Part shown: positions 1 to 64,000 of the stretch, one piece after another
Position numbering within the stretch: the first letter of the stretch is position 1
Layout: every line of letters begins with the position of its first letter
Source: Desulfitobacterium dehalogenans ATCC 51507
GTDB taxonomy: Bacteria > Bacillota > Desulfitobacteriia > Desulfitobacteriales > Desulfitobacteriaceae
Direction of reading: 5' to 3'
Assembly: GCF_000243155.2 (NCBI RefSeq)
Contig: NC_018017.1
Span: 3,720,001-3,784,000 of the forward strand
DNA: 64,000 bases
Notes under the pieces: model-generated
What the model was told of the DNA's origin: nothing
The model's database searches: none
Seen by the model: only the letters and a program-made list of their open reading frames with translations
Made by a program: the position numbers and the translations under genes

Positions 1-1259
1 CGAAAAGGAGCAAATGAGTTATATACCCTCTGCATTCCTTGCCCCATACGGATTCCTGCCGGTTTCATGGTAGCGTATTCATAGGCCAATTGTTCGACCA
101 TTGCTTCTTCCAACCCGCAAATCTCAGCAGTAACAGGGATCGTATACTTGGCCGCTTCTTTTGCCAGATCCACAAAGGCAGGGTGACATTTCACACCCTC
201 GGCTGTGACGTATTCTCCTGTCAAAGCTGGCTCAGCATCCGCTGTTCCCGCCGGAACAACACGTTTAGTCTTTTCATCCCATACCGCATAGCCATCGTTA
301 ACCCGCAGATATTGACCGTCATCCTCCCGTACCAGCAAGGGTCCGCAGCTATTGGCTTTCAACCAGGCCTTGTCATGTAAGTCTCGGGAAATCATATAAT
401 TCATCATCCCTAAAGCCAAAGCAGGGTCTGTCTGAGGACGAATGGGTATCCATTGATCGGCAACAGCCGCACTGCTGCATTGACGGGGGTCAATGACAAT
501 GACCTTTGCCCCATTTTCCCGGGCTTTGATAATATAACGCATTTCACTGGTATGAGTATCAGCTATATTTCGTCCCCACAAAATAATCAACTTAGAATTC
601 ATATAATCCCGGGTATCGTGCCCTCCGCGTGCTTGCCCGAAGACCAAGTTCATCCCCATACTGGCACCATGGTCCCCCATTAACCCTTCCGTGATATAAG
701 TTGTTCCTCCGAAGGTAGCACCTAAGCGGGTTGTGGATTCCCAGGCCAGTTTCGCCAGATTTCCCGACATCGTAAAGAAGGATGCGGCATGGGCACCGTG
801 CTTCTCTTTGGTCTCCAGCAGTTTAGATGCAATCAGTTCAAATGCCTCATCCCAGCTAATTTGTTTGAATTTTCCTTCTCCCCGCTCCCCAACCCTCTTC
901 ATGGGGTAGAGTACTCGTTGCGTAGGGTCCTGTAAACGCTGGGCATAGCTCATGGAACGAAGGCAGGCATTGGGATAATCATCCCGCCCCGGTAAAAGCC
1001 CGGGAGTTACAGCAACAATGCGGCCGTTTTTCACATGACCTTTCAGATGGCAACGAGAGGTACAGTTCACGGTACAGCAGCTATGGATATACTTAACCGA
1101 CTCATCTGCCTCCGTGGCCTTTGCCCGCCGGGTGTCACCTCTCAGGGCGCCGGACATTCCCAAGGAGCTGGTTACCGTGACTGCCCCTACCCCTTTAATG
1201 AACGTACGCCGGGTAATTTTTACAGTCTTCAAGGCAAATCCTTTTCCATACTTTTTCAT
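1..1259 (-). CDS. Tat-exported molybdopterin oxidoreductase, DMSO reductase family (3' end outside window)
   Basis: About 419 N-terminal residues are visible; the gene runs off the left edge. It begins at the ATG at 1259, behind a GGAGG box at 1266-1270. The N-terminus carries a twin-arginine signal (residues 16-22, TRRTFIK) followed by a hydrophobic stretch and a likely cleavage site near AKA (46-48). Cys62, Cys66, Cys70 and Cys99 form the C-x3-C-x3-C-x28-C cluster that holds a [4Fe-4S] centre in DmsA-type catalytic subunits. Family knowledge: a bis-MGD cofactor enzyme in an exported respiratory complex, usually with an FeS subunit and a membrane anchor, which would lie beyond the edge. The stretch that usually supplies the Mo-ligating serine reads GDHGAS, so the ligand is uncertain. 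The substrate cannot be told; anaerobes of this type carry many paralogues. Confidence 0.9.
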   Translation of the reverse strand, partial: MKKYGKGFALKTVKITRRTFIKGVGAVTVTSSLGMSGALRGDTRRAKATEADESVKYIHSCCTVNCTSRCHLKGHVKNGRIVAVTPGLLPGRDDYPNACLRSMSYAQRLQDPTQRVLYPMKRVGERGEGKFKQISWDEAFELIASKLLETKEKHGAHAASFFTMSGNLAKLAWESTTRLGATFGGTTYITEGLMGDHGASMGMNLVFGQARGGHDTRDYMNSKLIILWGRNIADTHTSEMRYIIKARENGAKVIVIDPRQCSSAAVADQWIPIRPQTDPALALGMMNYMISRDLHDKAWLKANSCGPLLVREDDGQYLRVNDGYAVWDEKTKRVVPAGTADAEPALTGEYVTAEGVKCHPAFVDLAKEAAKYTIPVTAEICGLEEAMVEQLAYEYATMKPAGIRMGQGMQRVYNSFAPF

Positions 1260-1277
1260 CGTTTTCCTCCTTCCAAA

Positions 1278-1295
1278 TTGTAACCCAATTCACAA
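1278..1295 (-). promoter_or_regulatory. Possible Rex- or CRP/FNR-type operator before the molybdoenzyme gene
   Basis: On the minus strand the 18 bases read TTGTGAATTGGGTTACAA. The left half matches the Rex half-site TTGTGAA fully and the right half matches in five of seven positions. The core TGTGA-N6-TTACA also fits a CRP/FNR-family site in nine of ten positions. It lies 18 bp before the start codon, just upstream of the ribosome binding site. A site this close to the start would act as a block rather than an activator site. The sequence match is seen; the regulator is inference. Confidence 0.35.
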
Positions 1296-1375
1296 TTACA
1301 GCTTAAGAGTAACACCCTTTCTTGTTCCTTTCTGCACAAAATTGGGCATAGGAAAGAAGACAAGCTATATTTTTA

Positions 1376-1430
1376 AAAAAAAGAAAAACAGGGCATTATT
1401 TCAGTAATCCACCTGAAATAATGCCCTGTT
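1376..1430 (-). terminator. Rho-independent terminator of leuS
   Basis: A hairpin with an 18-bp perfect stem (1387-1404 pairs with 1413-1430) is followed on the minus strand by a long, nearly pure T tract. It sits just past the leuS stop codon. Confidence 0.93.
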
Positions 1431-1453
1431 ACGCTTCCAACAGGCCTCTGAGC

Positions 1454-3955
1454 CTACTTCACAACCACATTAACCAGCTTGCCCGGCACAGTTACGATCT
1501 TAACGATCTGCTTTCCTTGAGTCCATTCTCCAAGCCTGGGCAGCTGCCGAACCTGAGCTTCCAATTCCGCCGCGGAGATTTGGGCCGGTACCTGAATCCG
1601 GTCCTTAAGCTTGCCGTTGATCTGAAGGACTACGGTGACCTCTTCCTGGACGAGAGCCCCTTCATCCACTTTCGGCCACTCCCGACTGTGAATGCTCTCC
1701 TCATGGCCCAACTCGCTCCAGATTTCTTCCGTAATATGGGGGGCAAAAGGACCAAGCAAGATGAGAATGCTTTCCAATGCTTCCTGAGCCACAGCGAAAT
1801 TCATATTGGGTTGCTCTTTGTAGAGGTAAAGAGCATTGACCAGTTCCATAATGGAGCTGACGGCCGTGTTGAAGTTGAAGCGCGCTCCGACATCAGAAGT
1901 AACTCTTTGAATGGTTTGGTGAGTTTGACGGCGCATGTCTTTGGCAGCCTTGTCCAGCTCTCCAAAATCATAGACGGAGCCGTTATCCCCTGCCCCTGAG
2001 TTCTTTTCTTTTAAGACTTCTTCGTATTGAGACGCTAAGCGCCAAACCCGATTGAGGAAGCGATAGCATCCTTCTACCCCTTGATCACTCCATTCCAGAT
2101 CCCGCTCAGGCGGAGCTGCGAAAAGGATGAAGAGACGGGCCGTATCGGCACCATACTTAGAGATAATTTCCTCAGGACTTACCACATTGCCCTTGGATTT
2201 AGACATTTTTGCTCCGCCCAGACAAACCATGCCCTGGGTGAGGAGATTTTCAAAGGGCTCATCGACTTTAAGATAGCCAAAATCCCGCAATGCCTTAGTA
2301 AAGAAACGTGAGTACAGCAAGTGGAGAATAGCATGCTCCACTCCGCCTACATATTGATCCACATTCATCCAATGATCCGCAGCTTCCTTAGCGAAAGGCA
2401 GCTCATCATTTTGAGGATCAGTATAGCGGAGGAAGTACCAAGAGGAGCACATAAAGGTGTCCATGGTATCCGTCTCACGATGGGCCTTACCGCCACAGGT
2501 GGGACAAGTGGTTTGTTTAAAGCTCTCCGAGGTGGTCAGGGGATTTTCCCCAGCTTTAAAGACCACATCATCCGGGAGCAGGACAGGGAGTTGATCTTGA
2601 GGTACGGGAACAATTCCGCAATGGTCGCAATAGATCATGGGAATGGGCGCTCCCCAATAGCGCTGACGAGAAATAAGCCAGTCACGCAGGCGGAAATTCA
2701 CTTTCCGCTCCCCAAAGCCATTCTGCTCAGCTTTGTCACACATCTTCCCCCAGGCATCCATATTCTTAAGACCATTATACTCCCCTGAATTAACCATAAC
2801 TCCCTCTTCCACAAAAGCTGCTTGAAGAGGGGTATCCTTTTCCTCCACAGGAGTTCCCTCGGGAAGGATCACCGTCTTAATGGGAAACTTATATTTTTTA
2901 GCGAATTCGAAGTCCCTTTCATCATGGGCAGGTACACCCATGACTGCTCCGGTTCCATATTCAAAAAGTACATAATTAGCAATCCAGATGGGTACTTTCT
3001 CCCCGCTATAAGGGTTAATGCAGTAGGCTCCGGTAAACAGGCCTTCCTTTTCTGTTTCCGTGGAGGTCCGGGCGATTTCATTAAGCCCTTTCATCCGATT
3101 GATGAAGGCTTGAACGTCTTTTTCGTATTCCGTACCTGCAACCAGCCTTTGAACTAAAGGATGTTCCGGTGCCAAGACCACATAGCTTACACCGAAAATC
3201 GTATCCACCCGGGTGGTATAGACCCGAATTTTATCCGGGTGGTTCTCCACTGAAAATTCCACTTCGGTTCCTTCGGAACGGCCAATCCAGTTCTTTTGCA
3301 TGGTTTTCACTTTCTCAGGCCAACCGGGGAGCTTTTCCAGATCGTCCAGGAGCACTTGAGCATAGTCCGTAATCTTAAAGAACCATTGTTCCAGATCTTT
3401 TTTGGTAACGGCGGTGTCACAACGTTCACAGGCTCCATCCACCACTTGCTCGTTGGCAAGAACGGTGGCACAAGAAGGACACCAGTTGACTCCAGCTTTT
3501 TTCTTATAGACTAAGCCATGTTTGTAAAACTCTAAAAAGACCCATTGAGTGAATTTATAGTAGTCGGGATGACAGGTGGTAACCTCCCGATCCCAATCAT
3601 AGGAGATTCCCATTTCCTGAAGCTGCCCCTTCATATTGGCGATATTTTTCCAAGTCCACTCAGCTGGCGGGGTCTGATTCTTAATGGCCGCATTTTCTGC
3701 CGGTAAACCAAAAGAATCCCAGCCGATGGGATGCAGAACATTAAAACCGCTCATCCGTTTAAAGCGAGCGATGACATCCACGATAGAATAGTTCCTGACA
3801 TGTCCCATATGAAGATTTCCTGAAGGGTAAGGAAACATAGCTAACGCATAGTATTTGGGTTTATCCGAATGATCTTCAGCTTTATAGTCTTTTCTGTCCA
3901 CCCATTTTTTTTGCCATTTGGGTTCAATCTCTGAAAAAAGATACTTCTCTTGCAT
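1454..3955 (-). CDS. leuS: Leucyl-tRNA synthetase
   Basis: Charges tRNA-Leu with leucine in the cytoplasm. The product is 833 residues, normal for bacterial LeuS. The class I HIGH signature appears as HMGH near residue 48 inside [15 protein letters not shown], the KMSKS loop as KMSKSKGN near residue 583, and the editing (CP1) domain lies between them. The open frame extends upstream to 4108, but that part overlaps the T-box antiterminator and cannot be the start. Two ATGs remain, at 3961 and 3955. The GGGGG ribosome binding site at 3965-3969 is 9 nt from the second and only 3 nt from the first, so 3955 is preferred. Expression should respond to uncharged tRNA-Leu through the leader. Followed by a strong terminator. 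Confidence 0.97.
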
Positions 3956-4013
3956 TGTCATTTTCCCCCTTAAAAATTCCGAACTTGCATGATAGAGATG
4001 AAAATAAAGATAT

Positions 4014-4235
4014 AAAAAACTCCCATCCCTAAAGGGACGAGAGTAACTTCCCGCGGTACCACCCAATTTCAACTGCACTTTATCGATCGTAACGGTTCGC
4101 ACCGGCACTCATTATTACCTGAGTACAGCTCCAGGGCGAGTGCTTACCAAAGTCTCACGGCAACTCTCACCGACCGTTGCCTCTCTAAAATGAGGTAGTT
4201 TGGGCTTGCTCCCCTTCATCGCTTTTAAAAACCTA
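4014..4235 (-). promoter_or_regulatory. T-box leader of leuS (leucine specifier CTC)
   Basis: The minus strand has an AGAGAG-type motif in the Stem I region, a specifier region reading CACTCGCC (CTC, Leu, followed by a purine), and the conserved T-box GGGTGGTACCGCGG at 4051-4064. The terminator hairpin CTCTCGTCCC...GGGATGGGAG with a run of six T follows at 4015-4045. The bulge reads TGGT, which pairs with ACCA and so fits a tRNA-Leu with discriminator A. Known mechanism: uncharged tRNA stabilises the antiterminator. Confidence 0.95.
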
Positions 4236-4253
4236 TTAAAATTAGAACTAAAT

Positions 4254-4282
4254 ATAGTATAACAGGTTATGTTCTTTCACAA
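4254..4282 (-). promoter_or_regulatory. Promoter for the leuS leader
   Basis: Minus strand TTGTGA (4277-4282), 17-bp spacer, TACTAT (4254-4259), placed just upstream of the T-box leader. An overlapping TATACT gives a 15-bp spacer. Confidence 0.6.
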
Positions 4283-4408
4283 ACCTTCTGGAACTCAACT
4301 AAAGCCCTCAGACGGTGTAAAAAATCCACCTGAAGGAAGTTTCCTATATAATAATCCAAAATTCGGCATAATGTCAAGTTTTCGTCCCCGCGGTCCCTAC
4401 CTGTGTTC

Positions 4409-4750
4409 CTAGTTAAAGGTGACAACTTTCGCATCTCCCCAGAGCCGCTCTAGATTGTAAAATTCCCGCTGGTCCGGAGTCATAACATGAATCACTAAAT
4501 CTCCGCAATCCACAAGAACCCATTTAGCCTCTTGCAGCCCCTCTACCCTTAAAATAGTCACTCCCAATTCGGGAAGCTTCTCCGAGAGGTTATCTGTGAT
4601 CGCTTTGATCTGAGTGGTGGAATTCCCGGTTACGATAAGGAAATAATCTGTGACCATGGATATCCCTTTGAGGTCAAGCAGGATGGCCTCCCGGCCTTTT
4701 TTTTCTTCAACAATGTTTACAGCGCCATGCAATTGCTTATCTGTCAGCAA
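4409..4750 (-). CDS. rsfS: Ribosomal silencing factor RsfS
   Basis: Binds ribosomal protein L14 and blocks joining of the 30S and 50S subunits when translation must be lowered. The product is 113 residues, the usual length, and shows the Oligomerisation/Iojap-like fold with KGISMVTDYFLIVTGNST and WVLVDCGDLVIHVM. The start is TTG at 4750, supported by AGGAGG at 4758-4763 with 7 nt spacing. It overlaps the end of yqeK by 14 nt, so the two are translationally coupled. The order nadD-(RRM)-yqeK-rsfS resembles the Bacillus yqeI-nadD-yqeK-rsfS cluster. leuS follows 450 bp downstream with its own promoter. Confidence 0.94.
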   Translation of the reverse strand: MLTDKQLHGAVNIVEEKKGREAILLDLKGISMVTDYFLIVTGNSTTQIKAITDNLSEKLPELGVTILRVEGLQEAKWVLVDCGDLVIHVMTPDQREFYNLERLWGDAKVVTFN

Positions 4751-5336
4751 ATTTTTGCCTCCTTTTTAAATCTTCATAGGTAAGCTGTGTCTGAGGATGT
4801 ATGCCCCGCTTACACTTTCTTAAATAATTTAAGGTATGTTCAACACACATCAGTGTTCCATTCTCAAGATTATCATACAAGGATTGACGTAGTTTGTCTA
4901 CACCGGGGAAGGAACGCTGAGGTTCCGTTAAATCAGCGCTATAAATCAACATCTCCAGGCTTCCCATTTCCGGGGTTCCTAAAGTGTGATGAGCTATAGC
5001 CGCTAATACTTCCAAATCCTTGTAGCCATATTCATGCTCCAGCCAATAGGCTGCCAGGGGACCATGAAGAATATGAGGATTGCCTTCATCCTCAGGATAG
5101 TTAATCAAGTTCCATTCTTTCGCCATAGCAATCTGTTGGGCAAAATCCATTTCTTTTTTGAGATCATGCAAATAGGCAGCAATTTGAGCCCTCTGCCCAT
5201 CCACCTGATGCCTTAGGGCCAGTTCTTGAGCCCACTGGGCAACACCCAAGGTATGGCTAAACCGTCTCTCCGACATAGAACTGTAAGCTAGATTGTAGGC
5301 TTCCTGAATATCCAAATTCCCAAAACCCGCTTTCAA
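4737..5336 (-). CDS. yqeK: HD-domain hydrolase YqeK (Ap4A hydrolase type)
   Basis: The family hydrolyses diadenosine tetraphosphate symmetrically to ADP. The product is 199 residues. Metal-binding HD motifs are visible: SHTLGVAQWA (His), YLHDLKKE (His-Asp), HGPLAAYW and AIAHHTLG. The start is uncertain: the TTG at 5336 has no clear ribosome binding site, yet the next internal ATG has none either, and starting at TTG preserves the N-terminal helix seen in homologues. It is followed directly by rsfS (14-nt overlap) and preceded by a small RRM gene with a hairpin between them. Confidence 0.9.
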   Translation of the reverse strand: MKAGFGNLDIQEAYNLAYSSMSERRFSHTLGVAQWAQELALRHQVDGQRAQIAAYLHDLKKEMDFAQQIAMAKEWNLINYPEDEGNPHILHGPLAAYWLEHEYGYKDLEVLAAIAHHTLGTPEMGSLEMLIYSADLTEPQRSFPGVDKLRQSLYDNLENGTLMCVEHTLNYLRKCKRGIHPQTQLTYEDLKRRQKFADR

Positions 5337-5352
5337 GATAAATATACGGCGA

Positions 5353-5388
5353 GAAGACCCTTCTGACTTTTTGGGCAGGAGGGTCTTC
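5353..5388 (-). other. Intercistronic hairpin between the RRM gene and yqeK
   Basis: GAAGACCCT (5353 side) pairs with AGGGTCTTC (5388 side), with an extra inner CTG/CAG. No T tract follows on the minus strand, so it is more likely an mRNA processing or stability element, or a weak attenuator, than a terminator. It may also mask the missing yqeK ribosome binding site. Confidence 0.5.
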
Positions 5389-5403
5389 CAGAACTATGAT
5401 TTT

Positions 5404-5655
5404 TTACATCTGTTGCTTAGGACGTGCCTCATTGACCGTTAAAGGACGGCCGCCGAAATCTTTCCCATTAAGGTCTTCTGCCATGCGTGTTGCATCCTCA
5501 TCTTCAACCTCAACAAAGCCAAAACCTCGTGAGCGCCCTGTCTCGCGATCCGTAATGATACGACTGCTTATCACTTGACCATACTGGCCAAAGAAAGAGC
5601 TGAGATCTTCAGATGTAGTGTTCCAGGGTAAATTTCCGACATAAAGGGTTGCCAT
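5404..5655 (-). CDS. Small RRM-domain RNA-binding protein
   Basis: An 83-residue single RNA recognition motif protein. RNP2 is seen as LYVGNL (residues 3-8) and RNP1 as RGFGFVEV near residues 40-47. It resembles the short glycine-poor RRM proteins of cyanobacteria and some anaerobic Firmicutes, which bind single-stranded RNA. The open frame reaches 5754, but the ATG at 5655 is preceded by GAGGTGAC with correct spacing (5663-5671), and the domain begins at once, so this start is chosen. It sits between nadD and yqeK, an unusual insertion into an otherwise conserved cluster. RNA target unknown. Confidence 0.9.
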   Translation of the reverse strand: MATLYVGNLPWNTTSEDLSSFFGQYGQVISSRIITDRETGRSRGFGFVEVEDEDATRMAEDLNGKDFGGRPLTVNEARPKQQM

Positions 5656-5743
5656 ATTTGCTGTCACCTCTTGCTTATTGGATTCGAATTTAGTATGAGC
5701 AAAAGCTTCAGAACTATACTTGCCTGATTTTGTAATCCAGCAA

Positions 5744-6373
5744 TTAACCACCATACAAACCTACTTCTTCAATATAAAGACGAACGGATTCAGGAAGCAA
5801 ATAACGAATGGATTTCCCCTCTTTTACCCGGGAACGGATATCGGTTGATGATATGGCTAAAGCAGGTACATCAAAAAGGTGCATACGGGACAGAAATTCC
5901 GGATAACCCCGTTTCAATTCTTCAAGAAAGTCATGGGGGTCAAATCCAGGCCGGGAAGCCCCGATGAAATGACAAAGAGATAAAACGGACTGTACTTCTC
6001 TCCAAGTAAAAATTTCACGAAATGCATCTGCTCCCGTAATAAAATAAAGCTCATGTTGCGGATAGAGTCCATGCATAGCCTCGAGGGTATCCACCGTATA
6101 GGAATAACCTTCACGCCGGATTTCTATATCAGAGACTTCGAAAAATTCATTGTCCATGATAGCACGTCTGACCATTTCATAGCGATCCCCGGAAGAGGTT
6201 ACCTTACGACCGATTTTATGGGGAGGATTACCCGTGGGGATAAAAATCACTTTCCCCAGGGCAAATTCATGGCGAGCCATTTCAGCAGCCACCAGATGAC
6301 CATAATGCAAAGGGTCAAAGGTCCCCCCCATAATTCCTATTCTTTTGGTTTGAACATTAACATTCATGTTCAT
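5744..6373 (-). CDS. nadD: Nicotinate-nucleotide adenylyltransferase
   Basis: Adenylates nicotinate mononucleotide to deamido-NAD in NAD synthesis. The 209-residue product has the nucleotidyltransferase signature GGTFDPLHYGHL (residues 16-27) with the (H/T)xGH ATP site, and the family's C-terminal AISSTDIRSRVKEGKSIRYLLP. The start ATG at 6373 has GAGGAAG 5 nt upstream. The N-terminus holds three closely spaced ATGs, so the first few residues are uncertain. Lies between yhbY and the RRM gene. Confidence 0.95.
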   Translation of the reverse strand: MNMNVNVQTKRIGIMGGTFDPLHYGHLVAAEMARHEFALGKVIFIPTGNPPHKIGRKVTSSGDRYEMVRRAIMDNEFFEVSDIEIRREGYSYTVDTLEAMHGLYPQHELYFITGADAFREIFTWREVQSVLSLCHFIGASRPGFDPHDFLEELKRGYPEFLSRMHLFDVPALAISSTDIRSRVKEGKSIRYLLPESVRLYIEEVGLYGG

Positions 6374-6430
6374 CTGCTTCCTCGACTGCCTACTGCTTTT
6401 ATCCCCATTATAGCACTTTATCCTCTGGGA

Positions 6431-6481
6431 GGATAAGTTAACTAAACTTCAGATGAAATTAAAACTCCACCTGGACTTTCC
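6431..6481 (-). repeat. 51-bp hairpin repeat, copy 1
   Basis: Read on the minus strand this matches 14058-14108 on the plus strand at 42 of 51 positions, with no gaps. It contains an imperfect dyad (CAGGTGGAG...CATCTGAAG). It lies directly after the yhbY stop codon and has no T tract, so it is not a plain terminator. Confidence 0.7.
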
Positions 6482-6482
6482 T

Positions 6483-6776
6483 TTACCGCGGTAACTCGAT
6501 CAGGGGTTTCTTTTTCGACTCACGATAGAGCAAAAAATTTCTCCCGATAACTTGAACCAACTCCGCAGAGGTGCGTTCCGCCAATTCTTCAGCAGCCCTT
6601 TGTACATCTTCTACACTATTGGGGAGCACTCTCCCTTTAATTAATTCTCTAGCCTCCAGGGTCTCATCGGCTTGTGTAATGACAGCCTCAGTAACTCCTC
6701 CCTTACCAATCTGTAAGATGGGATCCATCTCATTGCCCATGGAGCGTAAAAAACCTTTTTGCTTTCCGGTTAACAC
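6483..6776 (-). CDS. yhbY: YhbY-type (CRM domain) ribosome assembly RNA-binding protein
   Basis: A 97-residue protein made only of the CRS1-YhbY (CRM) domain, which binds pre-50S particles. The core GKGGVTEAVITQADETLEARELIKG region and the C-terminal VQVIGRNFLLYR are typical. The open frame extends to 6815, but the GTG at 6776 is preceded by GGAGG (6784-6788) and gives the N-terminus MLTGKQKGFLRS found in Bacillus YqeI. It follows obgE by 26 bp, a logical pairing since both act on the 50S subunit. Confidence 0.93.
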   Translation of the reverse strand: MLTGKQKGFLRSMGNEMDPILQIGKGGVTEAVITQADETLEARELIKGRVLPNSVEDVQRAAEELAERTSAELVQVIGRNFLLYRESKKKPLIELPR

Positions 6777-6802
6777 TGCAAAACCTCCTAACTTATCTTG
6801 TC

Positions 6803-8077
6803 TTATTCTTCCCACTCGAACTCTATTCCGGCAATCTGAACCTTATCCCCAACTTTTATTCCTTCATCCAACAAAGCACGTTCAATTCCTATAGCCTTGA
6901 GAATATTTTGGAAGCGATAAAGTCCATCCTCTCTATCGAACATGGTCATCTGTACATGCTTTTCAATCTCCTTACCGGAAACAACAAAGAAATCCCCTTC
7001 GCGGGTCAGTTCGAAGCGATGAGGAGCCTCGGCATAGGTCACCTTATGTTGTTCCTCATCCCGCACAAAAATCTGGGGTGCAGGAACTTCAGGCAGAATC
7101 TGAGCGGCTGCATAAATTAATTCCTTTAGTCCTTCTCCTGTAGCTGCAGATACCGGGAAAATACGGTAGTCTTCCCCCAGCTTCTCTTCCAAGCGCTGCA
7201 GATTTTCCTCAGCACCGGGAATATCCATTTTATTAGCCACGATCAACATAGGGCGACTGGCCAACTCCTGGCTGTATCGGCGAAGCTCTTCTGTAATGAT
7301 TCGAAAATCTTCCAGTGGATCCCGCTCCTCAGAACCTGCAATATCCAGGACATGAAAAATCAGACGAGTTCTTTCAGTATGCCTGAGAAACTCATGGCCC
7401 AATCCGGCTCCTGTGTGAGCTCCTTCAATCAGTCCGGGAATATCAGCCACAACGAAGCTTTCCCCATCCTCCAATTCAACTACTCCAAGGTTAGGTACCA
7501 AGGTAGTGAAGTGATAATCCGCAATCTTGGGCTTAGCCGCAGATATTCGGGAAATAATCGTGGACTTGCCTACATTCGGAAATCCTACAAGCCCTACATC
7601 AGCCAAAAGCTTCAGTTCCAGAAGTAGATTCCGTTCCTCTCCAGGTTCCCCATTTTCAGCTACGGTGGGAGCTTTATTGGTATTGCTCATAAAACGAGCA
7701 TTACCTCGACCGCCTCTTCCCCCATTGGCAACGACAACTTTTTGCCCATGCTCAATCAAGTCGGCGAGGATTTCCCCCGTGTCTGCATCCTTAATAACGG
7801 TACCCACAGGGATGCGAACACTCATATCCTCCCCGCTTTTCCCGTGCATATTTTTCCCCTGTCCATGCTCCCCCCGATCGGCCTTATAATGGCGTTTATA
7901 GCGGAAATCCACCAAAGTCCTGAGTCCCTCGTCAGCAACAAATATAACCTTGCCGCCCCGACCCCCATCGCCGCCACTAGGACCTCCTTCAGGAACGTAT
8001 TTTTCGCGGCGAAACGCCACAGCTCCGGCTCCGCCGTCTCCACCTTTAACATAGATTTTTGCCTGATCGTAAAACAT
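6803..8077 (-). CDS. obgE: GTPase ObgE/CgtA
   Basis: Essential GTPase of 50S assembly with ties to sporulation and the stringent response. The 424-residue product shows the three Obg parts: glycine-rich OBG fold (1-158, with GGDGGAGAVAFRREKYVP), the G domain (G1 GFPNVGKST, G3 DIPGLIEG, G4 NKMD), and a C-terminal OCT domain from about residue 340. ATG at 8077 has AAGGGGAT upstream. It directly follows the Spo0B-like gene, the same pairing as spo0B-obg in Bacillus. Confidence 0.97.
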   Translation of the reverse strand: MFYDQAKIYVKGGDGGAGAVAFRREKYVPEGGPSGGDGGRGGKVIFVADEGLRTLVDFRYKRHYKADRGEHGQGKNMHGKSGEDMSVRIPVGTVIKDADTGEILADLIEHGQKVVVANGGRGGRGNARFMSNTNKAPTVAENGEPGEERNLLLELKLLADVGLVGFPNVGKSTIISRISAAKPKIADYHFTTLVPNLGVVELEDGESFVVADIPGLIEGAHTGAGLGHEFLRHTERTRLIFHVLDIAGSEERDPLEDFRIITEELRRYSQELASRPMLIVANKMDIPGAEENLQRLEEKLGEDYRIFPVSAATGEGLKELIYAAAQILPEVPAPQIFVRDEEQHKVTYAEAPHRFELTREGDFFVVSGKEIEKHVQMTMFDREDGLYRFQNILKAIGIERALLDEGIKVGDKVQIAGIEFEWEE

Positions 8078-8113
8078 GCTATATCCCCTTCTGATCCCTA
8101 AGCTTATGTAATA

Positions 8114-8644
8114 CTATTGTGCCACAAATTCCAGTTGAGAGTTTTCATGGCAGCAGCTCTGTTCCCATACTACTTTATCATCATCCAGCAAAGAAATCCT
8201 GCAAAATATTTCCCCGGTCCCTAATTTGATCTCAACGACAGGCTCTTCTGACCCTTTATAACGCTGAAAAATTGCAGCTAAGCATTCCTTAGTGTACCCG
8301 TATAAGACTTCTTCATATTCCTCTTGCCAAAAGCCTTGCCAAAAGTCATTCTTTTTCAAAGCACTATCGAGCTGAACTTCAACCCAAAGGCCTTCCTTGC
8401 GCAGTTCTATAACAAAGCCCAGCAAGATAGCGCCGACAATCTCTTGAGGGATCTGCCCGATGTTTTGCTCAGCTTCCAGCCCGTAGACTCCCTCCTGCAT
8501 ATAGAGCAAAGCCCGGTCCGCCTTGCCTAACTGCAGATATCCCATAATGACCTGCCAATGGTTGAGAAAGTCGTGGCGCTGCAGCCGGTAGTGGTCCAAT
8601 TGTTCAGCCAGAAGGGTTCGTTCTAAGGAGGATTTACCAGGCAC
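8114..8644 (-). CDS. Spo0B-like sporulation phosphotransferase / histidine-box protein
   Basis: In Bacillus, Spo0B passes phosphate from Spo0F to Spo0A. This 176-residue protein has the N-terminal helical-hairpin part with RHDFLNHWQVIMGYLQLGK, where the His of RHDFLNH matches the phosphorylated histidine. Its C-terminal half is a divergent alpha/beta domain without recognisable ATPase boxes. GTG at 8644 has GAAAGGA 9 nt upstream and is preferred over the TTG at 8653, which abuts the ribosome binding site. The position just before obgE supports the assignment. Clostridial-type spore formers mostly lack Spo0F/Spo0B relays, so its partner may instead be a sensor kinase; function is inferred from domain and context. 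Confidence 0.75.
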   Translation of the reverse strand: MPGKSSLERTLLAEQLDHYRLQRHDFLNHWQVIMGYLQLGKADRALLYMQEGVYGLEAEQNIGQIPQEIVGAILLGFVIELRKEGLWVEVQLDSALKKNDFWQGFWQEEYEEVLYGYTKECLAAIFQRYKGSEEPVVEIKLGTGEIFCRISLLDDDKVVWEQSCCHENSQLEFVAQ

Positions 8645-8688
8645 TATCTTCAATCCTTTCTAAGTTTATTATGTATGTCGAGCTTGTA

Positions 8689-8785
8689 TCTCCAGGGCTT
8701 GCTTTCAGCGTTCACTCTATAAGCTGCGCTGGAGGAATCTAATCGCTTAAATCCGTTCTCTGCTATAAAGCAAAATCCTCAGGTT
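8689..8785. repeat. Inverted-repeat-bounded element, copy A (short form)
   Basis: Begins with a TCTCCAGGG..TTGCTTT end and closes with its approximate inverse AAAGCAAAATCCTCAGG. Inside, 42 bases of CAGCGTTCACTCTATAAGCTGCGC(T)GGAGGAATC.. are nearly identical to copy C at 33105-33290. The central hairpin present in copies B and C is missing, so this looks like an internally deleted copy. It fills most of the gap between rpmA and the Spo0B-like gene. Confidence 0.7.
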
Positions 8786-8889
8786 AGTTCTCTTGGCCTC
8801 GCCCTTAGTTTGCTCTGCGAACGTAATTTCCGAGCGTCTGTAACGTAACTCTACTTGCCAGCTCCACTTTCAAAACAGCTTCTATGTAA

Positions 8890-8918
8890 CAAAAAACCCC
8901 CGGGATTTTCCCAGGGGT
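8890..8918 (-). terminator. Terminator of the rplU-prp-rpmA operon
   Basis: Minus strand CCCCTGGG-AAAA-TCCCGGGGG followed by six T, 20 bp past the rpmA stop. Confidence 0.92.
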
Positions 8919-8937
8919 GCGATTGTGATTTCCGAAG

Positions 8938-9234
8938 TTAAGCTTGAGCAGCCTGGCGCTCAGGATAAATGCTAACTTGTTTGCGGCTACGATCTTTACG
9001 CTCGAATTTTACATAACCATCGATCGTTGCAAAGAGGGTGTCATCCTTACCCAAACCACAGTTCTTTCCAGGGTGAAATTTCGTTCCCCGTTGACGAACG
9101 ATAATGTTCCCTGCGGTAACGAATTGACCGTCTCCACGCTTCACGCCCAGACGTTGAGCAGCACTATCACGACCATTTCGAGAACTACCTACCCCTTTTT
9201 TATGGGCAAATAATTGCAGATTCATTTTTAACAT
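8938..9234 (-). CDS. rpmA: 50S ribosomal protein L27 with cleavable N-terminal extension
   Basis: L27 reaches the peptidyl transferase centre of the 50S subunit. The 98-residue product begins MLKMNLQLF followed by [15 protein letters not shown]. The LQLF/A junction is the site at which Firmicutes L27 is trimmed by the protease Prp to expose the functional AHKKG N-terminus; the gene for Prp lies directly upstream. An in-frame GTG at 9243 lies inside the GGAGGAGGTGG ribosome binding site, so the ATG at 9234 is the start. It overlaps the end of prp by 7 nt. Confidence 0.97.
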
Positions 9235-9587
9235 GGAGTCCACCTCCTCCGATTAATTTTTACATATTGCTCACCATAGCTTTGTCGAATTCCTTCAACA
9301 CCTAAAACCATGGTACCTAAAATCCATTGGGCATGTTCCAGTGTCCCAGGCTCTAATTCAGGGAGAGTACAGCTTAAAAACCCTTGCGGGTCGTCCACTT
9401 CAATCTCCGGTTTACAAGGAAGATAAAACTCCAAGCCGTTGACCGCTGAGATACCAAGCGCAGATACGGCGGCACAGACAATATCCAATCCGTACTCGGC
9501 ATATCCTGCGTGCCCACACAATTCAAACTTGTGAATCTGTTGATTGTCGTCCAACCATAGATTCAAAGTAATACCCTGATGTTTCAT
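9228..9587 (-). CDS. prp: Ribosomal-processing cysteine protease Prp
   Basis: Cleaves the N-terminal extension of L27. The 119-residue product carries the catalytic His in [10 protein letters not shown] and the catalytic Cys in [12 protein letters not shown], the spacing known for the family (formerly YsxB/DUF464). The open frame begins with a TTG at 9608 inside rplU, but the ATG at 9587, one base after the rplU stop codon, gives the family N-terminus and suggests translational coupling. Placed between rplU and rpmA as in most Firmicutes. Confidence 0.94.
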
Positions 9588-9588
9588 C

Positions 9589-9900
9589 TTAAGCTTGGAT
9601 AGCTTCAACCACTACCTTAGTGTAGGGTTGGCGATGTCCTTGTTTGCGACGATAGTTCTTTTTAGCTTTATACTTGAAAACAACTATCTTCTCGCCTTTA
9701 CCATGCTCAACAACTTTGAGAAGAGCTTTGGCACCATCTACAACCGGAGTACCCACTTTGACAGCACCGTCTTTCTCTACTAAGAGAACTTTATCGATGG
9801 TCACGGTATCTCCCACATTTGCGTTAAGCTTTTCCACGAAGAGGAATTTGCCTTCTTCAACACGGAATTGCTTACCCCCTGTTTCAATCACTGCGTACAT
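9589..9900 (-). CDS. rplU: 50S ribosomal protein L21
   Basis: A 103-residue L21, binding 23S r[20 protein letters not shown] at the N-terminus and [19 protein letters not shown] at the C-terminus are family signatures. The start ATG has GGGAGGTG upstream. First gene of the rplU-prp-rpmA operon with its own promoter and structured leader. Confidence 0.98.
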
Positions 9901-10035
9901 TATTTACACCTCCCATGCCTAGACTCGCCTTGTCAGGCCGGTCTGCTTCAATTTCTCTATAAAAAAGAAATCTTGACACAAAAACCTGTTAAAATGCCTG
10001 TTTCGTGCGGTTGCGGTGAGAAGTCACCACATTTA
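9901..10035 (-). promoter_or_regulatory. rplU 5' leader, probable L21 autoregulatory RNA
   Basis: About 135 nt lie between the promoter and the rplU ribosome binding site. They include the perfect dyad GGTGACTTCTCACC and a GC-rich segment CAGACCGGCCTGACAAGGCG near the end. Firmicutes rplU operons often carry an L21 leader that binds the excess ribosomal protein; that this is such a leader is inferred from position and structure only. Confidence 0.5.
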
Positions 10036-10038
10036 GAT

Positions 10039-10068
10039 ATTTTAGCACCAAATGGTCTTTGCTGTCAA
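10039..10068 (-). promoter_or_regulatory. Promoter of rplU-prp-rpmA
   Basis: Minus strand TTGACA (10063-10068), 18-bp spacer, TAAAAT (10039-10044). Confidence 0.8.
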
Positions 10069-10129
10069 TCGCTTCTAAGTTTTCCTATGCTTATTTTTGG
10101 GCAATTAACTTTTTAATCCGAGGCACCAT

Positions 10130-11365
10130 CTATATCCTCCCAGAACCATCACAATGAGAGCAGGGATGTCCATACCTTACCTCAAGGGTTTGTCCAACTT
10201 TCTTGCGTGTCATTTCCACCAATCCCAATTGAGTCAGACCCATAACCTGGCATTTTAATTTATCCCGTGCTACTGCCTTTTCGAGCACATTCAAAAGCTG
10301 TTCTTTATCTTCCTCAGAAGTCATATCGATAAAATCGATAACAATAATCCCACCCAAATTGCGCAAACGCAGTTGTCTGGCAATCTCAAGGGCTGCCTCC
10401 TGATTGATGTGCAAGATCGTATCTTGAAGTGATTTATCCCCGACATATTTGCCGGTATTCACATCGATAACCGTCAAGGCTTCCGTTTGCTGAATAACTA
10501 AATACCCGCCGCTTTTCAGCCATACCTTAGGGCGAAGAGCCTGGCGGATTTTATCATCAATGCCGTAATCAGAGAAGATATCCTCTTTATAAACCAATTG
10601 CACATGGTTCGCAGCTGGATGGCCCAATTCTAGTAAAGCGTTGTGCATCCCAACTGCAACGTCGGGTTGATTGACCGTAATGATTTTTACCTCTTGATCC
10701 ACCCAATCGCGAATCGCCCGGGAAACCAAATCCACATCCTGATGAACCAAACCTGGTATAGCGACGTGGGGAATTTTCTTCTCTAGGCGCTCCCATAAGG
10801 CCACAAGCTCGCTGAAATCATCGGCCAGCTCCTTACCTTCGATTCCTTTGGCCAAAGTCCGAACGATGATTCCTTTCCCCTCCGGACAAGCTTCACGGGC
10901 AATCTCCCGTAGACGTTCTCTCTCTTCTTCTTCCGTAATCTTCCGCGAGACACCCACGTATTCAGTGTTAGGCATCAGGACGGCATAGCGGCCGGGGATG
11001 GTGAGATTTGTCGTGATTCTTGCCCCTTTGGAGCCTACCGGTTCTTTAGTAATTTGAACCAACATCTCTTGGCGGGGCTTAAGCACCTGTTCCACCCGCA
11101 ACTCATGAGGTAGGGGAAGTTTCTCATCCTCCTCATACTGAAACGGGACAGCATCTCCCACATAGAGAAAGGCATTCTTCTCCAAACCTATATCGACAAA
11201 TGCCGCCTGCATGCCTGGCAATACATTAATGACCCGTCCCCGGTAGATATTTCCGACCAATCGGGAAACCGAACCTTCCTCTTCATGAACCTCAACCAGT
11301 TCTCTATCCTCTAGCACCGCCGCCCGCATCCTTTGGGCCTGGCCCTGCAGAACAATCTCTTTCAC
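10130..11365 (-). CDS. rng: Ribonuclease G/E family endoribonuclease
   Basis: Cuts single-stranded A/U-rich RNA in rRNA maturation and mRNA turnover. The 411-residue product has an S1 domain near residues 20-105 (VGNIYRGRVINVLPGMQAAFVDIG), the catalytic DNase I-like part with VIDVNTGKYVG and IVIDFIDM supplying the Mg-binding aspartates, and a C-terminal Zn-link HPCSHCDGSGRI. It lacks the RNase E scaffold tail. The open frame reaches an ATG at 11422 inside the upstream gene, but GTG at 11365 lies 10 nt past that gene's stop, behind GAGG, and gives the usual MKEIVLQ start. Typical of clostridial spore formers. Confidence 0.93.
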   Translation of the reverse strand: MKEIVLQGQAQRMRAAVLEDRELVEVHEEEGSVSRLVGNIYRGRVINVLPGMQAAFVDIGLEKNAFLYVGDAVPFQYEEDEKLPLPHELRVEQVLKPRQEMLVQITKEPVGSKGARITTNLTIPGRYAVLMPNTEYVGVSRKITEEEERERLREIAREACPEGKGIIVRTLAKGIEGKELADDFSELVALWERLEKKIPHVAIPGLVHQDVDLVSRAIRDWVDQEVKIITVNQPDVAVGMHNALLELGHPAANHVQLVYKEDIFSDYGIDDKIRQALRPKVWLKSGGYLVIQQTEALTVIDVNTGKYVGDKSLQDTILHINQEAALEIARQLRLRNLGGIIVIDFIDMTSEEDKEQLLNVLEKAVARDKLKCQVMGLTQLGLVEMTRKKVGQTLEVRYGHPCSHCDGSGRI

Positions 11366-11375
11366 AGGTGGTTCC

Positions 11376-12089
11376 TCACTTCCCGAAAGCCTCGTCCAAA
11401 GGGGAGAACTTTTGTCCTTCATAGCTTACATAAATTCCAGTCCGCTTAATGCGCAGATGCTCCAAATCCAGGGGAAGGTTTTCCAAATCACAAAGACTGC
11501 CCAGAACCTCCTCCGGTCGGACACTGCCTTGGTTCCCCACTTCAACTTCTATATCAAAGATAGCTTCATCTCCTTGGATCTTGCCTGTCAACACCTTAAC
11601 CCAAGGTCTTATATCCTTTTCGACTCTGCCCTTCTTGCTATACCGTATATAAGGTACTTGCTGTCTTGCCAACCAAGCCCCAATGCTCTCTTGCAGCCGT
11701 TCTTCGCTCACCGGCAGTCCCAAGGAGACAATGACCTGATAACTGGCCGAATTTAATACCGCCATTAAAGCTTTGGCTGCCTGGGTCACATATCTGCCTT
11801 CAATGAGACGGATACCCGAGGGGAGCTGTTCCTGCAAGCGACCCAAGAGTTCTTTTAAATCAATTTCCTGCGCTAATTCAATATCCACATACTCTTGTTC
11901 ACCTTCAACACCCACTGCAAGAGCGGACCCGAAGGCGATCTTCGGGTGAGGATTAAACCCCTCCGAATAAGCCAAGCGGACACCTGCTCTGCGCAAAGCC
12001 CGCTCAAAAACTCTGGCCAAGTCCAAATGTGCAATATATTTTGCTTCTTCAATTTTAGTATAGGCGATTCTTACCCTCAAGGTCCTCAC
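11376..12089 (-). CDS. DUF2344 / TIGR03936 radical-SAM-linked protein
   Basis: A 237-residue protein of the radical-SAM-linked family, nearly always found next to, or fused to, the TIGR03960 radical SAM protein, as here. Conserved features seen: YIAHLDLARVFERALRRAG and YSEGFNPHPKIAFGSALAVGVEG. It may help modify RNA or a ribosomal component given the neighbouring rng and ribosomal genes; this is inference and the function is not established. The GTG at 12089 overlaps the upstream stop (GTGA); a TTG at 12080 behind AAAGGGTGAGG is an equally good start. Confidence 0.9.
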   Translation of the reverse strand: MRTLRVRIAYTKIEEAKYIAHLDLARVFERALRRAGVRLAYSEGFNPHPKIAFGSALAVGVEGEQEYVDIELAQEIDLKELLGRLQEQLPSGIRLIEGRYVTQAAKALMAVLNSASYQVIVSLGLPVSEERLQESIGAWLARQQVPYIRYSKKGRVEKDIRPWVKVLTGKIQGDEAIFDIEVEVGNQGSVRPEEVLGSLCDLENLPLDLEHLRIKRTGIYVSYEGQKFSPLDEAFGK

Positions 12090-13942
12090 CCTTTCAAATC
12101 AATCTGTAACCCTCGTTCAGGACAGATACCGCACCCTGTGCAATCCACATACCGGCAATCCAGTGTCCTTGACTCTTTCAGCGCTTTATGATGTTCATTC
12201 ATGAGGAAACGTTTGTTCACACCGCTCTCAATATGATCCCAAGGAAGCACATCATCATAATCCATAGCCCGATGAGCATAAAAATGAGGATTTAGCCCTA
12301 AATCTTCAATGCATTCCAGCCAAGTTTCATATTTGAAATGCTCATTCCAACCATCGAACTTACAGCCTTTCCGGACGGCCAATTCCAGCACATCGGCAAG
12401 ACGTCGGTCTCCTTTGGCAAAAACTGCTTCCAAATAGCTTGTTTCTACATCATGGTAATTATACTTAATGCGGTGATCTCGCAACTTTTGACGCAAATAT
12501 TTTTGCTTTTGTTCCAATGAAGCCGTTCCTTCTTGAGGTTCCCATTGAAAAGGAGTATGGCTTTTGGGGACAAAAGAACTTGTGGACACCGTGACATTCA
12601 CATTCCGCCGGCCTAAACGTGTTCCCAGCTCTACTACCTTTTTGGCCATGGCCACAATCCCGTCCAGATCCTCTTGAGTCTCCGAAGGCAAACCAATCAT
12701 AAAGTAGAGCTTGATACTGGACCATCCCGCTTTGAAGGCGGATTCCGCCGCATCAAAGAGATTCTCTTCCGTGACCCCTTTATTGATCACATCTCTCAAG
12801 CGTTGGGTTCCCGCTTCCGGAGCAAAGGTAAGTCCGGATTTTCTCACCTTTTGAACTTCTTCTGCCAGTTTCACATCGAAGGAATCCAAACGAAGAGAAG
12901 GTAGGGATACACTAACTTTATCCTCGCTATATTTATCTAGAATTCCCCGAATAACCGGTTGAATACAGCTATAGTCCCCGGTGGAAAGGGAGGTTAAAGA
13001 GATTTCCTCATAGCCTGTGGACTTAACCAGCTCTTCCGCATGCCTCAGTAGAGTTTCCGGCGAACGCTCACGCACCGGGCGGTAGAGCATTCCCGCTTGA
13101 CAAAAACGGCAGCCTCTTGAACATCCACGCATGACCTCAAGCATCATGCGATCATGCACGATTTCCATATAAGGGACGATGGGGCTGGTGGGGAAATAGC
13201 TTTGATCCAAATCCCGAACGATAGCCTTCTGTACAATCTTTGGTACACGGATATCCGCTTCTATGGACCGGATTCGTCCGTCCTCTTTGTAATGAATCTC
13301 ATAAAATTCCGGAACATAAGCCCCTTCCACTTGAGCTACTTTTAAGAGAAACTCTTCCCGGGAGACTGGATTTTCCTTCTGCTTTTGAATTAGATGAAGG
13401 AGTTGGGGCAGAGTCTCCTCCGCCTCACCGATCATGAAGAAATCGATAAATGGTGCGATAGGCTCCGGATTATAGGCACAAGGACCACCGGCAATAATCC
13501 ATGGATGCTCCGGTCCCCGGTCCTTTGCCCGCATGGGGATCCCGGCCAAATCCAGCATATTGAGGATATTAGAAAAGCTCATCTCATATTGTAAGGTAAA
13601 TCCTACTACATCAAATTCCTGCAAGGGACGATAGGATTCCAAAGCGTAGAGGGGAATATTACCCTCCCTCATCTTCTCTTCCATATCTACCCAAGGCGCA
13701 AAGACTCGTTCACAAAGAAAATCCTCATCGGAGTTTACCAAATGATAGAGAATCCTCAGACCAAGATGGGACATTCCCACTTCATAGACGTCTGGGAAAG
13801 CAAAAGCCATCCGAACCTTGGCTTGATCCCAATCTTTATGAATCGCATTCCACTCCGTTCCAAGATATCTGCTCGGCTTTAATACCTTCGTCAGGAAGCG
13901 TTCTACCTGCTTACGAATATCCGCCGCATTATAATCGGTCAT
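12086..13942 (-). CDS. B12-binding-type radical SAM protein, TIGR03960 family
   Basis: A 618-residue radical SAM protein with an N-terminal cobalamin-binding-like part (residues about 30-170) and the SAM-cluster motif CSRGCRFCQAG near residue 285. After the barrel it carries a C-terminal domain ending in CRYVDCTGCGICPERG, a ferredoxin-like cysteine cluster. Family members pair with DUF2344 proteins; reaction unknown. The gene overlaps the DUF2344 gene by 4 nt. GGAGG lies rather far (about 13 nt) from ATG 13942, so the start is slightly uncertain. Confidence 0.93.
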   Translation of the reverse strand: MTDYNAADIRKQVERFLTKVLKPSRYLGTEWNAIHKDWDQAKVRMAFAFPDVYEVGMSHLGLRILYHLVNSDEDFLCERVFAPWVDMEEKMREGNIPLYALESYRPLQEFDVVGFTLQYEMSFSNILNMLDLAGIPMRAKDRGPEHPWIIAGGPCAYNPEPIAPFIDFFMIGEAEETLPQLLHLIQKQKENPVSREEFLLKVAQVEGAYVPEFYEIHYKEDGRIRSIEADIRVPKIVQKAIVRDLDQSYFPTSPIVPYMEIVHDRMMLEVMRGCSRGCRFCQAGMLYRPVRERSPETLLRHAEELVKSTGYEEISLTSLSTGDYSCIQPVIRGILDKYSEDKVSVSLPSLRLDSFDVKLAEEVQKVRKSGLTFAPEAGTQRLRDVINKGVTEENLFDAAESAFKAGWSSIKLYFMIGLPSETQEDLDGIVAMAKKVVELGTRLGRRNVNVTVSTSSFVPKSHTPFQWEPQEGTASLEQKQKYLRQKLRDHRIKYNYHDVETSYLEAVFAKGDRRLADVLELAVRKGCKFDGWNEHFKYETWLECIEDLGLNPHFYAHRAMDYDDVLPWDHIESGVNKRFLMNEHHKALKESRTLDCRYVDCTGCGICPERGLQIDLKG

Positions 13943-14057
13943 GATAAAAGCTAGTCCTCCTTGTTTTGCGAGTTAGTTGGTAATTATTTATTATATCACA
14001 AGGTTGGAGGATTTGCACAAACCAGGACATCTTAGAGTTATACTATCTACCAATATA

Positions 14058-14108
14058 GGAAAGTTCAGATGGAGTTTTGACTCAACCTGAAGTTTAATTG
14101 ACTTATCC
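14058..14108 (+). repeat. 51-bp hairpin repeat, copy 2
   Basis: Ungapped 42/51 match to copy 1 (6431-6481, opposite strand). The dyad TTCAGATGGAGT-TTTG-ACTCAACCTGAA forms an imperfect hairpin. Like copy 1 it lies just past a stop codon (of the SpoIVFB-like gene), but in the reverse orientation to transcription. Confidence 0.7.
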
Positions 14109-14131
14109 TTACCGTGGATAAAAATTACTTT

Positions 14132-15007
14132 CTACAGCTTCCCCACAGGACAATGTATGCCTTTCTTTAGCATTCCTTCCACCACTTGAGTTTCCGTTAA
14201 AGTCCGCTCAATTCCAAAAGCTTCACCTCCGGGCAGATGGATCAAGGCATAACGGTCAGGGGTTAATTCTTCAACAATACGAATGAGGGGGGTTTCTACT
14301 GTCACGGTGACAGCTTTGCCTTTCATCATTCCTTTATGGAGAAGCTCCTCTTTTTTATGGGTAATTTGACGCAGGAAGGTAATTCGGGCCGAGGAGATTT
14401 CCTTCTGTCCGGATACCCAAAAGAAGCCCGCCAAAAGGAAGCAAGTGGCAATTCCCTCATAAGCCCCCTTCCCAAGCATGGTCAAACCTGAAATGGCAAG
14501 AATCATTCCAAAGAATTGACCTGCCCGTGCCAAGAACTTCGTGGTTTGAACAAATCCAAAGGCATCGCTGAATAGGGCGCGAATCACTCTTCCCCCATCC
14601 AGAGGGAGAATCGGCGTAAGATTAAAGACAGCCAGCCAAAAATTAAACTGGACAAAATTTTCTGCTACAGGCCCTGTCCAGATTCCTTCCCAGCGCAAGG
14701 CCTGCGCCCCAAAAAGGAGAAGGAGGTTAAAGACGGGTCCGGCTAAAGCGATCATGCTTTCTTCGAATTTCCTTCCCTCAAAGAGGTCCTCGCAATGGGC
14801 TGCTCCACCAAAGGGATAGAGTTCCAACCCATTAACCTGAAAGCCATAGGCCTTGGCAGTCAGTAAATGAGCCAATTCATGCCCCATGACCAGAAGGAAG
14901 ATAAGAAGAGCCTGAGTAAACAATCCCAGGACTCCGTAAGCAAGCAGGACCAACCAAAATGTCGGATGTACTTTTATGCTAAGCCCTTGAATACGAGCAA
15001 TCTCCAT
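14132..15007 (-). CDS. SpoIVFB-like intramembrane zinc metalloprotease (M50)
   Basis: In Bacillus SpoIVFB sits in the forespore outer membrane and cuts pro-sigma-K. This 291-residue membrane protein has HELAH in the first membrane region (residues 43-47) and the second metal-site motif NLTPILPLDGGR near residues 130-141, the order of site-2 proteases. The C-terminal 80 residues look like a degenerate CBS-type region. ATG 15007 has AGAAGGAAG upstream. The adjacent SpoIVFA-like gene supports a role in sigma-factor activation, as in Bacillus. Confidence 0.87.
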   Translation of the reverse strand: MEIARIQGLSIKVHPTFWLVLLAYGVLGLFTQALLIFLLVMGHELAHLLTAKAYGFQVNGLELYPFGGAAHCEDLFEGRKFEESMIALAGPVFNLLLLFGAQALRWEGIWTGPVAENFVQFNFWLAVFNLTPILPLDGGRVIRALFSDAFGFVQTTKFLARAGQFFGMILAISGLTMLGKGAYEGIATCFLLAGFFWVSGQKEISSARITFLRQITHKKEELLHKGMMKGKAVTVTVETPLIRIVEELTPDRYALIHLPGGEAFGIERTLTETQVVEGMLKKGIHCPVGKL

Positions 15008-15070
15008 TACTTTCTCTTCCTTCTCTTTTCCATTTCCCTCACGGCATCTCTTTTTCAGCTTCCACGACTT

Positions 15071-15817
15071 CTAGTTAGCGGGAACTAAGTAGGGCAAGGG
15101 ATCTACAGGTACTCCATCCTTACGAAGTTCTATATGCAACCATGTCTTCTTTAGGGGAGCTGACAGCCCCACTGTGCCCAACACCTGCCCTATATCCACC
15201 TTCTGCCCCTCATTCACTGCAATATCTCCGAAATTGCCAAGCACTCCAGTCCAACCATTGCCAAAATCGAGCTTAACCACCCTTCCCAGCTGCGGATCTT
15301 CCCCTACATGGGTGACCACTCCTTGATAAGGAGCTACCACGGGGATACCTAAAGCGCTGGCCACATCAATCCCATTGTGCAGACCGGCTTGCCCTTCCCC
15401 TCCTCCTCCAAAACCGGCCATGACTTTGCCTGACACGGGAGGGATGAATTTCCCCTGCATAGCTGCATCCACGGGAGTGCTCTTATTGCCCATGCTCATC
15501 CCTAAAACCTGTAAGGCCATCCCATTAAGGGATGCGTAATAATTGCTGCTTTGCACCGTTCCCTGGTAAGCGGAATAAACCACTTGAGATAATATATCTT
15601 CTCCCTTGGAAGCGAAGAAGATCATTAAGAAGAGCACCACAGAAAGAGTCGCTTTTTTCTGTAAGTCGGTCCATTGATACAAGGGACCCAAACGCTTCTT
15701 TTTGGTTGTATAGGATCGCTTCCGAGGCCACTCCCCGTAGTTAAATCCCTTTTCCCGGCCCACCTCCCGAGCCGCCTTTTCCCATTCCCAATCATCCCAG
15801 CGCTCATATGGATTCAT
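15071..15817 (-). CDS. SpoIVFA-like membrane-bound M23 domain protein
   Basis: SpoIVFA anchors and inhibits SpoIVFB until its cleavage in sporulation. The 248-residue product has a basic cytoplasmic N-terminus, one membrane span near residues 56-71, and a C-terminal LytM/M23 domain (about 125-245). The first metal motif is kept (HNGID) but the usual HxH reads WLHIE, with Trp in place of the first His, so peptidase activity is doubtful. This fits a regulatory role. ATG 15817 follows a GCGGGGG box. It lies 63 bp before the SpoIVFB-like gene. Confidence 0.83.
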   Translation of the reverse strand: MNPYERWDDWEWEKAAREVGREKGFNYGEWPRKRSYTTKKKRLGPLYQWTDLQKKATLSVVLFLMIFFASKGEDILSQVVYSAYQGTVQSSNYYASLNGMALQVLGMSMGNKSTPVDAAMQGKFIPPVSGKVMAGFGGGGEGQAGLHNGIDVASALGIPVVAPYQGVVTHVGEDPQLGRVVKLDFGNGWTGVLGNFGDIAVNEGQKVDIGQVLGTVGLSAPLKKTWLHIELRKDGVPVDPLPYLVPAN

Positions 15818-15920
15818 GCTTTTCCCCCGCCTTATCCAAAATCATGCTCGTACACTTGCTTAAATCTATGCAGTAAAGGCCCGTCATAGAACTATTTTGA
15901 AAAAGACCTGAAAGCTGATT

Positions 15921-16134
15921 CTCCAGGATTTTGCTTTACACCGTTTACTCCATAAGCTGCGCGGACAAAACTAACGCTCAAGCCCTCTGCTCCGAAAGGT
16001 GCCCCGCCAAATCGCTCCTGCTCAATGGCGGGTTGGAAACGTCCTGTTTCCAACCTTTCTCCACTGCGTGCTTTTCGCGAAGTTTTGTTTCCGCTCGCTT
16101 AAATTCGCTCCCTTTTGTAAAGCAAAATCCTTGG
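15921..16134. repeat. Inverted-repeat-bounded element, copy B
   Basis: Starts TCTCCAGGATTTTGCTTTAC and ends GTAAAGCAAAATCCTTGGG, an inverse match of about 16 bases. Inside it shares CCATAAGCTGCGCGGA and CGCTCAAGCCCTC with copies A and C, and a hairpin CCCGCCA-loop-TGGCGGG whose 17-nt loop AAATCGCTCCTGCTCAA is identical to that of copy C. Confidence 0.75.
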
Positions 16135-16540
16135 GCTGCTTCTTGGGTTTGAGCGAGCGGGGCTTTGTGGAAATGCGGGGCAAGTTGCCCGACCAGAGCC
16201 GCTTGAGCGGCATGGTCGGCAACCCTGGGCCCTAACGAAAAGCTAACGCAAGACCCGCAAGACGTAGCTTTACGTACAAAAGCGGACGGGTTTAGCGGAG
16301 GGGCGGTCAGGTGAACGAGGCTTTCTTAACTTAGACGAGCCACAGTTCACATGCAGAAAACAGCGGGGTTTGGCTCGGCTGTTAAGAGAGCGAGTGAACC
16401 AGCCCCGGAGCTATGGAGTACGCGTTGTGCGTAAAGCTACGCGACCCGGGCCGACTAAAGTTAAGCGACCCAGACCAACTAAACGGCACAGCCCGGCAAA
16501 AGCCTCCATCCTCTGCTGGCGCAGCCCCCCAGAGCACCAA
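16135..16540. other. GC-rich structured stretch without a credible gene
   Basis: About 400 bp between copy B and the rodA terminator. It is richer in G and C than the surrounding sequence and full of short dyads, for example GTTCAC (16344) with GTGAAC (16394), and CCCGCAAG..ACGTAgctTTACGT..CGGACGGG near 16254-16290. Open frames here are short and lack ribosome binding sites and recognisable domains. It resembles no RNA family I can name. Confidence 0.45.
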
Positions 16541-16580
16541 AAAAGGTACCGACCAGCCATAAGCCGTCAGTACCTTTTTT
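16541..16580 (-). terminator. Terminator of rodA
   Basis: GGTACTGAC pairs with GTCGGTACC and is flanked by six A and six T, so it could work on both strands. It starts one base past the rodA stop codon. Confidence 0.9.
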
Positions 16581-17744
16581 CTAAAACATAAGTCGCTGTC
16601 GCCTGATATTGATGCTGAGCAAAAAGCCTATGGCCATAAGATTGGTCCACATGGCACTACCTCCGTAGCTGATAAAAGGAAGAGGAATCCCTGTCACCGG
16701 CATAATTCCCGAGGTCATACCCACATTGACGAGAATATGAAAGGTAAACATGGACACTACCCCGGCTGAAATCAGCGTTCCATAAACATCCTTTGCCTTC
16801 ATCCCAATATTAATTGCCCTAAGTAAAAAGATGAGGAAGCAAAACAACAGGGTAATGGTGCCGATGAAACCGAATTCTTCACCGACTACAGAGAAAATAA
16901 AGTCTGTGTGATGCTCAGGTAAGAAATCAAGTTGAGCCTGTGTCCCTTGTCGATAGCCCTTCCCCCAAAATCCTCCTGACCCGATAGCCCATATGGACTG
17001 AATAATTTGGTAGCCATCCCCGCTGATATCGGCCGCCGGATCGAGAAAGACCATAAGACGTTTCAACTGATAATCTTGAAGGGGTAAAGAGAATCCCTTG
17101 GCAAACTGCAGCCAGCCGGGCAGATTGTCGGAAAAATGAATCCATAGCGCAACCGCTGCAACAATTGCTCCACCTGCGATTAATCCCCCAAACTTCCACG
17201 GATTGGCTCCCGCTACAAACATCATTCCAATAAAAATCGCCACAAATACCAAGGTTGTTCCTAAATCGGGCTGCTTTAAGATAAGGAGCATCGGAACAAG
17301 CATATACAAAAAGGGCGGAATGAAATCCCGGAACCGATTGAGCTTTCCCTGACGCTTAGACAAAAAATCAGCAAACGTCACAATAATAAACAGTTTGGCA
17401 AATTCCGAGGGCTGAATATTTTGAGTAGACGTAATCGGAATCCAGCGTTGAGCCCCTTTCGCTTCCTCTCCGAAAGCAAAAACCGCTAATAGCAATACAA
17501 TATTAAAGGCATAAATCCACCAGGAAAAACGCCTTAGCTTTTGATAATCAAATAAAGCAATGGCTGTACATAAAACAAGTCCAGTGGCAATCCACACTGA
17601 TTGGATCTTCAGGAGGTAGAAAGGCCGCGATTCGTAGATATTATACGAAGCTGTACTTTGAATGAGGAGACTCGAACCTAAGAGCAAAAAAACAAACAGG
17701 ATAAAAAGAAAGTCGATATTCTTCAACATTCGACGGTCAAGCAT
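16581..17744 (-). CDS. rodA: SEDS glycosyltransferase RodA (FtsW/RodA/SpoVE family)
   Basis: Polymerises peptidoglycan glycan strands during cell elongation together with a class B PBP. The 387-residue product has about ten membrane spans; QRWIPI..IQPSEFAKL, KQPDLGTTLV and GMTSGIMPVTGIPLPFISYGGS are the family motifs, with Asp in KQPDLG being the likely catalytic residue. ATG 17744 has GGGGTAC upstream; an in-frame ATG follows six codons later. The mreBCD-mrdA-minCDE-rodA order makes RodA the natural partner of the PBP2 encoded at 19991-22084. Confidence 0.94.
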   Translation of the reverse strand: MLDRRMLKNIDFLFILFVFLLLGSSLLIQSTASYNIYESRPFYLLKIQSVWIATGLVLCTAIALFDYQKLRRFSWWIYAFNIVLLLAVFAFGEEAKGAQRWIPITSTQNIQPSEFAKLFIIVTFADFLSKRQGKLNRFRDFIPPFLYMLVPMLLILKQPDLGTTLVFVAIFIGMMFVAGANPWKFGGLIAGGAIVAAVALWIHFSDNLPGWLQFAKGFSLPLQDYQLKRLMVFLDPAADISGDGYQIIQSIWAIGSGGFWGKGYRQGTQAQLDFLPEHHTDFIFSVVGEEFGFIGTITLLFCFLIFLLRAINIGMKAKDVYGTLISAGVVSMFTFHILVNVGMTSGIMPVTGIPLPFISYGGSAMWTNLMAIGFLLSINIRRQRLMF

Positions 17745-17856
17745 AAATAAAGTACCCCTTTTTCACCACAAAATTACAACTTACATTATAACACAAGGGG
17801 CAGCTATGCCAAAGTCTTGGCCACAAACTTTACGATAAGAGGGATCAGCACGCATT

Positions 17857-17893
17857 AAAAAGTGCCGTAAGACCACTGTCTTACGGCACTTTC
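17857..17893 (-). terminator. Terminator of minCDE
   Basis: AAAGTGCCGTAAGAC-loop-GTCTTACGGCACTTTTT on the minus strand; perfect 15-bp stem. Confidence 0.93.
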
Positions 17894-17915
17894 TCTATTA
17901 TCAGCCAGGAATCTC

Positions 17916-18191
17916 TTACCCCTTAACAGAATAATCCCGTTTCATTTTTATAACGGGAATATTGGCGATTAAGGCCACCTCACGGTCATCTTGGTTAAGG
18001 TTGACTTCTAAAGCGCCTTCGTCTATCTCCATATAATTTGAAATGACTTTGATCAAGTCTTCCTTCAACTGATTAAGCATGTGAGGTGAGATAGTAGCCC
18101 GGTCATGTACGAGGACAAGCCTTAAGCGTTCTTTTGCAACGTTTTTCGAAGCGGGTTCCTTTCCTAATATTCGACTAATAAACTCTAACAT
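17916..18191 (-). CDS. minE: Cell division topological specificity factor MinE
   Basis: Stimulates the MinD ATPase and drives oscillation of MinCD, keeping the Z ring at midcell. The 91-residue product has the anti-MinCD segment (AKERLRLVLVHDRATISP) and the dimerising topological domain with MLNQLKEDLIKVISNYMEI. It follows minD by 30 bp. Having MinE rather than only DivIVA fits clostridial-type Firmicutes. Confidence 0.97.
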   Translation of the reverse strand: MLEFISRILGKEPASKNVAKERLRLVLVHDRATISPHMLNQLKEDLIKVISNYMEIDEGALEVNLNQDDREVALIANIPVIKMKRDYSVKG

Positions 18192-18221
18192 GGCCTATTC
18201 CTCCTCTTGAGTGCCAAGCAC

Positions 18222-19016
18222 TTATTTCATACCGAAGAACTTTTTTACCTTATCCATGAATCCATCAGGTGCATCGAGATTCATCAATGGGACCTCTTCC
18301 CCTTGGATTCTTCGTGTAATCCGTCGGTACGCTTCTCCAGCACGTGAGGAATGATCCGTGACCGCTGGCTCGCCACGGTTTGTAGAAATGACGATGCTTT
18401 CATCATCAGGAATAACTCCCAGAAGCTCAATAGCTAAGATATCAATGATATCGGAAATATCCATCATATCGCCACGTTTCACCATATGGGGGCGGATCCG
18501 GTTAATAATTAAGCGCGGACTGCGTAAATCGGCTGCCTCCAGAAGGCCAATAATCCTATCCGCATCACGAACGGCACTAACCTCAGGTGTTGTAACTACT
18601 ACGGCACGGTCAGCACCAACTATGGCATTACGGAATCCTTGCTCAATACCTGCAGGACAGTCAATAATGGCATAGTCAAATTCTCTCTTTAATTCGTCAC
18701 AAAGCTCCTTCATCTGTTCAAGACTTACTGAAGTCTTATCCTTGGTCTGGGCAGCCGGAAGGAGATATAAATTCTCAAAACGCTTGTCTTTAATCAAGGC
18801 TTGCTTTAATCGACATGTCCCACTGGTTACATCCACAATATCATAAACAATGCGGTTCTCAAGGCCCATGACCACATCCAGATTACGCAGACCGATATCT
18901 GTATCCACTAAAACCACTTTAAGTCCTTGTGCGGCAAGCCCTGTTCCGATATTTGCAGAAGTGGTAGTTTTGCCGACTCCACCTTTTCCTGAGGTTACTA
19001 CAATGACTTCACCCAT
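18222..19016 (-). CDS. minD: Septum site-determining ATPase MinD
   Basis: Membrane-associated ATPase that recruits MinC to the membrane. The 264-residue product has the deviant Walker A GKGGVGKTTTSANIG (residues 10-24) with the signature lysine, Walker B IIDCPAG, and a C-terminal amphipathic helix (MDKVKKFFGMK) for reversible membrane binding. Middle gene of minCDE. Confidence 0.98.
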   Translation of the reverse strand: MGEVIVVTSGKGGVGKTTTSANIGTGLAAQGLKVVLVDTDIGLRNLDVVMGLENRIVYDIVDVTSGTCRLKQALIKDKRFENLYLLPAAQTKDKTSVSLEQMKELCDELKREFDYAIIDCPAGIEQGFRNAIVGADRAVVVTTPEVSAVRDADRIIGLLEAADLRSPRLIINRIRPHMVKRGDMMDISDIIDILAIELLGVIPDDESIVISTNRGEPAVTDHSSRAGEAYRRITRRIQGEEVPLMNLDAPDGFMDKVKKFFGMK

Positions 19017-19085
19017 ATTTCAACCTACCTTTCCAATATTTCCTTCATATTTTCTTAAAATTAATGGAGTCTCATATCAATATGA

Positions 19086-19772
19086 TTAACGAATAATTCC
19101 TTTTCCCCTGAGTCCATTGAGCTGAATCCCTTCGACGACAAGACGACCATCTTTAATCCGAGCACATTCTGGGCCCCTCCATTCCTGTTCGCCTTCTGGA
19201 GAACGAGTCACCAGGTCCGCAATTCTAAGCTGAGTTGGCACTAAATGATAAGCAGTCACCGTGGAATTTCGATTACCCTTAGCACCTGCATGGGCGACTC
19301 CCTTTAGGGAACCGATCACAACAATATTCCCACTTGCCACAATTTCAGCACCTGGATTAACATCACCTATAACGATTACATGACCCTCATACTGAATGCT
19401 AGCCCCTGAACGTAGCGTACGCTCCACAAATAAGCTTGGACCTTCTTCCATACCCTCTTCCAGAACCCGTTGAGGCTCTTCCTGAACGGCCGGCGCCCTT
19501 CGGACACTAGAATAAACTTCTGCGGCCGTAAGCCACCCTTTAAGAGTAAGACTATGCTCGGCCAAGCAAAAGGTTAACTCTTCCTGTTGTTCTGGAGAAT
19601 ACTCCTTCTCCCCTCCGTAGCATCGAACCGTTGCTCCTTGAAGGAATTGGTCGGAGTTCTCCAGCAGCTTTTTAAGTTCATCCATCAAAACCGAAAAATC
19701 CGCCTCGGGATCCAGATATAAAATGAGGCCTTCCCGAGTGCCTTTTAAGGCAATATGCTCTGTCCGTGTCAA
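19086..19772 (-). CDS. minC: Septum site-determining protein MinC
   Basis: Inhibits FtsZ polymerisation away from midcell. The 228-residue product has an N-terminal FtsZ-binding domain (1-110) and a C-terminal right-handed beta-helix (from about 120, with GHVIVIGDVNPGAEIVASGNIVVIGSLKGVAHAG) that binds MinD. The start is TTG at 19772 behind GGGGG; no ATG exists near the domain start. First gene of minCDE. A clear promoter was not seen in the 150 bp upstream. Confidence 0.95.
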   Translation of the reverse strand: MTRTEHIALKGTREGLILYLDPEADFSVLMDELKKLLENSDQFLQGATVRCYGGEKEYSPEQQEELTFCLAEHSLTLKGWLTAAEVYSSVRRAPAVQEEPQRVLEEGMEEGPSLFVERTLRSGASIQYEGHVIVIGDVNPGAEIVASGNIVVIGSLKGVAHAGAKGNRNSTVTAYHLVPTQLRIADLVTRSPEGEQEWRGPECARIKDGRLVVEGIQLNGLRGKGIIR

Positions 19773-19920
19773 CAGTTAATCCCCCAATTGTTCCATGTTT
19801 TGAGGCCTCCGGCACCCTGCCTTGTTGAAAGCCTGTCCAAAGTTTAAGGGCATTGAAAAATCACGCCATTTATTGACGCTCATACTAATTCTACAGTGCT
19901 TCCCGTTTTCCCTCTCGCCT

Positions 19921-19956
19921 AAAGAAAAAAAACGAAGGCGAATTTCCTCGTTTTTT
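19921..19956 (-). terminator. Terminator of the mreBCD-mrdA operon
   Basis: Minus strand AAAAAAACGAGG-loop-CCTTCGTTTTTTTT, one bulged base in the stem, 35 bp past the mrdA stop. Confidence 0.82.
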
Positions 19957-19990
19957 TCCATAGTTTCGTTATATTACTTCCAAATTCATC

Positions 19991-22084
19991 TCACTTGTTA
20001 GATTTCCATCCAAAATACTCCATAAAAGCAGCTTTAGCTACAGCTCCGGCAGTTTCCCCTCCATGACCTCCGTATTCAACAACCCCGGCGAAGGCTATTT
20101 GCGGATCATCATAAGGAGCAAAGGCCACAAAGACTCCATTAAAAAGCTCCCCGGCTACTGTGTTTTTAGAGCCAAGCTGGGCCGTACCCGTTTTACCCCC
20201 ACCACTGAACTCCGGAACATCAGCAAAAAGCCAGTTTGCAGTTCCTTCTCCACTGGTGACTTTGCTCATTGCCTCTTTAACCGACTGCAATACTTCCGGG
20301 GAAACCGAGACTGTGTTTCTAACTATAGGTTCGTTCTGATACACTATTTCACCTGTCACAGGATCCAGGATCTTTTCCACAACATAGGGCTGCATCCGTT
20401 TTCCACCATTGACTATGGTCGCCACAAAATTAGCCAGTTGCAGGGGTGTATAAGCATTATCCCCTTGTCCGATAGCGGTGTTAAAGGTCTCGAAATATTG
20501 CCAATCTACAAACCAGCGGATATTATAGGCATAATCCGCTTCTACTTGATTGATCTTGCTCTTCTTCTGGCTTTCTAACTTCTTCCGTTCAGCCTCATCC
20601 TTAGCCTCCGCAAGCTTTACCTTATATTCCTCTTCGATTTTAGCAATGTCATTATCCCTTTTCTTTTCATATTGGGGCCCGAAGGTTGCCTTTTTCCATT
20701 CAGGTGAGGGAGCATTCCCTTTGGATTCACCAGGGATATCTACACCCAAATAGACACCGAGCCCAAATTCGTTGGCAATCTGCTTCAGCAACTCTCCATT
20801 TTTATTAAATACTCTTTGCCCAACCGCTTGGAAATAAGTATTGGAGGACTTTGCCATGGCTCGATTCAAATTCACTAATCCGAATCCCCCTGGAGACCAC
20901 TCCTGAATACCATGCTGTGTCCCTAAAGTGGCTGCCACATTGGAGCTGTTAAACTGTTCATAGGGAGTAACCACGCCGGATTGCAAACCGGCCATTGCTG
21001 TAATCATTTTAAAGGTTGAACCCGGCGCATAGGTTCCGGCTAAAGCCCGGTCATAAGAGGCCGCATCTTTCGCTTGGAAATATTTTTCGGCAATTTCCTC
21101 AGAGATAATCCCGGTCAGATCATTAGGATCCATATTAGGATGGGAAGTCATCGCCAGGATCTTTCCCGTCTTAACTTCTATGACCACTGCGGCACCTTGA
21201 TTAGAATCAGGATGCTCTGGATGCACATACTCTCTGAAGACATCATCTAAGGTCTTCTCTACCACAGCTTGCAGCCCGGCATCTATGGTCAGTTGAAGAG
21301 TCTTGCCGGGCTCAGAAGGGTGAATGACTTCTTTGGCAATAGGGCGGGCATTATTGTCCACGATGACCTGCTGGACCCCTTCTTTGCCGCGAAGCCAGTA
21401 ATCATAACTTTTCTCCACGCCCATTTTTCCGACCTGGTCACCTTGAGTGTATTTAAATCCATCCTCTTGAGCTTGCGGATTTTTGTTAAATGAAGCAATT
21501 TCTTCCTCACTGCTTACTTCACGAACATAACCCAGGATATGACCGGCCAGGGTAGCTTTGCGATAATCGCGTACAGGCAGTGCTTCAATATTAACACCAG
21601 GAAGCTCATCCTTATGCTCAGCGATAATAGCCTTCAGTGGATCCGGCACATCGCTCAAAACCGTAACCGATCGATAACGCTCCCATTGCTGGTTTTGCAT
21701 CATGACCAGAATATCTTCCGTAATATTCTCCACACCTTGCTCTTTGATAGGCCAATAGGGCTTGATATAGCCTGCCAGACGAGCAACCACTTCCTTCCAA
21801 TTATCTATCGGAGCTGTTTGCAGGTCCATCCAATCAATGGTCAGGGCAAACTGAGGAACACTCGTAACCAGCAACTCCCCATTACGATCCACAATGTCTC
21901 CGCGATTGGAAGGAATGGATACAAGCTTCATGATATTGCCCTGGGCTTTCGTCTCGTAATAGGAAGCTTTTGCGATTTGTAAGCGCCAAAGATTAAAGCC
22001 GAGAATCAGAAACACGAGAAACACGACGGCGCTAAGGCACCAGAGACGGCGCGTATAGGGTTTGCGTTCTTTATCTTCTTCCAT
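19991..22084 (-). CDS. mrdA: Penicillin-binding protein 2, class B transpeptidase
   Basis: Cross-links peptidoglycan during elongation with RodA. The 697-residue product has an N-terminal membrane anchor (residues 13-33), a dimerisation domain, and the transpeptidase domain: APGSTFK with the active Ser near residue 355, the SSN triad and GGGKTGTAQ near residue 630. A lysine/glutamate-rich insertion (about 485-520) lies between SSN and KTG. ATG 22084 follows AAGGAGG. Part of mreBCD-mrdA. Confidence 0.96.
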   Translation of the reverse strand: MEEDKERKPYTRRLWCLSAVVFLVFLILGFNLWRLQIAKASYYETKAQGNIMKLVSIPSNRGDIVDRNGELLVTSVPQFALTIDWMDLQTAPIDNWKEVVARLAGYIKPYWPIKEQGVENITEDILVMMQNQQWERYRSVTVLSDVPDPLKAIIAEHKDELPGVNIEALPVRDYRKATLAGHILGYVREVSSEEEIASFNKNPQAQEDGFKYTQGDQVGKMGVEKSYDYWLRGKEGVQQVIVDNNARPIAKEVIHPSEPGKTLQLTIDAGLQAVVEKTLDDVFREYVHPEHPDSNQGAAVVIEVKTGKILAMTSHPNMDPNDLTGIISEEIAEKYFQAKDAASYDRALAGTYAPGSTFKMITAMAGLQSGVVTPYEQFNSSNVAATLGTQHGIQEWSPGGFGLVNLNRAMAKSSNTYFQAVGQRVFNKNGELLKQIANEFGLGVYLGVDIPGESKGNAPSPEWKKATFGPQYEKKRDNDIAKIEEEYKVKLAEAKDEAERKKLESQKKSKINQVEADYAYNIRWFVDWQYFETFNTAIGQGDNAYTPLQLANFVATIVNGGKRMQPYVVEKILDPVTGEIVYQNEPIVRNTVSVSPEVLQSVKEAMSKVTSGEGTANWLFADVPEFSGGGKTGTAQLGSKNTVAGELFNGVFVAFAPYDDPQIAFAGVVEYGGHGGETAGAVAKAAFMEYFGWKSNK

Positions 22085-22164
22085 CTTTTTCGCCTCCTTA
22101 AGAAATCTCTTTAATTACTTGAATATTAGTTTCCAGAGCAGTCTCTAGGATTTTATACAAACCC

Positions 22165-22680
22165 TTACCGATCATACTTCGGCCTGTACTTCAGCCACCC
22201 CCGTGTAAATGACCGATGAATCCACGGATAGGTAAGAGGCACCAGAACAGCGTTATACACAGAAACGCCAATAACTAAACGGAACGCATCACCTAAAGAC
22301 CATCGGGCTCCTGCCAGGATATTCAAAAAGGCAATAACCCCTTCTCCCACAAAGGTAACCAAAAAAACCAACAAAGCGATCAAAAAGTAATTTTCTCGAT
22401 ACCAGCGCTGGGAAAGCCAATCCGTTAATAAGGCCACCACAGTTAGGGTTAAAGCATACATACCAAAATGTCTGCCCAGATAAAAATCCGCGATCATTCC
22501 TGCTCCCCCCCCCCAAAGTGCTCCCGATAAAGTACGATGATGGAGGGCCATGTAAATGGTAAATAACAACACCAAGTCAGGCTTTATCCCGCCCCAGGAC
22601 CAAAAATAAAAAACAGTTCCTGGAAGAATTAAGCTGAAAAGGAGCATAACGATAATGAGGATATTTCGCCGCATCGTCAC
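22165..22680 (-). CDS. mreD: Rod shape-determining membrane protein MreD
   Basis: Small integral membrane protein of the elongasome. 171 residues, about five membrane spans, with the characteristic KPDLVLLFTIYMALH and GFLAD-like GMIADFYLGRHFGMYAL motifs. Starts at GTG 22680, overlapping the mreC stop as GTGA. Confidence 0.94.
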   Translation of the reverse strand: MTMRRNILIIVMLLFSLILPGTVFYFWSWGGIKPDLVLLFTIYMALHHRTLSGALWGGGAGMIADFYLGRHFGMYALTLTVVALLTDWLSQRWYRENYFLIALLVFLVTFVGEGVIAFLNILAGARWSLGDAFRLVIGVSVYNAVLVPLTYPWIHRSFTRGWLKYRPKYDR

Positions 22681-23546
22681 TGCCCCCCTGACTTTTCTAC
22701 AATATAAACTTCCTCCAGGGAATCAAAATTCACCAAAGGCGATATATATGCTGTTTTCAACAAACCCGAACCGTCCAATTGAATCTGCTCTACCTTACCA
22801 ATAGGAATGTCTTTTGGATAAACCCCACCCAAGCCCGAAGTGAGCACCAAGTCGCCAACATTGACATTATCATCACGACGTAAAAGCATCTGGAGATTTC
22901 CTTCCGCTTCTAAACGCGAAGTTCGTTTGTACGTCCCTTCAACAATCCCAAAAGTCGGCGAACCGGTACTTCCCCGAACCAAGGCACTGACTTGGCCTTC
23001 GCTATCTGTGATTAAAAGAACTTCTGAAGTAGTAGGGGTCACGGACACAATCTTTCCGACCAAACCTAACGCAACGATTACCGGGTCATTCACCGATACA
23101 CCGTCTTCAATTCCCCGATTAATTGTAATGGTTTGATACCAGGCATTAGGATTGCGATTAATAATACTGGCACCAATCTTTTGATACTTATCCACATTAG
23201 GACCCCTGAACATTTTCGAATCCAGTTCATTATAGCGAAGCCCTGCTAAAACCTGCTCTTTAAGCTTCAGATTATCTCCTGTAAGCTGTTCAACTCTGGT
23301 CTTTAGTTCCTCATTCTCTTTTTGAACTTCATCAAAATTCCAAAAAACTCGTGTGTTCTCCTTTAAGCTATTGCCCACTCTCAGGATAACACCCTCTACA
23401 GGGCTTAGAACTCGCTGCAACACCCCGCCTATGGGGTTAGGAAATTGGCTTCCTAGTCCAGTTAGCCGAATACTTACTAAGACGCCTAACACGAGGAAGA
23501 AAACGAGAACCATAATTCCCGTTCCAGTCACTCTTTTCCGCACCAA
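22677..23546 (-). CDS. mreC: Rod shape-determining protein MreC
   Basis: Bitopic membrane protein linking cytoplasmic MreB to the outside PBP2. 289 residues: one membrane span (about 10-28), a coiled coil (about 65-95), then the beta-barrel domain with ASIINRNPNAWYQTITINRG and the DLVLTSGLGGVYPKDIPIGKV motif near the end. The TTG at 23546 and the next-codon GTG are both possible starts behind GGAGG. Confidence 0.95.
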   Translation of the reverse strand: MVRKRVTGTGIMVLVFFLVLGVLVSIRLTGLGSQFPNPIGGVLQRVLSPVEGVILRVGNSLKENTRVFWNFDEVQKENEELKTRVEQLTGDNLKLKEQVLAGLRYNELDSKMFRGPNVDKYQKIGASIINRNPNAWYQTITINRGIEDGVSVNDPVIVALGLVGKIVSVTPTTSEVLLITDSEGQVSALVRGSTGSPTFGIVEGTYKRTSRLEAEGNLQMLLRRDDNVNVGDLVLTSGLGGVYPKDIPIGKVEQIQLDGSGLLKTAYISPLVNFDSLEEVYIVEKSGGQ

Positions 23547-23568
23547 GACTTCCTCCCCGCTTCAAACT

Positions 23569-24585
23569 CTAGCTTTTTTGCAAAGCAGCAATCCTGCGGA
23601 AAATTTCCGCATTTTCCAATACTTTTCCTGTACCAAGGGCGACACAAGACAGGGGATCCTCAGCGAGATGCACCGGCATTCCCGTCTCATCAGCGATAAG
23701 CTTGTCCAGATTGCGGAGAAGGGATCCCCCTCCGGCCATGACAATACCTCGATCCATAATGTCAGCGGCTAACTCGGGAGGAGTTTTTTCCAAACAGGAC
23801 TTTACCCCTTCGACAATGGCCACCACAGGTTCCTGCAGGGCCTCCTGGATTTCTTCAGCGGTAACTTCCACGGTTTTGGGCAGTCCTGTCAGCAAATCTC
23901 GTCCTCTGACTTGATAAGTCTTACCCTTCTCTGCTTGATAAGCATAGCCAATTTCCATCTTGATATCCTCTGCAGTCCGATACCCTACCATTAAATTATA
24001 GCGGCGCTTAATATGTGCGACAATAGAATCATCCATTTCGTCCCCAGCAACGCGGATAGAACGACTGGTAACGATGCCACCCAAAGAAATCACCGCAACT
24101 TCTGTTGTTCCCCCGCCGATATCCACAATCATATTGCCTGTGGGTTCACTTACGGGAAGACCCGCTCCGATAGCCGCTGCCATAGGCTCCTCCATAATAA
24201 CCGGATCCTTCGCTCCCGCAGCCAACGCAGCTTCTTTGACAGCACGTTCTTCCACAGGAGTTACCCCTGAAGGCACACAAATTACAACCCTGGGACGAGC
24301 AAAAGGGGACTCAGTACCTAAGGCCCTCGTAATAAAATACTTCAGCATTTTCTGAGTAACATTAAAATCCGAGATAACGCCATCCTTTAAAGGCCGAATA
24401 GCTACAATATTGCCCGGTGTCCTGCCAATCATTTCTTTTGCTTTATCCCCCACAGCCAGCGGGGTCTTCTTTTCAATATCAATCGCAACTACAGAAGGCT
24501 CATTACAAACTATGCCTTTCCCTTTCATATGAACCAGCGTATTTGCGGTTCCCAAATCAATGCCTAAATCCTTACCAAAAAACAT
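23569..24585 (-). CDS. mreB: Cell shape-determining actin homologue MreB
   Basis: Forms membrane-bound filaments that direct sidewall synthesis. 338 residues with phosphate-1 motif GIDLGTANT, phosphate-2 [14 protein letters not shown] and adenosine motif [16 protein letters not shown] 24585 follows AAGGGG. Leads the mreBCD-mrdA operon with a structured leader upstream. Confidence 0.98.
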
Positions 24586-24610
24586 GGTTAATCCCCTTCC
24601 GTTATAACAA

Positions 24611-24702
24611 TATCATGTACTGCCTTTGCATTTGTACCTGCCCGAAAGCAAAGTACCGTGGCCTTTGCGCCCGCTGGGCAAATACTATCTGCTATTCAAA
24701 TA
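24611..24702 (-). promoter_or_regulatory. Structured leader RNA upstream of mreB, identity unknown
   Basis: The 191 bp between radC and mreB contain several nested dyads on the minus strand: GTA..TGCC with GGCA.GTAC closing the region, GCCC-AGC-GGGC, and CTTTGC with GCAAAG. The segment GCGCAAAGGCCACGG recalls the GACGCAAAGCCACGG core of c-di-GMP-I riboswitches, but the upstream GGCAAACC half of that family is not present. A further hairpin GGGCC-GAA-GGCCC lies at 24726-24742, probably linked to the end of radC. Confidence 0.4.
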
Positions 24703-24776
24703 ATACGAGGTGCATTCTATTCTTTCGGGGGCCTTCGGCCCATCCAAAATTTTCTTACCTCAATCCTAAGTTTCCT

Positions 24777-25460
24777 TTATAATATTCCTCGTTCTTTCAA
24801 GCTTATGTACCGATTGTCCCCGATAATTACATGATCAAGGACTTCGATGCCCAGGATCTGCCCCCCATCGGATAATCTACGGGTTACATCAATATCTTCA
24901 CGACTGGGGGTTGGATCCCCACTGGGGTGATTATGCAAAAGAATAATCGCATTGGAATTACGCCGGATAGCCTCTTTAAAACACTCCCTAGGATGTACCA
25001 AAGAAGAGTTCAAAGAGCCCACAGAAATGGAGCTAATCCCCAGCACATGGTTCTTGGTCGATAGGCTCACTACTCGGAAATGCTCCCGATCCAGATAGCG
25101 CATTTCTTCCATGACCAGATAGGCTATGTCTTGAGGAGAATTGATAACAGGACGCACCATAGGATCAGAAGATACCGAACGCCGTCCTAATTCCAACGCC
25201 GCCTTAAGTTCAGCGGCTTTGGCAGTTCCCATACCACGATACCGGGTCAACTCATGAACTGTTAAGCGAGCTAATCCTGATAATCCTCCAGTCTCAGTTA
25301 AAAGACGTTCAGCAAAATCCAGGACATTCTCGCCCTTGACCCCTGTCCTCAGCAAAATTGCCAGAATCTCTCGATTAGAGAGGGCATCTGGTCCATATTG
25401 AAACAACCGTTCACGAGGTAGTAATTCCTCGGGAAGATCCTTCAACCGGCGATAATCCAT
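24777..25460 (-). CDS. radC: RadC family JAB1/MPN domain protein
   Basis: 227 residues with an N-terminal helix-hairpin-helix part (GMGTAKAAELKAALELGRR) and a JAMM metal site HNHPSGDPTPSREDI near residues 174-188. The family's role is unclear despite the old DNA-repair name. ATG 25460 follows GAGGTGAAGG and overlaps the end of maf by 50 nt. Position between maf and mreB matches the Bacillus maf-radC-mreBCD-minCD cluster. Confidence 0.95.
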   Translation of the reverse strand: MDYRRLKDLPEELLPRERLFQYGPDALSNREILAILLRTGVKGENVLDFAERLLTETGGLSGLARLTVHELTRYRGMGTAKAAELKAALELGRRSVSSDPMVRPVINSPQDIAYLVMEEMRYLDREHFRVVSLSTKNHVLGISSISVGSLNSSLVHPRECFKEAIRRNSNAIILLHNHPSGDPTPSREDIDVTRRLSDGGQILGIEVLDHVIIGDNRYISLKERGIL

Positions 25461-26067
25461 CCTTCACCTCATGCAGGGCGATATCTCCAAGTCCCATCCC
25501 CCACACACTCAGCCGCTCTTTAACATACTCCATGGGTAATCCAATCACATTGCTTAAAGATCCTTGATAATTATCCACTAAACGGGCTCCCAAGCCTTGA
25601 ATCCCATAAGATCCCGCCTTATCCATAGGCTCCCCCGTGGCAATATACTCCAGTATCTCCTCATGGGTCAGTGAACGAAAAGCAACTGCTGTGCGTACCG
25701 CACCACATTCTTGACGGCCTGCTCCATTGATCAATGCCACTCCAGTGTATACATCATGAGCCCGTCCGCTTAATGCTGTCAGCATATCTTCCGCCTCTTC
25801 TGCATCCTTGGGTTTGCCAAGAATCTGATGGTCTAGGACAACAATCGTATCGGCTCCAAGAATTATATCCTCCATACTTCCGCCACGATCCAGCCAATGA
25901 TTCAACCCAGCCAGAGCTTTACGCAAAGCCAGCTCCTTTACCGCTGATTCAGGAGAAACACCTTGGGAAAGTACTTCTGAAACATCTGCTTCCACTCGCA
26001 CAAAGGAAAAACCCCCTTCTTTCAGGAGCATTCCCCTGCGGGGAGAGGCTGAAGCCAGTACGAGCAT
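25411..26067 (-). CDS. maf: Maf/YhdE-type nucleoside triphosphate pyrophosphatase
   Basis: Hydrolyses non-canonical or modified nucleoside triphosphates and affects septum formation. 218 residues; LASASPRRGMLL (residues 3-14), the catalytic region ILGADTIVVLDHQILGKP and EEILEYIATGEPMDKAGSYGIQG are all present. The C-terminus runs about 25 residues past the usual end and overlaps radC by 50 nt. Confidence 0.95.
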   Translation of the reverse strand: MLVLASASPRRGMLLKEGGFSFVRVEADVSEVLSQGVSPESAVKELALRKALAGLNHWLDRGGSMEDIILGADTIVVLDHQILGKPKDAEEAEDMLTALSGRAHDVYTGVALINGAGRQECGAVRTAVAFRSLTHEEILEYIATGEPMDKAGSYGIQGLGARLVDNYQGSLSNVIGLPMEYVKERLSVWGMGLGDIALHEVKDGLSPVEGSSRGITTS

Positions 26068-26068
26068 T

Positions 26069-26332
26069 CTACCACTTCCTAGCTAGATAGTAACCACCCA
26101 ATGCCCCTATAACCGTAGCAAAGGTGATATTCAGACGGAATCCAAATGAAAAGGTGATAAAAAAGAAGTCTAAATAGGTATGAGAAGGGAAATCGATGAC
26201 GGCTGGGCGCAGAAAAGGTGCTAAGAAAGCTATTTTTTCGAACCCATAGCCTATTAATGTTCCAATGGCCGCCCCTGACAAAATAAGAAGTATGGTACGG
26301 CCTGCCCCCGAATTAGTTCGACCTGCCGGCAT
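26069..26332 (-). CDS. Small DUF4321-type membrane protein
   Basis: An 87-residue protein with two hydrophobic helices, near residues 13-30 and 62-82, the second ending GALGGYYLARKW. This pattern is found in DUF4321 proteins next to maf in clostridia; function unknown. ATG 26332 is chosen because AAAGGGGGC lies just before it; an upstream in-frame ATG at 26353 has no such site. It ends 1 bp before the maf start and shares its operon. Confidence 0.8.
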   Translation of the reverse strand: MPAGRTNSGAGRTILLILSGAAIGTLIGYGFEKIAFLAPFLRPAVIDFPSHTYLDFFFITFSFGFRLNITFATVIGALGGYYLARKW

Positions 26333-26479
26333 AGTTTGCCCCCTTTCACCCATAGAAATGTAGCCAGGGCACTGTTGCTCCTGGCTGATTTTTCGACACT
26401 TTTTAGTTTAGCATTTCGACTAATAATACGCAAGGGGACGGGCGGGCAAAAATATTAACTTAATATTAATAATTTACCA

Positions 26480-27907
26480 TTAATGACCACGAGGAAGCAT
26501 TCCTCTAAGTAACTCTGAGCCACTAATACCTGGTTCGGTCATTTCGTAAGGATTCAAAATAATATCCAGCTCCTCAGGGGTCAAAAGTCCTCTTTCAAGG
26601 ACAATCTCTCTCACCGGGCGACCGGTCACGATGGCTTCCTTGGCGATCCGGGAGGCAACCTCGTATCCTACATGAGGATTGATTGCAGTGACTACACCCA
26701 CACTGTTTTCAACCAGGTCACGGCAACGCTCCACATTGGCGGTTATCCCATCCACACAGCGCTCTTTAAAGACTTTGATAACATTTCGGAGTATATCCAG
26801 GGATTGGAGCAGATTGAAGACCACTACGGGCTCCATCACGTTGAGCTCCAGTTGTCCGGCACCACAGGCTAAAGCTATTGTAAAATCATTTCCTTGAACT
26901 TGGAAAGATACCTGATTGACCACCTCAGCCATAACGGGATTGACTTTTCCTGGCATAATGGAAGAACCCGGCTGCATGGCAGGAAGATTAATCTCTCCAA
27001 AACCTGTTCTAGGACCAGAAGCCATCAGCCGTAAGTCATTGGCAATCTTAGAGAGGTTGACCGCCAAGGTTTTAAGTGCACCGGATACCTCTAAAAATGC
27101 ATCGGTGTTCTGTGTAGCATCCACTAGATTATCCGCTCGTAAAAGAGGCAATCCCGTAATCTTCTTCAGATTCTCGGAGACTCTCTCTATATAAACCGGA
27201 TCAGCATTCAGCCCAGTACCCACGGCTGTTGCGCCCATATTGACAATGTGCAAGGACCTCGACGCTTCATCGATCCGGCGAATATCTCTCTTCAGCATTT
27301 GTGCATAGGCTGCAAATTCCTGTCCTAAGCGAATGGGAACCGCATCTTGAAGATGGGTTCTCCCCATCTTGATGACTCCGTCAAACTCCTTGGCCTTCTC
27401 TTGGAAAGCACCCTTTAACTCGTTTAAAGCATAAAGAAGATCATCGGCCACATTAAGGCAAGCAATACGGATGGCCGTAGGGAAAACATCATTGGTACTT
27501 TGAGCCATATTGACATGGACATTGGGATGAACCCGGGAATAGTCCCCTTTTTGTCCTCCCAAAATCTCTATAGCCCGATTAGCGATCACTTCATTGGCAT
27601 TCATATTGATGGAAGTCCCTGCTCCCCCCTGAATGACATCCACCACAAAATGATCATTAAAGACACCTTCTGCAACTTCCATCGAAGCTTTGATTACGGA
27701 CTCGCCGACCACACGGTTCAAAGAACCGATGTCCATATTGGCCTGGGCAGCTGCAGCCTTAACCAGACCTAAGGCGCGTATTAATTCATGGTGAGCCCGA
27801 TATCCCGTAATAGGGAAGTTCTCAATAGCTCTTAACGTTTGAATTCCATAATAAACATCTTCCGGTACTTCCATAATTCCAAGCAGGTCTTTTTCCTTAC
27901 GTAACAT
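26480..27907 (-). CDS. aspA: Aspartate ammonia-lyase
   Basis: Converts aspartate to fumarate and ammonia, feeding fumarate to anaerobic respiration or reductive metabolism. 475 residues, with the fumarase/aspartase signature GSSIMPGKVNP near residues 318-328, preceded by GRTHLQDAVPIRLGQEF. The N-terminal EVPEDVYYGIQTLRAIENFPI separates it from fumarase C. ATG 27907 follows AGAGGAGAT. It lies just after rex, whose terminator separates them; NADH-linked control by Rex is possible but no operator was seen. Confidence 0.95.
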   Translation of the reverse strand: MLRKEKDLLGIMEVPEDVYYGIQTLRAIENFPITGYRAHHELIRALGLVKAAAAQANMDIGSLNRVVGESVIKASMEVAEGVFNDHFVVDVIQGGAGTSINMNANEVIANRAIEILGGQKGDYSRVHPNVHVNMAQSTNDVFPTAIRIACLNVADDLLYALNELKGAFQEKAKEFDGVIKMGRTHLQDAVPIRLGQEFAAYAQMLKRDIRRIDEASRSLHIVNMGATAVGTGLNADPVYIERVSENLKKITGLPLLRADNLVDATQNTDAFLEVSGALKTLAVNLSKIANDLRLMASGPRTGFGEINLPAMQPGSSIMPGKVNPVMAEVVNQVSFQVQGNDFTIALACGAGQLELNVMEPVVVFNLLQSLDILRNVIKVFKERCVDGITANVERCRDLVENSVGVVTAINPHVGYEVASRIAKEAIVTGRPVREIVLERGLLTPEELDIILNPYEMTEPGISGSELLRGMLPRGH

Positions 27908-27961
27908 AATATCTCCTCTTTTACGGATTGATTTATGAGAAACATAATCATCATGATAAGG

Positions 27962-27990
27962 AAAAAGTAAGACACTGCTGCCTTACTTTT
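27962..27990 (-). terminator. Terminator of rex
   Basis: Minus strand AAAAGTAAG-loop-CTTACTTTTT, between rex and aspA. Confidence 0.75.
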
Positions 27991-28065
27991 CGGGAATCTA
28001 CATTTTATATTCTCATCTACAAAGTTTCCTATGCACAAATATCCATAAGATTGGGACAATTCTTC

Positions 28066-28698
28066 TTAAGAGCGGCGGGTTCCCACATTAAATGTCAGCA
28101 CTTCCAAATTCACAGCTAAGTCCACATTTCTAAGTTCAACTTCCGGTGGGACATTGAGTACCACAGGGGCAAAGTTAAGAATGGCTTGAACCCCGGCACT
28201 AATAAGCTTATCAGCGATTTCCTGGGCATAGGGAGACGGTACGGAAATGATGCCAATCTGAGTCTTATTAGCTTTAGCTACTTCCTCGAGTCTATCCACC
28301 GGCAACACTTCTACGCCATTGACCGTGGTCCCGATTTTTTGGGGATCATTATCAAAAATACTAGTGATAATAAATCCACGCTCACGGAAGCCTTTGTATG
28401 TAGTCAGCGCTAAACCTAAGTTACCCATACCAACCAGACATACACTCCAATCCTGGCTTAAGCCAAGGATTTTCAAAATATGGCGGTGCAAGTCCTTAAC
28501 ATTATAACCCACACCACGAGTTCCGAATTCACCAAAGTATGCTAAATCCTTTCGAACTTGAGCTGGACTAACTCCAACTCCCTCTGCAATATCACCAGAA
28601 GATATCGTAACGATTCCTTTACGATCCACATCTGTTAAATGACGTGAATAGACTGAAAGACGTATAATCGTTGCCTCTGGGATTTTAAGTGTTTTCAA
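28066..28698 (-). CDS. rex: Redox-sensing transcriptional repressor Rex
   Basis: Senses the NADH/NAD+ ratio and represses fermentation and anaerobic respiration genes. 210 residues: winged-helix domain (1-80, with [28 protein letters not shown]) and Rossmann domain with [10 protein letters not shown]. The frame extends to a TTG at 28716, but TTG at 28698 has GGGGG six bases upstream and is preferred. Its target set may include the molybdoenzyme site at 1278-1295. Confidence 0.95.
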
Positions 28699-28758
28699 GC
28701 TAATCCCCCGTTTCAATTTCCTTAAATTTTAAATGATAATAATAATTAGCGTAAGTAC

Positions 28759-28787
28759 ATTATATCACTAGGCTTTAATGTTAACAA
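28759..28787 (-). promoter_or_regulatory. Promoter of rex
   Basis: Minus strand TTGTTA (28782-28787), 17-bp spacer, TATAAT (28759-28764). The -35 overlaps TTGTTAA, a Rex half-site, but the second half is not recognisable, so autoregulation is only suggested. Confidence 0.65.
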
Positions 28788-28823
28788 ATGGATTTTATAA
28801 ACTATTTAAAACAAAAAATATAT

Positions 28824-29504
28824 TTATTTTTGAAGCATCTCTAAGGTATTAAGATACTCACCATAGAGGTTCAATGACATCATTTTTCGCAGGTCCACCG
28901 GTAAAGTTCTTTCGGCCTTAATCGATAATCTTGAAACCTCGTATAGATTAATTAAAGCACGAGGTGTCAAAACCATAAGGTTCTCAAACTCTGAAAGCCT
29001 GCTTTCCCGGTCAGTATAAGGTGTCTTCAAAAAGGTATTGACTCCCTCAAGAACCTTGGCCGTCTGAATTGCTCCTGTACCACGAATACGAAAAGCACGT
29101 TCAGGGCTGGTAACTGATTTAGGAATAGAAACAACTCCACCCTCTTTCAACAATTCTTGAATAGGAAGCACTTCCTCCTTAGAGTAGGCAAAACCTACTC
29201 CGACAATAAATGGATCTCTCGAGATAATTTGGGCATCCCAGCCTAATTGCTGCAATTCCTCCTTTTCCCTGAGAGCATTGCTTTCGGAGTTAAATACCCC
29301 CGTTTGACATGTCCAAAACTCTATTGTGTCCAAAGTTAGAAAAAACTCGTTCTGATCCACAGGACTCGGGGAAGGTATGTCTGGACCCCTGGGTTGTGTG
29401 ACTAACTTAACATAAGTATACCCAAAAAACCAGGTCATCCATACAATGACAGCACAACCAATTAGTCCTATTCCCTTATTAATCCAGGGATTATATTTAT
29501 ACAT
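28824..29504 (-). CDS. Membrane-anchored SPOR-domain-like protein, possible SpoIIB analogue
   Basis: 226 residues with a short cytoplasmic N-terminus, one membrane span (about 10-32), a proline-rich linker and a region resembling a SPOR domain (WTCQTGVFNSESNALREKEEL...ISRDPFIVGVGFA). SPOR domains bind peptidoglycan stripped of stem peptides at septa. In Bacillus the SPOR protein SpoIIB is encoded next to maf, and this gene lies a few genes before maf here, which hints at a similar sporulation-septum role. ATG 29504 has GGAGG 8 nt upstream; the longer frame to 29531 is rejected. Confidence 0.65.
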   Translation of the reverse strand: MYKYNPWINKGIGLIGCAVIVWMTWFFGYTYVKLVTQPRGPDIPSPSPVDQNEFFLTLDTIEFWTCQTGVFNSESNALREKEELQQLGWDAQIISRDPFIVGVGFAYSKEEVLPIQELLKEGGVVSIPKSVTSPERAFRIRGTGAIQTAKVLEGVNTFLKTPYTDRESRLSEFENLMVLTPRALINLYEVSRLSIKAERTLPVDLRKMMSLNLYGEYLNTLEMLQK

Positions 29505-29737
29505 ACTATCATCCTCCATAATAGCTGTCAACTTCTCCGCTTCACAAAAGCACCCGATTCAATAACATTTAACAAAAACTTCATATTCTTTCGGACAACC
29601 TAAGCTAGTATCACTTTATGTACAAAAAGCGCTTATCATGCCTATTAAAGAGACCTGCACTCAAAAATCAAAAACCGTCGTGCTATATAGATTAGCAATT
29701 TATTAATATTTTATTAACAATTAATAATAATTAATAA

Positions 29738-29793
29738 TAAAAGGAACCTTACGGTCCCTTTAAAAATCTATAGAATAATAATATTTCTATAGC
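29738..29793 (-). terminator. Tandem terminators after pit
   Basis: First hairpin CTATAGAA-loop-TTCTATAG then ATTTTT, overlapping the pit stop codon; second AAAGGGACC-GTAA-GGTTCCTTTT directly after it. Confidence 0.82.
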
Positions 29794-30794
29794 ACTAATG
29801 TTATAAGTTTGTAGCACAAAAATGAGGTTATAGCCGCTGTAGGAATCGTTACCACCCAGGCAATGAGCATTTGCTGGGCTACTCCCCAACGCACGGCTGA
29901 TATACGCTTAGCACTCCCTACGCCCATGATTGAGCCGGAAACAACATGAGTAGTCGACACAGGTAAATGCAAACCCGGAAAGGCTGTAGCAGTCCAGATA
30001 ACAATAGAGGATGTCAAGTCTGCAGCAAATCCGTTGATAGGCTCCAGCTTAAATATCTTTCCGCCCATGGTCCGAATAATCTTCCATCCCCCTGCAGCAG
30101 TACCTAAAGCCATCGCCAAAGCACAAGCAAATTTTACCCATAAAGCCGGATTAAGATTGGATGGATCTTGTAGACCTGACGCTATAAGGGCCATGGTAAT
30201 AATACCCATGGACTTTTGAGCGTCATTGGAACCATGATTAAACGCCAGCAACCCGGCAGAAAGCACCTGCATCTTGCGAAACCCCTGGTTGACTTTAGAA
30301 GGTGCGACCTTACCGAAAATAAGATATAAAGTTTTCATAATAATAAAACCTAAAATAATACCAAAAATGGGGGAAATCAATAAGGCTGCAACTATCTTCA
30401 TTATCCCTTGAACCTGCAGCACTCCGAAGCCTACTTTAGATACAGCGGCTCCAATCATTCCTCCGATAATAGCATGCGAGGAACTGCTGGGGATTCCAAA
30501 ATACCAGGTGGCTAAGTTCCAAAATATCGCTCCTATGAGAGCTGCGATTACAATTTCCTGAGTAACAAATTCAGGATTTACAATATCTTTGGCAATGGTC
30601 TGAGCTACTCCTGTACTAACTAATGCTCCAACAAAATTGAGTATTGCCGCAATTATTATTGCCCTTTTTGGAGTGAGAGCACGAGTAGACACACTTGTCG
30701 CAATAGCGTTAGCCGTATCGTGGAAACCGTTAATGTAATCAAAAGCCAGCGCGAAAAATACGACAACAATGAGTAACGCACTGGAACTAATCAT
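29787..30794 (-). CDS. pit: Low-affinity inorganic phosphate transporter, PiT family
   Basis: Cation-coupled phosphate uptake across the cytoplasmic membrane. 335 residues with multiple membrane spans and the two PiT signatures GFHDTANAIATSVSTRA (residues about 23-39) and FNHGSNDAQKSMGI in the second half. It overlaps the upstream DUF47 gene by 8 nt, a coupling seen across bacteria. Probably under PhoP control through the shared promoter. Confidence 0.94.
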   Translation of the reverse strand: MISSSALLIVVVFFALAFDYINGFHDTANAIATSVSTRALTPKRAIIIAAILNFVGALVSTGVAQTIAKDIVNPEFVTQEIVIAALIGAIFWNLATWYFGIPSSSSHAIIGGMIGAAVSKVGFGVLQVQGIMKIVAALLISPIFGIILGFIIMKTLYLIFGKVAPSKVNQGFRKMQVLSAGLLAFNHGSNDAQKSMGIITMALIASGLQDPSNLNPALWVKFACALAMALGTAAGGWKIIRTMGGKIFKLEPINGFAADLTSSIVIWTATAFPGLHLPVSTTHVVSGSIMGVGSAKRISAVRWGVAQQMLIAWVVTIPTAAITSFLCYKLITLVL

Positions 30795-31413
30795 ACTTCA
30801 ATACAACTCCTTTGAGGAGGTCTGCGATTTCCTCACACTGATCCAGTGTATCCTCTAAGTGTTCAAGGATTTCTTTCCACTTAATGATCTCAATAGCGTC
30901 CTTCTCTTGCTCAAACAGCCGGGCCACTTCTTGGCGATATAAGCTGTCCCCTACTGATTCAAGACGATAAACTTCTTCTGTAGCCGCCAGAATTTCGCTC
31001 TTTTTAAAGTGAATACTGTTCAAACAGCAAAAAGCGGTCTTCAGCTGTTCTGTGGCTTTAACAATAGTACGAACAATTTCCTGGGCTCCGATGGAGGGCT
31101 TTTTCGTATGGTAAAGAACCATGCGCTCTACTGCGCCTTGACTTAAGTCCACGATATCGTCAAGGTTTTGGGCTAAGGTATAGATATCTTCACGATCCAA
31201 TGGGGTGATAAGGGTCGAATTCAAACGGTCCACAATCTCTGTGGTAATCTTGTCCGCTCGATGCTCAAGATCATGCATCATTTCAGCCTCTGCATCAGAG
31301 ACAGAATTCTGACAAATCAGCCCTTCAAGCTTTTTTGTCGTGATGCAGGCTACTTCTGCACTTTCCCTGAACAAGGCGTAAAATTTGTCTTCTTTTGAAG
31401 ATAAGCCAAACAT
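30787..31413 (-). CDS. DUF47 / PhoU-like partner of the Pit transporter
   Basis: 208 residues, all helical, of the DUF47 family related to PhoU, which modulates phosphate transport. Features include MMHDLEHRADKITTEIVDRLN and LITPLDREDIYTLAQNLDDIVDLSQGAVERM. ATG 31413 follows GGAGG. First gene of the DUF47-pit operon. Confidence 0.92.
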   Translation of the reverse strand: MFGLSSKEDKFYALFRESAEVACITTKKLEGLICQNSVSDAEAEMMHDLEHRADKITTEIVDRLNSTLITPLDREDIYTLAQNLDDIVDLSQGAVERMVLYHTKKPSIGAQEIVRTIVKATEQLKTAFCCLNSIHFKKSEILAATEEVYRLESVGDSLYRQEVARLFEQEKDAIEIIKWKEILEHLEDTLDQCEEIADLLKGVVLKYD

Positions 31414-31452
31414 GTTCTTTCCTCCAGTCGTTTTGCATGGAATTCCTGTAGT

Positions 31453-31495
31453 ATTGTAGCAAATTTTTTAACCGCCATTGTTAAGTTTCTGTTAA
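31453..31495 (-). promoter_or_regulatory. Promoter of DUF47-pit with PhoP-box-like repeats
   Basis: On the minus strand three TTAACA-like units occur in line: TTAACA (31490-31495), TTAACA (31479-31484) and TTAAAA (31466-31471), 11 and 13 bp apart. They cover the -35 area, where no good -35 hexamer exists, before a -10 TACAAT (31453-31458). Firmicutes PhoP binds TT(A/T)ACA repeats 11 bp apart, so phosphate-starvation activation is likely. Confidence 0.55.
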
Positions 31496-31546
31496 ATTTT
31501 TTACATAATCGTAATAAAACTTGACTATTACTTGTATAAGTTCTTT

Positions 31547-32926
31547 CTATACTTTGTGCAAAACATCCAGTAAAGCCTGCCTTGCTTCCGCAATCATATA
31601 GAGGGATCCCGTGACACATAACATATCCTCTTTATCCAGTCGCTGGAAAGCTTCTTCGACTGCTAGACGAGGCTCTTCAATGGTCAGGACAGGCTTCCCT
31701 CTTTCTTTGACTAACTCATGGAGATACTCCCAATTTCCGGATCTCGGAGAATTGGGCTTGGTAATGATTACCTCATCTGCCAAAGGGACGAGGATATCCA
31801 CAACTTTTTCCCGCTCCTTATCTCCCAGCATCCCAAGGCAAAGAACTAAGCGCCGGCGCTGAAAAACTTCCAATGCCTTTGCCAAAGCATTAGCTCCATC
31901 CACATTGTGTGCTCCATCAATAAGTACCTTCGGCTTCAGGGAAAGCAACTCCAAGCGACCAGGCCAAACTGCTGTACGAAGTCCCTCATAAATATTTCTT
32001 CGCTCTAGGTTCATTCCACATTCGAACTTCAAAAGCTCACAGACTGTAACAGCAGTAGCAGCATTGACCACTTGATGCTCTCCGACAAGACGTAAACGCA
32101 GTTTCTTATAAGCTCCTCGGAGCCCAATCAAATCAAATTCTTGCTCCAATTCCCCGCTCCAGCGGATCTCCCAACGTACATCATCGCCCACCACCCATAA
32201 GGGAGAGTTTACCTCTTGTGCCTTCTCACGAATGACTTTCAAAGCCTCAGAACGATTAGCCGCCGTTACGGTAATAGCACCCGCTTTGATAATTCCGGCC
32301 TTCACACGGGCAATTTCCTCATAGGTTTCACCCAGATAATCCATATGGTCCATACCCACATTGGTTATCACAGAAATCAGGGGCTTGACCACATTCGTAG
32401 AATCAATGGCGCCACCTAAACCGACCTCTAAGAGAACTAAGTCCACTTTTTGGTCTGCAAAATACATCAATGCCATAGCCGTATTCACTTCAAACTCCGT
32501 AGGATGTTCCACACCCTTTTGCACAAGTTCTTCCAGATGAGGGCGAAGAGTCTGAACCAGGCGGGTGACTTCACCTTTAGGAATCATCTCACCATTAATA
32601 GTTATCCGTTCTCTATAATCATGAAGATGAGGAGATGTAAACACCCCGACCCGATATCCGGCATCTTCGAGGATCTCAGCTATCATCATGGTGGTAGATC
32701 CTTTTCCATTGGTACCTCCGATATGAACGACCTTGAGGCGTTCTTCCGGATTACCCACACGTTTCAGCAGCTCCTCAATCCGGCCCAATCCAAAGTTCAT
32801 ACCAAATTTCGTGAGGTTAACCAGATAATCCTTAGCTTCCTGGTATTCAAGATCTAAGGGGGACACCTCTTTCTGGTCTCCCTTTAATTCATATTCAGTT
32901 ATCTCGGTCATCTCCTTATTCCCCAC
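31547..32926 (-). CDS. folC: Folylpolyglutamate synthase / dihydrofolate synthase
   Basis: Adds glutamate to folates. 459 residues; the P-loop IGGTNGKGSTTMM (about residues 69-81), DLVLLEVGLGGAIDSTNVV and LIDGAHNVDGANALAKAL are Mur-ligase-type signatures. GTG 32926 follows AAAGGAGG. Usually placed directly after valS in Firmicutes; here a 496-bp gap holding a dispersed repeat separates them. Confidence 0.95.
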   Translation of the reverse strand: MGNKEMTEITEYELKGDQKEVSPLDLEYQEAKDYLVNLTKFGMNFGLGRIEELLKRVGNPEERLKVVHIGGTNGKGSTTMMIAEILEDAGYRVGVFTSPHLHDYRERITINGEMIPKGEVTRLVQTLRPHLEELVQKGVEHPTEFEVNTAMALMYFADQKVDLVLLEVGLGGAIDSTNVVKPLISVITNVGMDHMDYLGETYEEIARVKAGIIKAGAITVTAANRSEALKVIREKAQEVNSPLWVVGDDVRWEIRWSGELEQEFDLIGLRGAYKKLRLRLVGEHQVVNAATAVTVCELLKFECGMNLERRNIYEGLRTAVWPGRLELLSLKPKVLIDGAHNVDGANALAKALEVFQRRRLVLCLGMLGDKEREKVVDILVPLADEVIITKPNSPRSGNWEYLHELVKERGKPVLTIEEPRLAVEEAFQRLDKEDMLCVTGSLYMIAEARQALLDVLHKV

Positions 32927-33104
32927 TTCTATGTCCTCCTTTGAATCTTTCTATTGCTGATATGTCCTTCTCCATTCATCTTAAACACAGGGGTACATGG
33001 TTATTATGCACATCTCTGCTATGCGGTAATTCCCTATAAAGGATGGTTTTCCTGCAATTTTTGCAGAAGATTTTCAAGAGTTGGCGGTGGCTTTGTAAGA
33101 GGTT

Positions 33105-33290
33105 GTCTCCAGGATTCTGCTTTCAGCGTTCACTCTATAAGCTGCGCGGAGGAATCTAATCGCTCAAGTCCTCCGCTCCGTCGGGTGCCCGCCCAAATCG
33201 CTCCTGCTCAATGGGCGGTTGGAAACTTGAGCGTTAGAACAGCTGCGCGCAGCTTACTGAGTGACCGGTGCAAAGTAAAATCCTGGAGAC
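33105..33290. repeat. Inverted-repeat-bounded element, copy C (most complete)
   Basis: Terminal inverted repeats of 19 bp with two mismatches: GTCTCCAGGATTCTGCTTT at the left, AAAGTAAAATCCTGGAGAC at the right. The similarity of the two arms continues inward: GTTCACTCTATAAGCTGCGCGG on the left against GGTCACTCAGTAAGCTGCGCGC on the right (inverted), then CGCTCAAG. The centre is a hairpin CCGCCCA-loop-TGGGCGG. The 32927-33104 sequence to its left shows no gene. Confidence 0.8.
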
Positions 33291-33326
33291 CCTTTGATTA
33301 CTGAACGTCCAAGCAAGCATCCATGA

Positions 33327-33365
33327 AAAAGGCATGCCAACCTCACTAGAAGCCAGCATGCCTTC
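33327..33365 (-). terminator. Terminator of valS
   Basis: Minus strand AAGGCATGC-loop-GCATGCCTTTTTC, 58 bp past the valS stop. Confidence 0.88.
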
Positions 33366-33422
33366 ACTTTCATCTCACTATTCGCCCCGCTTAAAGCTCC
33401 TCAAAGGAACACCAACCGAGCC

Positions 33423-36068
33423 TTACGCCTCTTTCAACTCCACCAGGCGAACCCTCAATGCAGCGATCCGCCCATTGATCCCTTCCAGCTTCTCCCGCTC
33501 CTTAGCAACGACTTGCTCCGGCGCTTTCGCTACAAAGCCCTGGTTGTTGAGCTTTCCTTCCAAACGACTTTGCTCTTGCTGGGCCTGGGCAATTTCCTTT
33601 TCAACCCGGGCGATTTCTTTGTCCAGATCCAATAGTCCGCGCAAGGGAAGATAAACTTCTACTCCCTCAAGAACAGCACTGGCAGCCTGAGCAGGCTTGA
33701 CTTCCAGACTTGGGACTACATCCACAGTAGAACCACCTGCTAACAGCCGAATACTTTCCCGGCCTAATTCCAGAACCTCAAAAGCAGCCTTCTCAGGTGC
33801 GACCAAGATGATTTCGGCTTTTTTACCCGGCTGAACACTCATCTCCGCCCGGATATTCCGAACCGCTTTGATCACATCCATAATTTGGTTCATCTGTTTC
33901 TCAATGTCATCCTCCCGATAGCCTTCTACCTTTGGCCAGGACTGGATCATAATGCTCTCCCCTGAGGTAGGAAGATTGTGCCAGATTTCCTCCGTGACGA
34001 AGGGCATATAGGGATGGAGCAGTCTCATGGTACCTTCCAGAACTTCCAGAAGTATGGATTGAACCGTATGACGGGCTTCTGGGTGCTCCTTATCATAGAG
34101 GCGGCCTTTAGCCAGTTCAATATACCAATCACAGAACTCATTCCAAATAAACTCATAGAGAAGACGGGCTGCTTCACCCAGATCAAACTGTTCTAAGGCA
34201 TCCGTTACTTGACCTACAGTCTTTTCATAACGGGAAAGAATCCAGCGGTCCTCAAGTTTCAGCTGGCCACGGGGGCTTTCCTCATAATCCTGAAGATTAA
34301 GAAGAACAAAACGAGAAGCATTCCAAATCTTATTAGCAAAGTTCCGGGTCGCCTCCAAGCGTTCCGGATGAAAACGCAAATCATTGCCCGGAGTGTTGCC
34401 TGTAATCAGCATGAAACGCAGGGTATCCGCACCGTATTGGTCAATGACCTCCAGAGGGTCCACCCCATTGCCTAAGGATTTGCTCATCTTCCTGCCTTGA
34501 GCATCTAGAACCAGGCCATGAATCATGACTTTTTGGAAAGGCACATCCTTCATAAATTCCAGACCCATGAAGACCATACGGGCAACCCAGAAAAAGATGA
34601 TGTCCCGTCCGGTTACGAGAACGGAAGTGGGATAGAACTGCTTAAGCTCGGGAGTTTTCTCTGGCCACCCCATGGTTGAGAAAGGCCATAACCCTGAAGA
34701 GAACCAAGTATCCAAAACATCGGGATCCTGAACAATATGCTTGGATCCGCATTGCGGACAGGTCTCTGGATCTTCTTTAGCACAAATCTCCGCCCCGCAA
34801 TCTTCACAGTACCAGACAGGAATCCGATGCCCCCACCAAAGCTGACGAGATATACACCAATCCCGGATATTTTCCAGCCAACCCAGATAGATTTTGGCAA
34901 AACGCTCGGGCACAAATTCCATGATCCCTTCCCGTACCGCTTCCATAGCCGGTTTGGCCAAGGGTTCCATCTTAACAAACCATTGTTTGCTGACCATGGG
35001 CTCCACCACCGTGGAGCAGCGATAGCATTCCCCTACGGCATGCTGATGGCTGTCTACCTTGACCAGCACACCCTGTGCCTCAAGATCCTTGACAATCTCT
35101 TTCCGGGCAGCATAGCGTTCCATTCCTTTATATTTGCCGGCCTGTTCATTCATCTTGGCTTCCCGATCCATGACGGCGATGGAAGGAAGCTGATGACGCA
35201 AGCCCATTTCAAAGTCGTTAGGGTCATGGGCCGGCGTGATCTTTACCGCACCCGTCCCAAATTCCCGATCCACATAGTCATCGGCAATAATGGGGATTTC
35301 CCGGTTAGCCAAAGGCAGGATGATGGTTTTGCCCAGGAGATGCCGATATCTCTCATCCTCCGGATGAACTGCCACCGCAGTATCTCCCAGCATGGTTTCC
35401 GGACGTGTGGTGGCTACGACTAAATACTCGTCACTGTCTTTAATAGGATAGCGAAGGTGCCAAAGATGTCCTTCTCGATCCACATGCTCCACTTCAATAT
35501 CAGAAATAGTGGTATGGCAATGAGGACACCAGTTGACGATATAATTCCCCCGGTATATCAAGCCCTTATGATAAAGATCCACGAAGACTTCACGTACAGC
35601 CTTAGAGCATCCTTCATCCATAGTAAACCGCTCCCGCGACCAATCACAGGAGGCACCCAGCCGGCGAAGCTGCTGAGTAATTCGTCCTCCATATTCTTTC
35701 TTCCAGTCCCACACCCTATCCAGGAATTTTTCACGGCCAAGGGCATGCCGGTTGGTCCCTTCCTTGGCCAGCTGTTCTTCCACCTTTGCCTGAGTGGCAA
35801 TACCCGCATGGTCCGTACCAGGAAGCCATAAGGTATCGTAGCCCTGCATTCGTTTGAAACGGGTAAGGATATCCTGAATAGTACTATCGATGGCATGTCC
35901 AAGATGAAGGGCCCCAGTTACATTCGGCGGGGGCATGACGATACTAAAAGGCTTCTTCGTATTATCCACGTCCGCGTGGAAATACCCTTTCTCCTCCCAA
36001 TAGGGATACCATTTTCCCTCAACCCGACTTGGATCATATACCTTTTCCATTTTGAAATCCTCCGACAT
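33423..36068 (-). CDS. valS: Valyl-tRNA synthetase
   Basis: Charges tRNA-Val. 881 residues, full length: HIGH as HLGH near residue 54 ([14 protein letters not shown]), KMSKS as KMSKSLGNG near residue 527, and the C-terminal coiled coil (about 815-880) that contacts the tRNA. ATG 36068 follows AAAGGAG; an in-frame ATG at 36050 behind GGAGG is an alternative start. Controlled by a T-box leader. Confidence 0.97.
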
Positions 36069-36184
36069 GTGTAAGCGCTCCTTTCAAATATACAGACTCC
36101 CGAAGACACTGCCGCCCCACCGGTTGCCACGGTTGAAGACAGACTATCCCACTTATTCCTTAGCAGCATTCATAGCCATACAAC

Positions 36185-36420
36185 CAAAAAAGCCCTTCAT
36201 CCCATAAAGGACGAAAGACTCGCGGTACCACCTTTTTTCAAGAAGCCCTGCCTTCCAAGCAAAGTTCTTGCACTTTAATGCTATAACGGGCAAACCGTCA
36301 AGGACTACTCTGTTCATCCTTGCCCCTCCTGTACGACCCAAGTCTCCAAGCGGAAAAGACTCTCAGCAAGTGTCTTTCTCTCTGAACCGTTGGTTAACTT
36401 TTCCTCACACTCTTAGGGTT
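36185..36420 (-). promoter_or_regulatory. T-box leader of valS (valine specifier GTC)
   Basis: Minus strand AGAGAG motif near 36375-36381, specifier region TTGGGTCGTAC (GTC, Val), T-box AGGTGGTACCGCG at 36221-36233, and terminator CTTTCGTCC-loop-GGATGAAGGGC followed by six T. The bulge TGGT pairs with ACCA, fitting tRNA-Val with discriminator A. Confidence 0.95.
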
Positions 36421-36447
36421 TCATTACACTCAATTATAATATAATTT

Positions 36448-36476
36448 ATTATATCCATCAGAAGCACTCATGTCAA
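36448..36476 (-). promoter_or_regulatory. Consensus promoter of valS
   Basis: Minus strand TTGACA (36471-36476), 17-bp spacer, TATAAT (36448-36453); both hexamers match the sigma-A consensus fully. Confidence 0.9.
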
Positions 36477-36479
36477 AGA

Positions 36480-36843
36480 AAACCCCAAAAGTACGGCGTT
36501 CGCGCTTGTCTCACAGCTAAGATTATACATCTTAAAACTCTCCGGATGCACTCTGCATTACGAATCTAGATACCTATGTGCTAAAAGTCATTAACTATTA
36601 ACAAAACCAGTACTCCACAATTACAAAAACCTATGATACAATAGAGACGATTAAATTTTCCAATAATTCCAATCCACTTTTTCCCTTTCTCTTTTCTATA
36701 ACCTCGCTGTATACTAATAGTGAAAGAATCCTACATCTTCTCAATTCCTTTCATATCATTTTTGGCAGTACCTTCGGCACTTGTATTTTATTGTAATAAT
36801 TCCTGAATTTTTCGTGGCAAAATTCATGTAAAGGAGGCATTAA
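36480..36843. other. Intergenic region between valS and the chemoreceptor gene
   Basis: AT-rich divergent spacer. The only firm element is the AAAGGAGG ribosome binding site at 36831-36838 before the plus-strand gene. TATACT at 36710 and ATACAAT at 36638 are possible -10 boxes without good -35 partners; no sigma-D-type box was seen. Confidence 0.5.
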
Positions 36844-38181
36844 ATGAACAGTTTTTTAGACAGAATAAGCGAGTTCTTCTTTAAGCATTCCAGCATAGTA
36901 CGCTGGTGGTTTAACTTATCCGTATCGGCAAAGCTCAGCCTGGCCTTCGGCATTAATGCTTTGATTACTCTTTTAGCCGGCGGGGTTGTGTACTTTATGG
37001 TTAAGACAGGGGCCAACCTGGAGCAAAACATCACTATATATCTAGTTCTACTTGTTATAGCAGGACTTATAATCTTTGTTTACGGACTTTACATATCTTA
37101 CTTAATAGCAACTCCACTACGCCACGGTGTACAATTCGCTGAAAAAATGGCTCAAGGAGACCTTACTGCAACCCTATACAGCATGGGACAGGAAGATGAA
37201 CTGGGGGCCCTCTGTAAATCTCTGAATCAAATGGCTGAGAATTTTCGTTCCTTGGTCGGAGACATCACCCATAGCGCCGACGTTTTTGCCGAATCTTCTC
37301 AGGTTCTGTCCACTCAATCGGGAGGGACCAGTGAATCAGCTCAACTAGTTTCATCCTCCATCCATCAAGTGGCATCCGGATCTCAGACACAAGCCAATAG
37401 CGTCCAAAATATCATGAGCTCCATCCAATCCATGGCCCATGGCATTCGTCAGATTGAAGAGCATATTAATCTTGCGGATCAATCTTCAAGACAGTCTTTA
37501 CAGCTTGCTCAGGACGGAGATACCGCCATGACCATGGTCAATCTTCAGATGGGACATATTCACGACTCTGTGGATAACACAGGACAGATCATCACCGCCC
37601 TTGGTGAAAAATCCACCGTCATAGGCTCCATCGTGGAAACTATCAAAGCCATATCGGATCAAACCAACCTTTTAGCACTGAATGCAGCCATCGAGGCTGC
37701 ACGGGCCGGAGAACACGGTCGGGGCTTCAGTGTTGTCGCTGAAGAGGTTCGGAAGCTAGCTGAACAATCCACCCTATCCAGTGCCCAAATCGAAACCATC
37801 ATTTTCGATATCAAGACCAGCCTTGACGAAGCTATCACCAGTATGAATTCGGAAAAAGAAGTGGTTCAAAGCGGAGCCAATGCCATTCAAAATGCACAAC
37901 AGGCCTTCACACGGATTAAGGAAAGCACTCAAATCCTGAGTGAGCAGATCCAAGAGATTTCTGCCCTATCCAGTGGCATAACTCAAAGTTCAGATATCAT
38001 CGCCCATGAGGTAACCCAAGTTGCCGCTATCTGTCAAGAGACCACCGCTCAGACAGAGGAAGTAGCCAGCAGCAGCTCTGAGCAAATGCTAGCCATGCAA
38101 GAGATCAACGCTTCTGCTCAAGAACTTTCAAAGACGGCTCAAGAGCTCCAACATGCAGCTCGCAAATTCATCCTAAATTAA
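36844..38181 (+). CDS. Methyl-accepting chemotaxis protein without an external sensor domain
   Basis: 445 residues. A short N-terminus, two membrane spans (about 31-54 and 64-88) joined by fewer than ten residues, a HAMP domain (about 88-140) and the cytoplasmic signalling domain with the tip [34 protein letters not shown] near residues 280-310. There is no extracellular ligand domain, so any signal must be sensed within the membrane, in the cytoplasm or through a partner. Glutamine/serine-rich coiled coil follows to the end. Alone on the plus strand, with its own terminator. Confidence 0.95.
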
Positions 38182-38192
38182 CACCAAAGACT

Positions 38193-38230
38193 AACTGAGA
38201 CAAGGGATTCCTTGTCTCAGTTTTTTATTT
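38193..38230 (+). terminator. Terminator after the chemoreceptor gene
   Basis: CTGAGACAAGG-GATT-CCTTGTCTCAG followed by TTTTTTATTTT. Also lies just past the convergent gene's stop, but has only a weak T tract in that direction. Confidence 0.92.
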
Positions 38231-38233
38231 TGC

Positions 38234-39634
38234 TCACCACGCTCTTGGAACTCCGGTTATCTCTGCTGTCCAATCATCCAACGCCACCAGATCATTAGGC
38301 CCAAGATCATGTATGGACTTCTTACCCAGAGCCCTGACTCCCTCTTCCATCTCAAGCATAAACGACTGAATAACATTCACTACACTTTGAGCAGCTAAAT
38401 CCACATTCAATTGTTCCTTATATTTGGAGTTATAATAAACAAGCTGTGTCAAAGGCTCCCAAGGCATAACTTTGCCGATTTGTCTATGCACCAACGCAAA
38501 CAATGGGACTGTGCCCAGGTTGACAGCATCTGCACCTAAAGCAATCGCCTTCAAGCATTTACCCGGAGTATCATATCCTCCTGATGCAATCAGGCTGACC
38601 TCCCCCCTTACCCCCTGCTCCATAAGATAGCGTTGAGCCCGTACAAGATTGTAAATACTGGGCATACCAAAATCGTCGGTGATCGTAGGAGAAGACGCCG
38701 CAGTCCCACCTTGCGCCCCACCGATACAAATCACATCAAAGCCGGCCTCAATAGCTACAGCCAGATCCGCCTCCAATCTTCCTCCACCCATAATTTTGAT
38801 TCCGATGGGTTTACCACCGACCTCATTGCGCAGTTCCTGAACATAGCGCGGCCAATCCGACGGAGAGCTAATCCCCGGCAGATTGGCATATCCCTTTAGG
38901 GAAGCAACCGGTGATACTTTCATGAGCTTCTGAGCTTTTCCCTTGATTTCCTGGGGAGACAGGGTATGAGCTCCGAGTCGTGAACCTTGACCCATTTGCA
39001 CCTCAATCATATCTGCTTCAGCTATCCCCTGGGGATTTCTGCCGTAGTCATAGCGGCTTATCTGCCAAATGAATTTACCCGCAGCCTTTCTTTCCTCAAC
39101 AAGAAAGGGACCTTCTCCGGAATTGGTGGCTGTGCCACACTCATTAGCCGCTTTAGCCAAAGCAACTTTTGCCTCTTCACTTAAGGCGACACCATAGCCC
39201 ATTCCCCCAATTAACAAAGGAATGGACAAATGCATAGGTTTTTCCGCCCTGGGTCCCAGGGTAACCGCCGAATCAATGGGAACATCGCTTTCCACAGGCA
39301 GTCTGACCAATTGAGCCGGTATAAACATTAGGTTATCAAAATTATTATAGGGTTTAGGACTTCCCAGAGGACGGCCGATCAATTTTCCTTCCTCCGCTCT
39401 AAGAGCGATTTCAAGGATATTTTGGACTGATGTCCTCCGCACAGCGCTCCAGAGTTCCATAAGATTCTCAGAATATTTGTCCTCCATCAAACGCCTAACG
39501 ATGAGGTCAAAAATTCTCTGCACCCCAGTTCGAAAAAAACGCTTTCCTAAGAAGAAAAAAATAAATCCTAAAAGCAGCCAACCTAAAAAGCTGACCGCTA
39601 GCCCAAGGGTAAAAAAGAAAAGGGTATTTTCCAC
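38234..39634 (-). CDS. FMN-binding glutamate-synthase-like protein
   Basis: 466 residues. A hydrophobic N-terminal segment (about 5-30) anchors a domain like the FMN barrel of glutamate synthase: LLIGGMGYGVALSEEAKVALAKAA, GIKIMGGGRLEADLAVAIEAGFDVICIGGAQGGTAASSP and LGADAVNLGTVPLFAL. The amidotransferase and FeS cysteine parts of true GltB are not visible, so ammonia- or glutamine-dependent glutamate synthesis cannot be assumed; such stand-alone proteins are common in anaerobes and mostly untested. GTG 39634 follows GAGGAATG. Confidence 0.88.
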   Translation of the reverse strand: MENTLFFFTLGLAVSFLGWLLLGFIFFFLGKRFFRTGVQRIFDLIVRRLMEDKYSENLMELWSAVRRTSVQNILEIALRAEEGKLIGRPLGSPKPYNNFDNLMFIPAQLVRLPVESDVPIDSAVTLGPRAEKPMHLSIPLLIGGMGYGVALSEEAKVALAKAANECGTATNSGEGPFLVEERKAAGKFIWQISRYDYGRNPQGIAEADMIEVQMGQGSRLGAHTLSPQEIKGKAQKLMKVSPVASLKGYANLPGISSPSDWPRYVQELRNEVGGKPIGIKIMGGGRLEADLAVAIEAGFDVICIGGAQGGTAASSPTITDDFGMPSIYNLVRAQRYLMEQGVRGEVSLIASGGYDTPGKCLKAIALGADAVNLGTVPLFALVHRQIGKVMPWEPLTQLVYYNSKYKEQLNVDLAAQSVVNVIQSFMLEMEEGVRALGKKSIHDLGPNDLVALDDWTAEITGVPRAW

Positions 39635-39734
39635 AAGACCATTCCTCTACTCATGCCGGTACTCCATCTCAAAGACTATCCTTACCGCACAGTTTCTAAT
39701 AATCTATAGTTTATTACCCTTGTCAGATTCTATA

Positions 39735-40520
39735 CTAAAGAACCTCTTCTTCCCACCATGCTTTACGGCAACTGGAAGAAGATTTATTTTTTTCTCCCCG
39801 CAGCCAATCTTCCCACTCATCCTCATCTGAACCGGCTTCCCTGTCAAAGCTTAATCCTAGCTGTTTGGGAAGTTTGCCTTTCCTACTCCGCTCTTGCTCC
39901 TCTTCCCACAAATCCATATCCGGTTTTTGCTTTTCTCCCCATCGACTCTCTTTCCTGGCTCTATTCCCCTTGACAATCGGTTCCTCATAAGACGCCTCCC
40001 AATCTTCCCCAAGCAAATCATCCCAATCATTTCCATGGTCATCCTCATCTCTATAAGTCCGGGAATAATCATAAGAGCCTCTGTAAATCTCACCGCTGCT
40101 ATAAGCTCCTCTGCTGCTGTAACTATTACCCCATGAAGATACATTCGGGTTCCTCCAACCGGCCGGGCGAGAGGACTTACCTCCACTGCCCGCTCCGAAA
40201 GCACCCGAAAGAATACCGATCAACCCTCCTTCAGCCAATACCTGAATAACTCCCCAGGCCCTTAACTCCAAAAAAAGGGCCACCAAAATCACGCAAAACA
40301 AGACATACCCTAAACCAGAAACTCCGCCAAGGACCCATTGTCCACTTTCTCTTCCCGTCACATATCCTGCAGCGATACAGCTTGCTACCAATCCAATGTC
40401 CACCAAAGTCCCTGTGGATAATCCACCGACCTCCAGGGCTGTCCAAATCAACCCCGCAAATAAAGTTATAACGGTCACACCCAGAGCGGCACTAATTCCT
40501 TTGAGAATCGAATTGCCCAT
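39735..40520 (-). CDS. TIGR04086-like membrane protein with a charged low-complexity tail
   Basis: 261 residues. The first 115 form about four membrane helices, ending in GGLIGILSGAFGAGSGG, in the manner of TIGR04086/YrzE proteins of spore formers. From about residue 117 the protein turns into a Ser/Tyr/Gly-rich stretch (SSWGNSYSSRGAYSSGEIY) and then a strongly charged Asp/Glu/Arg/Lys/Trp part (DEDDHGNDWDDLLGEDWE, DEDEWEDWLRGEKN), probably disordered. Function unknown. ATG 40520 follows GGGAGC. Confidence 0.7.
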   Translation of the reverse strand: MGNSILKGISAALGVTVITLFAGLIWTALEVGGLSTGTLVDIGLVASCIAAGYVTGRESGQWVLGGVSGLGYVLFCVILVALFLELRAWGVIQVLAEGGLIGILSGAFGAGSGGKSSRPAGWRNPNVSSWGNSYSSRGAYSSGEIYRGSYDYSRTYRDEDDHGNDWDDLLGEDWEASYEEPIVKGNRARKESRWGEKQKPDMDLWEEEQERSRKGKLPKQLGLSFDREAGSDEDEWEDWLRGEKNKSSSSCRKAWWEEEVL

Positions 40521-40687
40521 GAGCCTTTCGCTCCCTTCTCTTCGTTTACATCATATCTATGATGGACCTGTCCTCTTTATACCTGAATACACCATCCAGA
40601 GAAATTATTGGTGTTTTTTGTCATCAACTTTTTCTCCCATCCAATCCTCCTTAAGAATATAGTGATTAACAGAAAGGGGGAATCTCC

Positions 40688-41377
40688 ATGGACTATACCC
40701 GTTATGTTGTACAACCTGGGGACAGTATCTATAAAATCGCTAATGCCTATAAAATCGAAATGTCCGATATCATCAATCTCAACCATCTTAAACATCCTGA
40801 TCGCATCTATCCCGGTCAAGTCCTTCTACTCCCCACTTATGAGTTTAAGGATACAGTGCCTGGAGAAATATCTGAGCCCAACTTTACTTATGCTATGTGG
40901 TTATTCGATATCTATGCCGGAAAAGATTCTGAACTCTCGGCAGTTACGACTTACCTATATCAAGCTGCCATCCTGGATCGGCCCGAGTTTGATGAGCTCC
41001 TACGCCCCATTGCCTATGACGAACTCCGCCACCTTGAGCAGTTGGCTTGGTGCATTCGCTTTTTAGGGGTGGATCCCCGTTATGGATCCTTCAGCAAAGG
41101 ACGTTGGTTTGACTGGCGTTCCCGTTATCTTAATTACTCCACAGAGCTTTGTGATATTCTAGACTATAACATGAAGGACGAAGCTGCTGCCGTAAAGCAT
41201 TACACAGATTTGGCACGAAAAATCCCCCTGCCTGAAATCCAAACTATCCTCCTTCAATTAGCTGCGGACGAAGAACGCCACTATCAGTGTTTAGCCCAAG
41301 CAAAAATGCAGTTCTGCGGGTGTGAGTCTTCACAAACCCTTCCCTTCAATGAAGGGGGAAGCGGAGAAGCGTTATGA
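40688..41377 (+). CDS. LysM domain fused to a ferritin-like diiron domain
   Basis: 229 residues. Residues 5-51 form a LysM module (YVVQPGDSIYKIANAYKIEMSDIINLNHL...GQVLLLP). From about residue 68 a four-helix ferritin-like domain follows, with the metal-binding series ELSAVTTYLY, DELRHLEQLAW (ExxH), KDEAAAVKHY and DEERHYQCL (ExxH), the layout of rubrerythrin/manganese-catalase-like domains. There is no signal peptide, so LysM-guided placement on cortex or spore-coat peptidoglycan, as for Bacillus SafA or SpoVID, is a reasonable idea. AGAAAGGGGG lies before the ATG. Its last 32 bp overlap the end of the convergent antiporter gene. Confidence 0.85.
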   Translation: MDYTRYVVQPGDSIYKIANAYKIEMSDIINLNHLKHPDRIYPGQVLLLPTYEFKDTVPGEISEPNFTYAMWLFDIYAGKDSELSAVTTYLYQAAILDRPEFDELLRPIAYDELRHLEQLAWCIRFLGVDPRYGSFSKGRWFDWRSRYLNYSTELCDILDYNMKDEAAAVKHYTDLARKIPLPEIQTILLQLAADEERHYQCLAQAKMQFCGCESSQTLPFNEGGSGEAL

Positions 41378-42341
41378 TAAAGAGTAAATAAAACCCGCCT
41401 CCCATCATAAGATGGAGAGGACAAAGCGTACCCCGCCGACGCAAGGTGGTGTAGATAAACAATCCAGAACCAAGGGCCAGGATGGCGCTCCATAAAGCTA
41501 AAGGCTCCAGCTGCCAGGTTGTTAAGGCAATACCTAAGGCTGGAATAGTGGAGCTTTGAAAAACCATGGCTCCGGTGATATTTCCTAAGGCCAAAGTATC
41601 TTTTCCTCTCTTTAACCAGATGACACTATTAAATTTCTCAGGCAGCTCAGTAGCGACAGGAGTAATGATTAAGGATAGCACAAGGGCAGGAATTCCCGTA
41701 GCTTGAGCAACCGATTGAACCGCATCCACAAAAGCATGAGCCCCTGCCACCATCCCTGAAAGGGCAAACATCAGTTGGGTTAAAATAATGACCAGGGAAG
41801 GGTTCGTCTTGCGTTGGGCAAAGTAAAGAGGTGCCAAATGGCCGTGGTCTTCAGTTCCGAGACTGTTGCGCACAGTTTTTATGACATAGCTGATATAAAG
41901 CAGAAGTAAAAGGGCGGCTACAGCAAGCTTCAGCTCTCTGGCGGGCAAGAAAGAGGCGAATATAGCCAAACTATAGACCAAAAGAAAAAAAGAAAGATCC
42001 CGTTTAATAACCGCTGTATTAATGAACAAGGGCTTGTTATTACGTCGAAAAATAAGAACCGCTGCACCTGAAATGAAAAAAGCCAGGGTGATCAACATGA
42101 AAGGAGCACCTAAAATGGCTCCGATACCCACTTCAGCAGCATCTCCTCCTCCCATTCCCAAAAAAGCGATGATGGGAACCATAGTCTCCGGCAAAGCAGT
42201 CCCTACAGCAGCCAGCACACTCCCTACCGCCCCTGCCCCGAGATGGAGACGTTTTCCCAACCACTCCACACCATTGGTAAACACTTCGGCCGACATTAAG
42301 ATAATCCCCAGACCGATTAATAACATCACTAAATCACTCAA
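41346..42341 (-). CDS. Sodium/calcium exchanger family membrane antiporter (CaCA)
   Basis: 331 residues, about ten membrane spans with the two inverted alpha repeats: AAVGTALPETMVPIIAF in the first half and TPVATELPEKFNSVIWLKRGKDTLALGNITGAMVFQSS in the second, each with the ion-binding acidic residue. Probably exports Ca2+ or another cation against Na+ or H+. TTG 42341 follows AGGAGC. The end overlaps the LysM/ferritin gene by 32 bp, tail to tail. Confidence 0.9.
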   Translation of the reverse strand: MSDLVMLLIGLGIILMSAEVFTNGVEWLGKRLHLGAGAVGSVLAAVGTALPETMVPIIAFLGMGGGDAAEVGIGAILGAPFMLITLAFFISGAAVLIFRRNNKPLFINTAVIKRDLSFFLLVYSLAIFASFLPARELKLAVAALLLLLYISYVIKTVRNSLGTEDHGHLAPLYFAQRKTNPSLVIILTQLMFALSGMVAGAHAFVDAVQSVAQATGIPALVLSLIITPVATELPEKFNSVIWLKRGKDTLALGNITGAMVFQSSTIPALGIALTTWQLEPLALWSAILALGSGLFIYTTLRRRGTLCPLHLMMGGGFYLLFIITLLRFPLH

Positions 42342-42461
42342 AAGGCTTCCGCTCCTTACATACGCTTTTGGGATTACCGTGGAGGGTAATCGATCCCAAT
42401 AATGTATATTCGGAGAGAAGCCTTCTCATTATCAATAACACTCATATACTATAAAACATTT

Positions 42462-43103
42462 TTAGATATCTTGTTGCCGGTCTTCTGCCTCGTCATACTC
42501 TTCTGTTCCATCATCCATAGAGAGAATCTCTTCGACTGCTTCATGAAGCTCAGGAACTCCCAGGCCTGTCTCAGCAGAGTAGGTAATGATCATATGCCAA
42601 TCAGGAATATGCAACGCTTTAGCAATTTGACTCAGGTGCTTTCCCCATTGTCCTTTGGAGATTTTGTCCGCTTTGGTGGCCACCACGAGCACCGGAATAC
42701 CCCGATTCCGTAAAAATGCATGCATCTCCTGATCTTCAACACTGGGGACGTGACGAATATCCACCACTTGAATTACGGCTCTCAGATTCTCCCGTCGGGA
42801 GAAGTACTCTTCCATCATCTTGCCCCAATTCGCTTTGATTTCTTTGGAGACTTTGGCATATCCGTACCCCGGTAAATCCACAAAGGACCACTCATCATTG
42901 ATGCGGTAAAAATTAAGCATTTGGGTCTTGCCCGGAGTGTTCCCCGTACGAGCGAGATTCCTCCGGTTGATAAATTTATTAATCAATGAAGACTTGCCCA
43001 CATTAGAGCGACCTGCTAAAGCAATCTCAGGTCCGGTCAACTCCGGGTACCCTTTAATATCCACTGCAGAAGTAACAAATTCCGCCTTGCGAATAGTAAT
43101 CAC
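42462..43103 (-). CDS. ysxC: Ribosome biogenesis GTPase YsxC/EngB
   Basis: 50S assembly GTPase. 213 residues with G1 GRSNVGKSSLINK, G3 DLPGYGYA and G4 ATKADK. The frame opens with ATG at 43109, one base after GGAAGGAGT, while GTG at 43103 has 7-nt spacing and gives MITIRKAEFVTSAV, the expected N-terminus. Ends the tig-clpX-lonB-lon-ysxC series. The C-terminal tail (DDGTEEYDEAEDRQQDI) is acidic. Confidence 0.95.
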   Translation of the reverse strand: MITIRKAEFVTSAVDIKGYPELTGPEIALAGRSNVGKSSLINKFINRRNLARTGNTPGKTQMLNFYRINDEWSFVDLPGYGYAKVSKEIKANWGKMMEEYFSRRENLRAVIQVVDIRHVPSVEDQEMHAFLRNRGIPVLVVATKADKISKGQWGKHLSQIAKALHIPDWHMIITYSAETGLGVPELHEAVEEILSMDDGTEEYDEAEDRQQDI

Positions 43104-43291
43104 ACACATACTCCTTCCGGGACCAAGGGGTCAGGTCAAAAGGTCCCGCTTTATATTCACACACAACAGCAGTCAGGGAAATGAGACAAGGGCTCACTCC
43201 CTTGTCCCACCCTTTTTGCCTTATAATTTTTATCAATTTTTCTTTGTGACCTTAGATAAAACAAGGCCTCAATCTCTCCCCATGCTCCACA

Positions 43292-45706
43292 CTAGGAGAT
43301 AGGGCGGTCCTCAGGAGTAGGGTCGGGAGGAATATCTCCCTGCCCAAACATCGGGAAGCGATTCATGGAGCTTAAGTATTCTTCAGATTCCGCTACCGGG
43401 AGAAGGGCGATCTTGATAACATCCTCCATCCGACTGACAAAATGGAATTCCAGCTCCTTGCGCACATTTTCCGGGACTTCTTCTAAGTCCTTGCTATTTT
43501 GCTCAGGCAAGATAACCTGTTTGATTCCTGCCCGGTGAGCGGCAAGAACTTTTTCCTTCACTCCACCGATAGGGAGAACATTGCCCCTCAGGGTGATTTC
43601 ACCGGTCATGGCTAAATCGGAAGGCACTGCTCGTTTGGCTAAAGCTGAAGCCATAGCCGTAGCCATTGTAATTCCTGCGGATGGACCATCCTTAGGAATC
43701 GCTCCTTCAGGAACGTGAATATGAAGATCGGTCTTTTCATAGAAATCATCCGGAATACCCAGCTCGCGGGAATGGGAGCGGACAAAGGTCCGGCCTGCAT
43801 AAGCCGATTCCTTCATCACATCCCCTAGCTTACCGGTTAAGGTCAGCTGACCTTTTCCGGGCAGAGGAATCACCTCGATGGTTAAAACATCTCCGCCCAC
43901 TTCCGTATAGGCCAGCCCTGTGGCTGCGCCAATTTCCGGTTTAAGCCTGGCTTTTTCGAACTGATAACGGGATGCTCCCAGAAGCTCTTCCAGTATCTCC
44001 TCCGTCAGTTCCACCGCCTTCCATTCCTTTTTCACGACCCGGGTCGCTACTTTACGGCACAGGTTGGCGATTTGACGCTCAAGGTTACGCACTCCCGATT
44101 CCCGCGTATAGCCTTGAACAATCTTTAAGATAACCCTGTCACCAAGCTCAAGTTGGCTAGCTTTTAAGCCGTGGGCTTTCATCTGCTTAGGTACAAGATA
44201 TCGTTTGGCGATGTTGACCTTCTCATCCTCTGTATAACCACTTAAGGAGATAACCTCCATCCGGTCCAAAAGGGGCCTGGGAATAGTGTATAAAGAATTG
44301 GCCGTCATGATAAACAAAGTATGAGATAAATCATAAGGTAAATCCAAATAATGATCGGAGAAACTGAAATTCTGCTCAGGGTCTAGAACCTCCAGCAATG
44401 CCGCCGCCGGATCGCCCCGGAAATCCGAAGCCATCTTATCGATTTCGTCCAGCAGAAAGACTGGATTGGCAGTCCCCGCCGTTCTCATTCCCTGAATAAT
44501 CCGTCCGGGAAGAGCACCAATATAAGTCCGTCTGTGTCCACGAATCTCTGCTTCATCCCGGACACCGCCCAAAGACATACGCACAAATTTCCGATCCAAA
44601 GCACGGGCTACGGATTTAGCCAGGGAAGTTTTCCCTACTCCCGGCGGTCCCACAAAACAAATAATTGGGCTTTTCATCTTGGGCGTCAGCTTGCGAATGG
44701 CTAAGAACTCGAGAATCCGCTCCTTGATCTTTTCCAGACCATAATGGTCCTCATTCAGTATTTTTTCCGCCCGCTTAATATCTGTTTTATCCTTGCTCAT
44801 GTTCGTCCAGGGAAGAGCCAGAATCCAATCCAAATAGGTACGTACTACTGTCCCTTCCGAGGAAGCCTGGGGCATTTTTTCCAGTCGATCGATTTCCTTT
44901 AAAGCCCGCTCTTCCACTTCTTCCGGAAGCTTGGCCTGAGCGACCTTTTCCCGGTATTCCTCGACTTCGGCCTGCTTTTCATCCTTATCTCCCAATTCCT
45001 TCTGAATAGCCTTCATCTGCTCCCGGAGATAGTATTCCTTCTGAGTTTTTTCCATCTGCTTGCGCACCCGCAGACCAATGCGGCGCTCCAGTTCCAGAAT
45101 CTCATTTTCCCGCATGATGATTTCTGCCAATCGCTCCAGCCGTTCAGCAACCTCCAGAGATTCCAGGATAGCCTGCTTATCTCCCAGCTTAAGATTCAGA
45201 TGGCTTGCCACAATATCCGCCAAACGCCCAGGATCATTGACCCCCAGAACCGTTCCCAGAGTTTCCTGGGGAACTTTTTTACTGAGCTTGGCATACTCTT
45301 CAAACTGGTGTATCACCCCATGGGTCAGAGCATCGATTTCCGGGGTGATCTCTTGGACCCCCTCTTCCGCTTCTTCGACCCGAACTTTAAAATAAGGTTC
45401 ATCCGTTATGAACTCAAGAATTTTTCCCCGGTTCTTTCCTTCCACGAGGATACGCATGGTTCCCCCAGGCAGCTTCAAAAGCTGCTTAATCTCAGCTAAA
45501 GTACCGATGGTATGGATGTCGTCAGGATTAGGAGAATCAATCTCAGTCTCTTTCTGAGCAGACAACAAAATGAGCCGCTCATCCATCATGGCTTGTTCAA
45601 TGGCTGCCATAGACCGCTCCCGCCCCACATCTAAATGAATGACCATATATGGAAAGACTAAAATCCCCCTCAAGGGGAGCAATGGTAATTCTCTCTCTTT
45701 GCTCAT
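43292..45706 (-). CDS. lon: ATP-dependent protease Lon (LonA)
   Basis: Degrades damaged and regulatory proteins. 804 residues: N-terminal substrate domain (1-200), coiled coil, AAA+ module with Walker [10 protein letters not shown] near residue 355 and Walker [11 protein letters not shown], and a C-terminal Ser-Lys protease domain with PKDGPSAGI (catalytic Ser near 675) and the Lys in [13 protein letters not shown] 45706 follows AGGGAGG. The tail runs about 30 residues past the protease core. Confidence 0.97.
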
Positions 45707-45791
45707 ATAATTTCCTCCCTAAAGAAAACCCTGCTTTTATTATTTTACCCGATGATACGTTTAGGCAAAGCTTCATTCATTCTGGTAGTGC

Positions 45792-45819
45792 GAAAAAAGC
45801 ACACTATCGTTAGTGTGCC
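45792..45819 (-). terminator. Terminator between lonB and lon
   Basis: Minus strand GCACACTA-ACGA-TAGTGTGC followed by TTTTTT. lon therefore has its own promoter or depends on read-through. Confidence 0.88.
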
Positions 45820-45838
45820 ATTCTCCCTTAGATATATT

Positions 45839-47578
45839 CTAGCATGAGTGCCCTTGGTCAGGCAAATTAACAGAGTTGGAAGGGGTTTTAGGATTAATAT
45901 CCAGACGAGATAAAATCTCATCGATCGCTGCATGCTTCTCTGGTTTTTCGTTGCCTTGCTCAACTAAAAGAGCACCTGCCAACACTTCATTAAGGGCCTC
46001 CACAGGAATCACTTCAAACCCTTCGGCATAATTCTTGAAGCGCTCCTGCCAATTCTCCTTCGGAATAAATACTCTGCGGCATCCCGCCTGATGGGCCGCT
46101 TCAATCTTAGCCGCGATTCCACCTACAGGCTTAACTCCCCCTCGAATGGATAATTCCCCTGTCATGGCTAAGTAATTATCCACCCTCTCTTTGCGAATAG
46201 CGGATACCACAGCTGTGGCAATGGCAATCCCTGCGGAAGGCCCATCAATAGGTACTCCCCCTGGGAAATTGACATGGATATCATAGTTATGGGGATGTAT
46301 TCCTAATTGCCGCCGAATCACTGTAAGCACATTTTCCACAGAGCTTTTGGCCATACTTTTACGGCGTGTCTTCCTAAAGCTGCTTCCTTGTTCCTCTTCT
46401 TCAACGATTCCTGTAACCAAAAGCTCCCCGGTGCCAGGAGTTACGGGATGAGCTGTAACTTCCAGTTCGATAAGCATTCCCATATTAGGGCCATAAACAG
46501 CCAAACCATTGACCAATCCGATTTCCGCCACCAAGGGCGCTTTACGTTCCGGCCTGGGTGCATACTGACCTGAAGTAACAACCCACTCCACTGTCGCCGC
46601 ATTGATCTCCAATTTCTTTTCTGTCTGGGCTACACCGGCTGCCAATTGAACGATATTTACTGCCTCCCGCCCATTGGTAGCATACTGCTTAGCTACGTTC
46701 AAAGCACTGGGAGTAATGGGTGTTTCCATTTTCGCCGCAGCACCTCGGGCAATTTGAGCGATTTCTTCGGGAAGCAAAGAACGAAAGAAAACTTCCATAC
46801 ACCGGGAACGTATAGCCGGGGGAATCTCCTCCGGACTCCGTGTGGTCGCTCCCACCATGCGAAAATCTGCCGGCAGCCCGTTTTGGAAAATATCATGAAT
46901 ATGAACCGGAATATTCGTGTCTTCTGAGCTATAATAGGCACTCTCCAGGATGACCTTTCGATCCTCAAGAACTTTAAGCAGTTTGTTGATTTGAATCGGA
47001 TGCAGTTCCCCGATCTCATCGATAAAAAGAACACCGCCATGAGCCTTGGTCACAGCTCCCGCCTTTGGCTGGGGAATCCCGGCCATGCCCATGGCACCCG
47101 CTCCTTGATAAATAGGGTCATGAACCGAACCGATCAAAGGATCGGCGATTCCCCGCTCATCAAAACGAGCGGTGGCTCCATCGATTTCTATAAACTTTGC
47201 ATCCTCTTTAAAAGGGGACATGGGGTTTTTCTTCGCTTCCTCAAGAACCAGGCGGGCAGCCGCCGTCTTTCCCACACCCGGAGGACCATAGATCAGAACA
47301 TGTTGAGGATTGGGCCCGCATAGAGCTGCCCTGAGAGCCTTAATCCCCTCTATCTGACCCACAATCTCTTCAAAATGAGCCGGCCGGGTCTTTTCCGCCA
47401 AGGGGGTGGTAAGAGCAATTTTGCGCATCTTTTCTAACTTTTCCAGTTCCTTTTTGGACTCCCGCTCAATGGAGACCTTGTTCCCCTGCTGGGATTTAAG
47501 CAATCCCCAAAAATATAAGCCAATAATAACAGCAAAGATCAGCTGCACCATCATAACAATTCCAGTCAATCCAACCAT
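45839..47578 (-). CDS. lonB: ATP-dependent protease LonB
   Basis: 579 residues; in Bacillus the forespore-specific, membrane-associated Lon paralogue. One membrane span near residues 5-27, Walker [11 protein letters not shown] near residue 101, Walker B VLFIDEIGEL, and a Ser-Lys protease domain with PIDGPSAGI near 447 and GGIAAKIEAAH. It lacks the Lon N-terminal substrate domain. ATG 47578 follows CAGGAGGG; the TTG at 47602 precedes this site and is rejected. Divergent from the trp operon, with about 85 bp before the trp promoter. Confidence 0.95.
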   Translation of the reverse strand: MVGLTGIVMMVQLIFAVIIGLYFWGLLKSQQGNKVSIERESKKELEKLEKMRKIALTTPLAEKTRPAHFEEIVGQIEGIKALRAALCGPNPQHVLIYGPPGVGKTAAARLVLEEAKKNPMSPFKEDAKFIEIDGATARFDERGIADPLIGSVHDPIYQGAGAMGMAGIPQPKAGAVTKAHGGVLFIDEIGELHPIQINKLLKVLEDRKVILESAYYSSEDTNIPVHIHDIFQNGLPADFRMVGATTRSPEEIPPAIRSRCMEVFFRSLLPEEIAQIARGAAAKMETPITPSALNVAKQYATNGREAVNIVQLAAGVAQTEKKLEINAATVEWVVTSGQYAPRPERKAPLVAEIGLVNGLAVYGPNMGMLIELEVTAHPVTPGTGELLVTGIVEEEEQGSSFRKTRRKSMAKSSVENVLTVIRRQLGIHPHNYDIHVNFPGGVPIDGPSAGIAIATAVVSAIRKERVDNYLAMTGELSIRGGVKPVGGIAAKIEAAHQAGCRRVFIPKENWQERFKNYAEGFEVIPVEALNEVLAGALLVEQGNEKPEKHAAIDEILSRLDINPKTPSNSVNLPDQGHSC

Positions 47579-47662
47579 ACTTTCTATTCCCTCCTGAAGC
47601 AAATACTTTACCTTTGGTAGTATTGCCAGAGAATAGTTTTTGAAAACTTTTTAAAATACTAT

Positions 47663-47691
47663 TTGACATTTATTTTTGAGCACTCTATAAT
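47663..47691 (+). promoter_or_regulatory. Consensus promoter of the trp operon
   Basis: TTGACA (47663-47668), 17-bp spacer, TATAAT (47686-47691); a full sigma-A match. Confidence 0.92.
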
Positions 47692-47699
47692 AACAGTAA

Positions 47700-48044
47700 A
47701 TTTATCCAGTAAATGCTAATGACAAGAAAGAGTACACCTTAGCCGGAATGTCCAAGAGAGTCAGCGTTGGTGGGAGCTGATACAGACTGTTTGGTGGAAT
47801 GGGTCTTTGAAGCGCAAGCTGAACGACTTTTTATCTTGAATCTCAGGATAGAGATGTCCAGTAGGTAAGCCGGGGGTTTCCCGTTACAGAAACACGGGTA
47901 TCGAGAGCATTGATAATTCTCTCCGCATCCGGTTAGAGGTATGGGACAACTTTTTTTACTCCAGTCGATTTCGCTGACCCATATAAATTAAGGTGGCAAC
48001 ACAGAAGTACTTTCTGTCCTTTTCATAGGACGGAAAGTTTTTTT
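47700..48044 (+). promoter_or_regulatory. First trp T-box (tryptophan specifier TGG)
   Basis: A complete T-box: GAAAGAGTACACC and AGAGAG near the start of Stem I, specifier region GGAATGGGTCTTTGAAGC with TGG at 47800-47802, the T-box AATTAAGGTGGCAACACAG (47986-48004), and the terminator ACTTTCTGTCCT-loop-AGGACGGAAAGT with seven T. The bulge reads TGGC, which pairs with GCCA, matching the discriminator G of tRNA-Trp. Confidence 0.93.
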
Positions 48045-48235
48045 ATTACCTAAAACAAAGTGCTGCCCTCCTCTGGATGAATAACGGTAACTTGCATGTC
48101 CGTTATCTTTGCGGCCAGATGAAGACAATGTTTCTCCGTACTTGATAGAGGTACTTGTGGACACACAAGTACAAATTAAGGTGGCACCACAGAAGCTTTC
48201 TGTCCTTTGGGATAGAAGGCTTTTTTTGGTATAAA
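48045..48235 (+). promoter_or_regulatory. Second trp T-box module, shortened or diverged
   Basis: A second T-box AAATTAAGGTGGCACCACAG (48173-48192), again with TGGC, is followed by GCTTTCTGTCC-loop-GGATAGAAGGC and seven T. The 130 nt before it hold a hairpin ATAACGG..CCGTTAT and the dyad GTACTTGTG-GACA-CACAAGTAC, but no AGAGAG motif and no TGG in a clear specifier loop. It may use a minimal Stem I that I cannot recognise, or be a degraded copy. Confidence 0.75.
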
Positions 48236-48260
48236 AATTCCCCTGCGGAGGTGATTGCCC

Positions 48261-49067
48261 ATGGACATTCTCGAAAGAATTCTCAATGAGAAAAGAAAAA
48301 GGCTCCGGAATCTTGAAAAACAAACTCCCCTTTCAGAGCTTAAACGGCAATTAAAGGACAAAGTCCCTGCCATCTGTCCCGAAAAGCAAGGGCTTACCCC
48401 CAATTCCTTCCATGTCATTGCCGAAATCAAGCGCGCCTCCCCAAGCCAGGGGATTATACCTTGGCGTCTCTCCCTCGAAGAAACTCTTCAGGCTTATGAA
48501 TCCGGTGGAGCCTCTCTTATCTCCATACTCACCGAGGAAAATTTCTTCTTTGGGGGACCTGAGGACTTTCAAAAAATCCGCTCCTTAACCTCCCTTCCGC
48601 TCCTGCGTAAAGATTTTATCTTCTCTGAATATCAGGTTATCGAAAGCAGTGTCATGGGAGCGGATATAATTCTTCTCATTGCCGGGATTCTGGACGCTGC
48701 CGCACTATCCAATCTCCTTCACCTGACCCACGAACTGGGATTGAGAGCCCTGGTAGAATGCCGTGATGAAGAGGATATTTCCCAGGCACTTAAAGCTGGA
48801 GCGAAGATCATCGGCATCAACAACCGGGACCTGCGAACTTTCCGGATAAATCTTGAACGCACCCAAACCCTTAGCCCCCTGATTCCACCTAATTGCATCC
48901 TGGTTAGCGAAAGTGGAATTCATACTCCCGAAGATGCTGCATTCGTCTCCAAGTATGGCGCTCAGGCAGTCCTCGTAGGCGAATCCTGCCTCCTGTCCCC
49001 TGATCCTGCCCTGCATATCCGCTCCCTGCGTGAAGCAGGTCTGGGGGTGAGGACATGCCCAGGATAA
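48261..49067 (+). CDS. trpC: Indole-3-glycerol phosphate synthase
   Basis: Closes the indole ring from carboxyphenylamino-deoxyribulose phosphate. 268 residues with EIKRASPSQG (residues 57-66), LLRKDFIF, ALVECRDEEDI and INNRDLRTF, all barrel-active-site motifs; VSESGI near the end. GGAGGTGAT lies five bases before ATG 48261; the TTG at 48255 inside that box is rejected. First gene of trpCFDBAEG; overlaps trpF by 13 nt. Confidence 0.96.
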   Translation: MDILERILNEKRKRLRNLEKQTPLSELKRQLKDKVPAICPEKQGLTPNSFHVIAEIKRASPSQGIIPWRLSLEETLQAYESGGASLISILTEENFFFGGPEDFQKIRSLTSLPLLRKDFIFSEYQVIESSVMGADIILLIAGILDAAALSNLLHLTHELGLRALVECRDEEDISQALKAGAKIIGINNRDLRTFRINLERTQTLSPLIPPNCILVSESGIHTPEDAAFVSKYGAQAVLVGESCLLSPDPALHIRSLREAGLGVRTCPG

Positions 49068-49738
49068 AAATCTGTGGAATCCGTACTTTTGAAGAAGCCC
49101 GTTGGGCAGTTGAAGCCGGTGCAGATGCCCTGGGATTCATCTTCGTCCCCTACAGCAAACGTTATATCAAACCTGAGACCGCTCGGGAGATTATCCTTCG
49201 CTTACCCCCCTGGATAGGCAAAGTTGGAGTTTTCGCCCAGGAATCTCCCAAAAATGTCAGCCAAATTATCCGCGGGTGCCCCTTAGATACCCTTCAATTG
49301 CATGGGAATGAGGATCCTAGACTCTATCACCACCTGCCCGTAATAAAGATCAAAGCACTCTCTCTTCCCCCCGTACCTGATTCTGCCTCGGATGCGGATC
49401 CCACCTCCCAATCTTTTCTTGCCCAGTTCAGGGGGCTCCCCCCGGCCTCCCTCCATGGGATTCTCTTGGACTCGGCCCTCCAGGGGATGGCAGGTGGAAC
49501 AGGGGCCCCCCTCCCCTGGCATACCCCAGAGTTCCAGGATCTTCTACGCAGAGTCAAGAACCTTGGTTATCCTCTGATTCTAGCCGGGGGGCTCAGCCCT
49601 GACAACGTCCTGGAGGCCATCCGTTTAACCCAGCCTTACGGGGTGGATGTCAGCTCCGGAGTAGAGCGAGATGGTCGCAAAAATCGTGAAAAAATCCAAC
49701 ACTTTATCTCACGAATAAGAAAGGAGCCACCACTATGA
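49055..49738 (+). CDS. trpF: Phosphoribosylanthranilate isomerase
   Basis: Amadori isomerisation step of tryptophan synthesis. 227 residues with the catalytic Cys in IKICGIRT and LQLHGNEDP, GGLSPDNV and DVSSGVE near the end. It is about 20 residues longer than usual owing to a Pro/Ser/Asp-rich insertion near residues 106-132. ATG 49055 follows GGTGAGG; overlaps trpD as ATGA. Confidence 0.95.
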   Translation: MPRIKICGIRTFEEARWAVEAGADALGFIFVPYSKRYIKPETAREIILRLPPWIGKVGVFAQESPKNVSQIIRGCPLDTLQLHGNEDPRLYHHLPVIKIKALSLPPVPDSASDADPTSQSFLAQFRGLPPASLHGILLDSALQGMAGGTGAPLPWHTPEFQDLLRRVKNLGYPLILAGGLSPDNVLEAIRLTQPYGVDVSSGVERDGRKNREKIQHFISRIRKEPPL

Positions 49739-50745
49739 CCCAGGCGATTCGTCAATCCCTAAACCTCCTATCCCTGAAGCAGGATCTCCCTGCAGAGTTA
49801 GCTTTTACCGTAGTCCAGGACCTTTTGGCCGGGAAACTAACCCCGGCTCAGATTGGGGGACTGCTCCTGGGGCTAAGTCTTAAAGGAGAAACCCCTGGAG
49901 AAATCGCGGCCTTTGCTCAAACCCTAAGGGATGCCGGCCTTAAGATAAAAGCTCCTGAAGGGACCCTGGATACCTGTGGAACCGGAGGAGACCGCAGCGG
50001 TACCTTTAATATCTCCACAACCACAGCTTTTGTCATCGCCGGGGCCGGAGTTCCGGTAGCCAAACACGGAAACCGCTTTGCCTCCGGCCGTTGCGGCAGT
50101 GCCGATGTGTTAGAGCAGCTAGGCATTTCTCTCAAAACCACCCCGGAATCCAGTGAACGCCATCTCCAGCACATCGGCATGACCTTCCTTTTTGCTCAGA
50201 TTTATCATCCCGCTATGGCAAAAGTCGCCGCCGAACGCCGCGAACTCGGTGTCCGAACTATTTTTAATCTCTTGGGTCCCCTGCTCAATCCCGCCGGTGC
50301 CTCTTACCAATTGCTCGGGGTTTCCTCTCCCTCTCTACTCCCTAAAATGGCCAAAGCCCTCCAAATTCTCGGCATCAAACGGGCTGTCGTGGCTGTCGGT
50401 GAGGACGGTCTGGATGAAGTGACTCTGACAGGGGCTACTCAAGCCATACTCATTGATGGCGGGGAAATACGGCCCTTTATTATCCGGCCTGAAGAATATG
50501 GTCTCGACCTCTGTTCCCTTCGTGACCTTCAAGGGGGTTCACCCGCAGAAAACAGGGAGATTACCCTCCGCATTCTCCATGGGGAGAAAGGGCCCCAGCG
50601 GGATATTGTTTTGCTTAACGCCGGAACCGCTCTCTACGCCGCCAACAAAGTGACCGGCATCCAAGAAGGGATTGTCCTGGCTGCCGAGAGTCTGGATTCC
50701 GGGAAAGCCCTAAGCATACTGGAAAAACTCAGAGCATCTGCTTAG
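49735..50745 (+). CDS. trpD: Anthranilate phosphoribosyltransferase
   Basis: Joins anthranilate to PRPP. 336 residues; LDTCGTGGDRSGTFNIST (about residues 79-96) binds PRPP, with KHGNRFASGRCGSADVLE and the second-site VFNLLGPLLNP-like IFNLLGPLLNPAG. Overlaps trpF by 4 nt. Confidence 0.97.
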   Translation: MTQAIRQSLNLLSLKQDLPAELAFTVVQDLLAGKLTPAQIGGLLLGLSLKGETPGEIAAFAQTLRDAGLKIKAPEGTLDTCGTGGDRSGTFNISTTTAFVIAGAGVPVAKHGNRFASGRCGSADVLEQLGISLKTTPESSERHLQHIGMTFLFAQIYHPAMAKVAAERRELGVRTIFNLLGPLLNPAGASYQLLGVSSPSLLPKMAKALQILGIKRAVVAVGEDGLDEVTLTGATQAILIDGGEIRPFIIRPEEYGLDLCSLRDLQGGSPAENREITLRILHGEKGPQRDIVLLNAGTALYAANKVTGIQEGIVLAAESLDSGKALSILEKLRASA

Positions 50746-50764
50746 CTAAAGGGAGGGTTTAATC

Positions 50765-51964
50765 ATGATTCTGAAGGACCAAGACTTTATACCTCAACCA
50801 AACCGTTTCGGCAGCTATGGGGGGGCTTATGTCCCCGAGACCCTCATCCCTGTTTTGGATGAACTGGAACAGGCTTATTATGAAGCCCGGGAAGATCCCG
50901 GCTTTCAGAAAGAGTTGGAAGAGCTCTTAGCCAACTATGTAGGGCGCCCTTCCCTCCTCTACTATGCCCAAGGGCTCAGTAAATCCCTGGGCGGGGCCAG
51001 GATTTATCTCAAACGGGAAGATCTTAATCATACCGGTGCTCATAAAATCAACAACACCATGGGGCAAATTCTCTTGGCCAAACGAATGGGAAAAACCCGA
51101 GTCATCGCAGAGACAGGGGCTGGTCAGCACGGTGTAGCCACTGCTACCGCCTGTGCCCTTATGGGCTTGAATTGTGCGATCTACATGGGGGAGGAGGATG
51201 TAGGACGACAGCATTTAAATGTCTTGCGCATGAAAATGTTGGGCAGCGAAGTCCACTCGGTCACTACAGGATCAAAAACCTTAAAGGACGCCATCAATGA
51301 AGCCTTAAGAGACTGGGTTGCTCACCCCCAGGGCACTTTCTACTGTTTTGGGACTGCCGCCGGTCCCCATCCCTATCCCACCATCGTCCGGGATCTTCAG
51401 CGGATTATCGGTGAAGAAACCCGCTCTCAATTCCTAAATCTCCAGGGACGCCTTCCTGATCTGCTCATCGCCTGTGTGGGCGGGGGGAGCAATGCCATCG
51501 GTTTTTTCCATCCCTTTTTGGTCGACAAAAGTGTCGGACTGGTTGGGGTTGAAGCCGGGGGAATAGGCCCGGGCATAGGAGAACATGCAGCCACCTTGTC
51601 TTTAGGCCGTCCCGGCATCCTTCACGGGGCTTATAGCTATCTTTTGCAAGATGAGGATGGTCAGATTCCCGACACCCACTCCATTTCAGCCGGTCTCGAT
51701 TACCCTGGCGTCGGGCCTGAGCACAGCTACCTGAAAGACACTGGACGCGTCCACTATGTCAGTGTAACAGATGCCGAAACCCTGGAGGCCAGCCATCTCC
51801 TTGCCCGCACAGAGGGAATCCTGCCCGCCCTCGAAAGCGCCCACGCCCTTGCCTACGCCATTAAAATCGCCCCCACCCTTTCCCCCGAAAAACACATCAT
51901 CGTCAATTTATCCGGTCGGGGGGACAAAGACATGGAAACTTTTGCTCAATACATTCACGATTAA
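50765..51964 (+). CDS. trpB: Tryptophan synthase beta chain
   Basis: PLP enzyme joining indole and serine. 399 residues of the TrpB1 type: the PLP lysine in [12 protein letters not shown] near residue 95, [12 protein letters not shown], and the phosphate-binding [20 protein letters not shown] precedes ATG 50765. Confidence 0.98.
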
Positions 51965-51980
51965 CTAAGGAGGGAATGCC

Positions 51981-52847
51981 GTGTCTGATCGCTTAGAAAC
52001 ATCCCTTGCCAGAGCTCGTCTTAAAACACCTATGAACCCTATGGGCATGGGATTAATCACTTATCTTATGGCCGGGGACCCTGATTCCGAAACAACCCTG
52101 CGCCGGTTAACCGGCCTGGGGGAGGTGGGGGTCGATATCCTTGAACTGGGCGTTCCTTTCAGTGACCCCATCGCCGATGGCTCTGTAATTCAATCTGCCG
52201 GCTTACGAGCCCTTCAGCAGGGGATAAATCTTAAAAAGGTCCTAAACCTCGTGGCCCGGTTCCGCAAAGAAAATCAGGACACTCCCCTGCTTTTAATGAG
52301 CTACCTCAATCCCCTGCTCCATTACGGCTATGACCGTTTCCTCAATGACGCTTTCACAGCCGGGGTCGATGGTTTGATACTGCCCGATCTGCCTTGGCGG
52401 GAAAGCACACCTTTCCGGCAAAGAGCCTATGAACTTCTGCAAGACCGATTGGCCTTTATCCCTATGATTGCCCAGACCAGCCGGCCCAACCACATTCATG
52501 ACCTTGCCCAGGAACAAAAGGGCTTTGTCTACGTCCTATCCCGTAACGGGATAACCGGAGGGGATGCGGAAATTCCATTGCAGACCCTGCAATTCATTCA
52601 CTCTCTCCAGACCGTTCTTTCCACCCCGTGCTATGTGGGATTCGGAATCCAATCTTCAGCCCAAGTGCATAAATTGAGCCAAGCCTGCCAAGGAGTCATT
52701 GTAGGCAGTGCTCTGGTCAAAAAGTTTGCTGAACTTGATTCCCGCCCTCTCCCTGAGCAAGAGTTAAGATGCCGTGAACAAGATATTTACACCTGGATTG
52801 GTTCACTGAGAAAGACACCGGTTAAGGAGGAAATTGCATGCGAATGA
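51981..52847 (+). CDS. trpA: Tryptophan synthase alpha chain
   Basis: Splits indole-glycerol phosphate to indole, which passes to TrpB. 288 residues with the catalytic Glu in ELGVPFSDPIADG and Asp in GLILPDLPWRES, and YVGFGIQSSAQV near the end. GTG 51981 follows AAGGAGGG; overlaps trpE by 10 nt. Confidence 0.97.
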   Translation: MSDRLETSLARARLKTPMNPMGMGLITYLMAGDPDSETTLRRLTGLGEVGVDILELGVPFSDPIADGSVIQSAGLRALQQGINLKKVLNLVARFRKENQDTPLLLMSYLNPLLHYGYDRFLNDAFTAGVDGLILPDLPWRESTPFRQRAYELLQDRLAFIPMIAQTSRPNHIHDLAQEQKGFVYVLSRNGITGGDAEIPLQTLQFIHSLQTVLSTPCYVGFGIQSSAQVHKLSQACQGVIVGSALVKKFAELDSRPLPEQELRCREQDIYTWIGSLRKTPVKEEIACE

Positions 52848-54253
52848 TCCAAAAAGAATGGATCCTCGACCCCTTTCCTTCAACAAGGTCTGATTGGGTA
52901 ATGAATCTCCGCCAATTCTCAGAGACCCTGGGCGAAAAATGCTATGCCCTCCTGGAAGGAAATGAGGAAGATCATCAACGGACCTATTATGGATTCGGTG
53001 AGGGCTGGATTTTATCCCCCGAGACCTGGGAACCTGGTCTCCCCCCCGATCCTCTAGACCACCTTAGGGATTTTTGCCGAAAAAGCTTCCCGGAAAAAAC
53101 CTGTGAAAGCGGCATCATCGGTTACCTGGATTATGAGTGGGGGCTTCTCTGGCAAAAGCCCAAAGCTACTACCGCGAAACCCAACTACTTTTTTCGCCTT
53201 TGTCCCATTAATCTGGTCCTCCTTCCCGGTTCACAAAAAGTCATCCTTGAGATATTCTCCAAAGATGACTCGGAACTGATCAAGCTCTATGATCATTGGT
53301 CGAAAAACCTTGACCGCTGGATTTCTCAAAATCACTATCTAAGCCAAAATCACTTTCAGGAAACCACCCCGTCGAAGGTTACGGCACTGGAAATCTCCAT
53401 GGAACAACCGCACAATCCCCTGACCGATCCGATCCAATGGCATGCCAATTTCAAACCTTCGGAGTTTCTATCCCATGTGGAAAAGATCAAAGAGTATATC
53501 CGTTCCGGAGACATTTTCCAAGCTGTACTCTCCCAGTGTTTTACCCTGAAAAGGCGTATCGATCCCTGGTCTGCCTATCAAAAGCTGCGGATTCTCAATC
53601 CTTCCCCTTGGCTCTTTTGCCTGTTCGGAGAAAAGGAAACCTTGGTAGGCAGTTCCCCGGAGCTTATGCTCTCCTCGGTGGGATCCCAAATTCAAACCCG
53701 TCCCATTGCCGGGACACGGCCCCGGGGAAAAGATCCTCTGGAAGATGAGCAGCTCGAACAAGAACTTCGGGAAGATGCTAAAGAAATGGCCGAACACGCC
53801 ATGCTTGTCGACCTGGGGCGAAATGACCTGGGCCGGGTCTCTGAATATGGGAGCATTTGCCTCAGTCAATTCTGTAGCATCCAGCGCTTCTCTCACGTCA
53901 TGCACATCGTTTCCACTGTTGAGGGCCGGCTGGGGGCCGCTTATGATTCTTTGGACGCCTTGCAAGCGGTTCTGCCTGCAGGTACCCTAAGCGGTGCTCC
54001 TAAAGTCCGGGCTATGGAAATCCTTCAGGAATTGGAGCCTACCCGCCGGGGCCCCTACGGCGGGGCCCTCGGCATCTACCGCTGGAATGGGGATCTGGAT
54101 TTCTGTATCACCATACGAACATTGACTGTCAAGGATGATCAAGTCAGCGTTCAAAGCGGGGCTGGAATTGTTTTTGACTCCATTCCCGAACGGGAATACG
54201 AGGAGACCCTACATAAGGCGAGAGTCTTGTTCAAGGTCGTGGAAGATTTGTAA
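52838..54253 (+). CDS. trpE: Anthranilate synthase component I
   Basis: Makes anthranilate from chorismate with ammonia from TrpG. 471 residues; PIAGTRPRG marks TrpE rather than PabB (which has PIKGT). Further motifs are LVDLGRNDLGRV, PAGTLSGAPKVRAMEI and GAGIVFDSIPEREYEETLHKA. In the tryptophan-binding site the usual LLES reads LLEG (near residue 35), a change in a feedback-inhibition residue. ATG 52838 follows AAGGAGG. Placed near the operon end, unlike the usual first position. Confidence 0.95.
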   Translation: MRMIQKEWILDPFPSTRSDWVMNLRQFSETLGEKCYALLEGNEEDHQRTYYGFGEGWILSPETWEPGLPPDPLDHLRDFCRKSFPEKTCESGIIGYLDYEWGLLWQKPKATTAKPNYFFRLCPINLVLLPGSQKVILEIFSKDDSELIKLYDHWSKNLDRWISQNHYLSQNHFQETTPSKVTALEISMEQPHNPLTDPIQWHANFKPSEFLSHVEKIKEYIRSGDIFQAVLSQCFTLKRRIDPWSAYQKLRILNPSPWLFCLFGEKETLVGSSPELMLSSVGSQIQTRPIAGTRPRGKDPLEDEQLEQELREDAKEMAEHAMLVDLGRNDLGRVSEYGSICLSQFCSIQRFSHVMHIVSTVEGRLGAAYDSLDALQAVLPAGTLSGAPKVRAMEILQELEPTRRGPYGGALGIYRWNGDLDFCITIRTLTVKDDQVSVQSGAGIVFDSIPEREYEETLHKARVLFKVVEDL

Positions 54254-54285
54254 AATCCGCAGTCATCTAGGAAAGGAGGCCCCTT

Positions 54286-54876
54286 ATGCTGGCCATCATA
54301 GATAACTACGACTCCTTCACCTATAATCTGGTTCAAGCCTTCGGCGAATTGGGGGAAAAAATCATAGTCTATAAAAACGATGAATTATCCGGGGCGGAAT
54401 TTCTCTCCGCAAGTCCTGACGGGGTGGTCATCTCACCAGGACCCTGCACTCCCAATGAAGCCGGAATCTCTCTCGAGGTCATCCGCCTCCTCAATGAACA
54501 TGCCCAAAAAGGTTGGCCCATCCCTTTGCTGGGAGTTTGTCTCGGACACCAGGCTCTTGCCCAGGCCTTTGGATCTGAAATAACCGTCGCTCCCGAAGTT
54601 ATTCATGGCAAGCAATCCCCCATTTATCATGATCAAGCAGCCCTTTTCTCGGAATGCTCACAAGGGTTTTTGGCAGGAAGATATCATTCACTCATGATTG
54701 ATCCCCTTGGTCTGAGCCCCCTCTTCATCGTCACTGCCCGCACTGAAAACAATCTTATTATGGGGATTCGCCATCGCTATTACCCCTTTTATGGGATACA
54801 ATTTCACCCGGAGAGTATCCTAACCCCGGAAGGACCACATATCCTGCGTTCCTTCCTCGCCCAGATTTACAGCTAG
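54286..54876 (+). CDS. trpG: Anthranilate synthase component II, glutamine amidotransferase
   Basis: Supplies ammonia to TrpE. 196 residues with NYDSFTYNLVQAFGE at the start, the catalytic Cys in GVCLGHQALAQAFG, and the His/Glu pair in IQFHPESILTPEG. It could also serve PabB, since many Firmicutes share one subunit. AAAGGAGG precedes ATG 54286. Last gene of the trp operon. Confidence 0.95.
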   Translation: MLAIIDNYDSFTYNLVQAFGELGEKIIVYKNDELSGAEFLSASPDGVVISPGPCTPNEAGISLEVIRLLNEHAQKGWPIPLLGVCLGHQALAQAFGSEITVAPEVIHGKQSPIYHDQAALFSECSQGFLAGRYHSLMIDPLGLSPLFIVTARTENNLIMGIRHRYYPFYGIQFHPESILTPEGPHILRSFLAQIYS

Positions 54877-54910
54877 CAAGTATCTATCCACTTTGCTCTT
54901 CAAATGAAAA

Positions 54911-54936
54911 TGAGGCAAGGATAACTCCTTGCCTCA
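54911..54936 (-). terminator. Hairpin between trpG and clpX, terminator for clpX
   Basis: TGAGGCAAGG-loop-CCTTGCCTCA, followed by TTTTC on the minus strand. No T tract on the plus strand, so it is a poor terminator for trp. Confidence 0.7.
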
Positions 54937-54941
54937 CTGCA

Positions 54942-56207
54942 TTATGCTGATTCTTCTTTTTTGTTTTTCTTGCTTTTATCGATAGTCACCAGAAGAGGTT
55001 CTTCCTTCTTCAGAATGACATCCTTGGTAACCACGCATTTGGTCACATCGTTGCGGGAAGGCAAATCATACATCACATTCTGCATGATCTCTTCCACGAT
55101 AGCTCTTAAACCGCGGGCTCCCGTATTGCGTCGGATCGCTTCCTCCGCGATGGCTTTCAGAGCCTCCTCTTTAAATTCGAGGGCTACTCCGTCCAGCTCC
55201 AGAAGCTTTTCATACTGCTTGACCAAAGCATTCTTGGGTTCTGTCAGGATGCGCACCAGAGCTTCTTCATCCAGAGCATCCAGTTTGACCATGACCGGCA
55301 GACGTCCTACGAACTCCGGAATGAGACCAAATTTGAGGAGGTCCGCAGGGAGAAGCTCCTTAAGGGTCTCTCCGATGTTTTGCTCACTCTTCTTCTTAAT
55401 CTCAGCCCCAAAGCCCATAACCTTTTTCCCGATGCGATTCTGGATGATCTTATCAATCCCGTCAAAAGCTCCTCCCACGATAAACAAGATATTCGTGGTA
55501 TCCAGTTGGATGAACTCTTGATGGGGATGTTTACGACCACCTTGAGGGGGAACACTGGCTACAGTTCCTTCGAGGATTTTGAGAAGGGCCTGTTGGACAC
55601 CTTCTCCTGAAACGTCACGAGTAATAGAAGGATTCTCCGATTTGCGGGCTATCTTGTCAATCTCATCGATATAGACAATTCCTTTTTCAGCTTTTTCCAC
55701 GTCATAATCTGCGGCTTGAATGAGCTTGAGGAGGATATTTTCAACGTCTTCACCCACATAACCGGCCTCAGTTAAGGAGGTTGCATCCGCAATAGCAAAG
55801 GGCACATTCAAAACTTTGGCTAGGGTTGAAGCCAGCAAAGTTTTACCGGATCCAGTGGGTCCCAGCATTACGATGTTAGACTTTTGCAGTTCCACATCAT
55901 CAATTTTCATACCCAGGTTAATTCGTTTATAGTGGTTATACACGGCTACAGACAACGCTTTCTTCGCTTCGTCCTGCCCGATCACGTACTGGTCGAGAAT
56001 TGCCCGAATTTCTTTAGGCTTTGGAATATCCCCTATCTCCATCCCCAAGTCTTCATTGAGCTCTTCCTCAATGATTTCATTGCAGAGTTCAATACACTCA
56101 TCGCAGATATAAACTCCGGGGCCAGCAACCAACTTTTTTACTTGATCCTGAGTCTTTCCACAGAACGAACATTTAAGCTGGTTCTTTTCGTCGTTGTACT
56201 TTGCCAT
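54942..56207 (-). CDS. clpX: ATP-dependent Clp protease ATPase subunit ClpX
   Basis: Unfolds substrates for ClpP. 421 residues; N-terminal zinc finger [14 protein letters not shown] (residues 14-42), Walker A GPTGSGKT near 119, Walker [11 protein letters not shown], and the sensor-2 [13 protein letters not shown]. The ClpP-binding loop is seen as IGF-like KVMGFGAEI. No clpP lies in this window. Follows tig by 39 bp. Confidence 0.97.
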
Positions 56208-56246
56208 CCTCTCACCTCTTTAGCACAGAATACCTCTGCACATAGG

Positions 56247-57527
56247 CTATGCCTGCTCGACGAGGAAGTTTACCGTTTTTTCGGAAACTAAGCTCTGACG
56301 ATACATGCCCATTTCACCACGTGCCATGAGGGCCTGTTTAAAATTTTCCGGACTGGTTTGATAACGTTCTGCAAGTTTTGTCAACTCACTGTTTAATTCT
56401 TCCTCAGATACTGTAATTCCTTCTGCTTTAGCGATAGCTTCCAAAACAAGTTCGGTTTTAAGGTTTTCAGAAGCACGAGGACGAAGTTCTTCTTTCATGG
56501 TATCAATACTGGTTCCTGTATAGTGGCAATAGGTTTCTAAATCCAGTCCTTGATAAGAAAGATTTTGCGCCACGTCATCAAGCATCATATCGATTCGGTT
56601 GTTGACCATGGCTTCCGGAATCTCAACACTTGCATTTTCTACAGCCTTCGCAACGATTGCATTTTTGTATTCCATTTCTGCACGTTGTTCTGCCGCTGTC
56701 ATAAGTTTGTCTCTCAAGTCAGCTTTCAATTCATCAAGTGTCTCAAATTCGCTAATATCTTTTGCGAATTCATCATCCAAAGCTGCACATTCTTTTCTCT
56801 TAAGCTTATTAAGCTTAACTTTGAACAAAGCATCCTTACCTTGTAGGTCTGCAACATGATATTCATCTGGGAAGCGAACGTTGACATCAACTTCCTGTCC
56901 GATTTGTGCGCCAATTAATTGTTCTTCGAATCCCGGGATAAACGAGCCGGATCCGATGACCAAATCATACCCCTCAGCCGTTCCACCTTCGAAAGCTACA
57001 CCATCCACAGAACCGGCGAAATCGATGTTCACGGTATCTTGAGCCTGAGCCGCGCCTTCTTCAAGGTTAAGCACTTTAGCATGTTGTTCTTGCTTGCGGT
57101 TAAGCTCTTGTTCAAGTTCTTCATCAGTAACGGTAGCCGCAGTCTTCTCAACTTCCAAACCTTTATAGGTCCCCAGCTCGACTTCAGGCTTCACAGTGAC
57201 CTTGGCCTTGAAAATAAGATCTTTGCCGTCTTCCATTTGAACGAGATCCACGTCCGGGCGATCCACCGGTTCAATCCCAGCTTCATTAACAGCCTTCATG
57301 TACTCGACACCAAGGATATCATCCACTGCATCATTGTAGAGTGCAGCAGCTCCCACGTAACGTTCAACCATGCTCCGAGGAGCTTTTCCTTTGCGGAAAC
57401 CAGGGATATTTACTTTGTTAGCCAAAGCTTTGGCCGCTTTTGTTACCGCAGCGCTGAATACCTTCGCATCGACGGTAACTTCGAGTTCAACAGTATTCTT
57501 CTCTATTTTCTCCATTTTGACTGTCAT
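56247..57527 (-). CDS. tig: Trigger factor
   Basis: Ribosome-bound chaperone and peptidyl-prolyl isomerase. 426 residues: ribosome-binding domain with the signature GFRKGKAPRSMVERYVG (about 43-59), the FKBP domain (about 155-240, with QAQDTVNIDFAGSVDGVAFEGG) and the C-terminal helical arms. ATG 57527 follows AAGGGGGAG. Confidence 0.97.
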   Translation of the reverse strand: MTVKMEKIEKNTVELEVTVDAKVFSAAVTKAAKALANKVNIPGFRKGKAPRSMVERYVGAAALYNDAVDDILGVEYMKAVNEAGIEPVDRPDVDLVQMEDGKDLIFKAKVTVKPEVELGTYKGLEVEKTAATVTDEELEQELNRKQEQHAKVLNLEEGAAQAQDTVNIDFAGSVDGVAFEGGTAEGYDLVIGSGSFIPGFEEQLIGAQIGQEVDVNVRFPDEYHVADLQGKDALFKVKLNKLKRKECAALDDEFAKDISEFETLDELKADLRDKLMTAAEQRAEMEYKNAIVAKAVENASVEIPEAMVNNRIDMMLDDVAQNLSYQGLDLETYCHYTGTSIDTMKEELRPRASENLKTELVLEAIAKAEGITVSEEELNSELTKLAERYQTSPENFKQALMARGEMGMYRQSLVSEKTVNFLVEQA

Positions 57528-57693
57528 ATGTGCTCCCCCTTAATACTTCCTTTGGAATAAGATATATGGTATAAGGAAAATCTAATTGCGTTCCCGAAAA
57601 CATATGATGAAGCTAGTTTGTCCGAAATTCCCTTGAGGCAAACTTGACATTTTTCGTCATTTATGCCCACCCTGTTCCTTTAGAACATGACCT

Positions 57694-57716
57694 AAAAGGG
57701 GAACTTTGCGTTCCCC
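57694..57716 (-). terminator. Terminator downstream of the glycosyltransferase gene
   Basis: Minus strand GGGGGAAC-GCAAA-GTTCCCCTTTT. It lies about 190 bp past the stop codon. Confidence 0.6.
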
Positions 57717-57762
57717 CTCAAAGTATTTCCATAAAGGAAACTTCTTCCGATGAAGTTTACTC

Positions 57763-57792
57763 CACCTAAAGACACCTAAAGACACCTAAAGA
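57763..57792. repeat. Three perfect tandem copies of a 10-bp unit
   Basis: CACCTAAAGA repeated three times without mismatch (57763, 57773, 57783), next to the inverted repeat AAACTTC..GAAGTTT. Confidence 0.85.
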
Positions 57793-57907
57793 TTGGGTTA
57801 TCCATTTCATGAGAGAATTTTTCCAAAGGTTTAAATTAGCAAATTTACCTGACCATTCTACCAGACAGCGAAAGATAAATCAAGGCTTATAAGGCAGTTC
57901 CCAGAGA

Positions 57908-59026
57908 TTATTGGACGAGAGCTAAGATCGCGTCCACAGCCCTATCTGCAGCGTGACCGGGCAAAGCCTTGGCCGCTGATCGACGCATTCTCTCAATCTC
58001 CTCAGGATGACTAAGAAGATATTGAATCGTTTCTTCCAGCTCTTCCTCAGTCTTTGCCAGTTTGGCCGCTCCAATCCTCTCTAAGAAGTGTGCATTTTCC
58101 TCTTCTTGACCTGGGATCGGCTTATAAATAACCATGGGTAATTTCTTCGTCAAGGATTCCGATACAGTGAGCCCTCCCGCTTTGGTGATAATCAAATCGG
58201 AAACGCTCATAAGCTCCTCTACATTATTAATATATCCATAACAAACCATGGGATTGCGCCCTTGTAAACTTTCCAAGGAGCGGTAAAGCTTTTCGTCACG
58301 GCCACAAACCACAAGAATTTGCAGTGGAGATGACGAATCCAGTAAGAACTTGCAGATGTGCTTAGAGCCTCCCAGCACTCCATAGGCTCCTCCCATCACA
58401 AGGATGGTCGGACGTATGCATTTGAGGTTAAGTCTCTCCGTTATCTCTGAACGGTCAAGTTCTTTCTCGAACTTTGGGTTGACAGGGATTCCTGTAATCC
58501 GGATCCGTTCCGGAGCAATTCCCCCGGCGATCAAATCCTCATAGACATCCTTGCACCCTGCAATATAAAGGTCCACTCCCCGCTGGATATATTGACTATG
58601 GACCCCATAATCCGTGACCACAGAGACCACTGGAGCATGAATCACGCCCTTAAAACGAAGCTCACCCAAGACACCAGCGATCACCGGATAGGTACAGATG
58701 ATCACATCAGGATTAAGTTCCTTGATATAGTCCAGAAATTCTTTGCGACCTAATATATTTATAAGACGCTGGATAAGGGAATGGGGCCGTATCTTGGAGG
58801 TTCGGTAATAAAACATGCCATAGAGTTTTGGTGTATGCTTAATAAGCTCAATGTAAGTATTCTTGACAATCGCATTTAATGTTTTGCTGATAAATGCCCC
58901 AAAATCCAAATGAGTAATCTCCGCTTTCGGTGATTTTTCACGTATAGCTTCGATCAGCGCTTCGGCGGCCCGAAGATGACCAGCTCCAAAGGTTGCCGAA
59001 AACACTAAGACCCTTAACTCCCCCAC
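57908..59026 (-). CDS. MGDG synthase / UgtP-type lipid glycosyltransferase
   Basis: 372 residues of glycosyltransferase family 28. The N-terminal MGDG-synthase domain shows FSATFGAGHLRAAEAL and DVIICTYPVIAGVLGELR; the C-terminal half holds LVMGGAYGVLGG and the nucleotide-sugar site KAGGLTVSESLTKKLPMVIYKPIPGQEEENA. Family members transfer a hexose from a UDP-sugar to diacylglycerol at the inner membrane face; the exact sugar cannot be told. GTG 59026 follows AAAGGAGG. Confidence 0.9.
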   Translation of the reverse strand: MGELRVLVFSATFGAGHLRAAEALIEAIREKSPKAEITHLDFGAFISKTLNAIVKNTYIELIKHTPKLYGMFYYRTSKIRPHSLIQRLINILGRKEFLDYIKELNPDVIICTYPVIAGVLGELRFKGVIHAPVVSVVTDYGVHSQYIQRGVDLYIAGCKDVYEDLIAGGIAPERIRITGIPVNPKFEKELDRSEITERLNLKCIRPTILVMGGAYGVLGGSKHICKFLLDSSSPLQILVVCGRDEKLYRSLESLQGRNPMVCYGYINNVEELMSVSDLIITKAGGLTVSESLTKKLPMVIYKPIPGQEEENAHFLERIGAAKLAKTEEELEETIQYLLSHPEEIERMRRSAAKALPGHAADRAVDAILALVQ

Positions 59027-59143
59027 GCAAAATCCTCCTTTGGGTTAACTTACATTCCCATTTTAACTCATAAACAGCAAATCTCAAACTTAAGTTTTTC
59101 TTAATCCATATTCTAGCAATTTTAATTATTGATTTGAAAAAGC

Positions 59144-59172
59144 TTGTCATTTAGAAAAAACTAAGCTATAAT
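59144..59172 (+). promoter_or_regulatory. Promoter of tRNA-Leu
   Basis: TTGTCA (59144-59149), 17-bp spacer, TATAAT (59167-59172), 18 bp before the tRNA. Confidence 0.85.
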
Positions 59173-59190
59173 CAGACAGTAATACTCAAT

Positions 59191-59273
59191 GCGAGAGTGG
59201 CGGAACTGGCAGACGCACTGGATTTAGGTTCCAGCGGGAAACCGTGGGGGTTCAAGTCCCTTCTCTCGCACCA
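59191..59273 (+). tRNA. tRNA-Leu (anticodon UAG)
   Basis: 83 nt with encoded CCA. Acceptor stem GCGAGAG/CTCTCGC, discriminator A, anticodon stem-loop CTGGA-TTTAGGT-TCCAG giving anticodon TAG, long type II variable arm (CGGGAAACCG), T loop TTCAAGT. Reads CUA and other CUN codons. Confidence 0.98.
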
Positions 59274-59285
59274 TATTGAAATCTG

Positions 59286-59316
59286 ACAACCATAGTATAT
59301 ACTATGGTTGTTTTTA
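59286..59316 (+). terminator. Terminator of tRNA-Leu
   Basis: ACAACCATAGT-ATAT-ACTATGGTTGT followed by TTTTA. Confidence 0.9.
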
Positions 59317-59426
59317 GTTATTAAGTAATCAGCATTTGTTCAGCTACTTTTCAGTTTAGTCTATTGCACTATTTTATAGAGGAACTATAACTCCTCTATT
59401 CCTATGCATTATGCTCTGCGTAAAGG

Positions 59427-59473
59427 GACAAAAGACGGCTTCCGGCAGATCCTGATCTGCCGGAAGCCGTCTT
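59427..59473 (-). terminator. Terminator of the DUF5667 gene
   Basis: A 20-bp perfect stem (AAAGACGGCTTCCGGCAGAT and its inverse) with a 4-nt loop, then TTTTG on the minus strand. About 115 bp past the stop codon. The unusually long stem could also slow convergent transcription. Confidence 0.82.
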
Positions 59474-59587
59474 TGTTACTTTCCAAGCTATCTTGCTGTG
59501 ACAGCTTACTTTGCGCTTTTTGTCTAATTTGTACAGCTTATATTTTGTTTGGCATATACCTTATGGAAAAAGTCATACAAGAACCAC

Positions 59588-60850
59588 CTAATTCCGATTC
59601 AGATTTCTTTTTCCATTACCCCAGCCGTCGTCACGGCCGTGGTCTTGCCAATCCTTATGATTTTTTTGATCGTAGGGGTTGTTATTCTTGTGATATTGGA
59701 TCTTTACTGGCTGTATGGTATCTTTTGGGGCGTTATCTTTAGACTTTATGCTGGTATCTTTATCTTTAGTGTTCTCCTTGGTCTTATCTTTGACAGCATT
59801 TTTTTGTTCTTGCTTCAAGTCGTGATCCTTGGTCTTTGCTTTATCCGGACCTTGCAGACCCAATTCTTCCTGAAACTGCTTCAAAGCTTGTTTGGCTTCC
59901 TTAGCCAGTGCTTTATATTCTTTTTTGGTTATTTTATCAGCTTTCTTGATATCCTCTTTATTTTGAAAAACGGTTGTAGGCACCACTGGAGTGGCTTTTT
60001 CCTTAGACGCGGGGGTAGCAGAATCATTATTGGACGGTTCTCCATCCTGATTATCCTTTTCCATCACAGGTTCTTGATTTTTTTCCTCCATTTTTTCCAT
60101 CTTCTCCACTGCCTTTTCCATGGAGCGGACAATATTTACGGCCAATCTTTGTGCCGCATGGGGAGGAAGTTTATCCAGGAGACTGCCTAAGACCAGTACA
60201 TTGTTAGCATTAACTTTAGCCAGGGCTTCCTGAAGTTTTTGATACTCTTCTGATTCCGGATTTTCAAGCTGCTCCAAGAATCCTTGGGCATCCGCGATTT
60301 TTTTATTATAGCGATCCAGCGCTTTTTCGCAGGCCTTGATTTTCTTCTCAAGTTTCGGGTTTGTGGCAGTCTGTTCTTCCTTGGTCTCTTGACCCTTATC
60401 TGTAGTATTATTCGACTCCTTCGCTGAATCAGCGGTTCCCTCACCGGAGTCTTCTGATACTGATCCGCCATCCTCTTTGGTAGTTGATTCATCGGAAGTA
60501 GCCGTCTCGCTTTCTACTTGCGAAGCAGTATCCTTTACCTCTTCAACACTTGCCTTTTTAGCCAAGGCCGAAATCTCTGCTAATCGCTCACAAGCGTGTT
60601 TATCAATAAGCTTGACTTTCTTTTCCGGATTAAAGGTCAAGGCAACCTGTACTTTTTCCACAAGTTCATCCAACCAATAGAAAGGCGAGTCCGGAAGAAT
60701 TCCAGGCCCTATCTCTTTACCATCGGAATCGACGATAGTAGTATCTTCTTTTATAGTGCTCTCTGTAGCTGTATCTGCAAAGGCCACTGCCGGAGACACC
60801 GGCAGCGCCAAAAGGGCGGCTGCTAAGACAAGTGCTATTGGTTTTTTCAT
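59588..60850 (-). CDS. Secreted DUF5667-domain protein, highly charged
   Basis: 420 residues. Signal peptide (1-26, cut near AFA-DT). Residues 49-100 form a DUF5667 domain (GILPDSPFYWLDELVEKVQVALTFNPEKKVKLIDKHACERLAEI). A Ser/Thr/Glu/Asp-rich linker (about 105-165), a second helical segment (about 166-245), another acidic linker, a Lys-rich helix, and a His/Asn/Asp/Gly-rich tail (HKNNNPYDQKNHKDWQDHGR) follow. Function unknown; the tail could bind metal ions. Rho-independent terminator after it. Confidence 0.8.
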   Translation of the reverse strand: MKKPIALVLAAALLALPVSPAVAFADTATESTIKEDTTIVDSDGKEIGPGILPDSPFYWLDELVEKVQVALTFNPEKKVKLIDKHACERLAEISALAKKASVEEVKDTASQVESETATSDESTTKEDGGSVSEDSGEGTADSAKESNNTTDKGQETKEEQTATNPKLEKKIKACEKALDRYNKKIADAQGFLEQLENPESEEYQKLQEALAKVNANNVLVLGSLLDKLPPHAAQRLAVNIVRSMEKAVEKMEKMEEKNQEPVMEKDNQDGEPSNNDSATPASKEKATPVVPTTVFQNKEDIKKADKITKKEYKALAKEAKQALKQFQEELGLQGPDKAKTKDHDLKQEQKNAVKDKTKENTKDKDTSIKSKDNAPKDTIQPVKIQYHKNNNPYDQKNHKDWQDHGRDDGWGNGKRNLNRN

Positions 60851-60986
60851 TTTTCCCTCTCCTACTATTTAATTTGTTTTTCCGAATTCGGTATCAGCGC
60901 TTTCATTTTATATTACGGGAACCTAATAGCTTTTTTAGGGGGACAACTATGCAAATCTTTATCCTTACCACCACACTCAGGCACAA

Positions 60987-61044
60987 AAAGCAAAAATGCT
61001 CCCGGATGAGTATATGGATTACCTAATCCACTCACCGAGAGCAT
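60987..61044 (-). terminator. Terminator of the cupin gene
   Basis: Minus strand ATGCTC.CGGTGAGT-loop-ACTCATCCGGGAGCAT, then TTTTTGCTTTTT, 44 bp past the cupin stop. The rest of the gap up to 60850 shows no gene. Confidence 0.8.
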
Positions 61045-61087
61045 AAATATCATGGACACTTTCATCGAAACCAAATATATTCTTTCT

Positions 61088-61441
61088 TTACTTATCCAAT
61101 CTTTCCGTTTGAACAGGAACGGGAGCTGCCACACCGATAAAGACAAAACGATCCTTGCCGGTGTTCCTCATGCCGTGAGTTTGTCCCGGTTCAGCGAGAA
61201 CGGCCATACCTTTCGAGATGGGAACTTCTTTGCCATCCCCGGCAAAATACACGCCGGACTCCCCTTCCAGGCAAATCCACACATCATCAGCATTGGGATG
61301 CATATGTAGAAACACTTCTTGCTCAGGCTCCAGGCACCACATGGCCGCGAGAGTTTTTTCCGATTGATAAACAACAACTTTCTGAGGCACGTTAGGATCA
61401 AACTTAGCTAATTTTGTTAAATCATACAGTCTTTTTTCCAT
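61088..61441 (-). CDS. Single-domain cupin protein
   Basis: 117 residues, one cupin barrel. Motif 1 is HMHPNADDVWICLEGESGVYFAGD and motif 2 is AEPGQTHGMRNTG, giving two or three histidines and an acidic residue for a metal. Stand-alone cupins of this size often bind a metal or small effector; no substrate can be named. ATG 61441 has AGGAG 9 nt upstream; the TTG at 61450 is inside that spacing and is rejected. Confidence 0.85.
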   Translation of the reverse strand: MEKRLYDLTKLAKFDPNVPQKVVVYQSEKTLAAMWCLEPEQEVFLHMHPNADDVWICLEGESGVYFAGDGKEVPISKGMAVLAEPGQTHGMRNTGKDRFVFIGVAAPVPVQTERLDK

Positions 61442-61504
61442 AATAATCAACTCCTACATGATGAATTTTTCCTGCCTTTAGGATGTGTCTATACTTCTAT
61501 GAGT

Positions 61505-61532
61505 ATTTTATCACATTCCTCTTCTTGTAAAA
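61505..61532 (-). promoter_or_regulatory. Possible promoter of the cupin gene
   Basis: Minus strand TTTTAC (61527-61532), 16-bp spacer, TAAAAT (61505-61510). Confidence 0.45.
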
Positions 61533-61585
61533 GATCCTTTAGAGAAGATAGACAAAATTTATTTTTAAGATGTTCGGGAAATAAA

Positions 61586-61633
61586 GGGAGCTGCCCTTGT
61601 TATCCTTTCCGGATCGAGGGACAGCTCCCTTGA
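61586..61633 (-). terminator. Terminator of the FAD-linked oxidase operon
   Basis: Minus strand AAGGGAGCTG..CCCT-loop-AGGG.CAGCTCCCTT then TATTT, 10 bp past the stop. Confidence 0.8.
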
Positions 61634-61642
61634 GATCTTAAT

Positions 61643-63022
61643 TTATATGGAAATAATCTTATCGGGATTAAAGCGGTTGGCTGGGTCAAAGGTTCTCTTA
61701 AGTTTACGGAAAGCCTCCATGGCTTCCGGAGTGAATTCAACATCAAGATATTTTTTCTTGACCACACCGATGCCATGTTCACCACTCATGGTTCCACCCA
61801 GAGAAACAGCCAGCTTACTCAGGGCTTCTTCTGCACCATGAACCCGTTCAACCTCGTCGGCATTCCGTTGATCGAAGAGCACCAAAGGATGGAGGTTACC
61901 GTCTCCGGCGTGAGCTACCAGACCGATGATCATATCGTAATCTTTGGCGATCTTAAGGATTCCTTCAATAGCTTGTGGGAACTCACTTCTAGGTACCGTG
62001 ATATCTTGAATCGAATAGCAAGGTTTAACACGAGCCACCGAACCGAAAGCAACCCGGCGGGAAAGCCAGATTTGATCCACTTCAGCTGCAGTTTGAGCAA
62101 TCTTAAAGTCTCTGGCGTTGGCCTTCTTCGTAACTTCACGGATGGTTTCGATTTGCTCATCCATATCTTCCGGATATCCGTCAATCTCTATAATCAGAAT
62201 AGCTCCCGCATCCCGGGGAAGTCCTGCATGGCAGTAATCTTCAGTCGTATTGATCAGAAGATTATCCATCATTTCCAAAGTCGTAGGGATAATTCCGGCT
62301 GCTACGATATCGGCAACCGTTTGCGAAGCATCTTCGACTTTATTATAAATGGCCAGCATGGTTTTCTTGGTGATGGGTTTCGGTAAGATACGAAGATAAG
62401 CCTTAGTGACCAATCCTAAAGTACCCTCAGAACCTACAATGATGCGAGTCAAATCATAACCCGGCTCGCTTTTGAAGTTCCGTCCGCCGGTCCGAATCAC
62501 CTTTCCGTTAGGAAGGACCACTTCCAATCCCAAAATAGAATCACGGGTTACCCCATATTTGAAGCAACGAGGTCCGCCGGAGCACTCCCCGATATTTCCT
62601 CCGAGAGTCGAAGCTTTCCAAGAAGACGGATCGGGGGGATAGTAAAATCCGACCTTCTCCAGTTCTTGCTGAAGGTCAAAGTTAACGACCCCGGGTTCAA
62701 CCACGGCGACGAAGTTCTCCGTATCGATCTCCAGAACTTTGGTCATGCGGGTAAAGTTAATGACTATGGATTTTTCCGAGGGAATAGTACCGCCGCTGAC
62801 GTTGGTACCGGCACCCCGCGGAACTAGCTTGATATCCTGCTCATTCATATAGTTAACGAGCTCAACCACTTGATCCGTAGTTTCCGGAAAAACTGCGCCC
62901 ATTGCATCGCCGCTGAGCAATGTACCATCATAACCATAAGCGAAGAGTTCTGTTGGTTTGGTCACCACGTTTTTCTCTCCGACAATCTCTTTCAGTCGAT
63001 CAACAATCGTTTGAGATAACAT
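61643..63022 (-). CDS. FAD-linked oxidase, GlcD / D-lactate dehydrogenase type
   Basis: 459 residues. The PCMH-type FAD-binding domain (about 40-220) shows PRGAGTNVSGGTIPSEKSI and SSWKASTLGGNIGECSGGPRCFKYGVTRD; the C-terminal oxidase domain ends with AHAGDGNLHPLVLFD (metal/substrate histidines) and GGTMSGEHGIGVVKKKYL, typical of GlcD-like 2-hydroxyacid dehydrogenases. Substrate may be glycolate, D-lactate or another 2-hydroxyacid. ATG 63022 follows AGGAGGG; the longer frame to 63157 lies in the upstream gene. Operon with the gene at 63042. Confidence 0.93.
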   Translation of the reverse strand: MLSQTIVDRLKEIVGEKNVVTKPTELFAYGYDGTLLSGDAMGAVFPETTDQVVELVNYMNEQDIKLVPRGAGTNVSGGTIPSEKSIVINFTRMTKVLEIDTENFVAVVEPGVVNFDLQQELEKVGFYYPPDPSSWKASTLGGNIGECSGGPRCFKYGVTRDSILGLEVVLPNGKVIRTGGRNFKSEPGYDLTRIIVGSEGTLGLVTKAYLRILPKPITKKTMLAIYNKVEDASQTVADIVAAGIIPTTLEMMDNLLINTTEDYCHAGLPRDAGAILIIEIDGYPEDMDEQIETIREVTKKANARDFKIAQTAAEVDQIWLSRRVAFGSVARVKPCYSIQDITVPRSEFPQAIEGILKIAKDYDMIIGLVAHAGDGNLHPLVLFDQRNADEVERVHGAEEALSKLAVSLGGTMSGEHGIGVVKKKYLDVEFTPEAMEAFRKLKRTFDPANRFNPDKIISI

Positions 63023-63041
63023 TTTCAGCCCTCCTTCTCTA

Positions 63042-64000
63042 TTAAGCCAACAGATTGACACCTGGATTAAGAATCCCGTTGGGGTCGAATTTTCTGCGAA
63101 GTTCACTGAGGAGACCAGTTGTTTCCGACCACATCTCTCCGTCATTGAACATTTCACACATCAGTTTATGACCAAGGAGGCCGGTAACATTGCCACCTAA
63201 GGACATGGCCATTTTGTTGACACTTGCAGCTAAAGCCATTTTGTCGGCATCTTTTGGCAGAACCAAACGTGCAACTCCCAAGAGCCCCTCCACCACGACT
63301 CCGCTGTTCAGGTCCCCTTGAATTCCCTTTAATTGTGCCAAAGCCTGAGGCATTTTCATAGGACCAACAGCAAATTCCAGTACATTCTCCGGAGCGTTGT
63401 TCAACGCTTGACGAACCTTAAGCCAGCCACAAATAACCTTCTCATAAGCTTCTTTATCCTCGATGATCGAGACATCGGTACCACCGCCTAGGGTGAGGAT
63501 AGCCACGATTTCATTCGCTAAATTGGTGCCGGATTTATTGAATCCTTCCAAATCGATGAGGACCAGGTGCCCTTCTCCCGGAAGAACCTCTTGGGCCAGA
63601 TCCTTGCTCAAAAGATTCATCCGATCCGGATGGATGTGGCGTTTAATCAGGGTATTGAAGGTGGCATTGGCTTTTTGAAGACAATCAAACCGGGCCACAA
63701 TGGCTCTCTTGGCAGCAGGTTGGGGTAAAAGCTTAATTAAAATTTTAGTAAAGATACCAAAGGTCCCTTGGCTGCCGACAGCAAAGTGAATAAAATCATA
63801 ACCGGAAACATTTTTAATGCATTTATTGCCGATAAACATTATTTCACCGGTAGGCATAACCATCTCAAAGCCCATCATAAATGTTCTTGTCGGTCCGTAG
63901 TTAAAAGATTTGGAATCTGAATCCCCGATGGCAAAGCAGCCGCCCACGGAACTGGTATCCAAAGCATAGGGCTCAACCGGGAACAAATATCCGTCAGCCT
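63042..64000 (-). CDS. Second FAD-linked oxidase, 5' end outside window
   Basis: About 318 C-terminal residues of a second PCMH-FAD protein. The FAD part shows DTSSVGGCFAIGDSDSKSFNYGPTRTF and SGYDFIHFAVGSQGTFGI; the C-terminal half ends ELRRKFDPNGILNPGVNLLA, like GlcD/GlcE partners. It lacks the HxGDGN metal motif seen in its neighbour, so it may be the non-catalytic or electron-transfer subunit. The stop lies 19 bp before the next gene. An FeS (GlcF-like) or electron-transfer partner may be upstream, beyond the edge. Confidence 0.88.
   Translation of the reverse strand, partial: ADGYLFPVEPYALDTSSVGGCFAIGDSDSKSFNYGPTRTFMMGFEMVMPTGEIMFIGNKCIKNVSGYDFIHFAVGSQGTFGIFTKILIKLLPQPAAKRAIVARFDCLQKANATFNTLIKRHIHPDRMNLLSKDLAQEVLPGEGHLVLIDLEGFNKSGTNLANEIVAILTLGGGTDVSIIEDKEAYEKVICGWLKVRQALNNAPENVLEFAVGPMKMPQALAQLKGIQGDLNSGVVVEGLLGVARLVLPKDADKMALAASVNKMAMSLGGNVTGLLGHKLMCEMFNDGEMWSETTGLLSELRRKFDPNGILNPGVNLLA

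Follow-up and report, generated by a model that had tools for sequence, protein, structure and literature searches.

A partially tandem T-box before the trp operon of Desulfitobacterium dehalogenans with a second discriminator and terminator lacking a detectable Stem I

The trp operon and its leader

The window analysed here is a 64,000-nucleotide stretch of Desulfitobacterium dehalogenans ATCC 51507 (G000), positions 3,720,001 to 3,784,000 of contig C1 (4,321,753 bases, the single contig of this genome); all positions below are those of the window unless another genome is named. On the plus strand at 48261-54876 it carries the genes trpC-F-D-B-A-E-G, recognised as open reading frames with Pfam matches (IGPS, PRAI, Glycos_transf_3, PALP, Trp_syntA, Chorismate_bind and GATase) and read as an operon from the leader described here. 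Divergent from this leader, on the minus strand at 43292-47602, lie two genes that were named as Lon-type proteases by translation only, and two further full T-boxes are found on the minus strand at 4030-4228 and 36204-36423 (108.1 and 97.6 bits).

A sigma-70-type promoter-like site (TTGACA-17-TATAAT, 12 of 12 matches) lies at 47663-47691 on the plus strand, before the first of two T-box modules. It was the sole such site found on either strand between 47560 and 48300, where shuffled sequences gave 1.1 ± 1.0 sites at the minimum quality, and a promoter of its own for module 2 was rejected on this result. A terminator scan of the leader returned three sites, compared with 0.6 ± 0.7 in shuffles, and two of the three are the terminators of the two modules.

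Module 1 is a complete T-box

Module 1 (47710-48024, plus strand) matches the T-box family RF00230 over model positions 1-219 with 88.6 bits (E = 2.1e-19), a score slightly below the gathering score of 93 bits; the match is full-length and includes Stem I. Where the Rfam alignment places the specifier loop, we read by eye a TGG codon for Trp (47800-47802, plus strand, in the context GAA-TGG-GTC), and this specifier agrees with the genes that the leader controls. The first module is thus the full T-box with a TGG specifier that the original prediction had described. Further downstream on the same strand lie a UGGC at 47994-47997, complementary to the GCCA of tRNA-Trp, and terminator 1 at 48009-48038, with 12 pairs and a T run after them.

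Module 2 is a discriminator with a terminator

Module 2 also lies on the plus strand. After the spacer it carries an element CTCCGTACTTGATAGAGG at 48134-48151, which ends in the RRRxG motif AGAGG (48147-48151) and can be recognised in all five related leaders described below. Stem III follows at 48152-48171 with eight pairs (TACTTGTG / CACAAGTA), then C and AA, so that the module passes a test for RRRxG, Stem III and AA with AGAGG, an eight-pair stem and AA one base apart. The antiterminator at 48178-48207 consists of helix A1 (AAGG/CCTT), a seven-nucleotide bulge TGGCACC (48182-48188) with the UGGN next to A1, and helix A2 (ACAGAA/TTCTGT). It is mutually exclusive with terminator 2 at 48191-48224, which has 15 pairs and then a T run. 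The UGGC at 48182-48185 matches, by sequence, the GCCA of tRNA-Trp. A tRNA-Trp(CCA) gene was located with RF00005 and ARAGORN (16 stretches scanned out of 73 tRNA hits; a search by sequence pattern gave no match), and its GCCA end is complementary to the UGGC of both modules.

A covariance model of the discriminator scored module 2 at 48.0 bits (E = 1.6e-9 over the whole genome, with module 2 itself in the training set). Independently of this model, the terminator scan and the recurrence of the unit in relatives also speak against a chance match. The predicted folding energy of the terminator was -20.0 kcal/mol, compared with -4.5 kcal/mol for the antiterminator. In rough folds of short pieces, terminators were predicted over antiterminators for both modules in 22 of 22 leaders, suggesting that the default of both modules is off.

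Scans with RF00230 gave no match to module 2 in a 2-kb piece and, in a 231-base piece, only a 5'-truncated one (model 97-219, 30.8 bits, E = 1.8e-5), which aligns poorly in the part preceding Stem III. A normal Stem I with a UGG specifier, which would have spoken against the original prediction, was not among the results of this covariance search; only the 3' half was found. These results confirm that module 2 is a T-box discriminator domain plus a terminator, without a detectable Stem I or specifier. The T-box, TGGC bulge and terminator predicted for this module are all in place, and the roughly 130 nt said to precede its T-box come to about 133 nt counted from terminator 1.

The spacer between the modules

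The spacer at 48046-48131 (plus strand) has neither a Stem I nor a specifier that is conserved, and it has diverged, with indels between relatives. Folding of 48055-48128 was no better than that of shuffles (z = 0.19). A Stem I with a specifier codon in module 2 was not found, either as a full-length RF00230 match or as anything conserved there in the relatives. As predicted, no AGAGAG was seen by eye in the spacer and no TGG could be placed: the single TGG (in CTCTGGATG) is missing in the closest relative, G002, which reads CTCCGGATG and whose TrpC is 80% identical to that of G000.

The original prediction had offered a minimal-stem T-box as one reading of module 2, and the spacer could supply an ultrashort Stem I, as in the short-stem translational T-boxes. 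By eye, the G000 spacer could form TCTGG-ATGA-ATAACGG...CCGTTAT-CTTTGCGG-CCAGA, and the predicted centroid fold of the spacer is of a similar kind. Yet the hairpin ATAACGG...CCGTTAT falls into a 31-column gap in G002 and is absent in G001, G009 and G010; its internal loop holds no TGG, the spacer folds no more stably than its shuffled versions, and the five related leaders share no conserved specifier. With no conserved short stem that carries a specifier in its loop, we rejected this reading as highly improbable.

A leader peptide in the spacer was likewise rejected. The 22-codon frame of G000, with its ATG at 48077, contains no Trp codons and lacks a clear ribosome site; its G002 counterpart ends, by eye, after four codons.

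Conservation of the second module in related trp leaders

Comparison with related genomes, which had been proposed as a check, showed that the layout of a full T-box followed by a truncated one recurs. Together with G000 it is found, in genomes of the same genus and family, before trpC in G001, G002 and G009, and at a contig end in G010, where the assignment to trp comes from leader similarity alone and no gene was seen in the contig stretch. In the stretch that starts at terminator 1 and stops short of the antiterminator, pairwise identity among these five leaders was 22-65% (z from -0.8 to 2.1 relative to shuffles). Diverged as this stretch is, the Stem III helix and the element preceding it can still be recognised. 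The strict test for RRRxG, Stem III and AA was passed by three of the five second modules of trp type; those of G001 and G009 failed. The terminator part of module 2 was 67-92% identical between pairs, and the 17-base 5' strand of the antiterminator, which lies outside the terminator hairpin, 88-100%. In 10 of 10 leader pairs this strand was better conserved than either of the other two parts. Helix A2 of G001 has changed from CAGAA..TTCTG to CGGAA..TTCCG, a compensatory change that keeps the helix. In comparison with the poorly kept stretch before it, the conservation of the antiterminator 5' strand does not fit the word "remnant", which the original prediction had considered for this unit; judged from its sequence, module 2 looks functional.

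These data also bear on an explanation in which module 2 is a fail-safe terminator that would cut the leak from terminator 1, its T-box-like part being the fossil of a duplication that senses no tRNA. Terminator 2 is predicted to be slightly more stable than terminator 1 in five of the five related leaders, Stem I and Stem II are absent from module 2, and solitary units occur in relatives, among them a very reduced one before ileS, all of which would suit such a role. Yet the antiterminator 5' strand and the bulge would be useless to a plain terminator and are the very part that is best conserved in every pair, and the same argument holds for the compensatory change in helix A2. A constitutive stop, moreover, would be expected to silence the trp genes even in starvation unless it were opposed. 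We consider the fail-safe explanation unlikely.

As judged by eye, trpC is preceded by two complete T-boxes in two of the genomes, G064 and G066. Across the seven trp leaders, full or truncated, a conserved element reads CCGCA in seven of seven first modules and CYGTA in six of seven second modules. This difference, in a stretch too short for a tree, is a hint that the truncated second modules may descend from full ones, Stem I and Stem II having been lost from an ancestral full tandem and the discriminator retained.

Partially tandem T-boxes recur in the lineage

In 16 genomes for which all hits were listed, a covariance model, R1, built from 25 antiterminators found 230. The 16 genomes were chosen by hand: G000, five relatives (four of them with the trp pair already known) and one genome from each of ten further genera. 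R1 is incomplete in that three RF00230 matches in nine genomes had no R1 hit. Picked by eye, and recounted by script for nine genomes, 20 pairs of a full and a truncated T-box, 83-251 nt apart, were found in 12 of the 16 genomes. They precede trp genes (5), serC (6), DAHP synthase (4) and sodium:solute symporters (2), and in one case each a prephenate dehydratase, a transporter binding protein and a hydroxyacid dehydrogenase of the serA type. Gene names in the relatives rest on Pfam at 10 loci (7 of the 20 pair loci) and otherwise on reading of the translations; serC at G001:C102, a contig end with no gene in the stretch seen, was named from leader similarity only.

All 20 first modules gave a full-length RF00230 match (73.8-121.7 bits), whereas the truncated second modules either were missed or matched over 34-230 bases with a score of no more than 43.5 bits. 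As a control, the same scan recovered each unit of the full tandem in G007 (114.4 and 112.8 bits). Over 22 leaders, 11 first and 11 second modules passed the test for RRRxG, Stem III and AA, compared with 1.6 and 1.3 in shuffles; for the serC leaders, one of six second modules passed in its strict form. The fourth base of UGGN was identical between the two modules in 19 of the 20 partial tandems, the exception being G010, with C in module 1 and U in module 2. For eight gene groups, of which three have C and five have U, we worked out by hand that all groups would agree by chance in 1 of 56 cases, and such agreement is also expected from common descent.

G000 itself has a second partial tandem (L014), on the reverse strand of C1 near 3989788-3990130, before a serC-like class-V aminotransferase gene. 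Its second antiterminator and terminator lie about 150 nt past the first and have no Stem I.

A scan of 398 genomes of the phylum with a two-core pattern, limited to one spacing range, gave 40 matches in 39 genomes, whereas reversing the pattern gave 11. By eye, about 29 of the 40 looked T-box-like, and some of the 40 are chance matches. Thirty loci were fetched, and 20 T-box-like ones chosen by hand from them were scanned with Rfam: the first module was full in 20 of 20 and the second in 0 of 20, with a weak match to the 3' half of RF00230 at the second module in three. Most of these 20 loci precede DAHP synthase, as read from translations, L222 alone having been checked with Pfam. A second unit poor in stems had been expected to be unusual; with 20 pairs in 16 genomes and more in the phylum scan, the layout is not a one-off and recurs in the lineage.

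Solitary discriminators

In nine genomes, the 148 R1 hits comprise 126 in full T-boxes, 16 second modules without Stem I, four solitary units without Stem I and two chance-like matches. The latter were set aside: one is a weak hit in G003 within what reads as a recA gene, and the other a weak hit in G000 without a terminator. Thus 16 of the 20 discriminators that lack Stem I sit 83-251 nt behind a full T-box, and the idea that such units occur exclusively there was rejected by the four solitary ones. The first of these (L248 in G009; about 569-700) is a discriminator with a terminator before a DAHP synthase gene, right behind a TATAAT-like box, and no full T-box match was found upstream of it. 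The other three, all in reverse orientation, precede a tyrS-like gene (L249 in G007; about 790-960), an ileS-like gene (L250 in G006; about 872-930, very reduced and directly behind an upstream frame) and a region with no obvious amino-acid gene close by (L251, G006:C1:2909171; about 805-960). These three are possibly decayed T-boxes or stand-alone sensors. The four solitary units imply either that loss of Stem I needs no decoder in cis or that such units are decaying.

The solitary units could also speak for sensing in trans, in which module 2 would read free uncharged tRNA by its acceptor end alone and its specificity would come from pairing of UGGC with tRNAs that have a G discriminator base. 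The T-box discriminator domain has been described as sufficient for aminoacylation sensing, as this explanation requires. Against it, UGGC would be expected to take any tRNA with a G discriminator base, and the position of 16 of the 20 units behind a full T-box would be left unexplained. Sensing in trans appears distinctly unlikely to us.

One decoder and two possible checkpoints

The explanation we favour, and hold to be somewhat probable, is that the leader is one partially tandem T-box with two checkpoints in series, the second of which is fed by tRNA from module 1. It would have a single decoding domain (Stem I with its UGG specifier, Stem II and IIA/B), followed by two units of discriminator and terminator. 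The anticodon of uncharged tRNA-Trp would bind Stem I and its CCA end would hold antiterminator 1, so that the polymerase passes terminator 1. Module 2, without a decoder of its own, would be transcribed next, and the CCA end of a tRNA-Trp would have to hold antiterminator 2 as well; if it did not, terminator 2 would stop transcription. The tRNA at module 2 would most likely be still held, or re-captured, by the Stem I of module 1, a short tether away. The trp genes would then be read only if the tRNA were found uncharged twice, which may lower the leak and sharpen the response.

Module 2 keeps a whole discriminator and terminator, and the lone promoter-like site precedes module 1; both observations argue for this explanation, as do the predicted off state of both modules, the shared fourth base of UGGN in 19 of 20 partial tandems and the placement of 16 of 20 units without Stem I behind a full T-box. 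Since only the discriminator is kept and its UGGC matches that of module 1 and the GCCA of tRNA-Trp, a stem-less unit reading acceptor ends fits best. That part of the original prediction, in which the acceptor ends would be supplied by module 1, is thus its better supported reading, and its description as a remnant does not suit the discriminator. The anatomy, the conservation, the operon and the tRNA match were shown directly, and from them we infer that module 2 senses tRNA; that this tRNA comes from module 1 in cis is the least certain part of the explanation. Against it stand the four solitary units without Stem I and the second modules of G001, G009 and five of the six serC leaders, which do not pass the strict test for the Stem III motif. 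The mismatch of C and U in G010 also counts against it and is eased by the commonness of U opposite a G discriminator base, reported for 46% of Trp T-boxes (PMC7778990).

A stricter form of this mechanism is a relay, in which the CCA end of one tethered tRNA would be handed from antiterminator 1 to antiterminator 2, so that charging would be proofread twice per transcription event. We regard the relay as possible and on the whole doubtful. If it were true, the T-box would be a two-step proofreading device, and the presence, before several unrelated operons, of second copies that have a discriminator and no Stem I would be explained.

Relation to known T-boxes

The abstract of Vitreschak et al. 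2008 is said to describe a structural T-box class with duplicated terminator-antiterminator elements. A partially tandem T-box is taken here to mean a leader in which a complete T-box precedes a further antiterminator-terminator unit that has no Stem I, and this is the arrangement found here. The kind is already known, and this trp leader is a further member; it was not named in the titles and abstract beginnings that our literature search covered, with most subscription papers outside that search. Partially tandem T-boxes have been published with their mode of action given as unknown (PMC7583486). In the present leader the copied part takes in Stem III with its flanks and amounts to the entire discriminator under its 2019 definition.

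Tandem T-boxes are reported before the trp and thrS operons of Bacillota (PMC12452182), and several adjacent T-boxes before thrZ and trpE (PMC2494555). Double T-boxes have been reported elsewhere with the suggestion that they might sharpen the response (PMC9413887). Full tandems, such as those before a trpE-like gene in G007 and the trp genes of G064 and G066, share with our leader two terminators in series before amino-acid genes, but each of their units has its own Stem I, which the second unit here lacks. The short- and ultrashort-stem translational T-boxes resemble module 2 in their reduced decoding half; they are described as keeping the specifier and acting on translation, whereas module 2 has no placed specifier and has a terminator with a T run (PMC7583486). 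The T box-ppGpp tandem, an AND gate, also places two switches in series, but it responds to two ligands, whereas here one ligand would be tested twice (PMC5912903, PMC9481103).

The leaders with two full T-boxes (G064, G066) and those with truncated second units (G000, G001, G002, G009, G010) form a natural series, which makes the question of whether one decoder serves two checkpoints accessible to a simple transcription test. If it does, sharper or less leaky control would be gained from a second copy of the sensor's cheap half alone.

Predicted pairings around the second discriminator

A GUGCYGC at the start of the spacer (48059-48067; also in G002 and G010) could pair with the T-box core GGUGGCAC through complementary bases, and does so in the fold predicted for module 2. 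We compared pairing of spacer and core with shuffles in the 17 second modules that have a spacer of sufficient length, and obtained values of 0.01 for the trp leader of G002, 0.03 for L211, 0.11 for the trp leader of G000 and 0.13 for G010. Of the three leaders with GUGCYGC, the result is suggestive in G002 alone. The pairing beat 95% of the shuffles in only 2 of the 17, and a general rule in which it would hide the bulge was not supported. An element like YCYGUACYU..GAG (48134-48151 in the window) is kept before Stem III in many second modules, where the F-box region of module 1 is absent, and one predicted fold of module 2 pairs the element at 48134-48151 with the antiterminator 5' strand.
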